64,000 nt of DNA, taken from positions 22,045,764 through 22,109,763 of the forward strand of contig NC_088306.1 of NCBI RefSeq assembly GCF_032854445.1, written 5' to 3'. The DNA comes from Liolophura sinensis. Taxonomy: Eukaryota; Mollusca; Polyplacophora; Chitonida; Chitonidae. Shown one piece after another: positions 1 through 64,000 of the stretch; within the stretch, counting starts at the first letter, position 1, and the number at the start of each line of letters is the position of its first letter. A program made the translations under genes and the position numbers. Under the pieces are notes generated by a model. It made no database searches. It had not been told where the DNA came from and saw nothing but the letters and a program-made list of their open reading frames with translations.

Positions 1-530
1 CAAGTGGTCCTACAGAAATGGCAATTGTGTTAGCTGTAGCGGGAAATATCTACATGTGATTCTGCCCCACTCCCCCCCCCTTCCCAATCCTTTACTGCAA
101 ATGGTGAAAATGAGTTTATGTTGTATTTAAAAGTGATTATCTATATACCGTGCAATTTGAATGCTAATTTCACAAGGTGGCTAGAATATGTTCCCTGGAC
201 GTCACTGGAAAACTTGTTTGATACATATACATTTCTGTGCTTGTAGTTTTGAAATTATCGATGAGCAACAAATATATGTTGAATGGTTTATTTTTTTATT
301 TGATTTGTGCTTTACACTGTACACAAGAACGGATGTTTCTCGGCTTTACCATCTACACCTGGATTATGTTTTATTTATGAAAAATGCCTTCTTGCGTTTA
401 CCCTTTACAAATGGAATGAGTTACATTTGTGAATAAGGTCTTTTTGACTTTTCCCCTTGCAACTGGAATGTGTTTAATTTAAGAAAAATGACCCCTTGAA
501 AATACCCCTTAGAGCTGGATGTTTTGATTT
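1..530. other. No recognisable gene
   Basis: AT-rich sequence presumed to be intron of the YWTD gene. Loose repeats of the type CCCCTT.AAACTGGATG occur at about 395-520. I see no exon on either strand. Confidence 0.4.
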
Positions 531-534
531 TGTT

Positions 535-860
535 TATTTAGTTAGTTATTTCGTTATTATTTATTTATTTTATCGGTGTTTTAACGCCGTACTTTTTTCA
601 CTTTTATGACAATCACTTTTGTGACAATGTTAAGATTTATGTGTGGCGGAAACCGGAGTGCCTGGAGTAAACCACCGACCTCTGGCAGGAAACCACTGAC
701 CTCTGCCAGGAAACCTAGGATACCTCCTGACAAAGCCGCAGCCCAAACAGCGTGACGCGGAGTCGATCTCATGCCTCTTGACATAAAGCAGCTGTCGATA
801 CAAAGACAGCTGTATTCGAGTCTCTGACCTCAGTGTCTCATCGCTCTTAAGAAGAATCTA
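535..860 (-). mobile_element. Dispersed repeat family B copy
   Basis: An inverted tail (TTTATTTATTTTATCGGTGT, TTTTAACGCCGTAC) is followed by TGGCGGAAACCGGAGTGCC and AAACCACCGACCTCTGGCAG. The same GGAAAC and AAACCACCGAC block recurs near 3890, 32500, 50815 and 51290. This copy contains an internal duplication of the ACCACYGACCTCTG segment. Confidence 0.6.
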
Positions 861-889
861 TAAATCACGGCAAAATCAGTGCTTATCGA

Positions 890-1075
890 TTTATTATTTG
901 ATTTATTATTTGGTGTTTTATTCTATACTCAGGAATATTTCACTTATACGACGGCGACCAGCATTGTGGTGGGAGGAAACCGGGCAGAGCCCGTGGAAAC
1001 CCACAACCATCCACAGGTTGCTGCAAACCTTCCCACGTACGGCCTGAGAGGAAACCAGTATGAAATGGCGCTTGA
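890..1075 (-). mobile_element. SINE-A copy, reverse, head truncated
   Basis: Contains the family tail region (GGTGTTTTATTCTATACTC), then AATATTTCACTTATACGACG, GGTGGGAGGAAACCGGGCAG and the central CAGGTTGCTGC and CCACGTACGGCCTGAGAGG segments. The tRNA-like head is absent. It lies in the intron downstream of the 1106-1358 exon. Confidence 0.85.
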
Positions 1076-1105
1076 TTGTATACACATGCATATATATGTT
1101 TATAC

Positions 1106-1358
1106 CTTATAATACGAGAGGCCGACCGGCTGTCCTTGATGTGAAGTAAATATGACGTTTCTCCCAGTGCCGTCATACATCACCGTTTCTACTGTATCAC
1201 GTGATCTGTCAACCCAAAATATCTGACCGTTGTCCGGTTTGAGCGTGATGTCAAACGGATTGATGAGTCCTTGAGCAGCCAGCACGACTTGCCTGCTGCC
1301 GTCCAGCTCGGAGCGAACGATCCTTGGTGGGTCCGAAATGTCCGTCCAATACACATAT
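1106..1358 (-). CDS. YWTD propeller exon (third in model)
   Basis: The exon starts after a TTTTATCAG acceptor and ends at an AAG|GTATAA donor. It has 253 bases: one base to complete the previous codon, then 84 codons. The translation opens with YVYWTD, followed by an SELDGS turn and a second blade with QIFWVD and MYDGTGR, the typical LDL-receptor class B rhythm of about 43 residues per repeat. It joins in frame to the exon at 2095-2527 through a split Gly codon. The next exon downstream is not visible before base 1. Confidence 0.88.
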
Positions 1359-4300
1359 CTGATAAAACGGGAGAACACATGTGATAAATCGTACAGCTGG
1401 AAGCCTGCTGGATGTATTGGTGTTCTACGTCGCACTCAAGAATATTTTACCCGCATCATAATGCAAGAAACTGCCAGCAGTACTCCACGAACAGTAAATA
1501 TTCTCAGCAGAAGTTCATGTAAGACTAACTAAGGGCCTGATGACCGCAGTCTACGGCTTTTGTTGCCACCAAGGCTCCGCTGGGTGGGATTAAGCCAACA
1601 ACCCGTGAGTCAGCAACAAAGAAACTAATCAATTTACAAGAAATACAATTTTTATAATACAGTCGGGACCTCCGTGGACGATGGGGTTAGTACGCCAAGG
1701 CGGCGCAATATCCCAGGAGTCTCTTATCAATGTGGGGGCTATAAACTCAAGTCCACCTCGTGGTGGCTGCTTCTCGGGCCGTACGTGGTAAAGTCTGCTA
1801 GCACTCTGTGTATGGTCGTGAGTTTCCCCCGGGCCTTGCCCGGTTTCCTCCCACCATAAATCTGGCCACCGTCGTATAAATGAAATATTCTTGAATACGG
1901 CGTAAAACACTAATAAAATAAATAAATATGGCACAGTTTTGCCTGAATTTGGATAAATGCAAATTAGGCGGCTCTAGGACAGAATGACAATCACAACAAC
2001 AACGACGACGAAAAACATTAATAACAACAACAACAGAAGAAGGAAAAGAAAAAGAAGAAAGCAAATTCGTCGGAAACGTTGGAAAGACACCTACCCCATG
2101 TTAGGATCCACAACGATGCCACGAGGGGAAACAACGTTGACGTCGGCGATGATCTTGTACTCATGGACGTCAGTAGAATCCAAGGATTTCATGGCTACCC
2201 ACTCATAGTATCCATCCACCCAGTACAGGTTATCCGACACCCAGTCCATCGCAGTGTGTTCAACCCATCCGAATCCTGCATGGAATTTGGTAACGTTCCA
2301 GAAGCCAGAGGCTGTATCGATGAAGTAAATACTCTGCCGATTCAAGTCTGAGAAGACGAGCGTGTTACGGGCGTAGTGGTAGGAAATCCCGTAAGGTATC
2401 TTGGCGCTGTACTTCCAGGGGATGGTGCCATACCTCCGGGGTCCCCGGAACGGATCTCCGGGCAGGAACGCAGCCACCTGTTTCCGGCCATTAAATATCG
2501 TCCATATTATGTTCGTTGAGTCAAATGCTGAAAATAAGCATAAGTATAAACATGGTAAGATTTTTTTTTATATTTTGAAATGTATATTTTAGATGATCTC
2601 ACCATCTCCACAAATATATCAATTATTCCATGAGGGATAGCGAAGAAGAAACTGATCAGGGCCCTAGGGAACCATTATTTTCTATCAGTTGCCTGGCAAC
2701 ACTCTTGACACTAAAACCGGGGCCGAATCAGTGAAAACTGGGTTTGAACACGCGGCATCGGTGGTCAAATAATGTGACATTCTAAAGCACTGTGCCAAAA
2801 GAATAGTCTTTACTTCTATGAACATATATATATATATACACACACCATTGTAGACCAGAGCAGCGACGACAGTGTGATAGCTGACAAATTGTCACGCGTG
2901 TGAAATACGACCTCTTGTGACTTTACCTTAGTCAGGGTTTTATTATAACTGTTCATGTAAATGAGTAAACAGTAGCAATTTACACACCCCCTAGAAATTC
3001 CCTTGCCCCCTGTGACCACAGACTGAATTTTACCATTGCAAACAAACATATCAAATACTTATTTTTTATTATACTTGTTTGATGAAGTGAGTTTGCTCAA
3101 GGTAACACTCCTAACATGGGTTGTCTCCCATCCATTAGGATCGTATTTTCCCGCCGTTTCGTCATATGTTCTTAACAAAAACTGGTATGTCTGACAGAGT
3201 CATGAATTACCTCCCTTTACTGAGCACTTTTGTTCCATGTTTAATTTCCTTAATTTCCTTAAATTTTGATCATCGTTAAACTTGGCAAGTGAATGTACAT
3301 TTCAATTACTGAATTTGTATTAACGGTATCTTCTCTCACTGATTGAAAAGGTATGCATACACTCAGACTTTGGTCGAAACAAAGTTTGCTTGACGTGAAT
3401 GAAAAAAGGACCATGTATTTTGGTTTTCAGGAGATAGTTCTCAGGTTTTAATATAGTATAAGAATGACCTAGTTTGTTTTCGAGTTCTTTGCATAGTCAG
3501 CGGCTTAAAGAGGGTAAAGTAAACAAGTGTATAGAGCTTATTTTTATCCATACTAGGTTATACTTGCTGACGTTTCGGTATCAACAAAGTACCGTGAACT
3601 AATCTAGAAATACATGGTTTACACCAGAAACGTGCGGTACTGATATCCAGTAAATAAGTCAATTCGGTCATAGAGTATATTGAATAAAGGAAAATGTATA
3701 GCTACAAGCAGAACGATACAAACAACCTCAAACTATGAATATGCATAGGTTAGTTAGGTTTATCTGACCTTTAAACCCTGAAGAGCTACCAAGACCTAAA
3801 TTCATTGATTATAACAAAAGATGCACTTAAGGTATGTTTATTTGATTGTTGTTTAACACCATTCATTTCACCCAAGTTTTTACTAAAATTTTCACGGGTG
3901 GGGGGAAACCGAAATGCTCAGGGTAAACCAACGACTTTTGGTAATTTACAGAACAACTTTTCCACGTGTGACTTACAAATTTGCACACCAGACTGGTGGA
4001 GGACAAACTAGTTTCGACAATGGAATTTATAAATGCCCTGTCCAAGATTGGGTTTGAGCAAGCAGTTCGTGTTTCCTAACAACTGATTACCGACCCCGAT
4101 AGCACAACTGGTAGAGCGTCCGCTTCGGGAGGTGGTAGATCCTGGGACAATCCTGGGTCGCGTCACACATAAGACCTTAGAAGAGGAAGTTACAACTTCC
4201 TTGCTTGACGTTCAGTACGAAGGGGATATTTCAACGACAGGTTGACCCGTATCAGTATAATAGCATAGGCGAGGCGGCTTACTTGCCTTCAGTAAGTCGT

Positions 4301-7300
4301 CTCAGTAAAGCAGCACTAGATAAAAAAGCGGTAGAAATCTGTCCTGCAACAAGGAGGCACATTACGCACACTCAAAGGATTCCTTCGTCGTCATACGACT
4401 GAAAAATTGTTAAGTACAACGTTAAAACCCAAGTACTCACACACTCACTCTCAACTGAGGTTTAAGTTCCATTGGAAGAAAGGGCAGAAGTAGGGCATAG
4501 ATGAGCATGTACTTGAAGATGTCAGAATGGCTGGAGTAAACTGTTACTATATCTAAGTAGAGGTAAAGTGCAGAAAGTTTATTGACGCATATCCAGTGAC
4601 TCATCTAGCGAGTGGAAGGTATTAAGTGTGTCAAATAACAAAAACCAAGGTGAGCTTTTTAAAGGTGATATGTGTACCTGTACACGTTGTGCACTCATTA
4701 TACAAAATAGTTATGAGTGCTTGTTATATAAGCGAAATTTTGAATAAATTAATAAAACATCGCATCAAGGATGTTTTAAAGAGCGAACAATCCCTACTGA
4801 AGATTCTTTTCTCGGTTAACATCAATTTCAGGTCAGGCATCCCGTGCTTCATTACCACGGAATGTAACACACACTATCACTGATGTGACATACAATTCAG
4901 GAAGATAAAACACGCAATATGTGAAATACAAGTCTAATAACTTTTGTACATATCGCTTAATAAATAAGGCTCTTAAAGTTGAGCCGTGATCTCTGAATTG
5001 TGCATTAAGTCATTAAAATGTTTTATTATTATATGATGTTAAATCTCTGTTGATTAAAATTGCCCGGGTTTCAGAAACCATAAATTTGAGTGAAATATTT
5101 CCCCCACTGAAATTTATACACCAGGAGCGAAAAGAAATTGATTTAACCAAGGTATAGATTGAATGTGGCAGTTACATGCTTCCGAAAGAAATGAAGAAAT
5201 AAAGGCTCGCAGCTGTTTTAGCTCTACTTTTGTGCATGATGCCAGGTATGTGTTAGGGGTCACGTGGTTCATAGACATCCCCGTTTGAGGCAACAAACTC
5301 TTTAGATTTCAAGATGAAGTAAGCAGAGCCAATTCAATGTGGGAACAGTTTTCAAGTTGAACAGTTCAAAGTGGGAGCAGTTTTCAAGTTGAATTAAGTC
5401 GGAACAGTTCAAAGTGGGAGCAGTTTCCATGTTGAATTAAGCCGGAACAGTTCAAAGTGGGAGCAGTTTTCGGGTTGAATTAAGCCGGAACAGTTCAAAG
5501 TGGGAGCAGTTTTCAAGTTGAATTAAGCCGGAACAGTTCAAAGTGGGAGCAGTTTTCAAGTTGAATTAAATCGGAACAGTTCAAAGTGGGAGCAGTTGTC
5601 AGTATGAAGTGAGCAGTTGAAGACCGGAGTGGCTTTCAGTATGAATTAGATGGGAAAATCGATAATATCATTTTTAAGTCCAATAATGCGGGACAAATTC
5701 AGGGTAGGTTAGTGGGAAACACTTATGCGGGGATAATTTTCAAGGTCAATTAGACAGAAACAGTTCTCTGGAATAAACTGTGTGACATATTACTCAGGAT
5801 CTCCTCCGTGACTACCATACCTACAAGATATATCTCCCCTGTTTGTTAAGGTAAAATGAGGATAAAAATACTTTGTCTTTAACGGCTTTTTTTTTTAAAT
5901 CTACACGTTCTATTTCAACTTTTTATAATGCAACAGAAATATTCATTGCGTCAAATTTATATATAAGGAAATGAGAAAGAGTGAAATGTTAACTGCCATG
6001 TAAATAAACGTACGGATATTCGCAACGAAAGCAGGGAGAGTTTTATTCATGGCCTCGTTCGTTTTACGCTTTTATGTTAGAGAAAGTTAGTATAGTGTAG
6101 GAACATCGTGGGTATCTATACATGGATCATTTTTATTGGACAGTCGATAAATTATGTGCATACTGATTACATCAGAATTATGCTGACTAGTTCAAAGGTC
6201 ATTGAACAACAACAACTGCGTAACAAACTGTCACCGCTTTTCTATCTGATCCGGACATGATGTATTTTGTTGACCTCCTTATAGTTCCTTATTCATAAAG
6301 AAAATCCTCCAGCAGGAAATCGACAGTTTGGCCTCTCCAGATCAGTTAAAGCACGTGCCCGAATTCGCTGAGTCATTCTCGCGTGTCACAAATGATACCT
6401 ACTTAGTATGATCAAGCTTGAGGGACATTTAACGAACAAATAACCATTATACTTAAGAATGATTACAATTAAGCCTCGGTGGAAAAGGTAGGGTAAACAT
6501 CGACATGTAGAACAGGATACAGTGTACCTGTTTTGACGAAAGCAGCTTGTGACCTTGTCAAGGTCATGAACGTTCTTTCCAATATATATGTGTGTGGTAG
6601 TTTTGCCAGTCATGCTGACAGCTTATAGAAGTACGAGCATGGTACAGAAAAGAAATCAAAAAAGAAATATAAAAAAATCAGCAGCTTTTTTCTTGTAGGG
6701 AGATTTATTTAATTTATCACCGGTAAATGATCACTAGCACACTGGATATGCATTCTCTTTATCTAGAGAATGTGCAACGTCATTCTAACCAACACCTAAA
6801 ACAATTTTATTGAGAAATTCTGATTAAATAGTTCCGCGGGAGCACACAAGTGATGAGGCTATTCCTTAAACAAGCCTACGTGGGTCTCATAAGCTCCAAA
6901 GGCCAAGCTTGGCTGTTGGTGGCGATGATAGTAGGTGAAAGGTAGAGAGCGACGCATGCGCTATAAGGAGTTGGTTGCTTACCTCAAAAGTGCATGAGGC
7001 CATGGTCGGCTGAGTAAACCCTGACACACCAGAATAAAGGTTGGCACCTAACATTATGCGATACAATCTCTGCACATATAAAAACAAGGTCATCATCTGA
7101 TTCACCTAACTCGGCATTCCCACAATGATTTCGCTTGCGGCCTGAATTCTGCGAAAACTGTAACCTGTGTAGCCAAATGTTGGCTGTTGTTTCAAGTTAC
7201 AAAGCGGTAAAGATTTCACTCCACTTTTGCCAAGTACGGAGGTTAACGATTCCAGCCAGGGCAAATTTCATAAGAAACTTTTACCTGAATATAGTCATGG

Positions 7301-9741
7301 TATTTCTTCTTTTCAGGATAGAACACACATCTTTGTCACATCGTGTCGTGAAATAAATAATTCAGCAAAATAACTTATCTTAGTTTTACATAAAGCCATT
7401 GCTGGAATGGGTTTCGTCTCACCATAATGCCATCTTATAAGTGAAATATTCTTGAGTAGAGCTTAAAACACCAATCAGACAAATAAATAAATTACTGGAA
7501 TGTTGAGAACACATTAACATTCTAACTATCAGTATATAGATGCCCAGACCTAAGCTATTCTCATGCAGACAGTTTGTAGTGTAAGGTTTATACGGTCTCC
7601 ATATCAGCCCACCCAAATCTGACATCCAAATTAATCGCACCATCAATATCAGACACGATCTGAGTGCGTGGAGATAAGTCTGGTGTTTCATAGAAGGGCA
7701 CGCCGATTGGCTGATGTTAAGGGTCAACTTCGGCCTCCAGCCACTTCAGCTTCCTTCAGCTTTATTATCTCTGTTTTGACAATGTTGGCGATTAGCTTGA
7801 CTGACTGTTTACGCTTGGTTTAATTTCTTCTTTAGCTCCGTCTGACACACTTAAAGCAATATTCCTCTAAAACGAGTACTTATATATGAGAAATAGACTT
7901 CTGGATTAAACTTTACAGCACCAGATTACTGATATGGCTGGCAGATACCTGACGCACACATTACCAAAGGGAAGCGCAATTCAAGAAACCCCTTAAGCTA
8001 TTACAGTCTAAAAACTATATGACGGTGTGTTTGTTTTCGTGCATGGGCGAAATTTCGTACTCATGCACCTGTCAGACAAAATGCGGTATTTCATAAGCAA
8101 TAGCATTGTTATATAGCAAATAGGTTATCATTAACCTGTTCGTTAACCCTAAAATGAGTTATATTTTATTTAATCCCTACACTCCTTGATCACTCACACA
8201 TCTCTCAAATTCTTTGTGTTTTGTCAAAGTATAAATTAACCAGTTTAAAGAATTTTAACGTATTAAAGACATAACATAGCAGGAACACGAGAATTTAATT
8301 TAACCAAAAGCTATTTGAAGAAAAACTGCCGTATTAGTATCATCGTTACTTAGAATCCCGAATACTAAAATTCACTGGCTGGCCGAAATAGAGCAATGTT
8401 ATATGTATATTTGATATTTAAGTGCACTTTCATGTGTTTATTGACTGTTGTAAACACATATCATTCTACGTTTTTCTAGACCAGAGACGTCCAAAAAATT
8501 GCAAGTAACATCACTATATTCTTGTGCCTAAAGACGCTGGATTTCCCCATTGTGACAGTTGACAAATGGTTACTCTTTCTAAATGTCATCCAGTCCATCT
8601 GATATACAGCCCACCTGAAGGTTTACCAGCAGTCTGTGGATGGTCGTGGGTTGCCCCTGGTTCAATTTAACACAGAGCCTGGGCTTAGGCCGCATTAAGC
8701 ATCAGTTTTGTTGTTAAGGCAAATTTCCACTGCACGCCGCGACGCACGCTGTACGACGCACGACGCAACGTCATGAAATAGAACACTACTTGTTATGTAT
8801 AACCATTTCCACTTTTTTTCTGTTTGCGGCGTCATTTTAGACCAATCATTTGCCAACACAATCTTTTGCCTTTTTGTTGTCTGTTTGTTGCTATGATTGT
8901 AGGAGGCAGCCATCTTGTATCAGCAACTGGCTCGCTTATCATCGGGGACGTTTGGCAAACATCGGACGTGGGGCACGGAATGCTGTGGATATTACCTATG
9001 CGGCGTGACTTGAAGCGAGCTGCGAGGATTTTACAGAAGAATAAAAAATAAGACCTCTTTCTCGCATTGAACAGGACGGAATTGCTTATTACTTGGTTTT
9101 CTTCAAAGCTTCAACAGACTGGAAAAACGTGAGGGGAATCAAAATCCCTCTGAATACAGTATGATTCCTGCACAATCGAAGCCGGGAGAACACACAAGGA
9201 CAAGAAAAGTGTAGAAAACCTGTTTTTTCCTTACGACAGACCTACCAGCATGCAGTCCTCCTTTTCCCACAGATGACAGACTATCGTGACCAGTTTAAAA
9301 TTTGTCAAATTGTAATTGATGAAGCTGCTTTGTTAAGTTAGCAAGACATCCCTATGCTACATTTATGTTCGTGCTGTACGCAGTTGAGTGCTTCGCCGAT
9401 TACCCTCGGGATAGGGGCAGAAGGTGGGGAGGTCGGGGGGGGGGCATTAGCCCAAACAGACATTAGCACAGGGTTATTTTACCAGCACAGGACCATTGCC
9501 CAAGAAGACTTAAGCACAGATTGACATTTGCAGAAATCAGTAGAACATATATTGCAGCTTGATGAACTTATATATGTTGAAAATCTGGAGAAATAATCCC
9601 AAAGAAATGTGAATAAATTTTGTCCAGTTTACTGTCAAACCAGTTATAACAGATGAATGTCATCTGGTAATAGTGTAATCTCCATCTGAAGTAGCATTTT
9701 CATTTTGTTTCTTCTACATATACATGAAACATATACATGTG

Positions 9742-9828
<87 letters not shown>

Positions 9829-12800
9829 TGGTATATGTATAATGAATTGACTTGACTTTTACATGTAGGTGAAATTTGTGGAAGGAAAACAGACTAAACG
9901 TTTTTTTGCAATAAGGAAACTGCAAGCTCAAATGAATAACACACTAAAAGATCAATAATTTCCTTCTGCAAAATGTACAGTAAGTATTAATCTCGCAGCT
10001 ACATCTTTCAAAGGAAGGCCAAAGATTTATTCACTTAACAGCAACGTTTTCTCTCACATGACTACAGGTGACCAAAAGTGGGAAGCAACACACTACATTG
10101 GTACCTCAGATGCGCAGACATAAACCAAGCTTAACTGTGGTAAGCCAGCGTTTCCTTGGTTCAGTGAGCATCAAAAACAATGCAGTAACACTACCGTGGA
10201 ACTTCGGATGTAAACAGAAGCCACTTATAACTCAGTGGTCTCACGGTCTCAGTGTGTTCCTATGTGTGTAAGCTACTCTGAATGTGTAAGTGCCTGTGAC
10301 ACGTAAATGTCGCGGATGTATAATTGTCTTACTCGTCATACTGTCTCAAACATGAAGCTGTTTCGGGCGTGTAACTGCCTCAAACGTTCTACTGAGACGT
10401 CTTACTTATCAGATGTGCAACTCTCTCTGATGTGTAACTGGCCCAGGCGTGTAATTGTCTCAGACGTGTAAGATTCTCAGACATATCTCTTTCTCAGACG
10501 TGTAACTGTTTCAGAACTGCAACTGTTTCAGACGTGTAACTGTCACAGACGCGTAAATGTCGCGGATGTGTAATTGTCTCAGTCGTCATACTGTCTCAAA
10601 CATGAATCTGTTTCGGACGTGTAACTGCCTCAGACGTTCTACTGAGACGTCTTACTTATCAGATGTGCAACTCTCTCTGATGTGTAACTCTCCCAGGCGT
10701 GTAATTGTCTCAGACGTGTAAGATTCTCATATATATCTCTTTCTCAGACGTGTAACTGTTTCAGAACTGCAACTGTTTCAGACGTGTAACCGTCACAGAC
10801 GTGTAACGAACCCAGACTGACACGGACGCGTAATTTACGCATAAATCTTATTATTTCGGATGCCTTAATGTTTCAGACGCGAAACTTTCCCAGAAAACTT
10901 TTACATGAACAGTAAATGATGTAAATTATTTCCTATGCAGTCATGGGAACTGCATCTCTACTGTTGGTCTTCCAAATAAACTGTGAAGACGTATTCCTGA
11001 CGTCCAATACCTGGACAGAATTTCATTTGCCATTTTGAGGAGATGTCTCCTAAAGATGACTTGGTCGAAATATTCAGTGTATTATTATGACAATATTGAA
11101 TAAAACTTTTAAGAAATATTGAAGCGTTAACAATGCTCCTTCCCTGTTTATTCGGTGTGTCAGTGCTCTTATATTTGTGGATCAAAACCGGACAAAATCT
11201 GTACTCATGACAGGTTTACGTGAGTATAGTCTCTGAATATCACAACATGTCTGGGCATGTTATCTGCACGTGTATACCCAGTCTACCCCAGGTCTGGGGC
11301 ACAATACCCTCCTACCTCTTACATGCTTTGTGTAAATAATGGCTTCAGTACTAGGTCAACTCCGGCTAACAAAATATGTGACGGGCCTAAACCTAGTGGT
11401 AACTGAGAATTCGTGCCATTGGCGACTTTCAAACCGTAATTTATTCAAAACCTTTTACTGGCTTATTGACTTGCTTACATGAATGACATATTTTCAGATC
11501 AGCATTGAATTTCATATCTTGCACGACAGCAGAGCAAATGTTTACTTTCTTACCGAATAACGAACAAATAACGTTCACGAAACGTGATATCACCTGAGGT
11601 TAGATGTTCTGAAGTCATAGTCTGTTCTCAAACTGGTCTTTGTTAAAGCCTCTATTTCAGACGGTCGCCTTTCGTGCGCGACCTCCTAGGTAAAGGGTTA
11701 ACTGTATTACTGCATGTATTAATCCAGGATCGAGGAGGAGGCGGTTCCACATGTGCGAAGTGGCAACGTTGTTTTTCTTTTCAAGACAATTTATTTCAAA
11801 CTTTTTATTTAGGACGGCAACTTTTTACCACCACAAAAGCGGGATTAACAGTCAAATAAAAAGTTATCTATCTTGGACGAAACAAATAACATTGTCTTGG
11901 TGTTTTCATTCTTTCATTTGGTTCAGGCTGCTCTAGTGCAGTTGCTGGGGCCAACACACAGCTGAACTTTTTGTAATGAAGCTCATGAGACATTGATTAT
12001 TTGGCCGGTATTATCGGTTGAACTTGAGCTTTTGTGTTAAGCCCGTTTTTGTTGACAGATGTGATTCTCAGAATAGATGCGTTTAGGTTTGTAACTTAGT
12101 TTTGAGATGAAAATAGGTTCTTTATGAACAGGTATTTTTTCTAGATTTAAATTTTTGGACTCCAGTGAAAACGAAGCACGAAATGTCTGAAAAGAACTTA
12201 GTGAAGTGAGCTGGAAACGTTCTCTGGGAGTGCCGATTAAATACTTTGCTTATACTTGGCTGTTTGTATATAGCTGTTTGTATGTATCTGTTGTATATAG
12301 CATACACCGGAAAGGTAGTTTACACTGTGTTACAAGCTTGCATCGAAGAGTTAGTTCAGCCATTCGATCATTGGTGTTTACAGCTTAGTTCTACCAAGCT
12401 GTGTGTACATGGCCTTTTGCATATAATCCACACCACCAAAGTAGACTTATTTCAATTATTCACTGTACAGCCTGTTTTTACCAAACTCTTTGTTATTGCA
12501 GTTTTACACAAGACCAGTAAGGAAGATAACCTTTTGTGGTAAACAGTTAGCAGATAGTTTTTGCCATCTGTTACTGCCTTCTTAGCGATAATTAATTTTT
12601 ACCGCAAACTTTTCGGGGTTGCCGCCAAATTTTACCAGGTAATCGGTTCTGATGCTCGGCGTACGCTCTGTTTTCCGCTAATCTCACAAATACACCACAA
12701 TGCAAGCACAAACAATTCAGGAAGTACACCTGTAAATATGTATCTATGCCTTACACACGGATGGCCTCAGGCTGACAATTGACCAGTTACGACTGTCGCA

Positions 12801-15800
12801 CGTTTTACATCGCGTGCACATGTCAAGATGTTAGCTGGATTAATACCACTAAATTGTCCACGAGGTGATGCAAACGGAATATTGATTGGTGTTCCGTATA
12901 TAAAAAAATAATAAATGATAATTAAAAACCAAAAACCTGAACTATCAACTCACTATTTTTCACACCTTTCAGGTCATACTTGTTCATAACATTTATTACT
13001 CTAGATCGTCTATATGTGCATAAGTTATGTTGTATGTCATATGGTTTGAGAACGGTATTAGAAGCTATACCGAAACGTTACCAGCTAATAAACACAGGAG
13101 TTGTTATCCATAAGAAAGAAACCTGTCTGTTCACCTAATTAAATCAATAAATGAGCCATAGGCTGTCTGGTTCTATTGGCCAGTTCTAATCCGCATATCA
13201 GTGAAAAGCATTGTCTTGAAAAGAACGATGAGACCTATGTGATATTTTAAGGTAAGCATAGTTTTGCTTCGTAAGCTGCTTGTTGGTTTTTGGATAGGCA
13301 AATGTCAAACCAAGCAAAGAAGACGGGGAGGCCAACTTGACATGCAGTGTAAGATGTGATTAGTGCATGAAGTTTTGCAAAGGGTTAGCGAAACAGATTT
13401 AATCATATCTTTAATCAAATTTTGTGTCTTAATATAACAGAAATGTATTGAACGTGTAGTTTATATTAGAATTTAAAACTGACGAGATTGTTACATATTA
13501 CATGTTACATATTACATAGAGTATGCGTTATTTTCATTTTTATCCAGGGGGCAGACAAGTAAACATTTTAATTAATTTAATCTGCTGACGGACATATATT
13601 GTGAAATTGCCGCTAACTGAATTGATGCCAGATAATTTACACGTCAAGCTTTGCGCTATGGCAACGCGGACAAGGTCTACTGAAATGACTTCCCTTTAAC
13701 TGATTCCAGGGTACTTAATTGAAAAATTACGGATGTATACCCGTAGCGTGCATGTTTGGGGAATTCTGTTAGTCTTTTTAATGGATTATTTGGCTTAAAG
13801 CAAAAAGCTCTGTTGCTTTTGATTTATTTATTTATTTGATTGATGTTTTACGCCATACTCAAGAATATTTCACTTATACGACGGCGGCCAGCATTTTGGT
13901 GGATGGAAACCGGGCACAGCCCGGGGGAAACCCACGACCATTCGCAGGTTGATGGCAGACCTTCCCACTTAGGGCCGGAGAGGAAGCCAGCATGAGCTGG
14001 ACTTGAACTCACAGCGACCGCATGGGTGAGAGACTGCTGGGTCATTACGCTGCGCTAGCGCGCTAACCAACTGAGCCAAAGAGGCCCCCTTGTTTCTTTT
14101 GATTACCGCGGTGCAACATATTAATACCTCCGGAGGAACTTGACGTTGGATTATTTTAAAAGATAAACATCTCAGCAGCGAATGACGACTGTGCGCTGAT
14201 TGGCACATGATCTCGCGTAATCCACGAACCTATGCGTCGAACCTATGCGTCATTCTTATACCAGCCGTCAACTAAAACGGAGGCTCCAGATTAATAATCG
14301 CACGGTTAATTCCCTACTTCCTGTTTAAAACAAACCACCAAAGAAAGGATGTAAAGTAGGAAATTAGGACGGAATAATGCAGGGAGAAGAGATCAAGTTT
14401 GATTGCAAGTTTTCATGTACAGGTGTGCAACGTGGCAATCAAATTCATCATGATGAATATACAGCCCCTATCCCCGCATTAAGCGGATAGACACAATCAT
14501 GAAGCAGAGTACCGGGACGCTCTGTCCATACTAACTTTCAAGAAATACCTCAGTTATGATTTTATTTTTACTTTTCATACATGTAATGCTACGACAGAAG
14601 CAACGTCTGCGCCTCCAAGCACCATGGCTTCAGCAGAATTGGGTGAAAAAAACCCCACAGGTGTCAGCAGCTATTTATTAGACATTAAACGTACCGTAAC
14701 TTATGTGGAAAAGTTTAGTTAACTGAGCTTGCTTCCCCAAGGCTTTTATCACCAATTTATTTTTTACCCAGTCGTAAATAAATAGACTAGTAATGTTCTA
14801 GGAGTAGGAGTAGGGTTGCAAGAATTACAGCGAAACTATATCCCACAATAATGAAAAAAAAAACTCTGAAAAGTATTTTCAAATCAATCCTTATTATTTT
14901 GTGGGGGTGGGCGGGAGGGCAATTTTTAATATTATTTGTTTAGAGACAGAATATAAAACAATGTAATGGGCTATTCCATTATGGACTTTGGGGCCTTAAG
15001 CGTTGTCAGTGGAGGGGTAGACAATGCACTATAATAATCGTCACAAAAATATTTCAAAAGGGAAAAAAACAAGTATTGGATACAGTTTCCAGTCACGCCC
15101 ACATATTTGGGGTATTGGCCGCTGTCGTATAAGTGAAATATTCTTGAGTATACGGCGTAAAACACTACATAAATAAATAAACAAATAAATAAATAAATAA
15201 ATAAATTATGAGATATTGTACTCAACACTCTCCTTGGAATATGAGATAGTCCGCACAGGCAAACAGGAAATGGTGGTTGCATGGCATGCTGCAGTTTTCA
15301 CTGCATATTTAATGATAAACATATTCTCGACAGCCAACGCTTACATAAAAGTAAACACATAGATAAGAATAACTATGGTGCCATCCATCTCGACAGCTAT
15401 CAGTCAAGCAAAAATTTTGTTTTGTCTCTGGTGTCCATCTTAGCTCTTATTTTGTATAAGAGACTTTCGGGATCTAAGGTATTTTCTTCGACGGTGAATA
15501 GTATTTTTTTTCCGCAGTCATTAACCCATGACTGGGGGTGGTATCGGTATTCTTGAGGCAGGGTGAATCCATGCCGCCAAATTGCTGCCGCCACTGAGGT
15601 ATCATGTCAAAGACACTGGGCATGACACCCAGTCACATTATACTGACACAGGGTCAACCAGTTATGTTTCCTTGCTCTAACCTCTCAGTGCTGAGTGCCA
15701 AGCGAAGAGCAGTAAGTACCATTTTTTAAAAGTCTTTGGTTTGACCCGATCCGGGTTTGATCCCGGATCTTGGTACTGACGACAACGTGGTGTATATTCA

Positions 15801-18800
15801 TCGTCGTTATTATGGCAGTGTGTACATGTTTTTATGGAACTGGTATTTAACGTAGGTCAGAAGCAAAATGTGTGTTACAATTGTTGTCTTTTTCACGCGC
15901 ACAATCATAGCACATTTTCTGAAAAACAAGAAAAACTGAACGGTGTTTGATCAAAAACTGGGACGCATGCGTATTTCAAAAATGCACCCGTCCTTGTACA
16001 TAAAGAAGAAAGCCTCAGCATAAACTACAGCACAAGAGTTTTACTGAGCACAAGTAAGAGTGTAGGGAAGTACAGCACAGAGGGTAAAGCCAGAGCAGCG
16101 ACGACAGTATAATAGACGTACAGAATAGAGGGTAAAGCCATAGCAGCGACGACAGTATAATAGAAGGTACAGTACAGAGGGTAAAACCAGAGCAGCGACG
16201 ACAGTATAATAGACGTACAGCACAGAGAGCAAAACAAGAGTAGCGACGACAGTATAATAGACGTACAGCACAGAGGGTAAAGCCATAGCAGCGACGACAG
16301 TATAATAGACGTACAGCATAGAGGGTAAAGCCATAGCAGCGACGACAGTATAATAGAAGGTACAGTACAGAGGGTAAAACCAGAGCAGCGACGACAAGTA
16401 TAATAGACGTACAGCACAGAGAGCAAAACGAGAGTAGCGACAGCAGTGTGATAGTTGGTAAATTCTCACACGTAATCGGTGAAATACATCTTATATGTAC
16501 ATATGCGTGGGCATGTTCGTGAGCATGGCGTAAAATACCCATCAAATAAATAAATAAATATGCGTGAGGGTTGTGTTACAGTGAGTGTAGGTGGAGGAGA
16601 ATTATTGTACATTCGGATCAGCAGTGAACGAGTAGAATACAGGAGCTGAAGGTGTTACATACATTCTATGTACAGTATGGAGCATAACAAGTGTATGGAT
16701 AAAGATCCGGTCCTTATTCGGCATTATTAGAAACACACGAAAACCATAAAAACAACATTACTCATGAAGTACCAATATGAATCAAAGGCTTAATCAATTA
16801 CATAGATGTATGTTTACTGATTAGTTAAAGATAAAAAAACAATAAATGGTTAAATATAGTCTCCTATTTGATGAATTTCACCTAACGGAAAAAAAAACAC
16901 TGACAGTTATCTGATTGATTGTATTGCAATGTCTCAATTGCTTATTACTTTTTTTTAGCAGTTGTAGGTAAAAAAGAAACTAAAAAACAAAAAATGCGAG
17001 ATCTTACGGATTTGCATCAAGATAGGATCCGGTTTGGTGCAAGTTTTTTTTAACTGTTCTTCAATCTGTATCAAAGCAAGTAGTATTGATTTATCAATTT
17101 TCAATTGGTAACAGTTTGTTATCCGAAGTGTTTGAAAATCTTCACTTTGCTAAAAGTTTCAGACATGTCAGTGTTTGTCATGAATCGTTAAGCATAGGAT
17201 CAGGTGTTCGTCACAGTCCAAATTGTCCCTTTCCACAAGCGCTTCCTGTGTTTTAATTTTCCTCTTTGTTTTTAGAACAGGATTTTGAATCATTTCTTAC
17301 TAATTTCGGTCTAAAATGCCTCCTAGCATTCATTCATGCCATAATATAATTGTCTACGACTTACGTATGACGTTAGCCTTTTACTATCTGGTATGAATTC
17401 CTTGTCATAAGAGATCAATGCAGTTGTTTAATGATTTCTCTTGTTGAGGAAATCATATAAATGTTGAGGAAAGATGTTCTAGTGAATGAACATAAAAAGC
17501 TTTAGTCGGAGAAAAAGGCCTTGATTATGTTGTCCTATTTTGCAACGTGTCACTTTTGTGTTACGAAACATTTGGCAGCCTAGCTTTCATCATCTATCAC
17601 GTGATTCTTTTCAACTACAGTTTTTTTTATTTAATTTCAATAAATTAGTGTTATGACATGAAATGGAACTGAGGCTACCATACCTTCAGGGTAGTGAACA
17701 ATTTGCGTAGGCTAAGTGATCCTTTTTGCGAAAGTTTGCCCGTGGCGGAAAGAACTGTCTGTGCCAGTGATATGCTAATGAACCGATGGGAGTTGTCGCT
17801 CGATTGACCTTAGTAAGCCCGAGGACAGCCCTATATCCAAAACATATCTTGAGAATGGAGGTGAACAGGCGACCCTTTGACATTCACCCCAAGTGAAGGT
17901 TGAGACCCTTCACCTTAGGTAAGGTGCATGGATCTTCTGACGTCACGAAACTGCATTTTATGTGTCTTATGTCTGAAGTCTTCATTTCCTCCGTTTGATG
18001 ATATTGTTTCTTGTTGTATTCGGAAAAGATAAAGTAGTAGGCAATTTGATGTGAGGTATTTCCTCGTGAAAAACTGGAACATTGCAAAATTGACAACGTG
18101 GATTTTCTATACCCATTGTGTACAGGTGTTGTGTTTCCGTGACTTAGACTTTCTGCTTGCTGTAAATCACTGATTTCCTGGCCATCATCTCGGTATCTAG
18201 GTCATTGTTTTTTTTTTTTTTGGTGCTATGTTGTCTTGTATAAGGAAATCTCCTTATCTTTATGCAGTCTTTATGCAGTGTACTAAACCCGGAATTAAAT
18301 CGATTGTGAAACTAGAAAGCTGCTGTTGAAGTTGAATAAACAACATTCCATGCAAATAAATATAAAGGTAATAATAACCCGCCAATTCTTGCCTTGAGAT
18401 GTCTTGGCGCGCTCGCCTAGTATTGTCACCGTCGAACACTCTTCACAGTTCAACATATTTAAACATTTTCGAGACAAATTGTGTCCTAACTCATCTTCAT
18501 CTAGAAGTCGTTTATGTATGCACTATTAAAGCATATTATGAAAGAACAGTTAGTATATATAGCCCTATCTGGGGTAAGCTCACAAGGTGTGTTAGCAATG
18601 GCCAGTATTCACGGTGTCGTGTACTTTCACCCGCAATAGTGAAGTCTTGCATGTGTAATAATCTTCTAACATGTAGAAGATAGTTATCTTTAAATAGTGT
18701 CTATAGTCGTGGAACTAACGAAACTCTGCAAATACTACATACAAACAGGTAAATTTTTTAAGACAAATGACTTTTTACTAACAAGATAACTCCATGTTAT

Positions 18801-21800
18801 CAGACAACCACTCTGGGTGGGTCAGCCTATGGCCTCCAAGTCATACTTTACATGATATTTGCTCGCTTTCCTACCAAACACTCAGGTTTTTTTCACTCCT
18901 TGAATACATCCACGGGCATTGGCGTTGCGGAACTGTTGATTATTCACAAGTTTGCTTAACCTATTTCCTTGTATTATGAGCATTTGATAGGATTGGACAA
19001 ATTTCTATGTGGCCCAGCCGTCTAGACTGCAACTGTACAGAGTGCTGCATGTTCACTGGTTCAGTTAGCAAGCCAGTGCGGCGTAATGACCCAAGAGCCT
19101 CTCACCAATGCGGCCGCTGTGAGTTCAAGCCCAGCTCATGCTGACTTTCTCTCGGCCGTACGTGGGAAAGGTCTTCCATCAACCTGCGGATGGTCGTGGG
19201 TTTCCCCCGGGCTGTGCCCGGTTTCCACCCACCATAATGCTGGCCACCGTCGTTTAAGTGAAATATTCTTGAGTACGGCGTAAAACACTAATAAAATAAA
19301 TAAATTGAGTTGAGGTTTTGGGCTGTTTTGCGGTCTCTGGCAAGTTTTTTTCTGAGGCGAGACAGGTTTTCTGTGGGGCCAGACAGATTTTCTCTTTGGT
19401 CAGATAAGTTTTCACTGAGGTCATTTAGGTTTACTTTTAGACAGGTTTTTCTCAACACATATACCTGAGCTCCTATACCTGAGCTTTCAGATACCTGAAA
19501 TCTAACTAAACATTGTTGTCTTACAGTGTAGCTTTCAACTTGTGTGCTATCTTGCAGATCGAGCGCATGAGAGGGGGTGATTTAGAGGGTGAGGAGGGGA
19601 GGGGGCAAGAGTACTCCGTAATAATGAAAATGATGCGTAGATTGCTTCTCCGCCAACTACATTCTCAAATCATCGGGAAAAAGTTTTATATAGACAGGGC
19701 ACATCAGGAGAATCCTAACAGAAAACATGTTCAGTTGTCAACTGCATGACAGCGCACGAAGTACGAAATACGAACATTATAGTTTTACTAGATGCAATGT
19801 GTCCTGCATTCCTCGTTGCCCTCATGGTAAATAGAGAACAGAATACCACGTCCCCCTTTACAAGAAAAAATACTCCCTGTAAGGTGCGTTACAATATACT
19901 CATTTGAGTAAACGAGCCAAGAAGTCAGTCATGTGGACAGAAAAAAGATACAGAAATAGACATGTTCGCGGACGAGTAATCTCTTTCTTTCTGTCTCTTT
20001 TTATTTGGGAATTTATGGTTTTTGTATGCAGCTAGGTTATGTCTGCTCCTGACTGCATAAAACCAACACAAAAGCATGGCTTTATTCCATCCAGATTGTG
20101 TACTTTTCTTCTTTGTTATTTATCAGCTTGTAAAAAAGTAGGTTACGGAGCCATGTCTGAAAAACGTGACCAACAGAAAAAAATATTTATTTATCAAACT
20201 TTATGGGTAAGCCTCGGGTTAAAGAAAGATAACGCTGCGTATGGCCGTTTAGTTAATTACATTTTTTAACCCTTCTCGGTGCCATGGGTTTGTTGAAACA
20301 TTTGACTGATTGTAAGAACCCTTAATTAAGTTGTACAGGAAGAATGGCAATGTTTGAACAATGGCAGTTTTTGAACAATGGCAATGTTTGAACAATAGCA
20401 ATGTTTGAACAATTTCTACTGATACCAGTAAGCGTACACATAGAACAGAACAATATGTGCGAACAGTTGCTACTTAAACAAACTGTTTGGGAAATTGTCA
20501 CTGTGAACAACATGCGCAAAAACTTATCCCCTGAAACAATACGTGACATGACATGTTGTCACTCAGAAAAAGACGTTTTTCTCAAGAGCTCGTTCTGAGA
20601 ACGATAAATTGTTGTTTTGAAGGCAATATTTTGAAAAAGTGGAAACAGTAAGAACAATTTCCTCGAAAAGTTGCCATGTAGAACAAGGTGTGAAAAAAAC
20701 ATAATGTTGAAATATGTTTTTGTTGTGTTCAGTGTATATAACAATGTGTCACCGACAGAAAAACTCACACGTAATACGAGGAAAGCTTCAATTTGTGGTA
20801 CGGTGTATCTTAAGTATCCCATGTATGACAAATGCATGCTTGGTCCAATGTAGGCAATAAATTACATGTGACCAGTGAGAAGTAAACTGCCTGAAACAGT
20901 AATACGTGGCAATTTTCTTCAAACTACAACGTTAGAGATACATTTTTATTGACTGACCTCTCTGCACGATAGACACAACAGCGATACGGTTAGCAGCTAC
21001 CTCGTGCCTAGCACCACGCATCAGCAGATTTTTAATTGCCCAGCACCCGTCACGGTGTCTGATTTGACTAAAAAATCTGTAGTCAAAACGCTGCTCTCGA
21101 AATACTGCTATATATGATGTTTGTGCTTTGTTAGTTATTCATTTAGCTCCTCTATCTGTATACCCACGACTAATTTCCGTATTCAAGATAATAGACTGTT
21201 AAATTAGAACTGTCAATAATGTGCAATATCGGGGACACGCGGGGTGGGGGCTGTGGGAGGGGAACCTATTAGATAACACACAGATAAACAGAGACAATCA
21301 GTGACTGACTGAATTATTGACTCAATGACAAAATGATTATGTTATTAAATCGTCGACTTATGTATAGTTGATTGAATTAGCACCATCGATGTTATGGAGA
21401 AGTTTTTAGTGGTTGGATCACTGACAAAGTTTAAGAGGCTGAAATATGAAACCGGAGCATGCAGCGATGACACTGTTATAGTGAGCAAAAGGTCACAATT
21501 AACAGGTGTATCCCAATTTATGCGTTGAGTTATGCGTGGTGGCTCCACAAAACCTAAACGGGCTGAATGCTGTTATCTTGTAAGTCACTTTAAAAAAATT
21601 TTAATTTTAAAACACTTATTGGGTTGGAGATTAAAAAGTGGACAAAATGACATAAAAGGGCGAATAAGATTAAAACTACTGAGAAGTAAACAAGACAAGT
21701 TGAAAACGGTGTTGTGGTGTTGTTGAAGTGACTATAATGAAATAAAAGAGTTCATACTATCTTGGAAACTTCTGTTTTTACAACAGACTGTGCCAACAAC

Positions 21801-21987
21801 ACAACGCGTTTAACACAGTTGTGTCAACCAATAACGTATAGCATTCCTAAGACAACTATTAAAATGTAAATATGCTAGCATTTAAATAAAATCAAAATGT
21901 TGAGATAAAATTGTACATACTTATAGGTTGCCCCAGCGTCTCGCCCAGCACGTACAGAATCGAAAGTATTAGCATAAGCTTAGCCAT
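1106..21987 (-). CDS. LDL-receptor-like (YWTD beta-propeller) gene, 5' part, spliced, 3' end beyond window
   Basis: Proposed gene model with coding segments 21987-21921, 2527-2095 and 1358-1106, read on the minus strand and continuing past base 1. Phases match: the first exon leaves one base, the second starts with two bases, completes codons and leaves two, the third starts with one and ends in phase 0. The product would be a secreted or type I membrane protein whose signal peptide is followed at once by a YWTD (LDL-receptor class B) propeller, the order seen in LRP5/6-like receptors. Visible blades carry FSDL, YWVD, YWTD and FWVD motifs. No EGF-like or class A modules lie in the window, so the subfamily stays open. 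The propeller exons are firm. The link across the 19.4-kb intron is an inference from phase and protein order, and further small exons in that intron cannot be excluded. Confidence 0.6.
1412..1475 (-). mobile_element. SINE-A 3' fragment, reverse
   Basis: A short tail-side fragment: GTATTGGTGTTCTACGTCGC then ACTCAAGAATATTTTACCC. It sits just upstream of the 1358 acceptor. Confidence 0.55.
1665..1932 (+). mobile_element. SINE-A copy, forward
   Basis: Degenerate head with AACTCAAGTCCACC (box B-like), then GGGCCGTACGTGG, GTTTCCCCCGGGC, GGTTTCCTCCCACCATAA, AAATGAAATATTCTTGA and the AATAAAATAAATAAAT tail. Confidence 0.8.
2095..2527 (-). CDS. YWTD propeller exon (second in model)
   Basis: The exon has 433 bases, between a TTATTTTCAG acceptor and an ATGGG|GTAGGT donor. 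It encodes about 144 residues, several propeller blades: a divergent first blade ([12 protein letters not shown]), then [15 protein letters not shown], then [14 protein letters not shown], ending with the RGIVVDP motif that precedes the next YWTD. Its GC content is visibly higher than the flanks and codon use looks coding. It starts in phase 1, so the upstream exon must end with one spare base, as the signal-peptide exon at 21921 does. Confidence 0.88.
2848..2965 (+). mobile_element. Dispersed repeat family E fragment
   Basis: GAGCAGCGACGACAGTGTGA, GACAAATTGTCACGCGTGTG and AAATACGACCT match segments at 24060-24175 (with a shared GGGTTTTMTTMTAACTGYTCATG extension), 16434-16495 and, inverted, 28480-28590. 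Confidence 0.6.
3838..4085 (-). mobile_element. Dispersed repeat family B copy
   Basis: Shares the GGGGGAAACCGAAATGCTCA and TAAACCAACGACTTTTGGTA block with the copies at 650, 32500 and 51290, followed by the TTTCCACGTGTGAC segment. Confidence 0.5.
4088..4455 (+). mobile_element. SINE-C, tRNA-derived, full-length-like
   Basis: The head reads CGATAGCACAACTGGTAGAG (box A-like), then GATCCTGGGACAATCCTGGG (box B-like). The distal end has GTCGTCATACGACTGAAAAA and AAGTACAACGTTAAAACC, then ACTCACACACTCACTC. The same tail occurs at 39940-40000 and appears to underlie the 64-bp array at 29.8-31.4 kb. Confidence 0.65.
5329..5650 (+). repeat. 43-bp tandem repeat, about 6-7 copies
   Basis: The motif AACAGTTCAAAGTGGGAGCA recurs at about 5361, 5404, 5447, 5490, 5533 and 5576, with degenerate copies at both ends. 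Confidence 0.9.
7412..7492 (+). mobile_element. SINE-A 3' fragment, forward
   Basis: CTCACCATAATGCCATCTTA, TAAGTGAAATATTCTTGAGT, AAAACACCAATCAGACAAAT and the AAATAAAT tail. The head is missing. Confidence 0.75.
8620..8662 (+). mobile_element. SINE-A internal fragment
   Basis: ACCAGCAGTCTGTGGATGGT then CGTGGGTTGCCCCTGG matches the middle of the SINE. Both ends are missing. Confidence 0.5.
8705..8790. mobile_element. Possible DNA-transposon end
   Basis: GGCAAATTTCCACTGCACGC is followed by CGCGACGCACGCTGTACGAC with repeated ACGACGCA strings. The GC- and CpG-rich, internally repetitive block in AT-rich surroundings resembles the subterminal region of a DNA transposon. No matching second end was found. 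Confidence 0.25.
9746..9829. repeat. (TA)n microsatellite
   Basis: About 80 bases of nearly perfect TA repeat. A spurious 95-codon frame with a run of Tyr-Ile runs through it. Confidence 0.97.
10298..10815 (+). repeat. 250-bp tandem duplication built from GTAACTGT.TCAGACGT units
   Basis: The segment starting CGTAAATGTCGCGGATGT at 10298 recurs at 10548 with few changes. Inside each copy, shorter CAGACGTGTAACTGTTTC-like units of about 20 bp repeat irregularly. Confidence 0.85.
10830..13800. other. Intronic stretch without recognised features
   Basis: AT-rich. No exon, SINE or tandem array is evident. The open frames of about 60-100 codons have no recognisable homology. Confidence 0.35.
13820..14095 (-). 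mobile_element. SINE-A, near full length, reverse
   Basis: Complete from the TTATTTATTTATTTGATTGA tail to the tRNA-like head. On the minus strand the head has CTCAGTTGGTTAGCGCGC (box A region) and GAGTTCAAGTCCAGCTC (box B). Confidence 0.93.
14903..14919 (+). other. G-quadruplex-forming motif
   Basis: GGGGGTGGGCGGGAGGG: four G-runs separated by single bases, the tightest loop arrangement. It lies on the antisense strand of the YWTD gene's presumed first intron. Confidence 0.7.
15105..15207 (+). mobile_element. SINE-A 3' end with long AAAT tail
   Basis: GGCCGCTGTCGTATAAGTGA, AATATTCTTGAGTATACGGC, GTAAAACACT, then a run of AAAT repeats to about 15207. Confidence 0.85.
15565..15780 (+). mobile_element. 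Dispersed repeat family F copy
   Basis: CTGCCGCCACTGAGGTATCA, AAGACACTGGGCATGACACC and the GTCACATTATACTGACAC block, followed by GATCCGGGTTTGATCCCGG. A second copy of the first part lies at 32762-32840. Confidence 0.55.
16050..16500 (+). repeat. 49-bp tandem array (about 8 copies) inside a family E element
   Basis: AGCAGCGACGACAGTATAAT recurs every 48-49 bases from about 16094 to 16433. The last copy runs on into the normal family E sequence (GTGTGATAGTTGGTAAATTC to GTGAAATACATC). The three minus-strand open frames of 133-176 codons here are repeat translations rich in Cys, Arg and Leu and are unlikely to be genes. Confidence 0.9.
16516..16562 (+). mobile_element. SINE-type 3' tail
   Basis: GCATGGCGTAAAATACCCAT, then CAAATAAATAAATAAATA. 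It probably is the tail of the family E element that hosts the 49-bp array. Confidence 0.6.
16570..18980. other. Intronic stretch without recognised features
   Basis: AT-rich, several poly-T and poly-A runs, no exon or repeat family that I can identify. Confidence 0.35.
19010..19306 (+). mobile_element. SINE-A, near full length, forward
   Basis: Head with GTTAGCAAGCCAGTGCGGCG and GTGAGTTCAAGCCCAGCTC (box B), the central GTCGTGGGTTTCCCCCGGGC, and the tail ACGGCGTAAAACACTAATAA with AAATAAAT. Confidence 0.9.
20340..20418 (+). repeat. 17-bp tandem repeat, about 4-5 copies
   Basis: ATGGCAATGTTTGAACA is repeated with small changes. GAACAAT and GAACAG words continue loosely to about 20700. Confidence 0.8.
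21241..21262 (+). other. G-quadruplex-forming motif
   Basis: Four G-runs of 4, 5, 3 and 4 bases with loops of 1, 4 and 1 bases, about 0.66 kb inside the intron from the signal-peptide exon. Confidence 0.6.
21921..21987 (-). CDS. Signal-peptide first exon, probably of the YWTD gene
   Basis: The ATG at 21987 opens [19 protein letters not shown], a short basic start followed by a leucine-rich hydrophobic core, then QPI and a split codon before an ATAA|GTATGT donor. This looks like a classical secretory signal peptide. It lies directly downstream of a CpG-rich stretch that would serve as 5' UTR and promoter. The phase (one spare base) fits the acceptor at 2527, giving a Thr at the junction. It could instead be the first exon of another minus-strand gene whose later exons I failed to see, but no other candidate lies between. 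Confidence 0.5.
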
Positions 21988-22245
21988 CCTGACAGCGCTG
22001 TGATCGGAAGGGTAACTGGAGAGGATAGCTGTTTGCTGGCACACCGACCCAAGAGGATCTGCTCAACCGGAACGCGGCCTGAACGTCACGGCATGCAGCT
22101 CAGTCCCAGTGCGCTCGCTCACAGTGCACAGACAAACTGTCAACACCATAGTGCCGCGAGCAGACTTCGGTGTGCAGGCGGAGGAAAAACTACCGGTCAC
22201 CGAGGTGTGGGGACAGAGCCAGAAATGAATCCCAGAAATTAAGGT
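21988..22245 (-). promoter_or_regulatory. Candidate 5' UTR and CpG-rich promoter
   Basis: About 250 bases upstream of the signal-peptide ATG stand out from the AT-rich surroundings by many CpG dinucleotides, for example near 22070-22100, 22115 and 22185-22205. A TGACGT half-site (CRE-like) can be read on the minus strand near 22084. No TATA box is evident. The transcription start cannot be placed from sequence alone. Confidence 0.35.
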
Positions 22246-22751
22246 ACGGCATGTTGCAGAAATTGCAAGTCTTGCAAGAATTTTGTTCTTCAGTTTTTAT
22301 GCTGTAAATATGAAAATCGTTGCAGCCTTTGTAATTGGTTTAAAAAACAACTCAAAAGTTCAGGGATCCATACAATAGTGTGCTTACAAGTATGTTTAAG
22401 TGAGTCAGATTGATACGTTTTTCAGGCATTATTTATTTTGTTCTATGAGCATTGTATCAACTCTTACTTCGCATATCCAGGATGACGAGATTGGTGAAAG
22501 GAAACCCTACCCTCTCTTCGAACTATACGGGTAGGATTCCTATGTAGGACGCATAATTGAGAAGTCTTATACCGTGTTAAAGTAAAAATGTGCTTGTATC
22601 TAAAATGTCTCTGTAAGGGACGGAAACTGGAGCAATCGTAAGCAGACATACAGAACTATGATACGCCTTTAAGAGATCTATTCATTTCAAGATTTACAGA
22701 GCAAAGAATTTAGAGCGTTTCTCAGAAATGCTGTGTGTTATGGACATTCTT

Positions 22752-23190
22752 TCATTGCTTTCCGGCTAGATGAGAACCCAAGACAAAACTTTCCGGCTTT
22801 CCGGCTAGATGAGAACCCAAGACAGAACTTTCCGGCTTTCCGGCTTGAGGAGAACCCAAGACAGAACTTTCCGGCTTTCCGGCTTGAGGAGAACCCAAGA
22901 CAAAACTTTCCGGCTTTCCGGCTTGAGGAGAACCCAAGACAGAACTTTCCGGCTTTCCGGCTAGATGAGAACCCAAGACAGAACTTTCCGGCTTTCTGGC
23001 TTGAGGAGAACCCAAGACAAAACTTTCCGGCTTTCCGGCTTGATGAGAACCCAAGACAAAACTTGCCGGCTTTCCGGCTTGAGGAGAACCCAAGACAAAA
23101 CTTTCCGGCTTTCCGGCTAGATGAGAACCCAAGACAGAACTTTCCGGCTTTCCGGCTCGAGGAGAACCCAAGACAACAAAACGATTATTC
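22752..23190 (+). repeat. 39-bp tandem array, about 11 copies
   Basis: Unit TTCCGGCTTGAGGAGAACCC plus AAGACAGAAC and spacer TTTCCGGC. It encodes FRLEENPRQNFPA in one frame and is open on both strands because 39 is a multiple of three. Copies alternate between CTAGATGAG and CTTGAGGAG types. It lies about 0.5 kb upstream of the CpG-rich 5' end of the YWTD gene. The 161-codon frame has no flanking coding sequence and is doubtful as a gene. Confidence 0.95.
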
Positions 23191-24059
23191 ACCGATTACG
23201 AACTGGAAATCTGACTAGGATGTCATGCCCATAGGACATCTACTTTCTTTCCCCCATCACTAAAACCTGTTGGCTGTTTCTCTCTTACACGTTACCAACT
23301 TTATTCACTAATTATATAATTATATCTTGCATATTTGTTTGGGAACTGGTTATTTTAGAAATGGACCTTACCATTTCCGATTTCAAACAGGCTTACATTG
23401 TTTACGAGCTGTATACTGAAATCGGATTTTAGGCTGCGATTTCATAACTGTTTCTCGCCATTAACTAGCGAGAGACGATGGTCAGTGACTTGCATGGAAT
23501 AAGAACTATTCCCAGATGGAACGTCGTCGTTCACTAGTCTTTCTCCAAGGTGACATCAGACCTCATTGTTACTTTCCTGGAGACGGATATCATTACGCGA
23601 GCAAACTACTAGTTTTTTTTCTTATGCAACCGATGCTCCAGATAGCGTATGGGAGCACGTCAAAGTTTGTTCTAAGCTAACAGAGCTTTCTTTATAGATC
23701 TCATGCACGTATATAGGGACAACTTCTCGCCTTGGAACGGGAATTCCCTAATGGTGTCATTAACATAAAAACGAAGCCTCGGCGGAAAAGGATTACCTTA
23801 CTCTTAGAGGTAAATGTGTGAAGTGCTGTTCGTGCATATTACGTGCTTCTAATCAAGCATTAAAACCAGGCGCAGCCCGGCAACTCGAATCCCGGTAATA
23901 GAATGAATCGCCTGTCAACGACGACGGAAAATTCCGAAAACATGTTTACCTAGACACAAGCAACCGGAGTTAGTGGTACTCAACAAACACTGCTACGTGA
24001 TAAGTCCTGTGATCACAGTCGAAATGTCCCGTTGACGATAGTGTAAAAGACTGCAGTAT

Positions 24060-24175
24060 ACCGGGCAAAATCAGACTAGCGACGACAATGTGATAGCGGA
24101 AAACCGGTCACACGTAACCCTTGAAATACGGCCTTTTTTCAATTTAACTTGGGTTTTCTTCTAACTGCTCATGAA
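24060..24175 (+). mobile_element. Dispersed repeat family E fragment
   Basis: CTAGCGACGACAATGTGATA, CCGGTCACACGTAACCCTTG and AAATACGGCC are collinear with 2848-2965. Confidence 0.6.
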
Positions 24176-24261
24176 AAAATGTTTAAATAGCATTAAATTA
24201 CACTACGGTCTACTTGCACTGTATTTATGTTGACGCCTAGATTTTACACTGAATGTACAGA

Positions 24262-24455
24262 AAGCCCTCGTTGGTTCAGTACAACTAGTAAGCATACGAC
24301 CGATGACGTCGCAAGTTCGAACCCATCTCTCGCTCTTTTGTATGCGGATTTGCCGAGTGCTATGTCGGGTGCCCCATAAAACATAGCGTTGTCAGATAAG
24401 TGAACAATGTTTGATTACGACATTAAATACCTAGCAAATAAGTAAATAAATGAAT
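24262..24455 (+). mobile_element. SINE-D, tRNA-derived
   Basis: The head has TTGGTTCAGTACAACTAG (box A-like) and GCAAGTTCGAACCCATCTC (canonical box B GTTCGAACCC). It ends GATTACGACATTAAATACC and then AAATAAGTAAATAAAT. The head differs clearly from SINE-A. Confidence 0.75.
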
Positions 24456-25389
24456 TGATAACAATAAAGAAGTAAAGGCATTTGCATATTCATTGTTTCC
24501 CATGAACCCAGGTTCGACTATGGGTCTAAAACAGTATATCAATAAAAATTATGTTCGTGTTTACAGCCGTAAATGTTATATGTAACAAACCAAAATATCC
24601 ACAAAAGAATTTTAACAAAAGCACTTTTCAAAACTTTTGAGGCCTGTCAAAGTTTGGAGCTGTGATAACCGATGATTCCGCCCTAATTCCGCACTTACTT
24701 ACTTTCTTTCTTAGTTCTTTGGTGGTTTGTTTTAAAATGGAAATGACCTTGTGATTGTTGACTTCTGATTGGCCCGTTGTTCACAAATGTATTAATAGAT
24801 AAGTCAGGCTTAATTCTTAATACCATCTCTATATATATATTATATATTACAAAACCAATGACAGATTAGTCCAGACTAAAGTTAATACCACGATGCCCTT
24901 TTTATTCACGGCTGATATAGGCTTACGGATGTCTGTTACGACGCCTAAATTTAAATACGTACCAACAAGTTGGTCGACTTTTAATCTCATGTACTTCGAG
25001 AAATGCAGGAAGTAAAAATAGTAAGATTTAAAGAAACCAAAAGTTATAAATTTTGAAGACAGTAAAATTAGGACGAGGACAAACATTTACTTTATCCCGA
25101 GTTTATGTTTCCAAGCTAATTTGAAACATCAGGAAACGCCTATAACTAGTCTCCAATTGTATGAAAGGCCAGATCTTTCAGACCGTGGACCCTCACATAC
25201 GAACATTAGTTATTTCGTTCATTTGCTGCCCCCCAAATCAATCTCACTCCAACCCAACCCACATAACCCTTCCCATAGAACATGACGTTCCGTCGCCTCT
25301 GATAGCCATGTATCTATGGGGATAGCCAAACAACATTATTTAGTTCTGGGCACTTCGTGAGTGATTGGTACAGGCGATGAGTGGATGGA

Positions 25390-27888
25390 ATGCTGTTAGG
25401 ATGATTGTCACAACTGTGCTGTTGGGATGATTGTCACAACTGTGCTGTTGGGATGATTGTCACACCTGTGCTGTTGGGATGATTGTCCCATCCGTGCTGT
25501 TGGGATGGTTGTCACAACTGTGCTGTTGGGATGGTTGTCACACATGCCCTGTTGGGATGATTTTCACATCCGTGCTGTTAGGATGATTGTCACACCTGTG
25601 CTGTTGGGATGATTGTCACACCCGTGCTGTTGGGATGATTGTCACTTCAGTGCTGTTGAGATGATTGTCACACCCGTGCTGTTGGGATGATTGTCACACC
25701 CGTGCTGTTGGGATGATTGTCACACCCGTGCTGTTAGGATGGTTGTCACACCTGCCCTGTTAAGATGATTGTCACATCCGTGGCGTTAGGATGGTTGTCA
25801 CACCTGCGCTGTTAGGATGATTGTCACATCCGTGCTGTTGGGATGATCGTCACACCTGCGCTGTTGGGATGGTTGTCACACCTGCGCTGTTGGGATGATT
25901 GACATATCCGTGCTGTTGGGATGATTGTCACATCCGTGCTGTTTGGATAATTGTCTCACTCGTGCTGTTGGGATGATTTTCGCACCCGTGCTGTTGGGAT
26001 AGTTTCCCCATCCGTGCTGTTGGGATGATTGTCACACCCGTGCTGTTGGGATGATTGTCACACACGTGCTGTTACGATGGTTGCCACACCTGCGCTGTTG
26101 GCACGGTTGTCACACCTGCGCTGTTAGGATGATTGTCACATCAGTGCTGTTGGGATGATTGTCACATTAGTGCTGTTGGGATGATTGTCACATCCGTGCT
26201 GTTGGGATGATTGTCACACCCGTGCTGTTGGGATTATTGTCACACACGTGCTGTTACGATGGTTGCCACACCTGCTCTGTTGGGATGGTTGGCATACCTG
26301 CGCTGTTAGGATGATTGTCACACCCGTGCTGTTCGGATGATTGTCACACCCGTGCTGTTGGGATGATTGCCCCATCCGTGCTGTTGGGATGATTGCCCAT
26401 CCGTGCTGTTGGGATGATTGTCACACCCGTGCTGTTAGGATGGTTGTCATACCTGCGCTGTTAGGATGATTGTCACACCTGTGCTGTTGGGATGATTGTC
26501 ACACCCGTACTGTTGGGATAATTGTGACATTGGTACTGTCCGGATGATTGTCACACCTGTGCTGTTGGGATAATTGTTACACCCCTGCTGTTGGGATGAT
26601 TGCCCCATCCGTGCTGTTCGGATGATTGTCACAACTGCGCTGTTGGGATGGTTGTCACCCCTGTGCTGTTAGGATGATTGTCACTTCAGTGTTGTTGGGG
26701 TGATTGTCACATCGGTGTTGTTGAGATGATTGTCAGACCCGTGCTGTTGGGATGATTGTCTCACACCTGTGCTGTTGGGATGATTGTCCCATCCGTGAGG
26801 TTGGGATGATTGTGATACCCGTGCTGTTGAGATAATTGCCCCATCCGTGCTGTTGGAATGATTGTCACACCAGTGCTGTCAGAGTGATTGTCACACCCGT
26901 GCCGTTGGGATGATTGTCACATCTGTGCTGTTGGGATGATTGTCACACCCGTGTCGTTGGGATGATTGTCACACCCGTGTCGTTGGCATAATTGTCACGC
27001 CCGTGCTGCTGGAATGATTGTCATAACAGTGCAGTTGGGATAATTGCCCCATCCGTGCTGTTGGGATGATTGTCACATCCGTGCGGTTGGAATGATAGTC
27101 ACACGCGTGTTGTTGGGATGATTGTCACCTCCATGCTGTTGGGATGATTGTCACACCAGCCCAATTGGGGTGATTGTCACACCCATGCCGATTGATGATT
27201 GTCACATCCGTGCTGTTGGAATGATTGTCACACGCGTGCTGTTGAGATGATTGTCACATCCGTGCTGTTGGGATAATTGTCACATCAGTGCTGTTGGGAT
27301 GATTGTCACACCCGTGCTGTCGGGATGATTTTCACACCCGTGCTGTTGGAATAATTGTCACACCCGTGCTGTCTGGATGATTGTCATACCAGCCCTATGG
27401 GGATGATTGTCACACCCGTGCTGTTGGAATAATTGTAACACCCGTGCTGTTGGGATGATTGTCATACGCGTGCTGTTGAGATGATTGTCACATCCGTGCT
27501 GTTAGGATGATTGCCACGTCCGTGCTATTGGGATGATGGTCACACCCATGCTGTTGAGATGATTGTCACATCTGTGCTGTTGGGATGATTGTCACGCCAG
27601 TGGTGTTGGAATGATCGTCACATACATGCTATTGGGATGATTGTCACATCCGTGCAGTTGAGATGATTGTCACATCCGTGCAGTTGAGATTATTGTCACG
27701 CCAGTGGTATTGGAATGATTGCCACATCCGTGCTGTTGGGATGATTGTCACGCCAGTGGTATTGGGATGATTGCCACATCTGTACTGTTGGGATGATTGT
27801 CACGCCAGTGGTATTGGGATGATTGCCACATCCGTGCTGTTGGGATGATTGTCACGCCAGTGCTGTTGGGATGATTGTCACACTCCCG
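25390..27888 (+). repeat. 26-bp minisatellite, about 95 copies
   Basis: The unit is GTGCTGTTGGGATGATTGTC plus ACACCC, with many substitutions and occasional indels. The last 300 bases have a 52-bp double unit. There are no conserved spacers, so it is not a CRISPR-type array, and there is no frame conservation. Confidence 0.97.
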
Positions 27889-27994
27889 TACTGCTTGCTG
27901 TTTGTCATAAACATCACATATAGTTCCTACCCAGAGGACAAAATACCCCTACCCACCCTCACGTTCAAATCTTCAATCTACAGCTCTATATTGA

Positions 27995-28182
27995 GGTTAC
28001 GGACGTGCGAAGGTCTGGTAACAACCTGTGGGTTGTCCCAGGGCTGTGCCCGCTTTCCTCTAACTATAATACTGTATAATACTGTATACTGTATAATACT
28101 GTATAATACTGTAATTCACAGTATAAGTGAAATATTCTTGAGTACGGCGTAATAAACCAATCAAATAAATAGATAAATAAAT
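27995..28182 (+). mobile_element. SINE-A, forward, interrupted by an AATACTGTAT run
   Basis: GTGGGTTGTCCCAGGGCTGT, GCCCGCTTTCCTC, then about 50 bases of TATAATACTGTAT repeats replacing the CCACCATAATGCTGG segment, then ATAAGTGAAATATTCTTGAG and the tail. Confidence 0.75.
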
Positions 28183-28464
28183 ATATGGGGGTTGCATAAT
28201 TTCTGTAATCAGCTTTATATAAATGCCGATTTCTTTTAGCCGCAAGCCTCTTTGCTTAAAAACCCGTCCCTGGTAAACGTCCCCTGGTAGAAGCAACCTA
28301 CCGTCGTAGGTTTGATGCGTGGCAATCCGTCATGCGTGACTTGAGCGGTTATAAACGTCAGATTCTGCCACGTGTGACTGCTTGTAAGTATTAGCATGTT
28401 GACTCCGATGTTGCATCAAAAATACACGACAACGTCAGATTTATGTATATACATGTATCAGGCA

Positions 28465-28600
28465 ACCATTTTATTTATTTCATTGGTGTTTCACGCCGCA
28501 CTGGCAACAGGCTGTATTTCACCAATTACATGTGACAATTTGCCAACTATGACACTATCGCTGCTGCACTGATTTTGCTCTCCGTGCTGTGAGTCGTTTA
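28465..28600 (-). mobile_element. Dispersed repeat family E, 3' part with tail, reverse
   Basis: TTATTTATTTCATTGGTGTT and CACGCCGCACTGGCAACAGG, then GTATTTCACCAATTACATGT, GACAATTTGCC and CACTATCGCTGCTGC. It shows that family E ends in the same GGCGTGAAACACCAATGAAA-type tail as SINE-A. Confidence 0.65.
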
Positions 28601-28762
28601 GATAGTGAACATCAGTTCTCAGTTCAGCGTATAACACACTCTAAGCCAATCACATGTGAATATGTTTAGGTTTCACCTTGTTGCTTGGTGTTGCTTATCA
28701 CAATTAAAGATCAACACGCTGAGCCCTGCAGCATACACCAGTTCATCGCAACTGATTGCCGT

Positions 28763-29160
28763 ATTTATTTATTTATTTATTGGTGTTTTACGTAGTACTC
28801 AAGAATATTTCAATTATATGACGACGTCCAGTATTACGGAGGGCGGAAACCGCGCAGAGCCCTAAGGGAAACCCACGATCATCCGCAAGTTACTGTCAGA
28901 CCATCATACGTATGTCCGGAGATGAACTTGGGTCTGTTTCATGAAGCATACGTTGTCATGGTAGTTCAAGACAAACTGCGCCAAGTAAGCTGCATGAAAC
29001 CGGCCCCAGAACTTGAATTCACAACGACTGCATTGGTGGAAGGCTTCTGCGTCACTGAGCCGCGCTGGCGAGCTAAATCCCCTCGCACCGACCGCCGTCG
29101 CTTAAGGCGAAACATTTTTGAGTATGATGTGAAGTTAACAACAATCAAATAAAATAATTA
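28763..29160 (-). mobile_element. SINE-A-like element, reverse, with nested MITE
   Basis: Tail GGTGTTTTACGTAGTACTCA, body GAGGGCGGAAACCGCGCAGA and CACGATCATCCGCAAG up to about 28929. After the insert at 28930-29008 the head continues with ACTTGAATTCACAACGACTG and CACTGAGCCGCGCTGGCGAG. A second tail-like piece follows to 29160. Confidence 0.75.
28930..29008. mobile_element. 79-bp MITE-like insert with GAACTT target duplication
   Basis: The ends are inverted copies of each other: GGGTCTGTTTCATGAAGC at the left, and GGGGCCGGTTTCATGCAGC at the right when read on the minus strand. GAACTT occurs directly on both sides (28924-28929 and 29009-29014). Confidence 0.65.
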
Positions 29161-29489
29161 ATATCTTCTCGTTTGAAGCGCATACAATAACAAAACACAA
29201 TTGCGACAGAGATGATTAAAATCAGATTACAAGCTTCATTATAAGTAGGAAATTTACAAGTGTATATATTTTAAATTTAGAGGTTAAGCAACGAAAGTTT
29301 TTCTCAAAGCAACACCCCACTCTCCTCCTCCCTTCTCCCTTGAGGTCTTGAGATCATTCCTCTAGGCAACCTTGCCGTAAAAACACAACTCTTTTGTGTG
29401 GTTCCCTGAGCACGAAGTCCGCGTCGTTTTAAAGATAATTTTCTTCTCGATAGAGTCTATGATGTGCTCATGCTGATGTGTAATGATAT

Positions 29490-29835
29490 TTTCAATGTTA
29501 TTGCATAAGGACTACGCATAAGGACAACGTGTAATGGTTTTTTCAATGTTACTGTGTAAGGACTACGTGTAATGATATTTTCAATGTTATTGTGTAACGG
29601 CTATGTGTAATGATATTTCCAAGGCTATTGTATAAGAACTACGTGTAATAAAATTTTCAATGATGTTGTGTAGGGATTACGTGTAATGATATTTCCAAGG
29701 CTACTGAACTACGTCTAAGGACTACGTGTAAAGATTATTGTAGAAGGACTACATGTGATGACAATTTCAAGATTGTTGTATAAAGACTACATGTATATGC
29801 AATGATATTTTTACGCTTATTGTATAAGGTCTACA
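29490..29835 (+). repeat. Degenerate tandem repeat of about 40-45 bp
   Basis: GGACTACGTGTAATGATATT and TTCAATGTTATTGTGTAA recur irregularly, about 8 times, with decay towards 29830. Confidence 0.75.
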
Positions 29836-31376
29836 GGTTCCTGTTCTCGCCACGATATGGCTGAAATATTGCCGGTGTGACGTTCAGCCAGATGATTCAG
29901 GTTCCTGTTCTTACCCCGATATGGCTGAAATATTGCCGATGTGACGTTCAGCCAGATGAATCAGGTTCCTGTTCTCACCACGATATCGCTGAATTATTGC
30001 CGATGTGACGTTCAGCCAGATGATTCAGGTTCCTGTTCTCGCCACGATATGGCTGAAATATTGCCGATGTGACGTTCAGCCAGATGATTCCGGTTCCTGT
30101 TCTCGCCACGATATGGCTGAAATATTGCCGATGTGACGTTCAGCCAGATGATTCAGGTTCCTGTTCTCGCCACGATATGGCTGAAATATTGCCGATGTGA
30201 CGTTCAGCCAGATGATTCAGGTTCCTGTTCTCGCCACGATATGGCTGAAATATTGCCGGTGTGACGTTCAGCCAGATGATTCCGGTTCCTGTTCTCACCT
30301 TGATATGGCAAAAATATTGCCGGTGTGACGTTCAGCCAGATCATTAAGGTTCCTGTTCTCGCCACGATATGGCTGAAATATTGATGGTGTGACGTTCAGC
30401 CAGATGAATCAGGTTCCTGTTCTCGCCACGATATGGCTGAAATATTGCCGGTGTGACATTCAGCAGAATGATTCAGGTTCCTGTTCTCACCACAATATGG
30501 CTGAAATATTGCCGGTGTGACGTTCAGCCAGATGAATCAGGTTCCTGTTCTCACCACGATATGGCTGAAATATTGCCGGTGTGACGTTCAGCCAGATGAT
30601 TCAGGTTCCTGTTTTCGCCACGATATGGCTGAAATATTGCCGGTGTGACGTTCAGCCAGATGATTCAGGTTCCTGTTCTCGCCACGATATGGCTGAAATA
30701 TTGCCGGTGTGACGTTCAGCCAGATGATTCAGGTTCCTGTTCTTGACACGATGTGGCTGAAATATTGCCGGTGCGACGTTCAGCCAGATGATTCAGGTTC
30801 CTGTTCTTGCCACGATATGGCTGAAATATTGCCGGTGTGACGTTCAGCCAGATCATTCAGGTTCCTGTTCTCGCCACGATATGGCTGAAATGTTGAAGGT
30901 GTGACATTCAGCAGAATGATTCAGGTTCCTGTTTTCGCCACGATATGGCTGAAATATTGCCGGTGTGACGTTCAGCCAGATGAATCAGGTTCCTGTTCTC
31001 ACCACGATATGGCTTAAATATTGCTGGTGTGACGTTCAGCCAGATGATTCAGGTTCCTGTTCTCACCACGATATGGCTGAAATATTGCCGGTGTGACATT
31101 CAGCAGAATGATTCAGGTTCCTGTTCTCACCACGATATGGCTGAAATATTGCCGGTGTGACGTTCAGCCAGATGAATCAGGTTCCTGTTCTCACCACGAT
31201 ATGGCTTAAATATTGCTGGTGTGACGTTCAGCCAGATGATTCCGGTTCCTGTTCTCACCACGATATGGCTGAAATATTGCCGGTGTGACATTCAGCCAGA
31301 ACATTCAGGTTCCTGTTTTCGCCACGATATGGCTGAAATATTGCCGGCGTGATGTTCAGACAGATCATTCATTCAT
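29836..31376 (+). repeat. 64-bp tandem array, about 24 copies
   Basis: The unit begins GGTTCCTGTTCTCGCCACGA, then TATGGCTGAAATATTGCCGG, then TGTGACGTTCAGCCAGATGA. It starts at 29836, 29900 and 29964 and so on. It ends at a CATTCATTCATTCATT run. The middle of the unit resembles the SINE-C tail (ATATGACTGAAAAATTGTTG, TACGACGTTAAACCCC). Confidence 0.95.
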
Positions 31377-31393
31377 TCATTCATCCATTCATT
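31363..31393 (+). repeat. (ATTC)n microsatellite at array end
   Basis: TCATTCATTCATTCATCC-like run directly after the last 64-bp unit, in the position where SINE-C elements carry their CACTCACTC tail. Confidence 0.85.
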
Positions 31394-31399
31394 AAAAAG

Positions 31400-32055
31400 A
31401 ACTTCGCTGGCTCTGGGCGTCTCCTTACTAGCGATTTATACAAGCTTATGTTTCTATCGCTTAAACAGTCTTGATAAACATTGCCTGGCCCGGTTATGTA
31501 TAATGCCAAGAGTTGAGACTTACAGTAGCTTATGTTTGGCTCTTAGGAAGTGTCAAATTTACGAGTCGTTACTTCCATGCCCCCGCGAGAAGAACTGACT
31601 TTAAAATCTCACGTTCCAGACCATTGCGTATCTAACGGGAAGAATACTTTTTATCATTTGTTTCTCAACGACACAGATGAGAAAGTTCAAATGTATCACC
31701 AGTTAATCAGCGTTTTATTAGTTTCATTGCCGGAAGATGTCAGCGGTAACGAAGCTTGACGGCAGCAGTGGACCCCGGGCTAAGCGAAGCGAGGTGTTTG
31801 AAAATAAATTGTTTGCACCAATTTGTATGTTGTCCACATAAAGACACTGACGCCTTAACTTGACACATTTTATTTTCATTTCCACGAGGGTTATGCATTT
31901 GCATAAATGTGTATATGTATGTCAAACTGTCTGAAAATACGTATGTCTTTCGGAAACTTTACGGGAAAACTTATGCACTGCTTCCGAAGAAACTTTGCTA
32001 ACAGCTTGGCCTTGGGTCATGTTAGCACCAACCAGTTACAATTCCGTGGTATTAA
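31400..32055. other. No recognisable gene
   Basis: A 69-codon open frame at 31550-31759 has balanced composition but no homology that I recognise and no clear splice context. Confidence 0.3.
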
Positions 32056-32058
32056 GAA

Positions 32059-32285
32059 CCTGGGCCCGTATTTATCAAGCAACTTAAAAATTAAATCATA
32101 TATTTCAAGTGTTTAAAATCCCAAACTCCGAACAGGAGAGACCTCAAACTGTGGTTACTACGTTGTACTGCAGTAAAGGATCTTTGTTCAAATTTTCAAC
32201 TTTCTAGAGTAAAGCATCTTATTTGTACCTGTGTTTGAGTTTTTTTGACTTAAATCTTTAGACCTTTGATAAATTCGGGCCCTGG
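32059..32285. mobile_element. 227-bp MITE with GGGCCC-type inverted ends
   Basis: The left end is CCTGGGCCCGTATTTATCAA. The right end read on the minus strand is CCAGGGCCCGAATTTATCAA, and similarity continues for about 30 more bases. The interior has no open frame. A target duplication is not obvious. Confidence 0.75.
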
Positions 32286-32489
32286 ATACAGAGACAGGTA
32301 TTTTTTAAAGGATGCTGTTTACATCCTTTCCATGCAGATAAGGCAAAAATGCATAATTTTCTTGCATGGTAATATTGTGGATATTTTCAATAAACACAAA
32401 TGGTCCACGTATACATGAATTTGTGTTTGCATTGACTGTGTAAAATGTCGATAAAGATATAAACGTGTTTAATTGTGACGTTTTCTATG

Positions 32490-32640
32490 TCAACATGTCT
32501 ACGGAGGACCGAAAATAAACCACCGACCTTCGCCTGATGAAGGTACCTAACAAAGCCGCTGGAGATATAGTTACAGCTAAATTCGAACACACAACCTCAA
32601 TGGTCAGTCGGATTGATACCCGAACATTAGCTGAAGGATA
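32490..32640 (-). mobile_element. Dispersed repeat family B fragment
   Basis: CTACGGAGGACCGAAAATAA, ACCACCGACCTTCGCCTGAT and CTAACAAAGCCG match the copy at 640-760. Confidence 0.5.
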
Positions 32641-32754
32641 CAATTTTATCGCAAAATCTTTCATTCAACTATCTTTTCTACTTAGTTGTGGTTTTGTAGT
32701 GATATTCAGACGTTCCGTTTTGTGATGCTGATCATAAAACGACGAGGAGGGATT

Positions 32755-32845
32755 AGGTGCCATGTCATGCCGCCGAAATGCTGCCGCCACTGAAGTACAA
32801 GTATTATGTCGAAGACACTAGACATGACACCCCAACCACTGCAAG
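32755..32845 (+). mobile_element. Dispersed repeat family F fragment
   Basis: CATGCCGCCGAAATGCTGCC, GCCACTGAAGTA and AAGACACTAGACATGACACC are collinear with 15565-15660. Confidence 0.55.
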
Positions 32846-33784
32846 CGATGCAGAGACGCAGACATACAATCTCAACAAGTGTTATTTACCAATGGTATAG
32901 ACGGCGGCCGTACGCACTCGTTTTACCACACAAACAAGCCGAAGTGTGGCCGAAAGTTATAGATTGATAAAAACACGCCAGTAATTGCCTGCCACAATCA
33001 GGTGTGTAAAACTCTTCCCCGAGGCCCTCATAACAAACAAACAAAAAACAAGCTGATGAAACCTATAGTGCCATCCGCCTGTTGTCTTCTTCTGCGAGCA
33101 GGAAAGCTCGGTGCACGTGCACCCAACACATTCCATAGTAAATTAGAATGGATGGCGGCTGTACCGTATTTGCCCTGTTCCGTTTGTATTAGTCATAAAT
33201 GCGCAGGAGAAAAAACATACAAAGACACAAAAATATCCCAAAACAGTGGCTTAAATGATCTTTAAGCAAACTTAACTGAGTGTTTGCATATTAATCAAGT
33301 TTGTACATTTCCTGTGGTTTTAATGTTTTGCATGTCTTTGAATAAAAAACATATAATGCTATGTATTTCTAGTTTATTTGTATGACAAAATATTTGTAAC
33401 GGCTCCTATCCATAATTTATATAACCTTTCTATATGAGATTTCATTAGACTGAGGTTCTTTCCTCAGCAACAAAATACGAAAGCATGTTGCCCTTAAGAA
33501 AAGAAAGTATTTGGTAGTTGTTATTTCTGTTAGACGCCAGACTGTAAAACTTAATGTAGTATCGCGTGTTTGGGGATAAGATGATGGTTTAGTAGTTTGG
33601 GTGTATACGAAACAACATCTGCTGAGTGTTGAAGAGGAGTTTGTTTGATTGGGGTGGATTCTAGTTGCCAAGAATGCCACAAAACCGCGCTCTGCATATG
33701 AAGGTATACATAAACAAATGTGAGTCACTGCATATACACATATGTAACTGTCAAACAATCCTCGGATATATAACGGAATTTTCG

Positions 33785-33950
33785 TCTCCTGTCCCATGTG
33801 GAAAGATCTTCGGCAATGTGCGGGTGGCTTTGGGGTTTCCTCTAGGCCCTGCCGGATTCCTCCCGCCACAATGCTGGCCGCCGTCTTATAAGTGAAATTG
33901 CTTGAGTACAGCGCAAAACTCTAATGGAGTAAACTAAATAAATATAATAG
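33785..33950 (+). mobile_element. SINE-A, forward, head missing
   Basis: GGGGTTTCCTCTAGGCCCTG, CCTCCCGCCACAATGCTGGC and CCGCCGTCTTATAAGTGAAA, ending AAACTAAATAAATA. The 150-codon minus-strand frame at 33417-33869 begins inside this element and is not taken as a gene. Confidence 0.8.
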
Positions 33951-33954
33951 AATT

Positions 33955-34850
33955 TACTTGGTAGAATGGGGATCCTAACTGGCCAAATAGATAAAGGCTG
34001 CCAGCTAGAATCCATTTCATCTTTACCTATGAGGTAGCAGACTTAAACCCAGCCCCGGCATGCTCATTTGGCCGCGGTGAAAACGAGGCTACAAAAACCT
34101 GGCTAAGACTGATCCACAAGACTGGATAAACGTACGATACATGCGCGGAGAACTGTTCACCGATGTATAAAGGTGACATTCAGAGGTCTTCATATTAAAT
34201 AAACCCTTAATTTGTCCTCCAGCCATACCATGACAAATAATTTCCGCATGACTTAATCAAAACAATGCCATCGTTGCAATGTATACTTTGAGAATATTTT
34301 GAACTTTAATCTTAGTTTCAGCCCTATCCTCACATGCCTGCACTGCAGAGTATCTATATTTGATTAAAATGACTCCGCTGAAAACTGGCAAGCTACGAGC
34401 AAAGTCACGCGAGAATATATGTGATATATGGAGTTCTAATACATTGTTGAGCCCAGGCATAATTCATCAGTACTACGATTCACACGCTGAAACTATCTTG
34501 AGCAGCAGCTAGCCAATATCCATCCGCTTCAGATTGAGCCGTCTGCATTAATTCTAGTTTGGACGACAAGGTAGTTCGTCCTCACTGGTAACGTTCACTT
34601 GTATGGACTTTAAAACTGAATCAGGTGTATATACCCTTACCGTGACTTGAGAGGAAGAAGGGAAGTCGGAGGAGGGGATAAATTTATCACAACACATGTT
34701 TAAAACACCTATAGGTCTTTGTTTTATACAACACAGCGCATTTCCTCATCCCTTCCGTGTGTAAAGTAGAACTCGTTTGTATCTGAACGAATGGGTATCG
34801 TTTGTTTCTTCCGAGAAAACATTGTATCCGCATGGGTAAATAGATCAGCG
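33955..34850. other. No recognisable gene
   Basis: Unannotated AT-rich sequence between a SINE and the 60-bp array. I see no exon or repeat family. Confidence 0.35.
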
Positions 34851-34854
34851 TATA

Positions 34855-36760
34855 GAGCTGACAAACACCCCTAAAAATCTTTGACACAAACAAACAAGAG
34901 CCAGAGACAACATCTGACAAACATCCCGACTCACATAACCCTTTGACAACCAAATAGAGGAAAGGATGAACATCCGATAAACCATGTCAAATAAATAACA
35001 GACAAACCTCCCGACTCTCAAACCTTTGACAAACTTGTCAGAGCCAAAGATGTATACCTCTGACAAACAACGAAAGCGTATTCTCTCACGCTTCAGCCAG
35101 AGGCAAAAATGAATATCTGACAAACATCTGAATTCACAAGAGCCAAAGATTTAGATCAGACAAACATCCGGAATCATAAAACCCATTGGCAAACGAGTCA
35201 GGGACAATGACAAAGATCACACAAACATCCGGAATCATAAACCCTTTGACAAACCCCCCAGAGGCAATGATGAAGATCACATAAACATCCGGAATCATAA
35301 ATCCTTTGACAAACCCTTCAGAGCCAATGATGAAGATCAGACAAACATCCGGAATCATAAACTCTTTGACAAACCCGCCAGAGGCAATGATAAAGATCAC
35401 ACAAACATCCGGAATCATAAATCCTTTGACAAACCCGCCAGAGCCAATGATGAAGATCACACAAACATCCGGAATCATAAACCCTTTGACAAACCTGCCA
35501 AAGCCAATGATGAAGATCACACAAACATCCGGAATCATAAACCCTTTGACAAACCTGCCAGGACCAATGATGAAAATCACACAAACATCCGGAATCATAA
35601 ACTCTTTGACAAACCCTCCAGAACCAATGATGAAGATCAGACAAACATCCGGAATCATGAACCCTTTGCCAAAGCCGCCAGGACCAATGATGAAGATCAC
35701 ACAAACATCCGGAATCATAAACCCTTTGGCAAAGCCGCCAGGACCGATGATGAAGATCACAAACATCCGGAATCATAAACCCTTTGGCAAAGCCGCCAGG
35801 ACCGATGATGAAGATCACACAAACATCCGGAATCATAAACCCTTTGGCAAACTCTCCAGAGCCAATGATGAAGATCAGACAAACATCCAGAATCATAAAC
35901 CCTTTGGCAAAGCCGCCAGGACCAACGATGAAGATCAGACAAACATCCGGAATCATAAACTCTTTGACAAACCCTCCAGAACCAATGATGAAGATCAGAC
36001 AAACATCCGGAATCATAAACCCTTTGGTAAAGCCGCCAGGACCAGTGATAAAGATCACACAAACATCCGGAATCATAAACCCTTTGACAAACCCGCCAGA
36101 GCCAATGATGAAGATCACACAAACATCCGGAATCATAAACCCTTTGGTAAAGCCGCCAGGACCAGTGATAAAGATCACACAAACATCCGGAATCATAAAC
36201 CCTTTGACAAACCCGCCAGAGCCAATGATGAAGATCACACAAACATCCGGAATCATAAACCCTTTGACAAACCTGCCAAAACCAATGATGAAGATCACAC
36301 AAACATCCGGAATCATAAACCCTTTGACAAACCTGCCAAAACCAATGATGAAGATCACACAAACATCCGGAATCATAAACCCTTTGACAAACCCGCCAGA
36401 GCCAATGATGAAGATCACACAAACATCCGGAATCATAAACCCTTTGGCAAAGCCGCCAGGACCAACGATGAAGATCAGACAAACATCCGGAATCATAAAT
36501 TCTTTCACAAACCCGCCAGAGCAGAGGGTAAGCATCTAACACACATTCGGACTCGTGAAACCTTTTGACAAAACGCGCAAATACCAAAGAGGATGATCAG
36601 ACAAACGTCCTTAACTATAAAATCCATTGGCAAACGATCCAGAACCAAAGATGAACGTCTGAGAAATACCCGGACTCACACACCCCTTTGACAAACCAGC
36701 AAAAACCGATGATTAAGATCAAAAAATCATCCTGATTCACAAAGCCCTTTTACATCCAAG
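34855..36760 (+). repeat. 60-bp tandem array, about 25 good copies with decayed edges
   Basis: The unit begins ACAAACATCCGGAATCATAA, then ACCCTTTGACAAACCCGCCA, then GAGCCAATGATGAAGATCAC. The core 35150-36540 is nearly regular and the flanks decay on both sides. One unit near 35700-35760 is 58 bases. The long frames (up to 420 codons) on both strands are explained by a period divisible by three and carry no flanking coding sequence. Confidence 0.97.
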
Positions 36761-36894
36761 CCCCAGGACATAACGCTGTCTTAGACTTAAGTACGTTTTC
36801 ACTCACGACTTCAAACATTGTGCTGGGCTAAGGTTGTTACTTACCTTGATATCTAAGAGTTATCTTTGACTTTCCTGACAAAAGTGCAAATTAG

Positions 36895-36950
36895 TGTTTA
36901 TTTATTTATTTTACATGGTATTTTACACCGTACTCAAAATTCAAATATAG
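36895..36950 (-). mobile_element. SINE-A tail fragment, reverse
   Basis: GTTTATTTATTTATTTTACA, then GGTATTTTACACCGTACTCA, then unrelated sequence. Confidence 0.6.
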
Positions 36951-37285
36951 CTTCAAATATAATACCACAAGTTAAGGCATGCATACTCTTACTTAAGTGC
37001 AAACACAGTTTCGTGAATTTTGTTTTACTTATTTGACGTGACGTCCTCAAGACTAATTCAACCCAAGTACATTGTAATAACAAACAGTGAGTTTTTGCCT
37101 GCAGACAAACAGATCTCATTTGACTGTAATTTCATGCCAAATTTGTACATTAGTTACGGATGATGTAAACAGAACATCGTCTCATGTGTTTTTATTTAGC
37201 AACCAAGGCAAAGAACAAAAAGCAATCAAATACACAGTAAAGTTACAGCTAAAATACTAAACCTAGAGTATACATTTTGTATTTC

Positions 37286-37556
37286 TGGGCCTCCGTGGCG
37301 TATGGACGCCAGCGGGTCGCAATGAGGAGTCTCCCACCAATGCGGTCGCCGTGAGTGAGTTCAAGTCCAGCTTATACTGGCTTCCTCTTCGCCTGTACGT
37401 GGGAAGGTCTGCCAGCAACGTTCGGATGGTCATGGGTTTCCCCCGGGCTTGATCCGGCTTTTCCTCACCATAATGGTGGCCGCCGTCGTATAAATGAAAT
37501 ATTCTTGACTACGACGTAAAACTCCAGATAAATAAATAAAATAAATAAATTTGTAT
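37286..37556 (+). mobile_element. SINE-A, near full length, forward
   Basis: Begins GGGCCTCCGTGGCGTATGGA, has GTGAGTTCAAGTCCAGCTTA (box B), the GTTTCCCCCGGGC core, CCGCCGTCGTATAAATGAAA and an AAATAAATAAA tail. The box A segment is altered in this copy. Confidence 0.9.
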
Positions 37557-37679
37557 TTCTACAGTAATTTTTGTACATGTGACTAAAGTATTATTCTCTG
37601 TGATAAAAGACAACAAAAGTTTGTGTATAAACTGAAATTCACCTAAAGTTTAGCATTTTTCAACTGACACACTTTGCTA

Positions 37680-37885
37680 CATTCTGCATTTTTACAGTAT
37701 CCAAAAGATTGTAACTGTGCATTTTTACAGTATCTAAAAGCTTCTAAGCGTGTATTTTAGAGAATCTAAAAGCCTCTAACTGTGCATTTTACGGTATCAA
37801 AAAGCTTCTAACTATGCATTTTTACACTATCTAAAAGCTGTGCATTTTACAGTATATCAAAAAGCTTTTAACTGTACATTTTCTC
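37680..37885 (+). repeat. Tandem repeat of about 36 bp, 5-6 copies
   Basis: TGCATTTTTACAGTATCTAA followed by AAGCTTCTAACTG, repeated with indels. It touches the left end of the duplicated block at 37863. Confidence 0.8.
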
Positions 37886-38576
37886 AGGCCGGACATCAGG
37901 TTTACTACACTATACATGCATTTTATACAATGTAGGCCCTCCTCAGTGATAAAAACTAATAGCTACACAACTGTTTTATGTGACCTGTGAACCTATATAT
38001 CTGTGAACGCGCATATTATCCTCGTACGCGGCATAGTGTGGATATAGCCCGAGGCGTAGGGATGGGGAGGGGGAGGTGGTGTTAGTTAAATGGGCAATGC
38101 CATGTTTAATGTAGATGACACAGTGATACTAGCTTCAGTATACCAGTACATTCTTATCTCAAACAGTTGATTCAATATCCTGAAAAAAATAGAAAAAAAA
38201 GGAAAAAAGCATGGACTGGACAAGCATTTAGGCTATGTACAAGCATTTAGGCTATGTACTAAAAATATTTCAAAAATGAAACATGTCAAATAAAACAAAA
38301 CAATGGCGCAAGTGTGGCACCGTTGATTGCTTTATATTGAACAGCACCTTACGTATAACCGACATACATAACCTACGTGTATGTGCAGCTCTTGGTTCTC
38401 AGTGGCGATTGCCATGAATTTTGATCATCTTAATAAAAACTTCATTGCATAATGGGTTGCGCGGATCTATACATGGACTACGATCAAGAAATGTTTTAGA
38501 ATTAAGCATTTAATTTACCTCGAAAAGGTGCATGCATACTTTTCAAAGACAAGTTTCATGAAGACAGATTTTATAA
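37863..38576 (+). repeat. Duplicated segment, copy 1
   Basis: Nearly identical to 41092-41744 from GCTTTTAACTGTACATTTTC to TTTCATGAAGACAGAT. This copy has an extra G-rich stretch (GGGATGGGGAGGGGGAGG) and a doubled AAGCATTTAGGCTATGTAC. No open frame is shared, so a gene duplication is not indicated. Confidence 0.9.
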
Positions 38577-38579
38577 AGA

Positions 38580-38955
38580 CGAATTGTATGAACTTGACCT
38601 TTGACCGCTCTATAGTGCAGCAATTTTATTCCCTTACTTAACAGATTCTTGGTGCATGTCTTTAAAGTTTTTTTCTCTGTCAAAAAGCTACTTTTTCAAA
38701 CCAGCGCCTATTTACGTTTCAAGTGCATATCACTGTTTGGATATGTAAGGCCATTAACACACACCTGGGCTCAAGAAGCCCTCTTGACGCTAAGAGCACG
38801 TAACTGCAATGGCAACCAGCACTGTAGGCAGTTACGTGATCGTAACGGTAAATGCGGCTTCCCACAAGTGGATCCAGAACATATACATGTAGCTAATTAA
38901 AAGTGCTTAGTCAACCACATTTTCATAAAAACCATCTAAATATAAAAGAGTAACG
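38580..38955. other. No recognisable gene
   Basis: An 83-codon open frame at 38649-38900 shows no homology I recognise. Confidence 0.3.
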
Positions 38956-38959
38956 GACA

Positions 38960-39153
38960 CAATAATGCTCATTGGAGAACGAATGGAAGAAACCCACGAC
39001 CATCGGCAGGTTGCTGGCAGACCTTACCACTTAGGGCCAGAGAGTAAACCAGCATGATCTGGACTTGAACTCACAGCCACCGCATTGGTAAGAGACTCCT
39101 GGGTCATTATGCTGCGCTAGCGCGCTAACCAACTGAGCCACGGAGGCCCCTTG
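38960..39153 (-). mobile_element. SINE-A, reverse, with intact tRNA-like head
   Basis: The tail half is lost. The head is excellent: on the minus strand GGGGCCTCCGTGGCTCAG, then TTGGTTAGCGCGCTAGCG, and GAGTTCAAGTCCAGATC as box B. Confidence 0.9.
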
Positions 39154-39697
39154 TCGTAATGGAGTAAATTAAATCATTAATTCTACAAACTTTCCACGAT
39201 CGTCGTCCATGTAAAGTTTCGCTCAGTCCAGTGCAGTGAAGTCAAAAATCTGTGTTATACAGTTGAGCTAATTTAACTAAAAAAAACAGAGTCATGTGGC
39301 CAGATCAGCTATCCGGAAACTCATCTGGTTATACTGATGACTCACTTGGTTAGTCCGAAAACTCACATGAGTTTCTCCTGACTCCTGGTGATCTGATAAT
39401 ATGACTCATTTTTCCGGGCTGAATTAGATCAATTGTGTAACTTAGGTTTTGAATCAGTTGACCCAAATTTTTCTCTAATTAATGTGTTGTCTTCACAAAT
39501 GAGAGCCATCAAGCCTTTTAAAAATTTTCCGCTGTGTGTTTCAATCACTGATCGAGTCTAGCGGTTCCTTTTTGAACCGCGGTATCTTCGCCCTTTCTCC
39601 GTCCTCTTTCCTCCACCCACGGCATATGCCGGCATCTGTATTTATTTATTTTATTACAATCACATATGGAAAGATTAAGTTTCTTGAAATGAGACCT

Positions 39698-39887
39698 GTG
39701 GGCCTCCGAGACCTGTTGGTTAGCGTGCCAGCGCGACGGAATGACCCAGAGGCCTCTCACTAATGCTAGGAGTTCAAGTCCAACTATTGTTCGCTTCCTC
39801 TCCAGTGGTCGCCGTCGTATAAGTGAAATATTAGTATACATTGTACGACACCAATCAAATAAATAAATAAAAAATAAATAAATGTAA
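39698..39887 (+). mobile_element. SINE-A, forward, internal deletion
   Basis: Head GGGCCTCCGAGACCTGTTGG, GGAGTTCAAGTCCAACTATT, then a jump from CTTCCTCTCCAG straight to TGGTCGCCGTCGTATAAG, followed by the tail. Confidence 0.85.
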
Positions 39888-39934
39888 TGAGCCCACTAGA
39901 ACAGATTTCTCCCAGCATGTTTCTTTCTAGGCTT

Positions 39935-40005
39935 CGTCGTCATATGACTGAAAAATTGTTGAGTACGACGTTAAACCCCAAGCACTCACTCACTCTTTCT
40001 AGGCC
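39935..40005 (+). mobile_element. SINE-C tail fragment
   Basis: CGTCGTCATATGACTGAAAA, TTGTTGAGTACGACGTTAAA, CCCCAAGCACTCACTCACTC. This is the best copy of the sequence that resembles the 64-bp array unit. Confidence 0.7.
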
Positions 40006-40121
40006 ACACAGTCAGATGTTTAGGTCAGGTGACCTTAAATGGATACGGAATCATCGCTGATTGGTTGTTGTAGGAGATAAGAAAGTCCGCGCTATGTACC
40101 TAGCCTAAGAGAATTTTTAGG

Positions 40122-40460
40122 GTATGGTATGGAAGCCGGATGCGGTCACGCTCTCTCTTGTATGCTTGGCCCAAAGCAAGAACAGCGATATTTCCACGAC
40201 AGTGCGACATTTAGTCGAGATTAAGTCGAGATTAAGGCGACAACGCGAGATTCAGTCGAGATTCTTACGAAACTCCAACAACGTTCGGGTCGAGAATCTC
40301 GTGTAAATCTTGCCCCCTCGTCACAATCTCACTTTGTTGCCCTAATCTCGACCTAATCTTGTTTAAATCTCGCACTGTCGTTCATATATCTCCGTCCAGG
40401 GTTTATGAAAATGTGTAGGAGAAAGCATGTCCGCATCCGGCTTCAATAGCATGGCACATT
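40122..40460. mobile_element. Foldback MITE with long inverted arms
   Basis: The two halves are inverted copies: GAAGCCGGATGCGG at 40132 against CCGCATCCGGCTTC near 40431-40444, and CGACAGTGCGA at 40197 against TCGCACTGTCG at 40370-40380. Arms of about 140 bases contain repeated TCGAGATTA words. There is no open frame of note. Confidence 0.75.
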
Positions 40461-40469
40461 TTTTTTTCA

Positions 40470-40870
40470 AGTGTAGCCGTGGCTGAAAGCTTTAACTTCG
40501 GAAATCCAATAAGCACTGTCAGTCGTTCAGCGCCGAGTATGTATTCTTTTTAACAGAAAATACAAGAAATGATAAAAACTGAGTTATTTAGGTAGAGTGG
40601 TGGAAACATACATTTTAGAGCAACCGGACGATACCGCGTCACTTGCACCCAACTTGTACATTAAGAGGCCAAACAGAGTACGGTGGACGTTTTTGGTTAA
40701 AACTGATAACATAGCGGCACCTTCAGTTGTCACAACCTGTGCGATTTTATTTTACTTCGAACTGCGATTTCTCAGTTGTGCAACATATCAAAAGTAAAAA
40801 AAAAAGTTATGCTGTGAGATACTTTATCCATGTACATTTGCCTTAGGTCTTGTGTTTTCTTATCTTTTAA
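40470..40870. other. No recognisable gene
   Basis: Short open frames only. Confidence 0.3.
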
Positions 40871-40875
40871 GGAAT

Positions 40876-41001
40876 CATAAAACTCGTCACTGTCCGAAAT
40901 GGCATACACCCGACATCCAACCCCGTCCAACAGCTATATGAAAGACTGGGATATTCACATCAGTGTTCAGTATTCACACAGGAAGCGTTGGTGAGATGTC
41001 G
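40876..41001 (+). repeat. Second duplicated segment, copy 1
   Basis: AAACTCGTCACTGTCCGAAA through CACAGGAAGCGTTGGTGAGA recurs at 41743-41862 with few changes. Confidence 0.9.
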
Positions 41002-41091
41002 GAGAACGGCTCTGAATTAAAGCTCCGGGAAGCTGGAGACATGTTTCATAAATGACGTACGTTTCTTGGTCTGCAGGAATTTGGTCTGCGT

Positions 41092-41862
41092 AGCTTTTAA
41101 CTGTACATTTTCTCAGGCCGGACATCAGGTTTACTACACTCTACATGCATTTTATACAATGCACGCCCTCCTCAGTGATAAAAACTAATAGCTACACAAC
41201 TGTTTTATGTGACCTGTGAACCTATATATCTGTGAACGCGCATATTATCCTCGTACGCGGCATAGTGTGGATATAGCCCGAGGAAATGCCATGTTTAATG
41301 TAGATGACACAGTGATACTAGCTTCAGTATACCAGTATATTCTTATCTCAAACAGTTGATTCAATATCCTGAAAAAAATAGAAAAAAAGAAAAAAAGCAT
41401 GGACGACTGGACAAGCATTTAGGCTATGTACTAAAAATATTTCAAAAATAAAACATGTCAAATAAAACAAAACAATGGCGCAAGTGTGGCACCGTTGATT
41501 GCTTTATATTGAACAGCACCTTACGTATAACCGACATACATAACCTACGTGTATGTACCGCTCTTGGTTCTCAGTGGCGATTGCCATGAATTTTGACCAT
41601 CTTAATAAAAACTTCATTGCATAATGGGTTGCGCGGATCTATACATGAACTACGATCAAGAAATGTTTTAGAATTAAGCATTTAATTTACCTCGAAAAGG
41701 TGCATGCATACTTTTCAAAGACAAGTTTCATGAAGACAGATAAAACTCGTTACTCTCCGAAATGGCATACACCCGACATCCAACCCCGTCCAACCGTTAT
41801 ATGAAAGACTGGGATATTCACATCATTGTTCAGTATTCACACAGGAAGCGTTGGTGAGATGT
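41092..41862 (+). repeat. Duplicated segments, copies 2 (fused)
   Basis: 41092-41742 repeats 37863-38574, and 41743-41862 repeats 40876-41001. The two source blocks are directly joined here, within the word AGATAAAACTCGT. Confidence 0.9.
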
Positions 41863-41939
41863 CTTGCATGCTTTTGTCATGCAAGACAAATCCTTAACAC
41901 AGGCAGGAAAGTCCAATATTACTTTTGAAATTCATAAAG

Positions 41940-42238
41940 AGGACGGAAAACTGCTTCACCTCATTAGGTGCGTGACAAACCTCTTGGTGGAAGACTAGCT
42001 GGAGAGAAAACCACTTCACCTCACCAGGTACCAGATGAATCTCTTAGTGGAAGAAACCAAGGAGTCTAACTGGAGAGAAAACCACTTCACCTCATTACCT
42101 GACAAACCTGTTGGTGGAAGAAAACAAGTGGAGACTAGCTGGAGAGAAAACCACTTCACCTCACTAGGATTCTTAGTGGAAGAATCCAAGGAGTTTTAAG
42201 TGGAGGGAAAAACACTTGACCTCATTAGGTACCTACTA
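41940..42238 (+). repeat. Tandem repeat of about 60-75 bp, 5 copies
   Basis: GGAGAGAAAACCACTTCACC followed by TCATTAGGT and CTTGGTGGAAGAA segments, with variable spacing. Confidence 0.85.
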
Positions 42239-42399
42239 GTGCGTGCGTACTAATAAATGGAGTTTATTACACTGAAATTCAGCAGTATTACCCCGCTGAT
42301 AATATCTCGAAAAAGGGTATAGCTACAATTGCGCTCATGACGATTGCCTACATCAAAATCTTTAAATCACATGCTTATTCTTCCTCAAAGGCAAAATGA

Positions 42400-42527
42400 A
42401 GTATTTTATTTATTTATTTATTTGATGCCTTACTCAAGAATATTTCACTTATACCACGCCGGCCAGCATTATGGTGGGATAAAACCGGACAGAGCTCGGA
42501 GGAAACTCACGACCATCCAGGTCAAAA
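42400..42527 (-). mobile_element. SINE-A 3' half, reverse
   Basis: TTTATTTATTTATTTGATGC, CTCAAGAATATTTCACTTAT, GGCCAGCATTATGGTGGGAT and the CACGACCATCC end. Confidence 0.85.
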
Positions 42528-42529
42528 TG

Positions 42530-43300
42530 AAGTAAAACTGTAACTAAACCAGAGTTGTCTTCTAATCTCTTGATCCGTATATTCATGGTGCCACGTGATA
42601 TGGACACTCCAAGACTTTCTCAAGAAAACAGTTTATCATTCGAAACTGGCGACATACCGAAGGTATTTTTATTTGAATCTTTAGAGTTACGTTAGGTTTT
42701 CATGACAAAATTGAATAGGGTTAAGTTGAAATATAAGTTAACAGATAATACCACACGTTAGGCAAACTCTTATTTTAAGTATAAGGAACCCTCACCCTGC
42801 CTTGATGGAACTTTCAAAAATTAAAAAAAAAATCACAAATCAATTTTTCGCAACGTTCGTCGTAAATCACGTTAAAACACTACTTTTTTAATAACTGAAG
42901 TTGCTGAAACACCCTCACTGTCATTTCTTAAAAAAAAATTACGAGAATTTTTTCTACGAGAAGTGTGTCTTTTAATAATGGTCATAGCGCGATATGCAAC
43001 GAAAACTGTCCATACTATATAGGAAGAAGCGTTGTGTGTAAATATAACACAAAACAAAAAAAGATTTTGACGTCATGAATATAACGTTACAATGCACACG
43101 TCAGTACTGGGATGCAAACCATAAATGCCATCAAGCTAGAACGTCATTCAACCATAATGACGTCAGCGCAGTACAGTACAACGCAGTGGATCAAAACTTA
43201 ACGCCTACGTCACAATCAGGAAGACGTAGCTCATGGACACCAGTGAGCACGAGTGAGTATGCAGGGTGGCATTCCCTCCGTGGGATCTGAACTCACACAT
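42530..43300. other. Upstream region of the kinase gene
   Basis: About 0.8 kb of AT-rich sequence turns more GC-balanced from about 43070. No clear TATA box or splice acceptor defines a start site. Several GACGTCA-type words lie at 43067-43074, 43140-43146 and 43158-43164. Confidence 0.3.
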
Positions 43301-43349
43301 AATGGACTAAGAAGAGAGGTCATTTTGTGAGCAGCGTTGGGAAACAGAC

Positions 43350-46300
43350 ATGGGAAGACGGCTACGCCGGCTGCGACGATTTGCAAACCAAACGGTGCAG
43401 GTTGTCCGCAGGTCATCGTGGTTTTACGTCTGCTGCGGTAGAAAGACAGAAATAACTACACCCCACGCCGTCCGTTTGACCTCGGTGATTAGGGAGACTG
43501 GTTCCATGCGGGTCCGAGCAGTAAGTCCCACAGCGGTCCCTAGGGGACTATGCAGCAGTTGTCCCTGGAGAAGCTATGCTGTGAGACACAACAGTCCTTC
43601 CGCAGATGGTACGGATCTGGGCGCAAAACTACAAATCGCGGATGACTCCATTGCACCGGACACTGAGATCAACTGGCAGCCCATTCAGGCGGACTCTCGG
43701 CACAGTCAAGACTCCCGCGGAGTCACGCCTTCAAGCACCAAACAGTTCCCGGAAGTGATCCCATGTTCATGCCACGACTGCAGAGAGGTGAGTTTGAACT
43801 TCGATCTCCAAGATCAGATCGTAGGAACTTTCTCAAACAATGACCATGAGGGTGGTTATAACTCAACTTATGATCAGGAAGGAGATTCCGATTCAAGTTA
43901 TGAACATGAAGGTGGTTCCAACTCAGCTTATGAACACTTAGGCGGTTGTGAGTCAATTTATGATCCTGAAGGCGGCACCAACTCTACCGATCAGTGTGAA
44001 GGCGCAACCAACTCAACTTTTAATCAGGAATGTGGTTCATCTTCAACTTACGATAATGAAGGAGATTCTAACTCAACTTATTGTGATGAAGGTGGTTCCA
44101 ACTCAACTTTTTATCATGATGGCGTTTGCAACTTAACTGATGGCCACGAAGGCGTTCCTATCTCAACTGATGACAATGATGGCGGTTTCATGTCAACTGA
44201 TCATTATAAAGGCGGATCCAACTCAACTTATGATCAAGAAGGAGGCCGTAACTCAGGTCATGATTACCAAGGCGGTCGCAACTTAACTTATGATTACGAA
44301 GGCATTTCCAACTCAACAGATCATTACGAAGGCGGGTCCATCTCAACTTACGATCACGAAGGCGGTTCCAGCTTAACTTATGATCACAAAAGCTCCTACT
44401 CCACTCCTCATCACGTAGCCGGTCCCAACTCAACTTATTATCTCGAAGGCGGCTGTAACTTAACTTACGACCACGAAGGCGGTTCTAAATTAACTTATGA
44501 TCACAAAAGTGGTTCCAACTCCACCCCTCACCATGTAGGCGGTCCGAGCTCAAACTATGATCTCGAGGGCGACTGTAACTTAACTTATGATCATGATGGC
44601 GATCCCAACTTAACATATGGCCACAAAAGTGGTTTCAACTCCACCCCTCACCATGTAGGCAGTCCCAACTCAACTTATAATCTCGAAGGCGGCTGTAACT
44701 TAACCTATGATCCTGAAGGTGGCTGTAACTTAACTTATGATCATGAAGGCGGCTCCAGCTCAAATTATGATTGCGAGGACGTTTCCAACCCAACTGATCA
44801 CCATGACGGTGGTTCCAACTTCATTTATGATCACGGAGGCGGTTGCAAATCAACTTATAATCACGAAGGCTGTTCCAACTTTATTTATAATCCTGAACGT
44901 ATTTCCAACCCATCTGATCAACACGAGGGGGCTTCCAACTCCACTGATCATCATCAAGAAGGTTCTAACTCAACTTCTTATCACGAAGGCGGTTTCAACT
45001 CCACTGATCATGATGACGACGCTTATAACTCAACGTTTGATCACGAAGGCGGTTCCAACGCAACTGATCATCACGAAGGCGATTCCAAATTGACTTACGT
45101 CCATGGAGGCGATTCTAAATCAACTTATGTTCATGAAAGCAGGTCCAACTCAACTGATCGCCATAAAGGTGGTTTCAACTTAACTGATCATCGCGAAGGT
45201 GATTCTAATTCAACTTTTGATCACGAAGGCGAATCCAACTCCACTGATCATTACAAAGGCAGTTCCATCTCAACTTATGATCACAAAGGCTGTTCCATCT
45301 TCACTCATAATCATGAAGATATTTCCAATTCATCTGATCATCACGAAGATGGTTCCAATTCCAATGATCACCATCAAGATGGTTCTAACTCAACGTTTAA
45401 TCAAGAAAGCGGTTCCAACTCCACTGATCATCATGAAGATGGTTCCAACACAACTAATCACCACGAAGGCGGTTCCAACACAACTGATCATCACGAAGGC
45501 GGTTCTAAATCACCTTATGTTCATGAAAGCAGGTCCAACTCAAATGTTCGTCATAAAAGTGGTTCTAACTCAGCTGATCATCACGAAGGCGGTTCCAACT
45601 TAACTTACGATCACAAAAGTGGTTCCAACTCCACCCCTAATCACGTAGGCGGTCCCAACTTAACTTATGATCATGAAGGCGGCTCCAGCTCAAATTATGA
45701 TCACGATGAAGTTTCCAACCCAACTGGTCATCAAGAAGGTGGTTTCAACTTTATTTATGATCACGAAGGCGGCTGCAAATCAACTTATAATCACGAAGGC
45801 GGTTGCAAATCAACTTATAATCATGAAGGTATTTCCAGCTCTTCTGATTATCACGAAGGCGGTTTCAACTCCACTGATCATCATGACGATGTTTATAACT
45901 CAACGTTTGATCACGAGGGCTGTTTCAACGCAACTGATCATCACGAAGGCGGTTCCAACTTGACTTACGATCATGAAGGCGATTCTAAATCAACTTATGT
46001 TCATGAAAGCAGGTCCAACTCAACTGATCGTCATAAAGGTGGTTCCAACTCAACTGATCATCGCAAAGACGACTCTAATTCAACTTTTGATCACGAAGGC
46101 AGATCCAACTCAACTTATGATCATGAAGGCTGTTCCAACTTCACTTATAATCATGAAGATATTTCCAATTCATCTGGTCATCACGAAGATGGTTCCAACT
46201 CCAATGATCACCATCAAGATGGTTCTAACTCAGCGTTTAATCACGAAGGCGGTTCCAACTCCACTGATAAGCATGAAGATGGTTCCAACACAACTGATCG

Positions 46301-49300
46301 TCACGAAGGCTATTCCTACTTAACTTATGATCATGAAGGCGATTCCAGCTTAACTTATGATCATGAAGGCGGTTCTAAATCACCTTATGTTCATGAAAGC
46401 AGGTCCAACTCAAATGATCGTCTTAAAAGTGGTTCCAACTCAGCTGATCATCACGAAGGCGGTTCCAACTTAACTTACGATCACAAAAGTGGTTCCAACT
46501 CCACCCCTTATCACGTAGGCGGTCCCAACTTAACTTATGATCATGAAGGCCGCTCCAGCTCAAATTATGATCACGATGAAGTTTCCAACCCAACTGGTCA
46601 TCAAGAAGGTGGTTTCAACTTTATTTATGATCACGAAGGCGATTGCAAATCAACTTATGATCACGAAGGCGGTTGCAAATCAACTTATGATCACGAAGGC
46701 GGTTGCAAATCAACTGATAATCATGAAGGTATTTCCAGCTCATCTGATCATCACGAAGGCGGTCCCACCTCCAATGATCATCATGCAAATGATTCTAACT
46801 CAACGTTTGATCAGGAAGGCGGTTTCAACTCAATTGACCATCACGAAGGCGGTTCCAGCTTGACTTACGATCATGAAGGCGATTCTAAATCAATTTCTGT
46901 TTATCAAAGCAGGTCCAACTCAATTGATCGTCATAAAGGTAGTTCTAGATCAACTTTTGATCACGAAGGCGGATCCAACTCAACTAATTATGATGAAGGC
47001 TGTTCAAACTCAACTGCTCATCATGAAAGCCGTTACAACTCGTATTATTGTCACGAAGGCGGTTCCAATTCCACTAATGATCATGTAGGTGATTCTAACT
47101 CAACTTATCATTACGAAGGCGGCTCCAACTACACTTGCCAAAATCTAACTCAAGCGTTTTCCAACCAAAATATTGTGCCTGTTGAAGGAGGTCATGGAAA
47201 TGGTGAAAACTCTCCAGAAATGACCGAAAATTCTGATGAAATTCTGACCCTGTTTCTCCGGAGACAGAGTAATGAGATGAACCAACAAAGAGTCAAAAGC
47301 GTCCCCCAATCACCACGTGAACATTCTGGAGCGGCGGTCATGGCATCCCGTGAAAGACTTAGCACTGCATTTGAAAGATCCAGTGACGAACTGGACGATG
47401 CGGATTGGTGTATTTTGGAGAGGTCAGAAAGTGCATCGCCCAGTGAGCAACTACATAAGGAGACGCATGGATCAAGCCAATTCCCACAATCCTCACCTTC
47501 ACCCCCAAATTCTCCTACGGCGCCCGTGTCAGATACTTCAACCATTCCAGTGTCATCTGCCACGGTCGCTGTAGTATCAATTCCAGATGTCCTAAATGAC
47601 GCTATGGGATTTATTTTAGATAACATCTCAGAGGCTCCAACACCAATTCTAGATAGAAATGATGAGGCTCTACTAGCAATTCCAGATACACCTCTAGCAA
47701 ATCCAGTATCAACTATAGGCAGCATTGCAACAGTTTCAGCACCGCTGACGAACAACATTTGTAAAACACCGGCGCAAACGCCTGGTAGCCCTGAAGTGAC
47801 TTCACAATCAAGATCACACACCTCTACAGAGTCAGTTGTAGATACCAGTTCTCGGACTGAAGTATCAAATGTGGATGCCAGTCTGCCTATGTCCGTGTCA
47901 GAGGTGGACGCCGCGGCAACACCTTCAATTACATCTTCGGGCACCGATGAAGTCAGTTCCATATCAAGTTCAAATAACACAAAAGAATTTCGTGTTCAAA
48001 CTATCGATGGCACTGTAGTAAATTCGGTATCAAATGTAGCGTTGCCAGGACCTGTTTTAAACACTATAACAACGACTCCAGTTCAATCTCTGGACATCAC
48101 AGTAACGATTTCAATCCCATGTCGTGACATCAACGGCGAGACTGGAGTGGGAGCTACAGAAATGTCTGCATTGACTCCAATGCCAACTCTGAATACCACT
48201 GCGGCAGTGACTGGCGACACATATTTAGATAGCATGATTAGAGCTACAACCGTGGCAAGTACAGTGGCCGTTGTAGAAATGGCAGTGGCCCCGATACTTA
48301 CTCTAGATACCATTGTAGTGCCTACACGAATAACCCCAGCACAAAATCCTCCTACGACTGCAGCAAATGCAATTACAGGTAATTATACGTTGTCTACAGC
48401 ATCAGCTGTTAATACCACACGCACTCCATCCACTTTAGCGTCAGCTTCAGATGGCGCCACAACCTTTTCACTTCCCACGATAGTCATTACTCCAGCGGAT
48501 TCGGTTCCGTCCTCTACAGCTGAGGCGATTCCTGATTCAATGCTAAATCCTACGACAGCGGTTCAAATTTTCAAACAAGATTCCCACAAAGCGATACAAG
48601 TCCCTAGTGTACATTCTAACAGAACTATCCTGCAGATCAGAGAAGTTAGTGACTCGGACACTGTAGCAGTTAAAGATTCAGGAAAGATTCAGAACATTCC
48701 GTCGGACCACAAAATTTCACAAAAACCACTAGAAGAAGGAAATATCTATTGGAACACTGTGCCGTCGTGTGACAGTCATTTAAAGCGGGAGGAACATATT
48801 TCAGTTCAAACGAAAGAATCAAGATCCAATGAGCAGGATAAGGCATCTTCCTCGCAGTCACAGGTCATGAAGCATGACTTGACACAGGCAGAAAACAAAA
48901 GGCTTCCAGACACCGATAAAGAATCACAGGGATATGTGCCGTGTGATAAGACTACACCAAATACGTTAATAAACACACCTACCCCCTGTCTCCAAGGCAC
49001 GACACAGCGTTGTCCAATCAAAGACAAGGCGGAAAACCGAAAACCTTGTTCGTGCACCAGGCAGTCTTACCTCGGAAAATCTAGTTTCCCGGGATGCAGT
49101 TATTGTGCCATCGGCGTCAGTCCACAGCAGAGATTAGAAAAGTACTTCCGGACAAATCCTGTCCCAGACAACATGGATTCGGAGACAACGCTAGAGATGG
49201 CGAGACGTCATGTATGCAACGTTCAGCGGGCTACCGCCCTTAAAGAAGAAAACCAGAAACGCGTGAACATTGATCCCTTCCCTCTATCAGATACCGCGTG

Positions 49301-50345
49301 TCCGCCCGTTACCGCGCCGCCGGATCTCCACGTGGAGTACGCCGTGAACGACGAATGGTACCGCATCTATCCGGTAGAGTGGTCCATTCAGCAGAACATT
49401 ACGACGCACGGATCGGGTGTAGTGGACCTGGCAATGCTCGGTGAGTACAATAAACAGATAGCTCTGAAGACTATGCCGGTAGAGGACAGCAAAAGGGAGT
49501 ATAAGTTGATCAAAGAATGCCAAGGCCCTTTCGTGGTTCAGCTATGTGCCTCATTGGTCCAGGGCGACACAAGATACCTGTGCATGACGTACTACGAGCG
49601 GCGAGACCTGGCAAGGTGGTTGAAGAGAGACGACAGGAGGAAGTATTTCGGACCGGTAGAATCTATGTGGATCTGCGGATACATCCTGGCTGCCATCGAG
49701 TTCATCCACGACAAAGAAATCTTGCATCTGGACATCAAACCAGGCAACATTTTGATTCACAACAAGGGCTACCCCGTGGTGGGAGACTTTGGTTCTGCCC
49801 GGAGAATGGAAGAGCTACAAGCGCAGCGAGACAATTTCCCTTTCACTCTGGCATATGCGTCTCCAGAGGTGCTCGCAGGAGTAAAGCCAACTCGTCTGGC
49901 CGATCTTTGGCCTTTAGCTTGTATTTACTACGAGCTCATGACGTCCAGAACACCTTTCCAACGCACCGACAATATCGAGGTTCAGCTCAAGCAGACACTG
50001 GAGTCCACACCACACTTTTCTGGGCTGCAAGGCAAGGCGAGAAACTTCGTCGTGTCACAGCTGAGAACAAAGATAACGGATCGACTCGGCTACAACGGTG
50101 GAGCACGGGAAGTCATGCGACACCCGATCTTTGACAAACTGGACTGGGCAGAGGTAAAATACGCACATCGTCACTCAAACAGTCGACTTCTAGGCGTCTT
50201 CAAACAGATTGAGCGTGACGAGAGAGAGGCGAAGAACAGACCGGGCCCAATTCCACCTAACCCCTTCCTTTATCGCAGAAGGAATGTCATGTTCAGTAGC
50301 AAAGGCCACAACCCTAAAAACAACAACAATCACTATATATTTTAA
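43350..50345 (+). CDS. Giant single-exon repeat protein with C-terminal AGC-like kinase domain (2331 aa)
   Basis: One open frame of 2331 codons. The start is supported by an in-frame TAA at 43308-43310 and by G at -3 and +4 of the ATG. Layout: residues 1-35 are Arg-rich with almost no acids; about 138-143 hold CSCHDC; about 160-1265 are roughly 110 tandem decapeptides rich in Asp, His, Glu, Gly, Ser, Asn and Thr; about 1270-1950 are a Ser/Thr/Pro-rich, probably disordered linker with a second Cys cluster near 1900-1915 (CSC, CSYC); about 1990-2280 are a protein kinase. Kinase landmarks: GSGVV in the glycine loop, IALK (beta-3 lysine), REYKLIKE (helix C Glu), HLDIKPGN catalytic loop, GDFGSA, SPE in place of APE, and DRLG with HPIF and LDW typical of AGC kinases. 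The catalytic residues needed for phosphotransfer are present. The HRD arginine is Leu. Substrate and role are unknown. No signal peptide or membrane segment is evident. Confidence 0.9.
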   Translation: MGRRLRRLRRFANQTVQVVRRSSWFYVCCGRKTEITTPHAVRLTSVIRETGSMRVRAVSPTAVPRGLCSSCPWRSYAVRHNSPSADGTDLGAKLQIADDSIAPDTEINWQPIQADSRHSQDSRGVTPSSTKQFPEVIPCSCHDCREVSLNFDLQDQIVGTFSNNDHEGGYNSTYDQEGDSDSSYEHEGGSNSAYEHLGGCESIYDPEGGTNSTDQCEGATNSTFNQECGSSSTYDNEGDSNSTYCDEGGSNSTFYHDGVCNLTDGHEGVPISTDDNDGGFMSTDHYKGGSNSTYDQEGGRNSGHDYQGGRNLTYDYEGISNSTDHYEGGSISTYDHEGGSSLTYDHKSSYSTPHHVAGPNSTYYLEGGCNLTYDHEGGSKLTYDHKSGSNSTPHHVGGPSSNYDLEGDCNLTYDHDGDPNLTYGHKSGFNSTPHHVGSPNSTYNLEGGCNLTYDPEGGCNLTYDHEGGSSSNYDCEDVSNPTDHHDGGSNFIYDHGGGCKSTYNHEGCSNFIYNPERISNPSDQHEGASNSTDHHQEGSNSTSYHEGGFNSTDHDDDAYNSTFDHEGGSNATDHHEGDSKLTYVHGGDSKSTYVHESRSNSTDRHKGGFNLTDHREGDSNSTFDHEGESNSTDHYKGSSISTYDHKGCSIFTHNHEDISNSSDHHEDGSNSNDHHQDGSNSTFNQESGSNSTDHHEDGSNTTNHHEGGSNTTDHHEGGSKSPYVHESRSNSNVRHKSGSNSADHHEGGSNLTYDHKSGSNSTPNHVGGPNLTYDHEGGSSSNYDHDEVSNPTGHQEGGFNFIYDHEGGCKSTYNHEGGCKSTYNHEGISSSSDYHEGGFNSTDHHDDVYNSTFDHEGCFNATDHHEGGSNLTYDHEGDSKSTYVHESRSNSTDRHKGGSNSTDHRKDDSNSTFDHEGRSNSTYDHEGCSNFTYNHEDISNSSGHHEDGSNSNDHHQDGSNSAFNHEGGSNSTDKHEDGSNTTDRHEGYSYLTYDHEGDSSLTYDHEGGSKSPYVHESRSNSNDRLKSGSNSADHHEGGSNLTYDHKSGSNSTPYHVGGPNLTYDHEGRSSSNYDHDEVSNPTGHQEGGFNFIYDHEGDCKSTYDHEGGCKSTYDHEGGCKSTDNHEGISSSSDHHEGGPTSNDHHANDSNSTFDQEGGFNSIDHHEGGSSLTYDHEGDSKSISVYQSRSNSIDRHKGSSRSTFDHEGGSNSTNYDEGCSNSTAHHESRYNSYYCHEGGSNSTNDHVGDSNSTYHYEGGSNYTCQNLTQAFSNQNIVPVEGGHGNGENSPEMTENSDEILTLFLRRQSNEMNQQRVKSVPQSPREHSGAAVMASRERLSTAFERSSDELDDADWCILERSESASPSEQLHKETHGSSQFPQSSPSPPNSPTAPVSDTSTIPVSSATVAVVSIPDVLNDAMGFILDNISEAPTPILDRNDEALLAIPDTPLANPVSTIGSIATVSAPLTNNICKTPAQTPGSPEVTSQSRSHTSTESVVDTSSRTEVSNVDASLPMSVSEVDAAATPSITSSGTDEVSSISSSNNTKEFRVQTIDGTVVNSVSNVALPGPVLNTITTTPVQSLDITVTISIPCRDINGETGVGATEMSALTPMPTLNTTAAVTGDTYLDSMIRATTVASTVAVVEMAVAPILTLDTIVVPTRITPAQNPPTTAANAITGNYTLSTASAVNTTRTPSTLASASDGATTFSLPTIVITPADSVPSSTAEAIPDSMLNPTTAVQIFKQDSHKAIQVPSVHSNRTILQIREVSDSDTVAVKDSGKIQNIPSDHKISQKPLEEGNIYWNTVPSCDSHLKREEHISVQTKESRSNEQDKASSSQSQVMKHDLTQAENKRLPDTDKESQGYVPCDKTTPNTLINTPTPCLQGTTQRCPIKDKAENRKPCSCTRQSYLGKSSFPGCSYCAIGVSPQQRLEKYFRTNPVPDNMDSETTLEMARRHVCNVQRATALKEENQKRVNIDPFPLSDTACPPVTAPPDLHVEYAVNDEWYRIYPVEWSIQQNITTHGSGVVDLAMLGEYNKQIALKTMPVEDSKREYKLIKECQGPFVVQLCASLVQGDTRYLCMTYYERRDLARWLKRDDRRKYFGPVESMWICGYILAAIEFIHDKEILHLDIKPGNILIHNKGYPVVGDFGSARRMEELQAQRDNFPFTLAYASPEVLAGVKPTRLADLWPLACIYYELMTSRTPFQRTDNIEVQLKQTLESTPHFSGLQGKARNFVVSQLRTKITDRLGYNGGAREVMRHPIFDKLDWAEVKYAHRHSNSRLLGVFKQIERDEREAKNRPGPIPPNPFLYRRRNVMFSSKGHNPKNNNNHYIF
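43830..47140 (+). repeat. Coding 30-bp tandem repeat, about 110 copies
   Basis: The region encodes a decapeptide of the form DHEGGSNSTY, with frequent N-x-S/T triplets and one to two His per copy. Spacing is 30 bp throughout, apart from a single 3-bp loss near 44395, so the frame is never broken. Similar variant strings recur at 44761, 45691 and 46561, showing a second level of repetition of 29-31 units. Confidence 0.95.
49380..50190 (+). other. Protein kinase domain of the repeat protein
   Basis: Subdomains can be followed in order: glycine loop near residue 2022, beta-3 Lys in IALK, helix C Glu, DIKPGN near 2126, DFG near 2146, SPE near 2171, the helix F Asp in ADLW, and the AGC-type end ITDRLG with a following HPIFDKLDW. 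In GRK, PKA and PKC kinases the equivalent segment reads RLG, then HPFF-like, then DW. HLD replaces HRD, so the arginine that contacts an activation-loop phosphate is missing (non-RD type). Confidence 0.85.
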
Positions 50346-50578
50346 AATGCTCTTGAAATATCAGATTCTACTATGGTCTGGTGGATATCAATGGTGTCAC
50401 ATCTGTTTTATATTCTTAAAATGATTCTTTTCAAAGTCCGTACGGCGAATGAATTCATTACTCGGATTGTAAATACATGCAGTCTTGATGCAGTCTAGTG
50501 GCCTGTTTTAACTGAAAAAAAGACCGTCAGAGAAGGTCAGCTTAGAATCCAAAATTTCAAATGCATTTGAGTCTGCTG

Positions 50579-50584
50579 AATAAA
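50579..50584 (+). terminator. AATAAA polyadenylation signal of the kinase gene
   Basis: AATAAA lies about 235 bases after the stop codon at 50343-50345, followed by an A/T-rich and then T-rich stretch near 50640-50665. It is the first canonical signal downstream of the frame and suggests a short 3' UTR. Confidence 0.6.
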
Positions 50585-50744
50585 ATCTGAAAAAATAAGT
50601 TTTTCCTAGACATTTTGAATGGTCTTTCATCAGAGATGTACGTCATGTTGTTTTCTTTTCTTTTTAACGTGTAGCGTGTTGACGTGATCTTATAGCTCAA
50701 GACAATGCCAATCTCTTATACATTAAGAGACCGGACATGCATTT

Positions 50745-50965
50745 GTAAAAAGTCGATTATTTTGTGTTTAACGCCAGTATTGAGAATTATTCCCTGATAT
50801 GATGGCCGTCAGGTCACCGGGTGGAGGAAACCTAGTAAGCCATCTACCTTCCGCATCTATCTAATTAACCTCCCAAGTTAAAAGTGCATCCGAAGCAGCT
50901 AGCGTGGGATTCGAACAAGCAATCTCCCTAATCCTGGGCATAGCGACCGCAGCGAGACAGTGAGC
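50745..50965 (-). mobile_element. Dispersed repeat family B copy
   Basis: TTTGTGTTTAACGCCAGTAT, GGGTGGAGGAAACCTAGTAA, GCCATCTACC and a GGGATTCGAACAAGCAATCT segment near the end. Confidence 0.5.
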
Positions 50966-51229
50966 CTGAGAGGATCAGACTTGTAATTGAAACACGTTGT
51001 TCAACAAACAAGGGCTTTACATTGTAAATTAAAAGCGGAAGTGTTGACATTGGGTCCTGATTTCGTGAACGTATTGGTGTAACTCTGTGGTTTTCCAAAT
51101 ATGAGTGTAAAACTTGGAATCGGAGTCCTCAGAAGCTGATGGTACATCAAACTTGTATATTAAGGATCAAATTCGGGCAAATGCAACCTTGAAGCAATTG
51201 GCAGCCTACTGGTGAACCGAATTTACTTT

Positions 51230-51445
51230 TACATTTATTAATTTTATTGTTCTTTAACGTCATTATTCACTTACGGTGGTCAGTTAATGGGTGGAGGAAA
51301 CGGGATTGGCCGTGGTAAACCACCGACATTTGGCAAGTTACTAACAAACTTGTCTACATGTGAAATTCAGATAGGCTCACCATATATTGATGTAAGACGA
51401 GTGGTCTTCAACGATAATTAGATCACGCAAGCGTCCACAGCAGCG
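51230..51445 (-). mobile_element. Dispersed repeat family B copy
   Basis: GGGTGGAGGAAACGGGATTG, GGTAAACCACCGACATTTGG, CAAGTTACTAACAAACTTGT. This is the clearest copy of the core. Confidence 0.6.
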
Positions 51446-51694
51446 TTAAATTATAAGCAAGGCATCGAAAACAGTGAGATTGAGAACTAATTTCTTTTCC
51501 ACATTTCTTCAATTTCTGCGTTATTTAGGTGGAAACATTCGTAAGCGGTATAAAATAAAAAAATATTTTAACCAGGCGTGGTAGAGACTGCTACGGAAGC
51601 ATGGAAGCAAGGAAGCATTGGCGTGCGCATTTTGATCACTCTGATTTCATACCTACTGACATGACAAAAGACCGAGAGTTACAATCTGAAGAAA

Positions 51695-51700
51695 TTTATT
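51695..51700 (-). terminator. Possible distal polyadenylation signal for CUL3
   Basis: AATAAA on the minus strand, followed by T-rich sequence. A second one lies at 53458-53463. Either could end the CUL3 transcript, giving a 3' UTR of about 2 or 3.7 kb. Nothing in the sequence decides between them. Confidence 0.2.
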
Positions 51701-53465
51701 TGGACAAGGCTTTTCTATCATACACAGGATGCGGAACAGTGTACAGTGTCAAAAAAAAAAAAAAACAAGTCACGTGACCTAATCAATCTGTACATAAGTT
51801 TCCACGCATACCCGGAAGCTATTAGGGGTACACGTAAAAGATGACCTGTTTTTCTTTTCTTCTTAAATATTGGACTATTTACAAAAGCTAGAACCCATTA
51901 CTTCATTCAGCGGCACACTTTCAACTATGCATTACATGACGCCGTATGATGGTGTCTATAGCAACACTCGTATACACCACGGTGTGACAGTGTATTAAAA
52001 TGACGTTGTGACCCCGGCGTCTTATGGAGGTCGGCCTTTGTACATGTATATTGGAGCAGATTTCTGTACAATCATCAGACGCTAATGATACCTTAAGATC
52101 GAGGATCCCTATGGCCGTTTGATATTTGCGATGTGGTACTGAAGTCAAATTATTCTAGTGATAATCTTACTTTCTATGGTACAGATCAGTCGCATTCCAG
52201 TAAGAAGTGGGCGAGCCCAGAAGTGGCGTGTATGATCACGACAAATCCTATATCTTATCACATGTACATTTCCCACGCTGTTTCTAATGGTATTCCCTTC
52301 TGAAAACCCAAGTCAATAAGTTTTACGCTCTCCTTAGATGACTTTTCACAAAGTAGCGGTAAATACCCTCATGAAAGTGATGTATAAGCTCCCAAGGCCT
52401 TGCTCCGACAACTAAGTAAAGAATGTGAATATGCAGAATCTAATATGTGACAAGCAACTGACGACATCGTACGGTCTGCTGGCTCATTGTAAGAAACGGC
52501 TTCTCACTGCCTAGTCGGAGACGATACTTAGCAATATTAAAGGCAATAACGTTATCCTGGTGTGTGGTACCCTACCTTCCAAGAAAGAGAAATCAACGAC
52601 ACTGCACGGACTAATCAGAGTGCGAGCCCCTCTCTGTGGTCAACGGCTGAAACTATCTTATGGTTTAGCAGCTTGCGGCAGAGAGAAGCCAATGACGTCT
52701 TGATACAATCCTTCCAAAAGGATGGCTTTACTGAAGAAGTCAAGGATGTTTTGCAAAAGCGTAAAAATTTTCGTTTTGTATTTTCGTTCTACTCGGGCAC
52801 TTTTGCATCGTGTCTGAATAGTTAAGCCTAGTTTAAACCAAACGGCCAAATTTTGCAACTTTCTAGGGTTGCCACAAAACTTTCGTACATTGGTCATGTT
52901 GCTAAAATGGCACCAGATGTTGAAAGCATGTGTTGCCATGAGAAAACACAATCAACTTAGGCAATGGTCTCTTTCTGGAAAAAGGCCATCGAACTGCTCC
53001 AGTTTTCTTTGAACTTGACGACAAAATAGAACATATGTTTTGTGTGTTACCTTCTTCATGGTAACGAATATATAATCATGGGTATTAGATGTTATTATCA
53101 TACCAAATATCTTGTTCTACCCGAGTCACTACTTACATGTTTTTAACTCAAGACGGAAACTTCTCCATACTTAAGTCTCCACATGTATTTTCAGACGATT
53201 TTCTCCAAATGACTTTTGTACGTAAAACTGTCTTTTACAGATTCAATATTTCACTTATTCAGGAAAGATAATTACACGGAACACATGGCTACCAAACTTC
53301 CACATAACCTATAACCAATTAAAATACCTCAACTTAAACCATCTCAAGCAATGACTTCTGCTCTACCAATACCTCCCGTTGAAGGCTTCTCATCCTTTGC
53401 AAACGTCGAAAAAATTTCCAAACTTCAGCTAAAGTAATGGTACTATGAATTATCAGATTTATTTT

Positions 53466-53762
53466 TCATAAACTCAAGATTGAAAATAAGTCCCACTGTG
53501 TTGACTTGTTCAAATAACAACCAGAAACTACACAAATAGCAATAATTTCATTTTCTGACTGCAGTTTTCCCAAGATACCAGATTCATCACCATCACGGCC
53601 ATTCAAATCAAAACCGTTATATTCTGGAAGGCGTTTATATAACAGTTCCTCCAGTAGTTTATCAGTCGCTTGTAACACAATATCCGCCTTTCCCTTTACA
53701 AGGATTGATCTAGAAGAACAGCTTGGACACCCTTTTGATTCAGACGCAGTCAGTTTCATCAT
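53466..53762 (-). CDS. Doubtful small open frame (98 codons)
   Basis: The frame contains a CPSC motif near its start and a soluble-looking stretch with DKLLEELLYKRLPEYNGFDL. I do not recognise it. It lies where the CUL3 3' UTR would be, and an AATAAA on the minus strand begins just after its stop. It could be a terminal exon of an unseen gene, a processed fragment, or chance. Confidence 0.15.
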   Translation of the reverse strand: MMKLTASESKGCPSCSSRSILVKGKADIVLQATDKLLEELLYKRLPEYNGFDLNGRDGDESGILGKLQSENEIIAICVVSGCYLNKSTQWDLFSILSL

Positions 53763-55006
53763 TTTTCATCATATACGCAAATGCCAAGAAAATATTACAA
53801 GGGCATCCATTTGTGATCCCGACCTCATCACCCAAAACTCTTTTGACGTTTTCAAAAATGCCCTAGATCAGGCCTGCTTTGTAGTACAAAAAAAAAAAAC
53901 AGGGCAATAGCTGTTAGTAAGTGGACAAAAACCGAGACAGAACAATAAAATGACTCGTTTCAAATGTAACCACTTAGGCGCTGATGGTAAACACCAAAAG
54001 GTTGGTTGCATATTTAAACTTGATAACACTGTGATGTCAAGTGGAGCATGGTTGGAGTCACGCACATTAGTCTCAGGACTCCTAAACACAACCACTAATC
54101 AACCACAGGTGAGGCATCCTGCAAATGAGCACTGGGTTTCGTGTTGTCCTGCACGAAGAACAACTGGCCTAAAGCTAAAGATGTAAAAATCTAACCGACT
54201 ACAAGGGACTGACCAACAAACTGACAGAGCTGTCTTATCTAGTGATTGTCTAGATTTTAAGATGGAGATGCCCGGCAAGAGGGAACCACATGGAACAAAT
54301 TAAAGATCAAGTACTACACTATAAACTTTAGTCAGGAGCATCATTTTGCGGTAAGAACAGTTCGCCAATACCCTGACACGTTAACAGTTGTGAAGGCCAC
54401 TGGCTCTTTATAAACATCACATAGTTTTAATACCTTTCAGACCGTCTATCTCATTTCAGATAACAGTTCCTGACAGCAATCTCTGCCCAAGGGGTTGGGT
54501 TTTCTTCACCCAACGTTCATTTCTTTGGAATATGTAACTTGACATCACTGGAAACATCTACCAGAGTCTTAATTAAACTTACTTTACCCACGATTAAGTC
54601 TAATTATTTGCTAGGTACATGTATGCCTGAGGATGAAATAGCCTTGTTCATTCTCTTCTGCTTTCAAGCTCTGCTTCACATACAAACCAAGCTTAGGGGT
54701 ATCATGAAGAACAACTAGCCCCGGCAAACATATTACGCTGACTTCAGCTTAATGTTAGTTTTCAAATGACATAGTCTATCGCAAGTTTCAACTGTAACAC
54801 TTAGACGTTTTAAAGTCTGATATCAGTTTTCTAATATACATGTGTAGTTGTACAGAACAGGGGCTACCGCTAAGCCCATGCTTTGCGCCACAAACTCAGA
54901 ACAGCGCAAACATACAATAAAATATTTATACATTAAATACCTGTACATGGGTATATTCATAACATGCTTTAAGCAATAACATTACAAAAAACAAAAGCAA
55001 AAAAAA

Positions 55007-55009
<3 letters not shown>

Positions 55010-55048
<39 letters not shown>
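55010..55048. repeat. (TA)n microsatellite
   Basis: About 30 bases of TA repeat bounded by an A-run, about 370 bases downstream of the CUL3 stop codon. Confidence 0.9.
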
Positions 55049-55405
55049 ACATCCAACCTCTTTGGGCATTACAACAGGCCCAGTTGGTATGTCCACGGAT
55101 CAGGAAGCCAACCAAGATCTTGGGGGAGAAAACAGTTAAGACCCTTTAGCGGCTTGTGGCTCAAGTGGTCAAGCCTGGCTAACCGGTTTCTCTTTTTAAC
55201 CCCTACACAGTGCACAGGTGTAAGAGTCTGTATACGATGAGTGTCTCAGTCACACTTGCAGCACCGTTTGCCACCGTGAATATTCATACACACACATATA
55301 TATATATATAAGTACTCCATTTTGAAAGGTGGCTGTATCTTGCGCATCAGCGCATCCACCGGAGGGCTGGGCAGTCCAGCGGTCAAGGGCAGGAATGAAC
55401 AGCTC

Positions 55406-55430
55406 TTAGGCAACGTATGTATACACTTTC
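55406..55430 (-). CDS. CUL3: CUL3 terminal coding exon
   Basis: Only 25 coding bases follow a TTTGTTACAG acceptor. They complete Arg and then read KVYTYVA and TAA, the invariant cullin C-terminus. The 3' UTR continues to lower coordinates, and its end is not clear. Confidence 0.93.
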
Positions 55431-58400
55431 CTGTAACAAAGAGGAAACAGGAATGTGTCTGTAAGCACAATTCAAGGACGATCAAGGTGTAAATATTTAC
55501 AAGCTGGATCCCTGTTTTACTATAAAGCTGTCTTAACTTGCATGTGGCATGAAAAACAAACTTATTACTAATGACAGCCTAGACATACCCTAATTCTTCT
55601 TATTTTTAGGACAGATATTAGCAGTAGTGAAAGCAAAAGAATTGCATTTCTTTCCCAGTTTTTTTTAGAAAAGTAAAGACATGAATATGCTGTTCTTTAT
55701 GTTCTTTATCCATGTGAAAAAATGAAACTAAATACTCCTGCTACAATTACATGCATATTGGCTAAAAGGAGCACACCTGGTGTTTCAAAAATGAAAAGAA
55801 TTAGAAGGTATGCTCACAAGGGATAGATAATTTACTCTTGTTTTAGACATATTTTGCAAGTCTGAAAATTATATGGCAGCAGGACATTGTATCAAATCTT
55901 ACAGCTATTCTAAGGTGTTAATAAAGTTGCAATGTTATTCGCATGACAGTTTTGTCCTGTACTAAACAGTTGGCTCCAGTCACCTCCTACAGAGATGTCA
56001 CGTCATGGCATATAGTTGTATAAACTAGCAGTTCATAGTGCACAAGTTGAAGGACGCGGGTAATATATGAAATATTGTACCTATCATCTGGAGTTCGTGC
56101 CAAATATTCTCTTTCTATCAAGCCCTCGATTCTCTTCTTGATAACCACTGGACTGGGAAGAAAACGGGCCTTTAGCTGTTCTGTTACCTGTACAAAGAAA
56201 GAAAGCACTTATGCAGATATTTTAAGCTGGATTAGAGCAAAACTACTGTGTTCATAGGTTAGAAAGTCCCCATCGCTGCTAGGTGAAAAGTGCATTACCA
56301 GGTCCAGAACTAAATTCATGACAGTCACACGCAGAAGTAAATATTACACATTTTAGAGATGATCTTTAGTCTAAAAAAATTATATACTGGCACGCTACAG
56401 TAAGAGCCAAAAACATGTCACAGTAAGCTTTTTCATACTTGGATTTATTTATTTGATTGGTGTTAAATGCTGTGCTCAAAAACATTTCACTTATACGACA
56501 GCCGCCAGCATCATGGGGGTAGGAACAGACCTGTCCGACCAATCCTTGCTTACGGCGAAAGTTTTAATATGGTAAACAACGTATTACATGTATGTGTACT
56601 TTGTGTTACACCATGTGGAAGTGATGCTGCACCAGAATGAAGTGTTTAGCAAATGTTTTTTTTTTGACTAATCTTAAAGCTGAGCGTGCATCTCAAAAAA
56701 ACTAAACACATGTTTAGACCAATGAATAGATAGAAATGATGGAAATAGATGACACAAACAACAGCTTACCTCTGCTACAAGCACGTTGTGTTGTAGTTTT
56801 TTCCTGGCTTTCATGATTCTCACAATGGCCGCCTCGATTGTACACGGTGGTTAAGGCTAATCACATAAAAACAGCATACATGGTTTACACGAAGACAATG
56901 TTTCTGTATTAAATACAAGATTGTGTGATAAAACACACTTCTCAAGGATGCTCATAATATTATCATAAAGAGTATCCCTAAGTAGACGTTTTCTTGGATG
57001 AGTAAAGTAAGGATGCAGATTCAAACGTAGAGTATGAAAATCAGGCCAAGGGCAAGAATTATACTCTGCAGGGCACCGTATAAGTTCTCTCCCCTATAAA
57101 GGGAATAATGCCCATGTTCATAGATTGACATCACCGGGGTTCAACTCCATACTCGAGAACATTTGACATATATGACAGATACTGTGTAACCGCCTACCTT
57201 GATTCCTAACAAATCTTTTGACTTAAAGCTTCAACCAATACAGTGTAAAAACACAAATTAAATAAATAAATAAAGCTTTAACCCAACACATGAAGCTGGA
57301 TTCAACCTTGCAACCTCTTTGGCAGAGCCACATTAGAGCAACAATTTAAAGGTGAAGAACACATTTGCACAACCTATACCTTAAAAGAAAGAGCTATACT
57401 TAAGATTAAATGAAATATCTAAATTGTCAGCAGCACATGTTATCTGAGTTTTTAATAGTTAAACATCAAAGACTTAAACGCCTCCTTTACGCAGTCATTT
57501 CCACAGATTACATATGTCATCATCCTTAGCTTTGCCCTGGAGCTCTTCAGGACATGGCATTCCACATTTTGGCAGACAACAGCCACGAATGTTGACATGA
57601 TGTGGCCCTCTAGTACGTTCATTCCAAACTCTTTCTTTTTTAGAGTTTTAAAACCTTTAGCACCTTGACGTCACAATGAATATTCAAGAGGTGGAAAGGA
57701 GGCTTTTCATTGGACAAGCCTAAAACATGGTGGGACTTTCAATATGTCTCGAATCGGTGGATATTGTAGAAAATGACGATGTTTAAAGCCATTTTTTTCT
57801 CTTATGAAAACTTCAAAAAAACAAAAATAAAATTCCACACAGCTTGTGTAGCTCTTTCATTTAAGATATAGTTTGCATAAATGTGTTCTTTTCTTTCAAC
57901 TGAATGATTCAAAGGCCCCAAACAATGTGCATGAACTGAACTGTGTCAATAAAGAAAACACAAAAGTATTTAGAGCAAAAGGATATTCATGTTTCCTGTC
58001 CTCATCGACTTTACTTCTGGTTTCTTTCCTCTCAGGTTCAGACTCTCCCTTTGCAGCGACTGAAAAAAAAACAAAAAAAAAAACACGCATTACTCACTTT
58101 TAACAGGTGTTTACTACAAGTACTTATTACGTATTGGCTTGTCTTGTCTATAACACCCAAACAATTAGGAACACTAGAACTTTTCTGTTCACATCTCTGA
58201 CAACAGACACCACTAGTCTACTAACAGAAGGCGGACCATTCAGTTTCTCTCTTCCTTATAATGACTGATTTATTTGACCGGTGTGATATAATCTTACTTG
58301 GGAATTTTTCACCCATACAGAAGCTGATGGTTTGTTGATGGAAGAAAAGGGAGTGCTTGGAGAAATTAATAGCCTTCTGTCAGCTTGTGCCGTTTCCCTT

Positions 58401-61400
58401 AAATTCATGCCACCAAGAAATCAATTTTATTTATTTACTTCATTGGTGTTTTACGCCGTACTCAAGAATATTTCACTTATACGACGGTGGCCAGCATTAT
58501 GGTAGGAAGATACCGAGCAGAGCCCCGGGGGAAACCCACACCAAGAATTAAGCCATTAACACTATTTCTAGAGTCTTCAGTACGACCAGTCTTGGAGTTG
58601 AACCATTTGTTGTCGGAAGAGGCGACATTATACAGGCTAGACATTTTTTTTTGCAACTTCTCAGCTCAGAGAGCATACCATCTTGCTAGTGGCTCACACA
58701 AGGACTCAGCAGAAACAAGCCATTGTGTCCACTGGACTCGCTGCTGCCTGATCCTTGCTTGTGACAACACAGTACAAAAACATACTTGAAAGTTTACCTG
58801 TCTGAATTTTCACCCTGTACAATTTTGACGTAAACTGGTCGTTAACTGTGAACAGGTGATCTGATTCTGAAACAGAGTTAAGTTAGATTTTGTTACAAAT
58901 AGCTTTGAAATAAAACATTCATATTTTCTCTTTTACACTGTTTTACACTTGCCTCTCTACACGCAAGTAATTTACATTTTTACCACGAATTACTTGATCC
59001 TGATAAAGAAATTGTTATTGCAAAATGTCATTTGCGTTTTGCATGCTTATTTTACAGGTATGAACTTTTATCTTTTCGATAATTTTCCACTACATATGCT
59101 TAGCTACTGTGCTTACTCAAGGTCCTGTTAACATTCCTACTTTCAGTTTAACTTTCTCACCTATTTCCTTAGTCTTTGGCTCCTTGTGTAAAATTCTCTG
59201 TGTGATTTTTCCCAGAGCCAAAGACTGTATTGCTCTCATCAAGTCTCGCTCTGGTATGTCTGTCTCTGTCTTTATTTCCTGTAAATAAATAAATACATAC
59301 ATGAAGAACAGTAGAAGTTGTTTTCAATCTTTTGGGGTTTTTTTGCAGCATTTCAGCACAATAGAGTTTATCAGGGATGTTAACCATTAACCTGGAAGTC
59401 ACAGGTACAAATATCACAGGGTAAACAGTTCGACATCTCATGCAATGCCATTACTTTCTCTGCACCGTTCTATTTCTGTGACGTCACAACTACTTTTGCT
59501 TTATGAAATCACACTGCAACTTTTGCACTACCACAAAATGTGATGAATTATGACATTTATTGAAAAGGTAATTGTTTAATTCTGATATTTGTTATAGCTT
59601 TCAGCTAAAATTGGCAATAAAATGGCGCTTTTTCTCATGGACGTGCATACATTTAAATCTGATTTATTTTACCTTCTGTTCAAATTAAAACAATTTGTTT
59701 TCATTTATTAACTTATCATCACTCTCTTACATTTTAACATTTAAAAGTTTGGGCCTCAGCATCAGCCTTACTTCATAGGTGCATTTTTCCCTATTGTTGA
59801 ACAGCATCAGTATACACATCTGGTATGTGGACACTTGGATGATGTGTTTGCGAGGTCCTGTCTTTGAAACACTGGACGCTCCGTTTTCTCCACTGTCTTC
59901 TCTCTTTGCGCCGAAAAATGTGGCGTTGAGATCTGCTGAACCCAGCTGAGGCTGTAAAGTCAGTTGTCTTCCACTGTGTTTGGCCAAATAAAATCTGAAA
60001 ACGAAACGTGTTACTCAAGTACGAGATATTTCATCTTGTATCAAATTTGTTTCGCTTACTTGAATCAGGGTTCAAGCAGCACGATATTTGGTTAAACTCA
60101 GGACTTTCCAGGACAATTTCAGGTGGTTGCATGACTTTTTTTAAGACTGATTATCCTCACCACTGCATAGTGCTGTCCTCTTTTCTTGTGGACAATTGAT
60201 CATTAGCCATTCGCAAGTATTTTCTCATGTACAAATGACATATCAACAACAAATTAAATATCTTTCTCCCCTTAAATGTCAAGAATTTGGAACCTAAATC
60301 AAGCAGCCACTGTGTCAATAAACAGATTGGGATGGGTTGTTTTTCTCATCATTTTAATTCATTTCCAGGACCCCCAAATAAATTCAATGACCTGCACAAA
60401 AATTCCATGGCTTTCAAAGTCTGGAAATTTTACTTTCATATTCCATGTCTTTCCACATATTTTCCAGGTCATCAACACTGACAATACGGCTAATGGCTAA
60501 TATGAACATTTCAGGAGACGTCATGAGAACAGAGTGACGTCTCTTTACAAGATTTGGTCACTTTTACAGTACCGCAGTGTCAATCTGCTCATTTTAACAT
60601 GGGCGGTAATAATAGAAAATTAAATGAACAGGATTACATTCATTTTCTGAATTACATGTACATGTATATTATTGGATGTGTTTGGTTGTCAAATATTACA
60701 AAAATAGTGATATTTGATATAACCTGCTAGCAGTTTCATCTAAACATGAATAAAGCTATGCTAAAAGACAAATAGCCATATTGTGCCGTAAAGCACTTGG
60801 GTGTCATTCTGTTTGCATAATGAGACAACTCAAAAACTGCAGTTTCCTCCCACCATAATGCTGGTCTCTGTGGTATAATTAAAATTTTCTTTAGTAAAAC
60901 ACCAATCACATAAACAAACAAATGAAAAACTGTACACAGTATAGAGATCCCTTAAGTGAAAACTTGTTATGGAAACTATGACATGAAGTCATTACTCACA
61001 GCGTATGGGACCATGATGAACCTCTTGGATGCCTCTAAAAGACAGACATTCTTATTTCCAGAATATGGACAACGATCCACATTTTACTGCATTACTCTCT
61101 GGAGACAGAGATTTGACCTCAGTCATTTATTTATTTGACTTGAGTTTTACGCTGTACTCAAGAATATTTCACCTTAAGAAATGACAATTTCACTTTCACC
61201 ATGACCATCCACAGGTTACTGGCAGACCTTTTTACGTGTGACTGGAGAGGAAGCCATCATCAGCTGGACTTGAACTCACAGTGACTGCACTGGTGAGAGT
61301 TTCTGAGTTATTGTGCTGCACCACCCCTAGGCCACAAAGCCCTCAACCGCTCGGTAAGTTTTGGGCAATTCAACCCTCTTGACAAATCTTACCTCCTGAA

Positions 61401-63026
61401 CGTTTCAAATGCCATTCTCGGGGCATGAGGAATACTGCATTGTGGGGTAGCAGACTGAGTTGGCCAGAACCCAGTTGTTAAAACTCGAACAAATAAATCT
61501 ACTCCATGAAGGTTAGTCTGAAACAGTATAACAAAGCTAATTCAGAGACTTTATATCCCATGTTAAATATGCAAACCTTTGTTTTCAAACTTAATCTGAA
61601 GAGCCACAAAATGAATGAATGCATACAAACTTGAATAATCTTTGAAGCAGTTATTACATCGAATCTAAAAACATGACAGACAGACAGACAAACGCAAATT
61701 TATATCCCTCACCATCGGCGAAGCTCGAGGGGAAAAAAAAAAAAAAAAAAAGCAGACCATGGATCGAAATTACATATGTATTTTTGGAAAGAGAACGGAT
61801 ACAACAGAAAACCCCTTATGGTGTCATAGGATATGTTGTTTCACACTACTGGGGTTCTTCAACCTTTTCGCATGTTTGCTAAGTGTTAGCAAAGCATATT
61901 CTGAAGGCATTCTTCTTCGTAGACTGTTACTTTTTTGCTTTTTGTGAAACCCGGCAAATGGCCAATCCAACCAATGTAGTTTTTTCTCCAAACTGAAATT
62001 ACAAACATTTGCATAAAATGCACTCAAAACTGCTCTTCAATATGCAAAAAGATTGAGGAATTAGGGTATTTTTTTATGTTTCATATAAAATAACATAAAA
62101 AAGGTACATTTATAGTCACAATCTGTATAATTATGGGCCCCTTCCACAACTATTTCCACAATTGTGAGCTAATGCACTCACCCCTCACAGAACATTGCCT
62201 TACCTCTGACTGTTGTATATGGTTCTTGAATTCTTCCATTGTTGTATTGGATACTGTCATGTCTTTGAACATGCCCTCTAGCTTGGAAGTAAATTGACAA
62301 CCACACTCAGTCTGCAAGAACAATACAAAACAAACTGGCTTTATAGTCTTAACACTGTGTTATGTTATGCCACACCAGATAAAATTTTTATTTTACGGGC
62401 AGAATGAATCAACTTTTCGATGTCCGAGGGGGTTTAAAACTAACAATAAAACTGAAAAATCATCTAATTTGTGGTAAATGGGGACTGTCCTAACGATTGT
62501 TCCTGATAAACACATATTCTGTAACCAGAGAGCCTTGAAAATCATGAAGAAAAAAAAAAAAATTCCGATCAGGCAAAATAAAGAGGATGTAATCCAAATT
62601 TTACTTTTGCTCCATTTTCTGTCTGTATAACACAAAATAAAACTGGTCTAGTGTTACAGCATAAGAAAGCAACACAAATTCCCAATATTATGTGAGGTCT
62701 CATCATTATATTGTTCATTTCTTGGCCTTGTCAGAGAAAACTAACATGCTAAGTGTAATTATTATTATTCACCAAAAAAATCTGTGGACTGGACGAAAAA
62801 GGTATTCTAATTGGTCAATCTCTAACCCTATTAAGAAGTCAAACCCTTCCTGCACCTTAAGTTTGGAGATCATATTCTTCTCAGAGTCATCTGATACACT
62901 TTTGTTGAGCAGTAAACGTTTTGCCAAATGCTGTTTGTAGTAACGTTCAAAGACATCTTTGTCCTGAAGGAAGCGGAATAGCACCATGCTTTTGTCCAGC
63001 ACGTTCTCGATTTCCTGTTCTGACAT
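55406..63026 (-). CDS. CUL3: Cullin-3 (CUL3), last ten coding exons, 5' part beyond window
   Basis: CUL3 is the scaffold of BTB-adaptor CUL3-RBX1 E3 ubiquitin ligases. Coding segments on the minus strand are 63026-62856, 62311-62204, 61517-61393, 59994-59772, 59278-59161, 58866-58798, 58059-57987, 56839-56770, 56187-56081 and 55430-55406. They total 1089 bases, or 362 residues plus a stop, and all phases agree. The known animal protein is about 768 residues, so these exons cover roughly the C-terminal half: four-helix bundle, alpha/beta RBX1-binding domain and the two winged helices with the NEDD8 site. Diagnostic strings include [30 protein letters not shown] and RKVYTYVA at the C-terminus, which separate CUL3 from CUL1, 2, 4 and 5. 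The upstream exons (N-terminal cullin repeats, BTB-binding face) would lie above 64000. I found none between 63027 and 64000. Confidence 0.95.
56081..56187 (-). CDS. CUL3: CUL3 exon: winged helix B
   Basis: The exon has 35 codons plus two bases: [20 protein letters not shown] then [15 protein letters not shown]. It is almost identical to the vertebrate protein, as I recall it. The acceptor is TGTACAG and the donor AG|GTACAA. Confidence 0.95.
56440..56535 (-). mobile_element. SINE-A 3' fragment in CUL3 intron, reverse
   Basis: ATTTATTTATTTGATTGGTG, AAAAACATTTCACTTATACG, ACAGCCGCCAGCATCATGGG. Confidence 0.8.
56770..56839 (-). CDS. CUL3: CUL3 exon with the NEDD8 acceptor lysine
   Basis: The exon has 70 bases: [20 protein letters not shown] and LVAE. 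The Lys of IVRIMK (codon 56811-56809) corresponds to the neddylated lysine of animal cullins. The exon begins directly after an AC acceptor and ends at a normal GAG|GTAAGC donor. Confidence 0.93.
56840..57986 (-). other. CUL3: AT-AC U12-type intron of CUL3
   Basis: The 1147-base intron starts ATATCCTTTT and ends GCCTTAACCACCGTGTAC. The donor matches the U12 consensus. CCTTAAC is a strong U12 branch site, and its branch adenosine lies 11 bases before the exon, inside the usual 10-20 base range. No GT-AG pair restores the conserved HEIEAA junction. Confidence 0.9.
57987..58059 (-). CDS. CUL3: CUL3 exon ending at an AT-type (U12) donor
   Basis: The exon has 73 bases reading [18 protein letters not shown] and DEDRKH. 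After CATGA no GT donor fits; instead the intron opens with ATATCCTTTT, the U12 AT-AC donor consensus. Cutting there leaves two bases that pair exactly with the next exon. Confidence 0.92.
58425..58547 (-). mobile_element. SINE-A 3' half in CUL3 intron, reverse
   Basis: TTTATTTACTTCATTGGTGT, TTTACGCCGTACTCAAGAAT, GGCCAGCATTATGGTAGGAA, AGCCCCGGGGGAAACCCACA. It is inserted in CUL3 sense orientation. Confidence 0.88.
58798..58866 (-). CDS. CUL3: CUL3 short exon
   Basis: The exon has 69 bases encoding [20 protein letters not shown] with the conserved FTSK and the start of KIQTV. The acceptor is GTTTCAG and the donor ACAG|GTAAAC. It is too short to stand out as an open frame and was found from homology and phase. 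Confidence 0.93.
59161..59278 (-). CDS. CUL3: CUL3 exon: winged helix A
   Basis: The exon has 39 codons plus one base. It encodes [20 protein letters not shown] and ends KEPKTKEI. The acceptor is TTTACAG and the donor ATAG|GTGAGA. Confidence 0.93.
59772..59994 (-). CDS. CUL3: CUL3 exon: alpha/beta domain
   Basis: The exon has 223 bases completing a split Arg codon. It encodes [14 protein letters not shown] and [11 protein letters not shown], a variable Ser/Gly insert, then [17 protein letters not shown]. This is the region that packs with the RBX1 strand in known cullin structures. The donor is GAA|GTAAGG. Confidence 0.95.
60838..60926 (+). mobile_element. SINE-A 3' end in CUL3 intron, forward
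   Basis: AGTTTCCTCCCACCATAATG, CTGGTCTCTGTGGTATAATT, AAAACACCAATCACATAAAC. Confidence 0.75.
61122..61342 (-). mobile_element. SINE-A in CUL3 intron, reverse, internal deletion
   Basis: ATTTATTTATTTGACTTGAG, CTGTACTCAAGAATATTTCA, then CATGACCATCCACAGGTTAC, GGAGAGGAAGCCATCATCAG and GGACTTGAACTCACAGTGAC. Confidence 0.85.
61393..61517 (-). CDS. CUL3: CUL3 exon: LTTGFWPTQ segment
   Basis: The exon has 41 codons plus two bases, acceptor TTTCAG and donor GGAG|GTAAGA. It carries [18 protein letters not shown], with the nearly invariant cullin LTxGxWP motif, and ends in the FRR of the FRRFY junction. Confidence 0.95.
62204..62311 (-). CDS. CUL3: CUL3 exon: four-helix bundle
   Basis: The exon has 36 codons, acceptor TTGCAG and donor GAG|GTAAGG. 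It reads [18 protein letters not shown] and continues SNTTMEEF, the conserved segment directly after ISKLK in cullin-3. Confidence 0.95.
62856..63026 (-). CDS. CUL3: CUL3 exon: start of C-terminal domain
   Basis: The exon has 57 codons in phase 0, acceptor CCAG and donor AAG|GTGCAG. It carries the cullin signature [16 protein letters not shown] and the CUL3-typical [17 protein letters not shown]. Confidence 0.95.
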
Positions 63027-63147
63027 CTGGCAATAAAAACACACTCAGACCTGTATATTTCATGAATTTACATCAGTTTTTACATCACTGACATCAGCTG
63101 ATGATAAGTACTTCTCTACAGGAAATTATTTCCCATTATTCACAAAC

Positions 63148-63325
63148 ATGACTTTTATTTATTTATTTATTTGACTGGTGTTTTACACCGTACTCAAGAA
63201 TATTTTACTTATACAACGGCCGCCAGCATTATGGTGGGTGGAAACCCGCCATAGCCCAGGGGAAACCCACGACCATCTGCAGGTTGCTGGCAGACCTTCC
63301 CACATATGGCCACAAAACATTCTGG
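63148..63325 (-). mobile_element. SINE-A 3' half in CUL3 intron, reverse
   Basis: ATTTATTTATTTATTTGACT, TACACCGTACTCAAGAATAT, GCATTATGGTGGGTGGAAAC, CACGACCATCTGCAGGTTGC. Confidence 0.9.
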
Positions 63326-63329
63326 TACT

Positions 63330-64000
63330 TCTCTCAAAGGTGACTGACAGAAGTTTAGGTGTAAATGGAATATGCCTTTAAGTCTAAATCATGGATATAA
63401 CAATTGTTGAAAGGAATTAAGAAGCCTGAATATATAGCAATGTTGAACATAACCCGCCTCAAATTTCTGTGCAATGGGAAACTAGTGAACGGGCTAGTTG
63501 CTAAACAAAAGGGTTCAATTCACAGCATAACTCATCATTTTCTTCTGTGACAAGGCAGTGGTTGTGTATTACCTAGATGTTTCATGAACACACAGATAAC
63601 TGCGACATGATAAAGGAAAGAACAAAAAAGTTCCTAGTTTTGGAGTGCTTTGTTCGAGGTGGTAAGGAGTTTTACGTATTCCCCACGGAGCTCATAAAGC
63701 AAACCAGTAGTTCACAAGCACTGCAGCACAACAGCACTGAACGATGTGTTATTACACAGTTTGGAACGGACTTGTGTCAGCCAAAAACTGTTCGCAATTG
63801 CTTATCACCTGCTAATATCATTTGACATTATTAGCCCTCTTCAATAGGTAGCTTGACATCTGGAAATGTTAGGTTTATCTTAACATATCACTTTCTCAAC
63901 AGGCAATTCAAGACTATGAAGCAAATATCATCCAAAACTGACAGGCCAGAAAAAAAAGCATTTTCTAGATCCTTGCCAAGAGATCATTTAACAGTCACCT
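63330..64000. other. CUL3 intron, no further exon seen
   Basis: I looked on the minus strand for the exon that should precede the one at 63026 (in animal CUL3, as I recall, it ends near KKGVKG) and did not find it. It should lie beyond 64000. Confidence 0.5.

Follow-up and report, generated by a model that had tools for sequence, protein, structure and literature searches.

The window, the whole stretch of 64,000 nucleotides of chiton DNA that was analyzed, harbors a gene of 2331 codons in a single open frame, preceded by a dense group of CRE sites. The features of the gene and of its upstream DNA are:

43068..43075, unstranded, full CRE palindrome TGACGTCA
43098..43103, minus strand, CRE half site (ACGTCA on the plus strand)
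43141..43146, minus strand, CRE half site (ACGTCA on the plus strand)
43158..43165, unstranded, full CRE palindrome TGACGTCA
43207..43212, minus strand, CRE half site (ACGTCA on the plus strand)
43350..50345, plus strand, complete open frame of 2331 aa that needs no intron (ORF analysis)
43350..43529, plus strand, N-terminal motif of the family (aa 1-60), a basic stretch and then CxCCG-like cysteines (alignment of 14 N-termini; own-genome search)
43839..47138, plus strand, decapeptide array of ~110 units with the consensus DHEGGSNSTY (aa 164-1263)
47139..49058, plus strand, Ser/Thr/Pro-rich linker (aa 1264-1903; composition)
49059..49319, plus strand, pre-kinase segment (aa 1904-1990), matched only by the paralogues L009 and L010
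49323..50159, plus strand, AGC-related kinase domain (aa 1992-2270) with K, E, D, and DFG kept and a degenerate glycine loop
50160..50342, plus strand, short C-terminal tail without the AGC hydrophobic motif
50579..50584, plus strand, AATAAA polyadenylation signal (sequence read)

An earlier note on this DNA described an uninterrupted 2331-codon frame with a good start context, no intron, and about 1100 residues of DHEGGSNST-type repeats, all of which holds, the lack of introns being confirmed for the coding frame. The stop-to-stop frame starts at 43311, which places an in-frame stop just 5′ of the start at 43350, and the start context, with G at −3 and G at +4, is fair. The N-terminus matches that of L009 at 50% over 74 aa (BLASTP). 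The HiFi reads of assembly GCA_032854445.1 (Liolophura japonica) are described as averaging 8.3 kb at 14x (PMC11068029), so that single reads could span the decapeptide array.

The flanking genes do contain introns, as had been noted. Two frames that we take to be YWTD/LRP-like lie on the minus strand at 1100-2567 of the window, and exons of a cullin (PF00888 match), presumably Cul3, lie on the minus strand at 59150-64000. Nesting of the 2331-codon gene in Cul3 was considered and is not apparent, as the Cul3-like exons found, in a gene model that ends before the end of the cullin protein, lie on the minus strand from ~59.15 kb onward.

The kinase domain and its family

The 2331-codon gene is neither alone nor young; it is the largest member of an AGC-related, single-exon kinase family that has expanded in the chiton genome. 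PF00069 matches its product at aa 2021-2261 with an E value of 1.9e-39, and the domain retains the Lys, the alpha-C Glu, the catalytic Asp, the Asn, DFG, and SPE. The claim that all main landmarks are present thus stands for Lys, alpha-C Glu, Asp, DFG, and SPE and fails at two positions: the glycine loop reads THGSGVV, with one of its three glycines left, and HLD takes the place of HRD. Because the glycine loop is degenerate, activity of this kinase is not assured.

As judged by similarity, the kinase sorts with the AGC group without carrying an AGC tail, which agrees with its earlier description as AGC-like. When the PDB is searched with the family profile, the best 60 of 1044 matches are all AGC kinases (classed by their printed names), with RSK2 at the top (4.5e-39). 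A single-sequence search of the PDB yields 59 AGC kinases among the 60 matches listed, the other being PLK2, and reaches PDK1 at 1.3e-23. The closest sequence matches of the family are the RSK N-terminal kinase, PDK1, SGK, and PKA, and the family shares with AGC kinases an invariant F and W at the domain end. In contrast to AGC kinases, the gene has HLD for HRD and a degenerate glycine loop, and the AGC tail domain, whose accession we take to be PF00433, matches none of the 19 family members at E values up to 0.01. No FxxF/Y was found in the 61-residue C-terminal tail of the 2331-aa protein. The catalytic loop HLD(I/V)KP is common to Mos and the chiton kinase; however, L031, a single frame in the chiton genome that is presumably Mos-like, has no array and is not placed within the family by the tree.

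With the kinase domain as query, the complete chiton genome yields 52 matches at E 0.001, the best 19 of which form one family that includes the 2331-codon gene. These members are spread over 7 scaffolds, and in every one (19/19) the kinase lies in one stop-free open frame. Six further family loci (L020 and L024-L028) are broken or fragmentary, with stops or split frames. Fifteen of the 19 members share an N-terminal motif of the approximate form MGRRFRRLRRL..QVV.ITRR....C.CCG, while the other four (L018 and L019, all in the C5 cluster) begin with MAE(H/Y)TPxLVPKNPF (MAEHTPDLVPKNPF-like), an unrelated N-terminus. The nearest relatives of the 2331-codon gene are L009 and L010, a tandem pair with frames of 904 and 901 aa that are 68% identical to it in the kinase region and lack the array. 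In a maximum-likelihood tree, which carries long-branch warnings, the gene groups with L009/L010 at 99/99, and six chiton kinases from outside the family separate from it with 100/99.

The family is a mix of likely kinases and likely pseudokinases, since K, D, and DFG are all present in 12 of the 19 members (in nine together with an APE-like motif), whereas the other seven are missing one or more of the three. Seven members, found at L017, L018, and L019 (C5:13.46-13.48 Mb) and L021 (C1:64.6 Mb), have no activation segment as far as the APE motif, and four of the seven have HLN for HLD. On these grounds the seven are likely pseudokinases, yet they keep open frames, with dN/dS of 0.08-0.41 between copies. 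Among the literature matches listed, no chiton or mollusc kinase family of this sort was found; for the oyster, a kinome report counts 28 kinases of ambiguous class (PMC4883820).

CRE sites upstream of the family

The CRE-dense upstream DNA of the family, present in 12/12 non-redundant members, is new here. The 2331-codon gene has two TGACGTCA palindromes and three half sites in the 282 bp upstream of its start. Across a promoter set of 12 non-redundant family members, with 400 bp of upstream DNA each and palindromes counted twice, TGACGT/ACGTCA is the top-scoring 6-mer of all and occurs in 12/12 regions with 55 matches. The rest of the genome predicts 4.1, and 500 shuffles give 4.7 on average, with no more than 11 in any of them. 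The full TGACGTCA has 12 matches in eight of the 12 regions versus 0.18 in shuffles; among 8-mers, CGTCACAA ranks first and TGACGTCA second. For the same 12 genes, the downstream 400-bp flanks contain four matches and 27.4 kb of coding DNA contain 19. The sites are kept in all 12 members of this set, and the upstream DNA of the 2331-codon gene aligns with that of none of the 11 others at E 1e-3. Since the upstream DNA can be aligned in no more than two pairs, the CREs are not mere relics of recent duplication.

All 15 motif-bearing members have at least one CRE site per 400 bp (range 1 to 8), including a second motif-bearing C1 copy outside the 12-member set, which has two. The four C5 members with the other N-terminus have no site in 400 bp and one in 1 kb, and L017 has a single site, so that the CRE signature is not universal in the family. 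In the four copies of L018 and L019, it looks as though the anchor and the promoter were swapped together.

Controls were provided by 16 other kinase frames, some of them partial exons, from 15 of 20 loci fetched. Seven of them are labeled TSSK-like, a label that rests on similarity to an approximate human TSSK2 sequence. Within 1 kb upstream, these seven have 7, 6, 6, 5, 6, 1, and 7 CRE matches, and the nine other kinases have 2, 1, 3, 0, 1, 0, 3, 1, and 0; TSSK-like kinases thus exceed the others with a one-sided p of 0.002, or 0.014 when the partial-exon frames are left out, for a grouping drawn after the counts were seen. Among the TSSK-like kinases, L029, L030, L033, L034, L036, and L037 have five to seven half-site matches within 1 kb, numbers that resemble those of the family, and L039 has one. 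Within 400 bp, sites are found in only three of the seven TSSK-like kinases, and L038, which is not TSSK-like, has three. Five HSP70 genes, which form one cluster and are hardly independent, have no CRE site in ~970 bp upstream.

Membership of the 2331-codon gene in the TSSK family itself was rejected, as the tree places two chiton TSSK-like kinases outside the chiton family (100/99, with long-branch warnings). The kinase is 24.9% identical to the approximate human TSSK2 over 177 aa, and the chiton family belongs to a different kinase group than the TSSKs. An abalone TSSK1-like gene has four exons. The likeness to TSSKs lies in the facts that some TSSK genes are intronless and duplicated and that they depend on CREM in the mouse (PMC10454534). 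Mouse CREM is described as driving spermatid genes via CREs (PMC3091680, PMC10454534); Tssk2 and Tssk6 are reported to be bound by CREM and to be reduced when Crem is knocked out, and Tssk1, 3, and 5 to be reduced but not bound (PMC10454534). In the scallop, all five Tssk genes are reported to be expressed in spermatids and sperm, and two of the five are intron-free (PMC8042308). CREM is also reported at promoters of genes without a known sperm role, and in somatic cells CREs act as CREB/ATF sites (PMC3091680). Nothing that directly links CREs to mollusc spermatids was found among the literature matches listed.

The decapeptide array

TRF delimits the array at 43845-47130 as 109.6 copies of a 30-bp unit with 67% matches. 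Blocks within it recur every 28-31 units at 85-98% identity, which reflects expansion via segmental duplications of 28-31 units. The coding frame of the array contains no stop, and the five other frames contain 26 to 176. Without selection, 15.8 stops would be expected in the coding frame (minimum 6 in 1000 simulations of 91 in-register units, with base-specific rates taken from the array itself and units treated as independent), an expectation whose true value is lower because recurrence of the blocks makes the units non-independent. A chance frame over the array was rejected on these counts.

Amino acid constraint on the array is weak, as the units show a pN/pS of 0.64 relative to their consensus. 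Divergence hardly differs between codon positions (0.199, 0.184, and 0.225), and the frame is still kept with units that diverge ~20% from the consensus. The composition is strongly biased toward Ser, Gly, Asp, His, and Asn, and a charge-hydropathy plot places the array among disordered sequences and scores the remaining linker as ordered. The earlier note guessed that the array might form condensates, bind divalent metals, or be a mass substrate for the attached kinase; for the last guess, the array has only 11 RxxS/T sites in 1100 residues, a scarcity that would count weakly against it if the kinase is basophilic like AGC kinases.

Elsewhere in the genome, the array has only weak matches, the best of which, among the 150 scored out of 166 candidates, contains stops and has E 5.4e-7 and 35% identity. 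Three of four other family loci scanned with TRF have in-frame repeats between the N-terminus and the kinase (L017, 156 bp; L021, 42 bp; L015, 51 bp), whose units are unrelated to those of the array and are all multiples of three; no repeat was found by TRF in L009. Tandem arrays are common across the window, so that repeat growth as such is ordinary and the unusual trait is its size inside a conserved kinase gene. A 60-bp tandem array of ~27 copies at 35139-36754, whose longest open frame reaches 427 codons and whose five other frames stay open for more than 200, is probably a non-coding minisatellite with chance frames. Two more large minisatellites, with 96 copies of a 26-bp unit and 24 copies of a 64-bp unit, lie at 25391-27883 and 29834-31371 with all frames stopped, and a 39-bp repeat of 10.8 copies at 22757-23176 has three frames open (FRLEENPRQNFPA).

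Origin, role, and precedent

The earlier note suggested a retrocopy or a young, fast-growing gene, which the comparison with the family contradicts. Between the 2331-codon gene and L009, pS is 0.78 (synonymous sites saturated) and pN is 0.20, values that point to an old duplicate with a conserved kinase and not to a young retrocopy. The kinase is under purifying selection: dN/dS could be obtained for nine of 15 family pairs and is 0.08-0.41, several of these values being based on few changes. Another five pairs were saturated, and the remaining one lacked synonymous changes. A young processed retrocopy was rejected on the synonymous divergence from the nearest paralogues, which are themselves single-frame. 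The lack of introns speaks for recent retroposition, as do parts of the array that are 98% identical and thus mark recent array growth; however, the whole family (19/19) is intronless, which leaves a recent origin true only of the array and, for the gene as a whole, hardly credible. No intron-bearing parent gene was identified in the kinase-domain search of the genome, and retroposition, if there was any, would have occurred in the family founder. Delivery of the kinase by a virus or mobile element would fit the missing introns and the dispersed and tandem copies, some of them broken, but viral contigs yield only remote kinases (seven loci, best segments 22-37% identical, partial domain), and this origin is very improbable.

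For the role of the gene, the explanation put forward here, which is judged just on the probable side, builds on the family membership, the purifying selection on the kinase, the single open frame through the array, and the dense upstream CREs. A bZIP factor of the CREB/CREM/ATF type would transcribe most of the family, and transcription would take place in male germ cells, most likely spermatids, by analogy with the control of TSSK genes by CREM in mammals. This germ-line step is proposed because the seven TSSK-like controls carry CREs. By that analogy, the CRE-bearing promoters of the family suggest a sperm-cell role without proving it. The basic, cysteine-rich N-terminus may, from its composition, tether the protein, and the array would serve as a disordered, hydrophilic spacer, determining how far the C-terminal kinase reaches and how concentrated it is locally. 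The linker would lengthen by in-frame tandem duplication because, it is proposed, the family tolerates or selects fast change in this region.

The same family and promoter logic could instead operate in somatic cells, where CREB is reported to bind the CRE (PMC3091680), with the members acting as stress, neuroendocrine, or immune kinases driven by CREB/ATF and the array as a spacer or scaffold. The control counts, which track TSSK-likeness within 1 kb, and the clustered HSP70 stress genes, whose ~970 bp of upstream DNA contain no CRE, argue against the somatic assignment, which appears rather unlikely. A different doubt concerns the array alone, which may be neutral baggage, that is, a minisatellite that arose within a tolerant linker, does nothing by itself, and is retained because its unit length is divisible by three. 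Several other minisatellites in the window, one with a 427-aa chance frame, fit this view, as do the pN/pS of 0.64, the nearly equal divergence of the codon positions, and the fact that L009 and L010 do without an array. Against it stand the strongly biased composition of the units and a frame held despite ~20% unit divergence, although the latter may merely reflect the need to translate the downstream kinase. Neutrality of the array is quite conceivable, if somewhat short of probable, and does not conflict with the view of the gene as a CRE-driven, tethered kinase.

The CRE-driven, germ-line reading can be extended to a set of lineage-specific sperm-cell kinases and pseudokinases, 15 of 19 of them under one CRE code, in which arrays have grown independently in a fast-evolving linker between anchor and kinase, here to 1,100 residues and perhaps still with changing copy number, possibly via sperm competition or another germ-line conflict. 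This extension is speculative and its truth doubtful. If the male-germ-line reading is true, a kinase family has been recruited to the CRE-based program of the TSSK kinases, and its members, with and without arrays and with likely active or dead kinases, provide natural replicates for probing giant disordered linkers on kinases. An isolated oddity has become a family with a common regulatory signature that is open to test on public data.

The statement in the earlier note that no kinase family is known to have such an architecture does not stand in light of R45/FIKK (PFD1175w) of Plasmodium falciparum, which is described as having ~90 hexapeptides of His, Lys, Ser, Asp, and Asn in one of ~20 paralogues (PMC1079819). 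In both lineages, one member of an expanded kinase family has gained short repeats that are absent from its paralogues (PMC1079819). This likeness, as drawn from the description of R45, is one of architecture and history only. In contrast to the chiton protein, R45 belongs to a separate kinase family, is exported by the parasite, and is encoded by three exons, and its repeats interrupt the kinase domain between subdomains III and IV (PMC1079819). The kind of architecture thus has a precedent, while repeat position, gene structure, and promoter signature differ.
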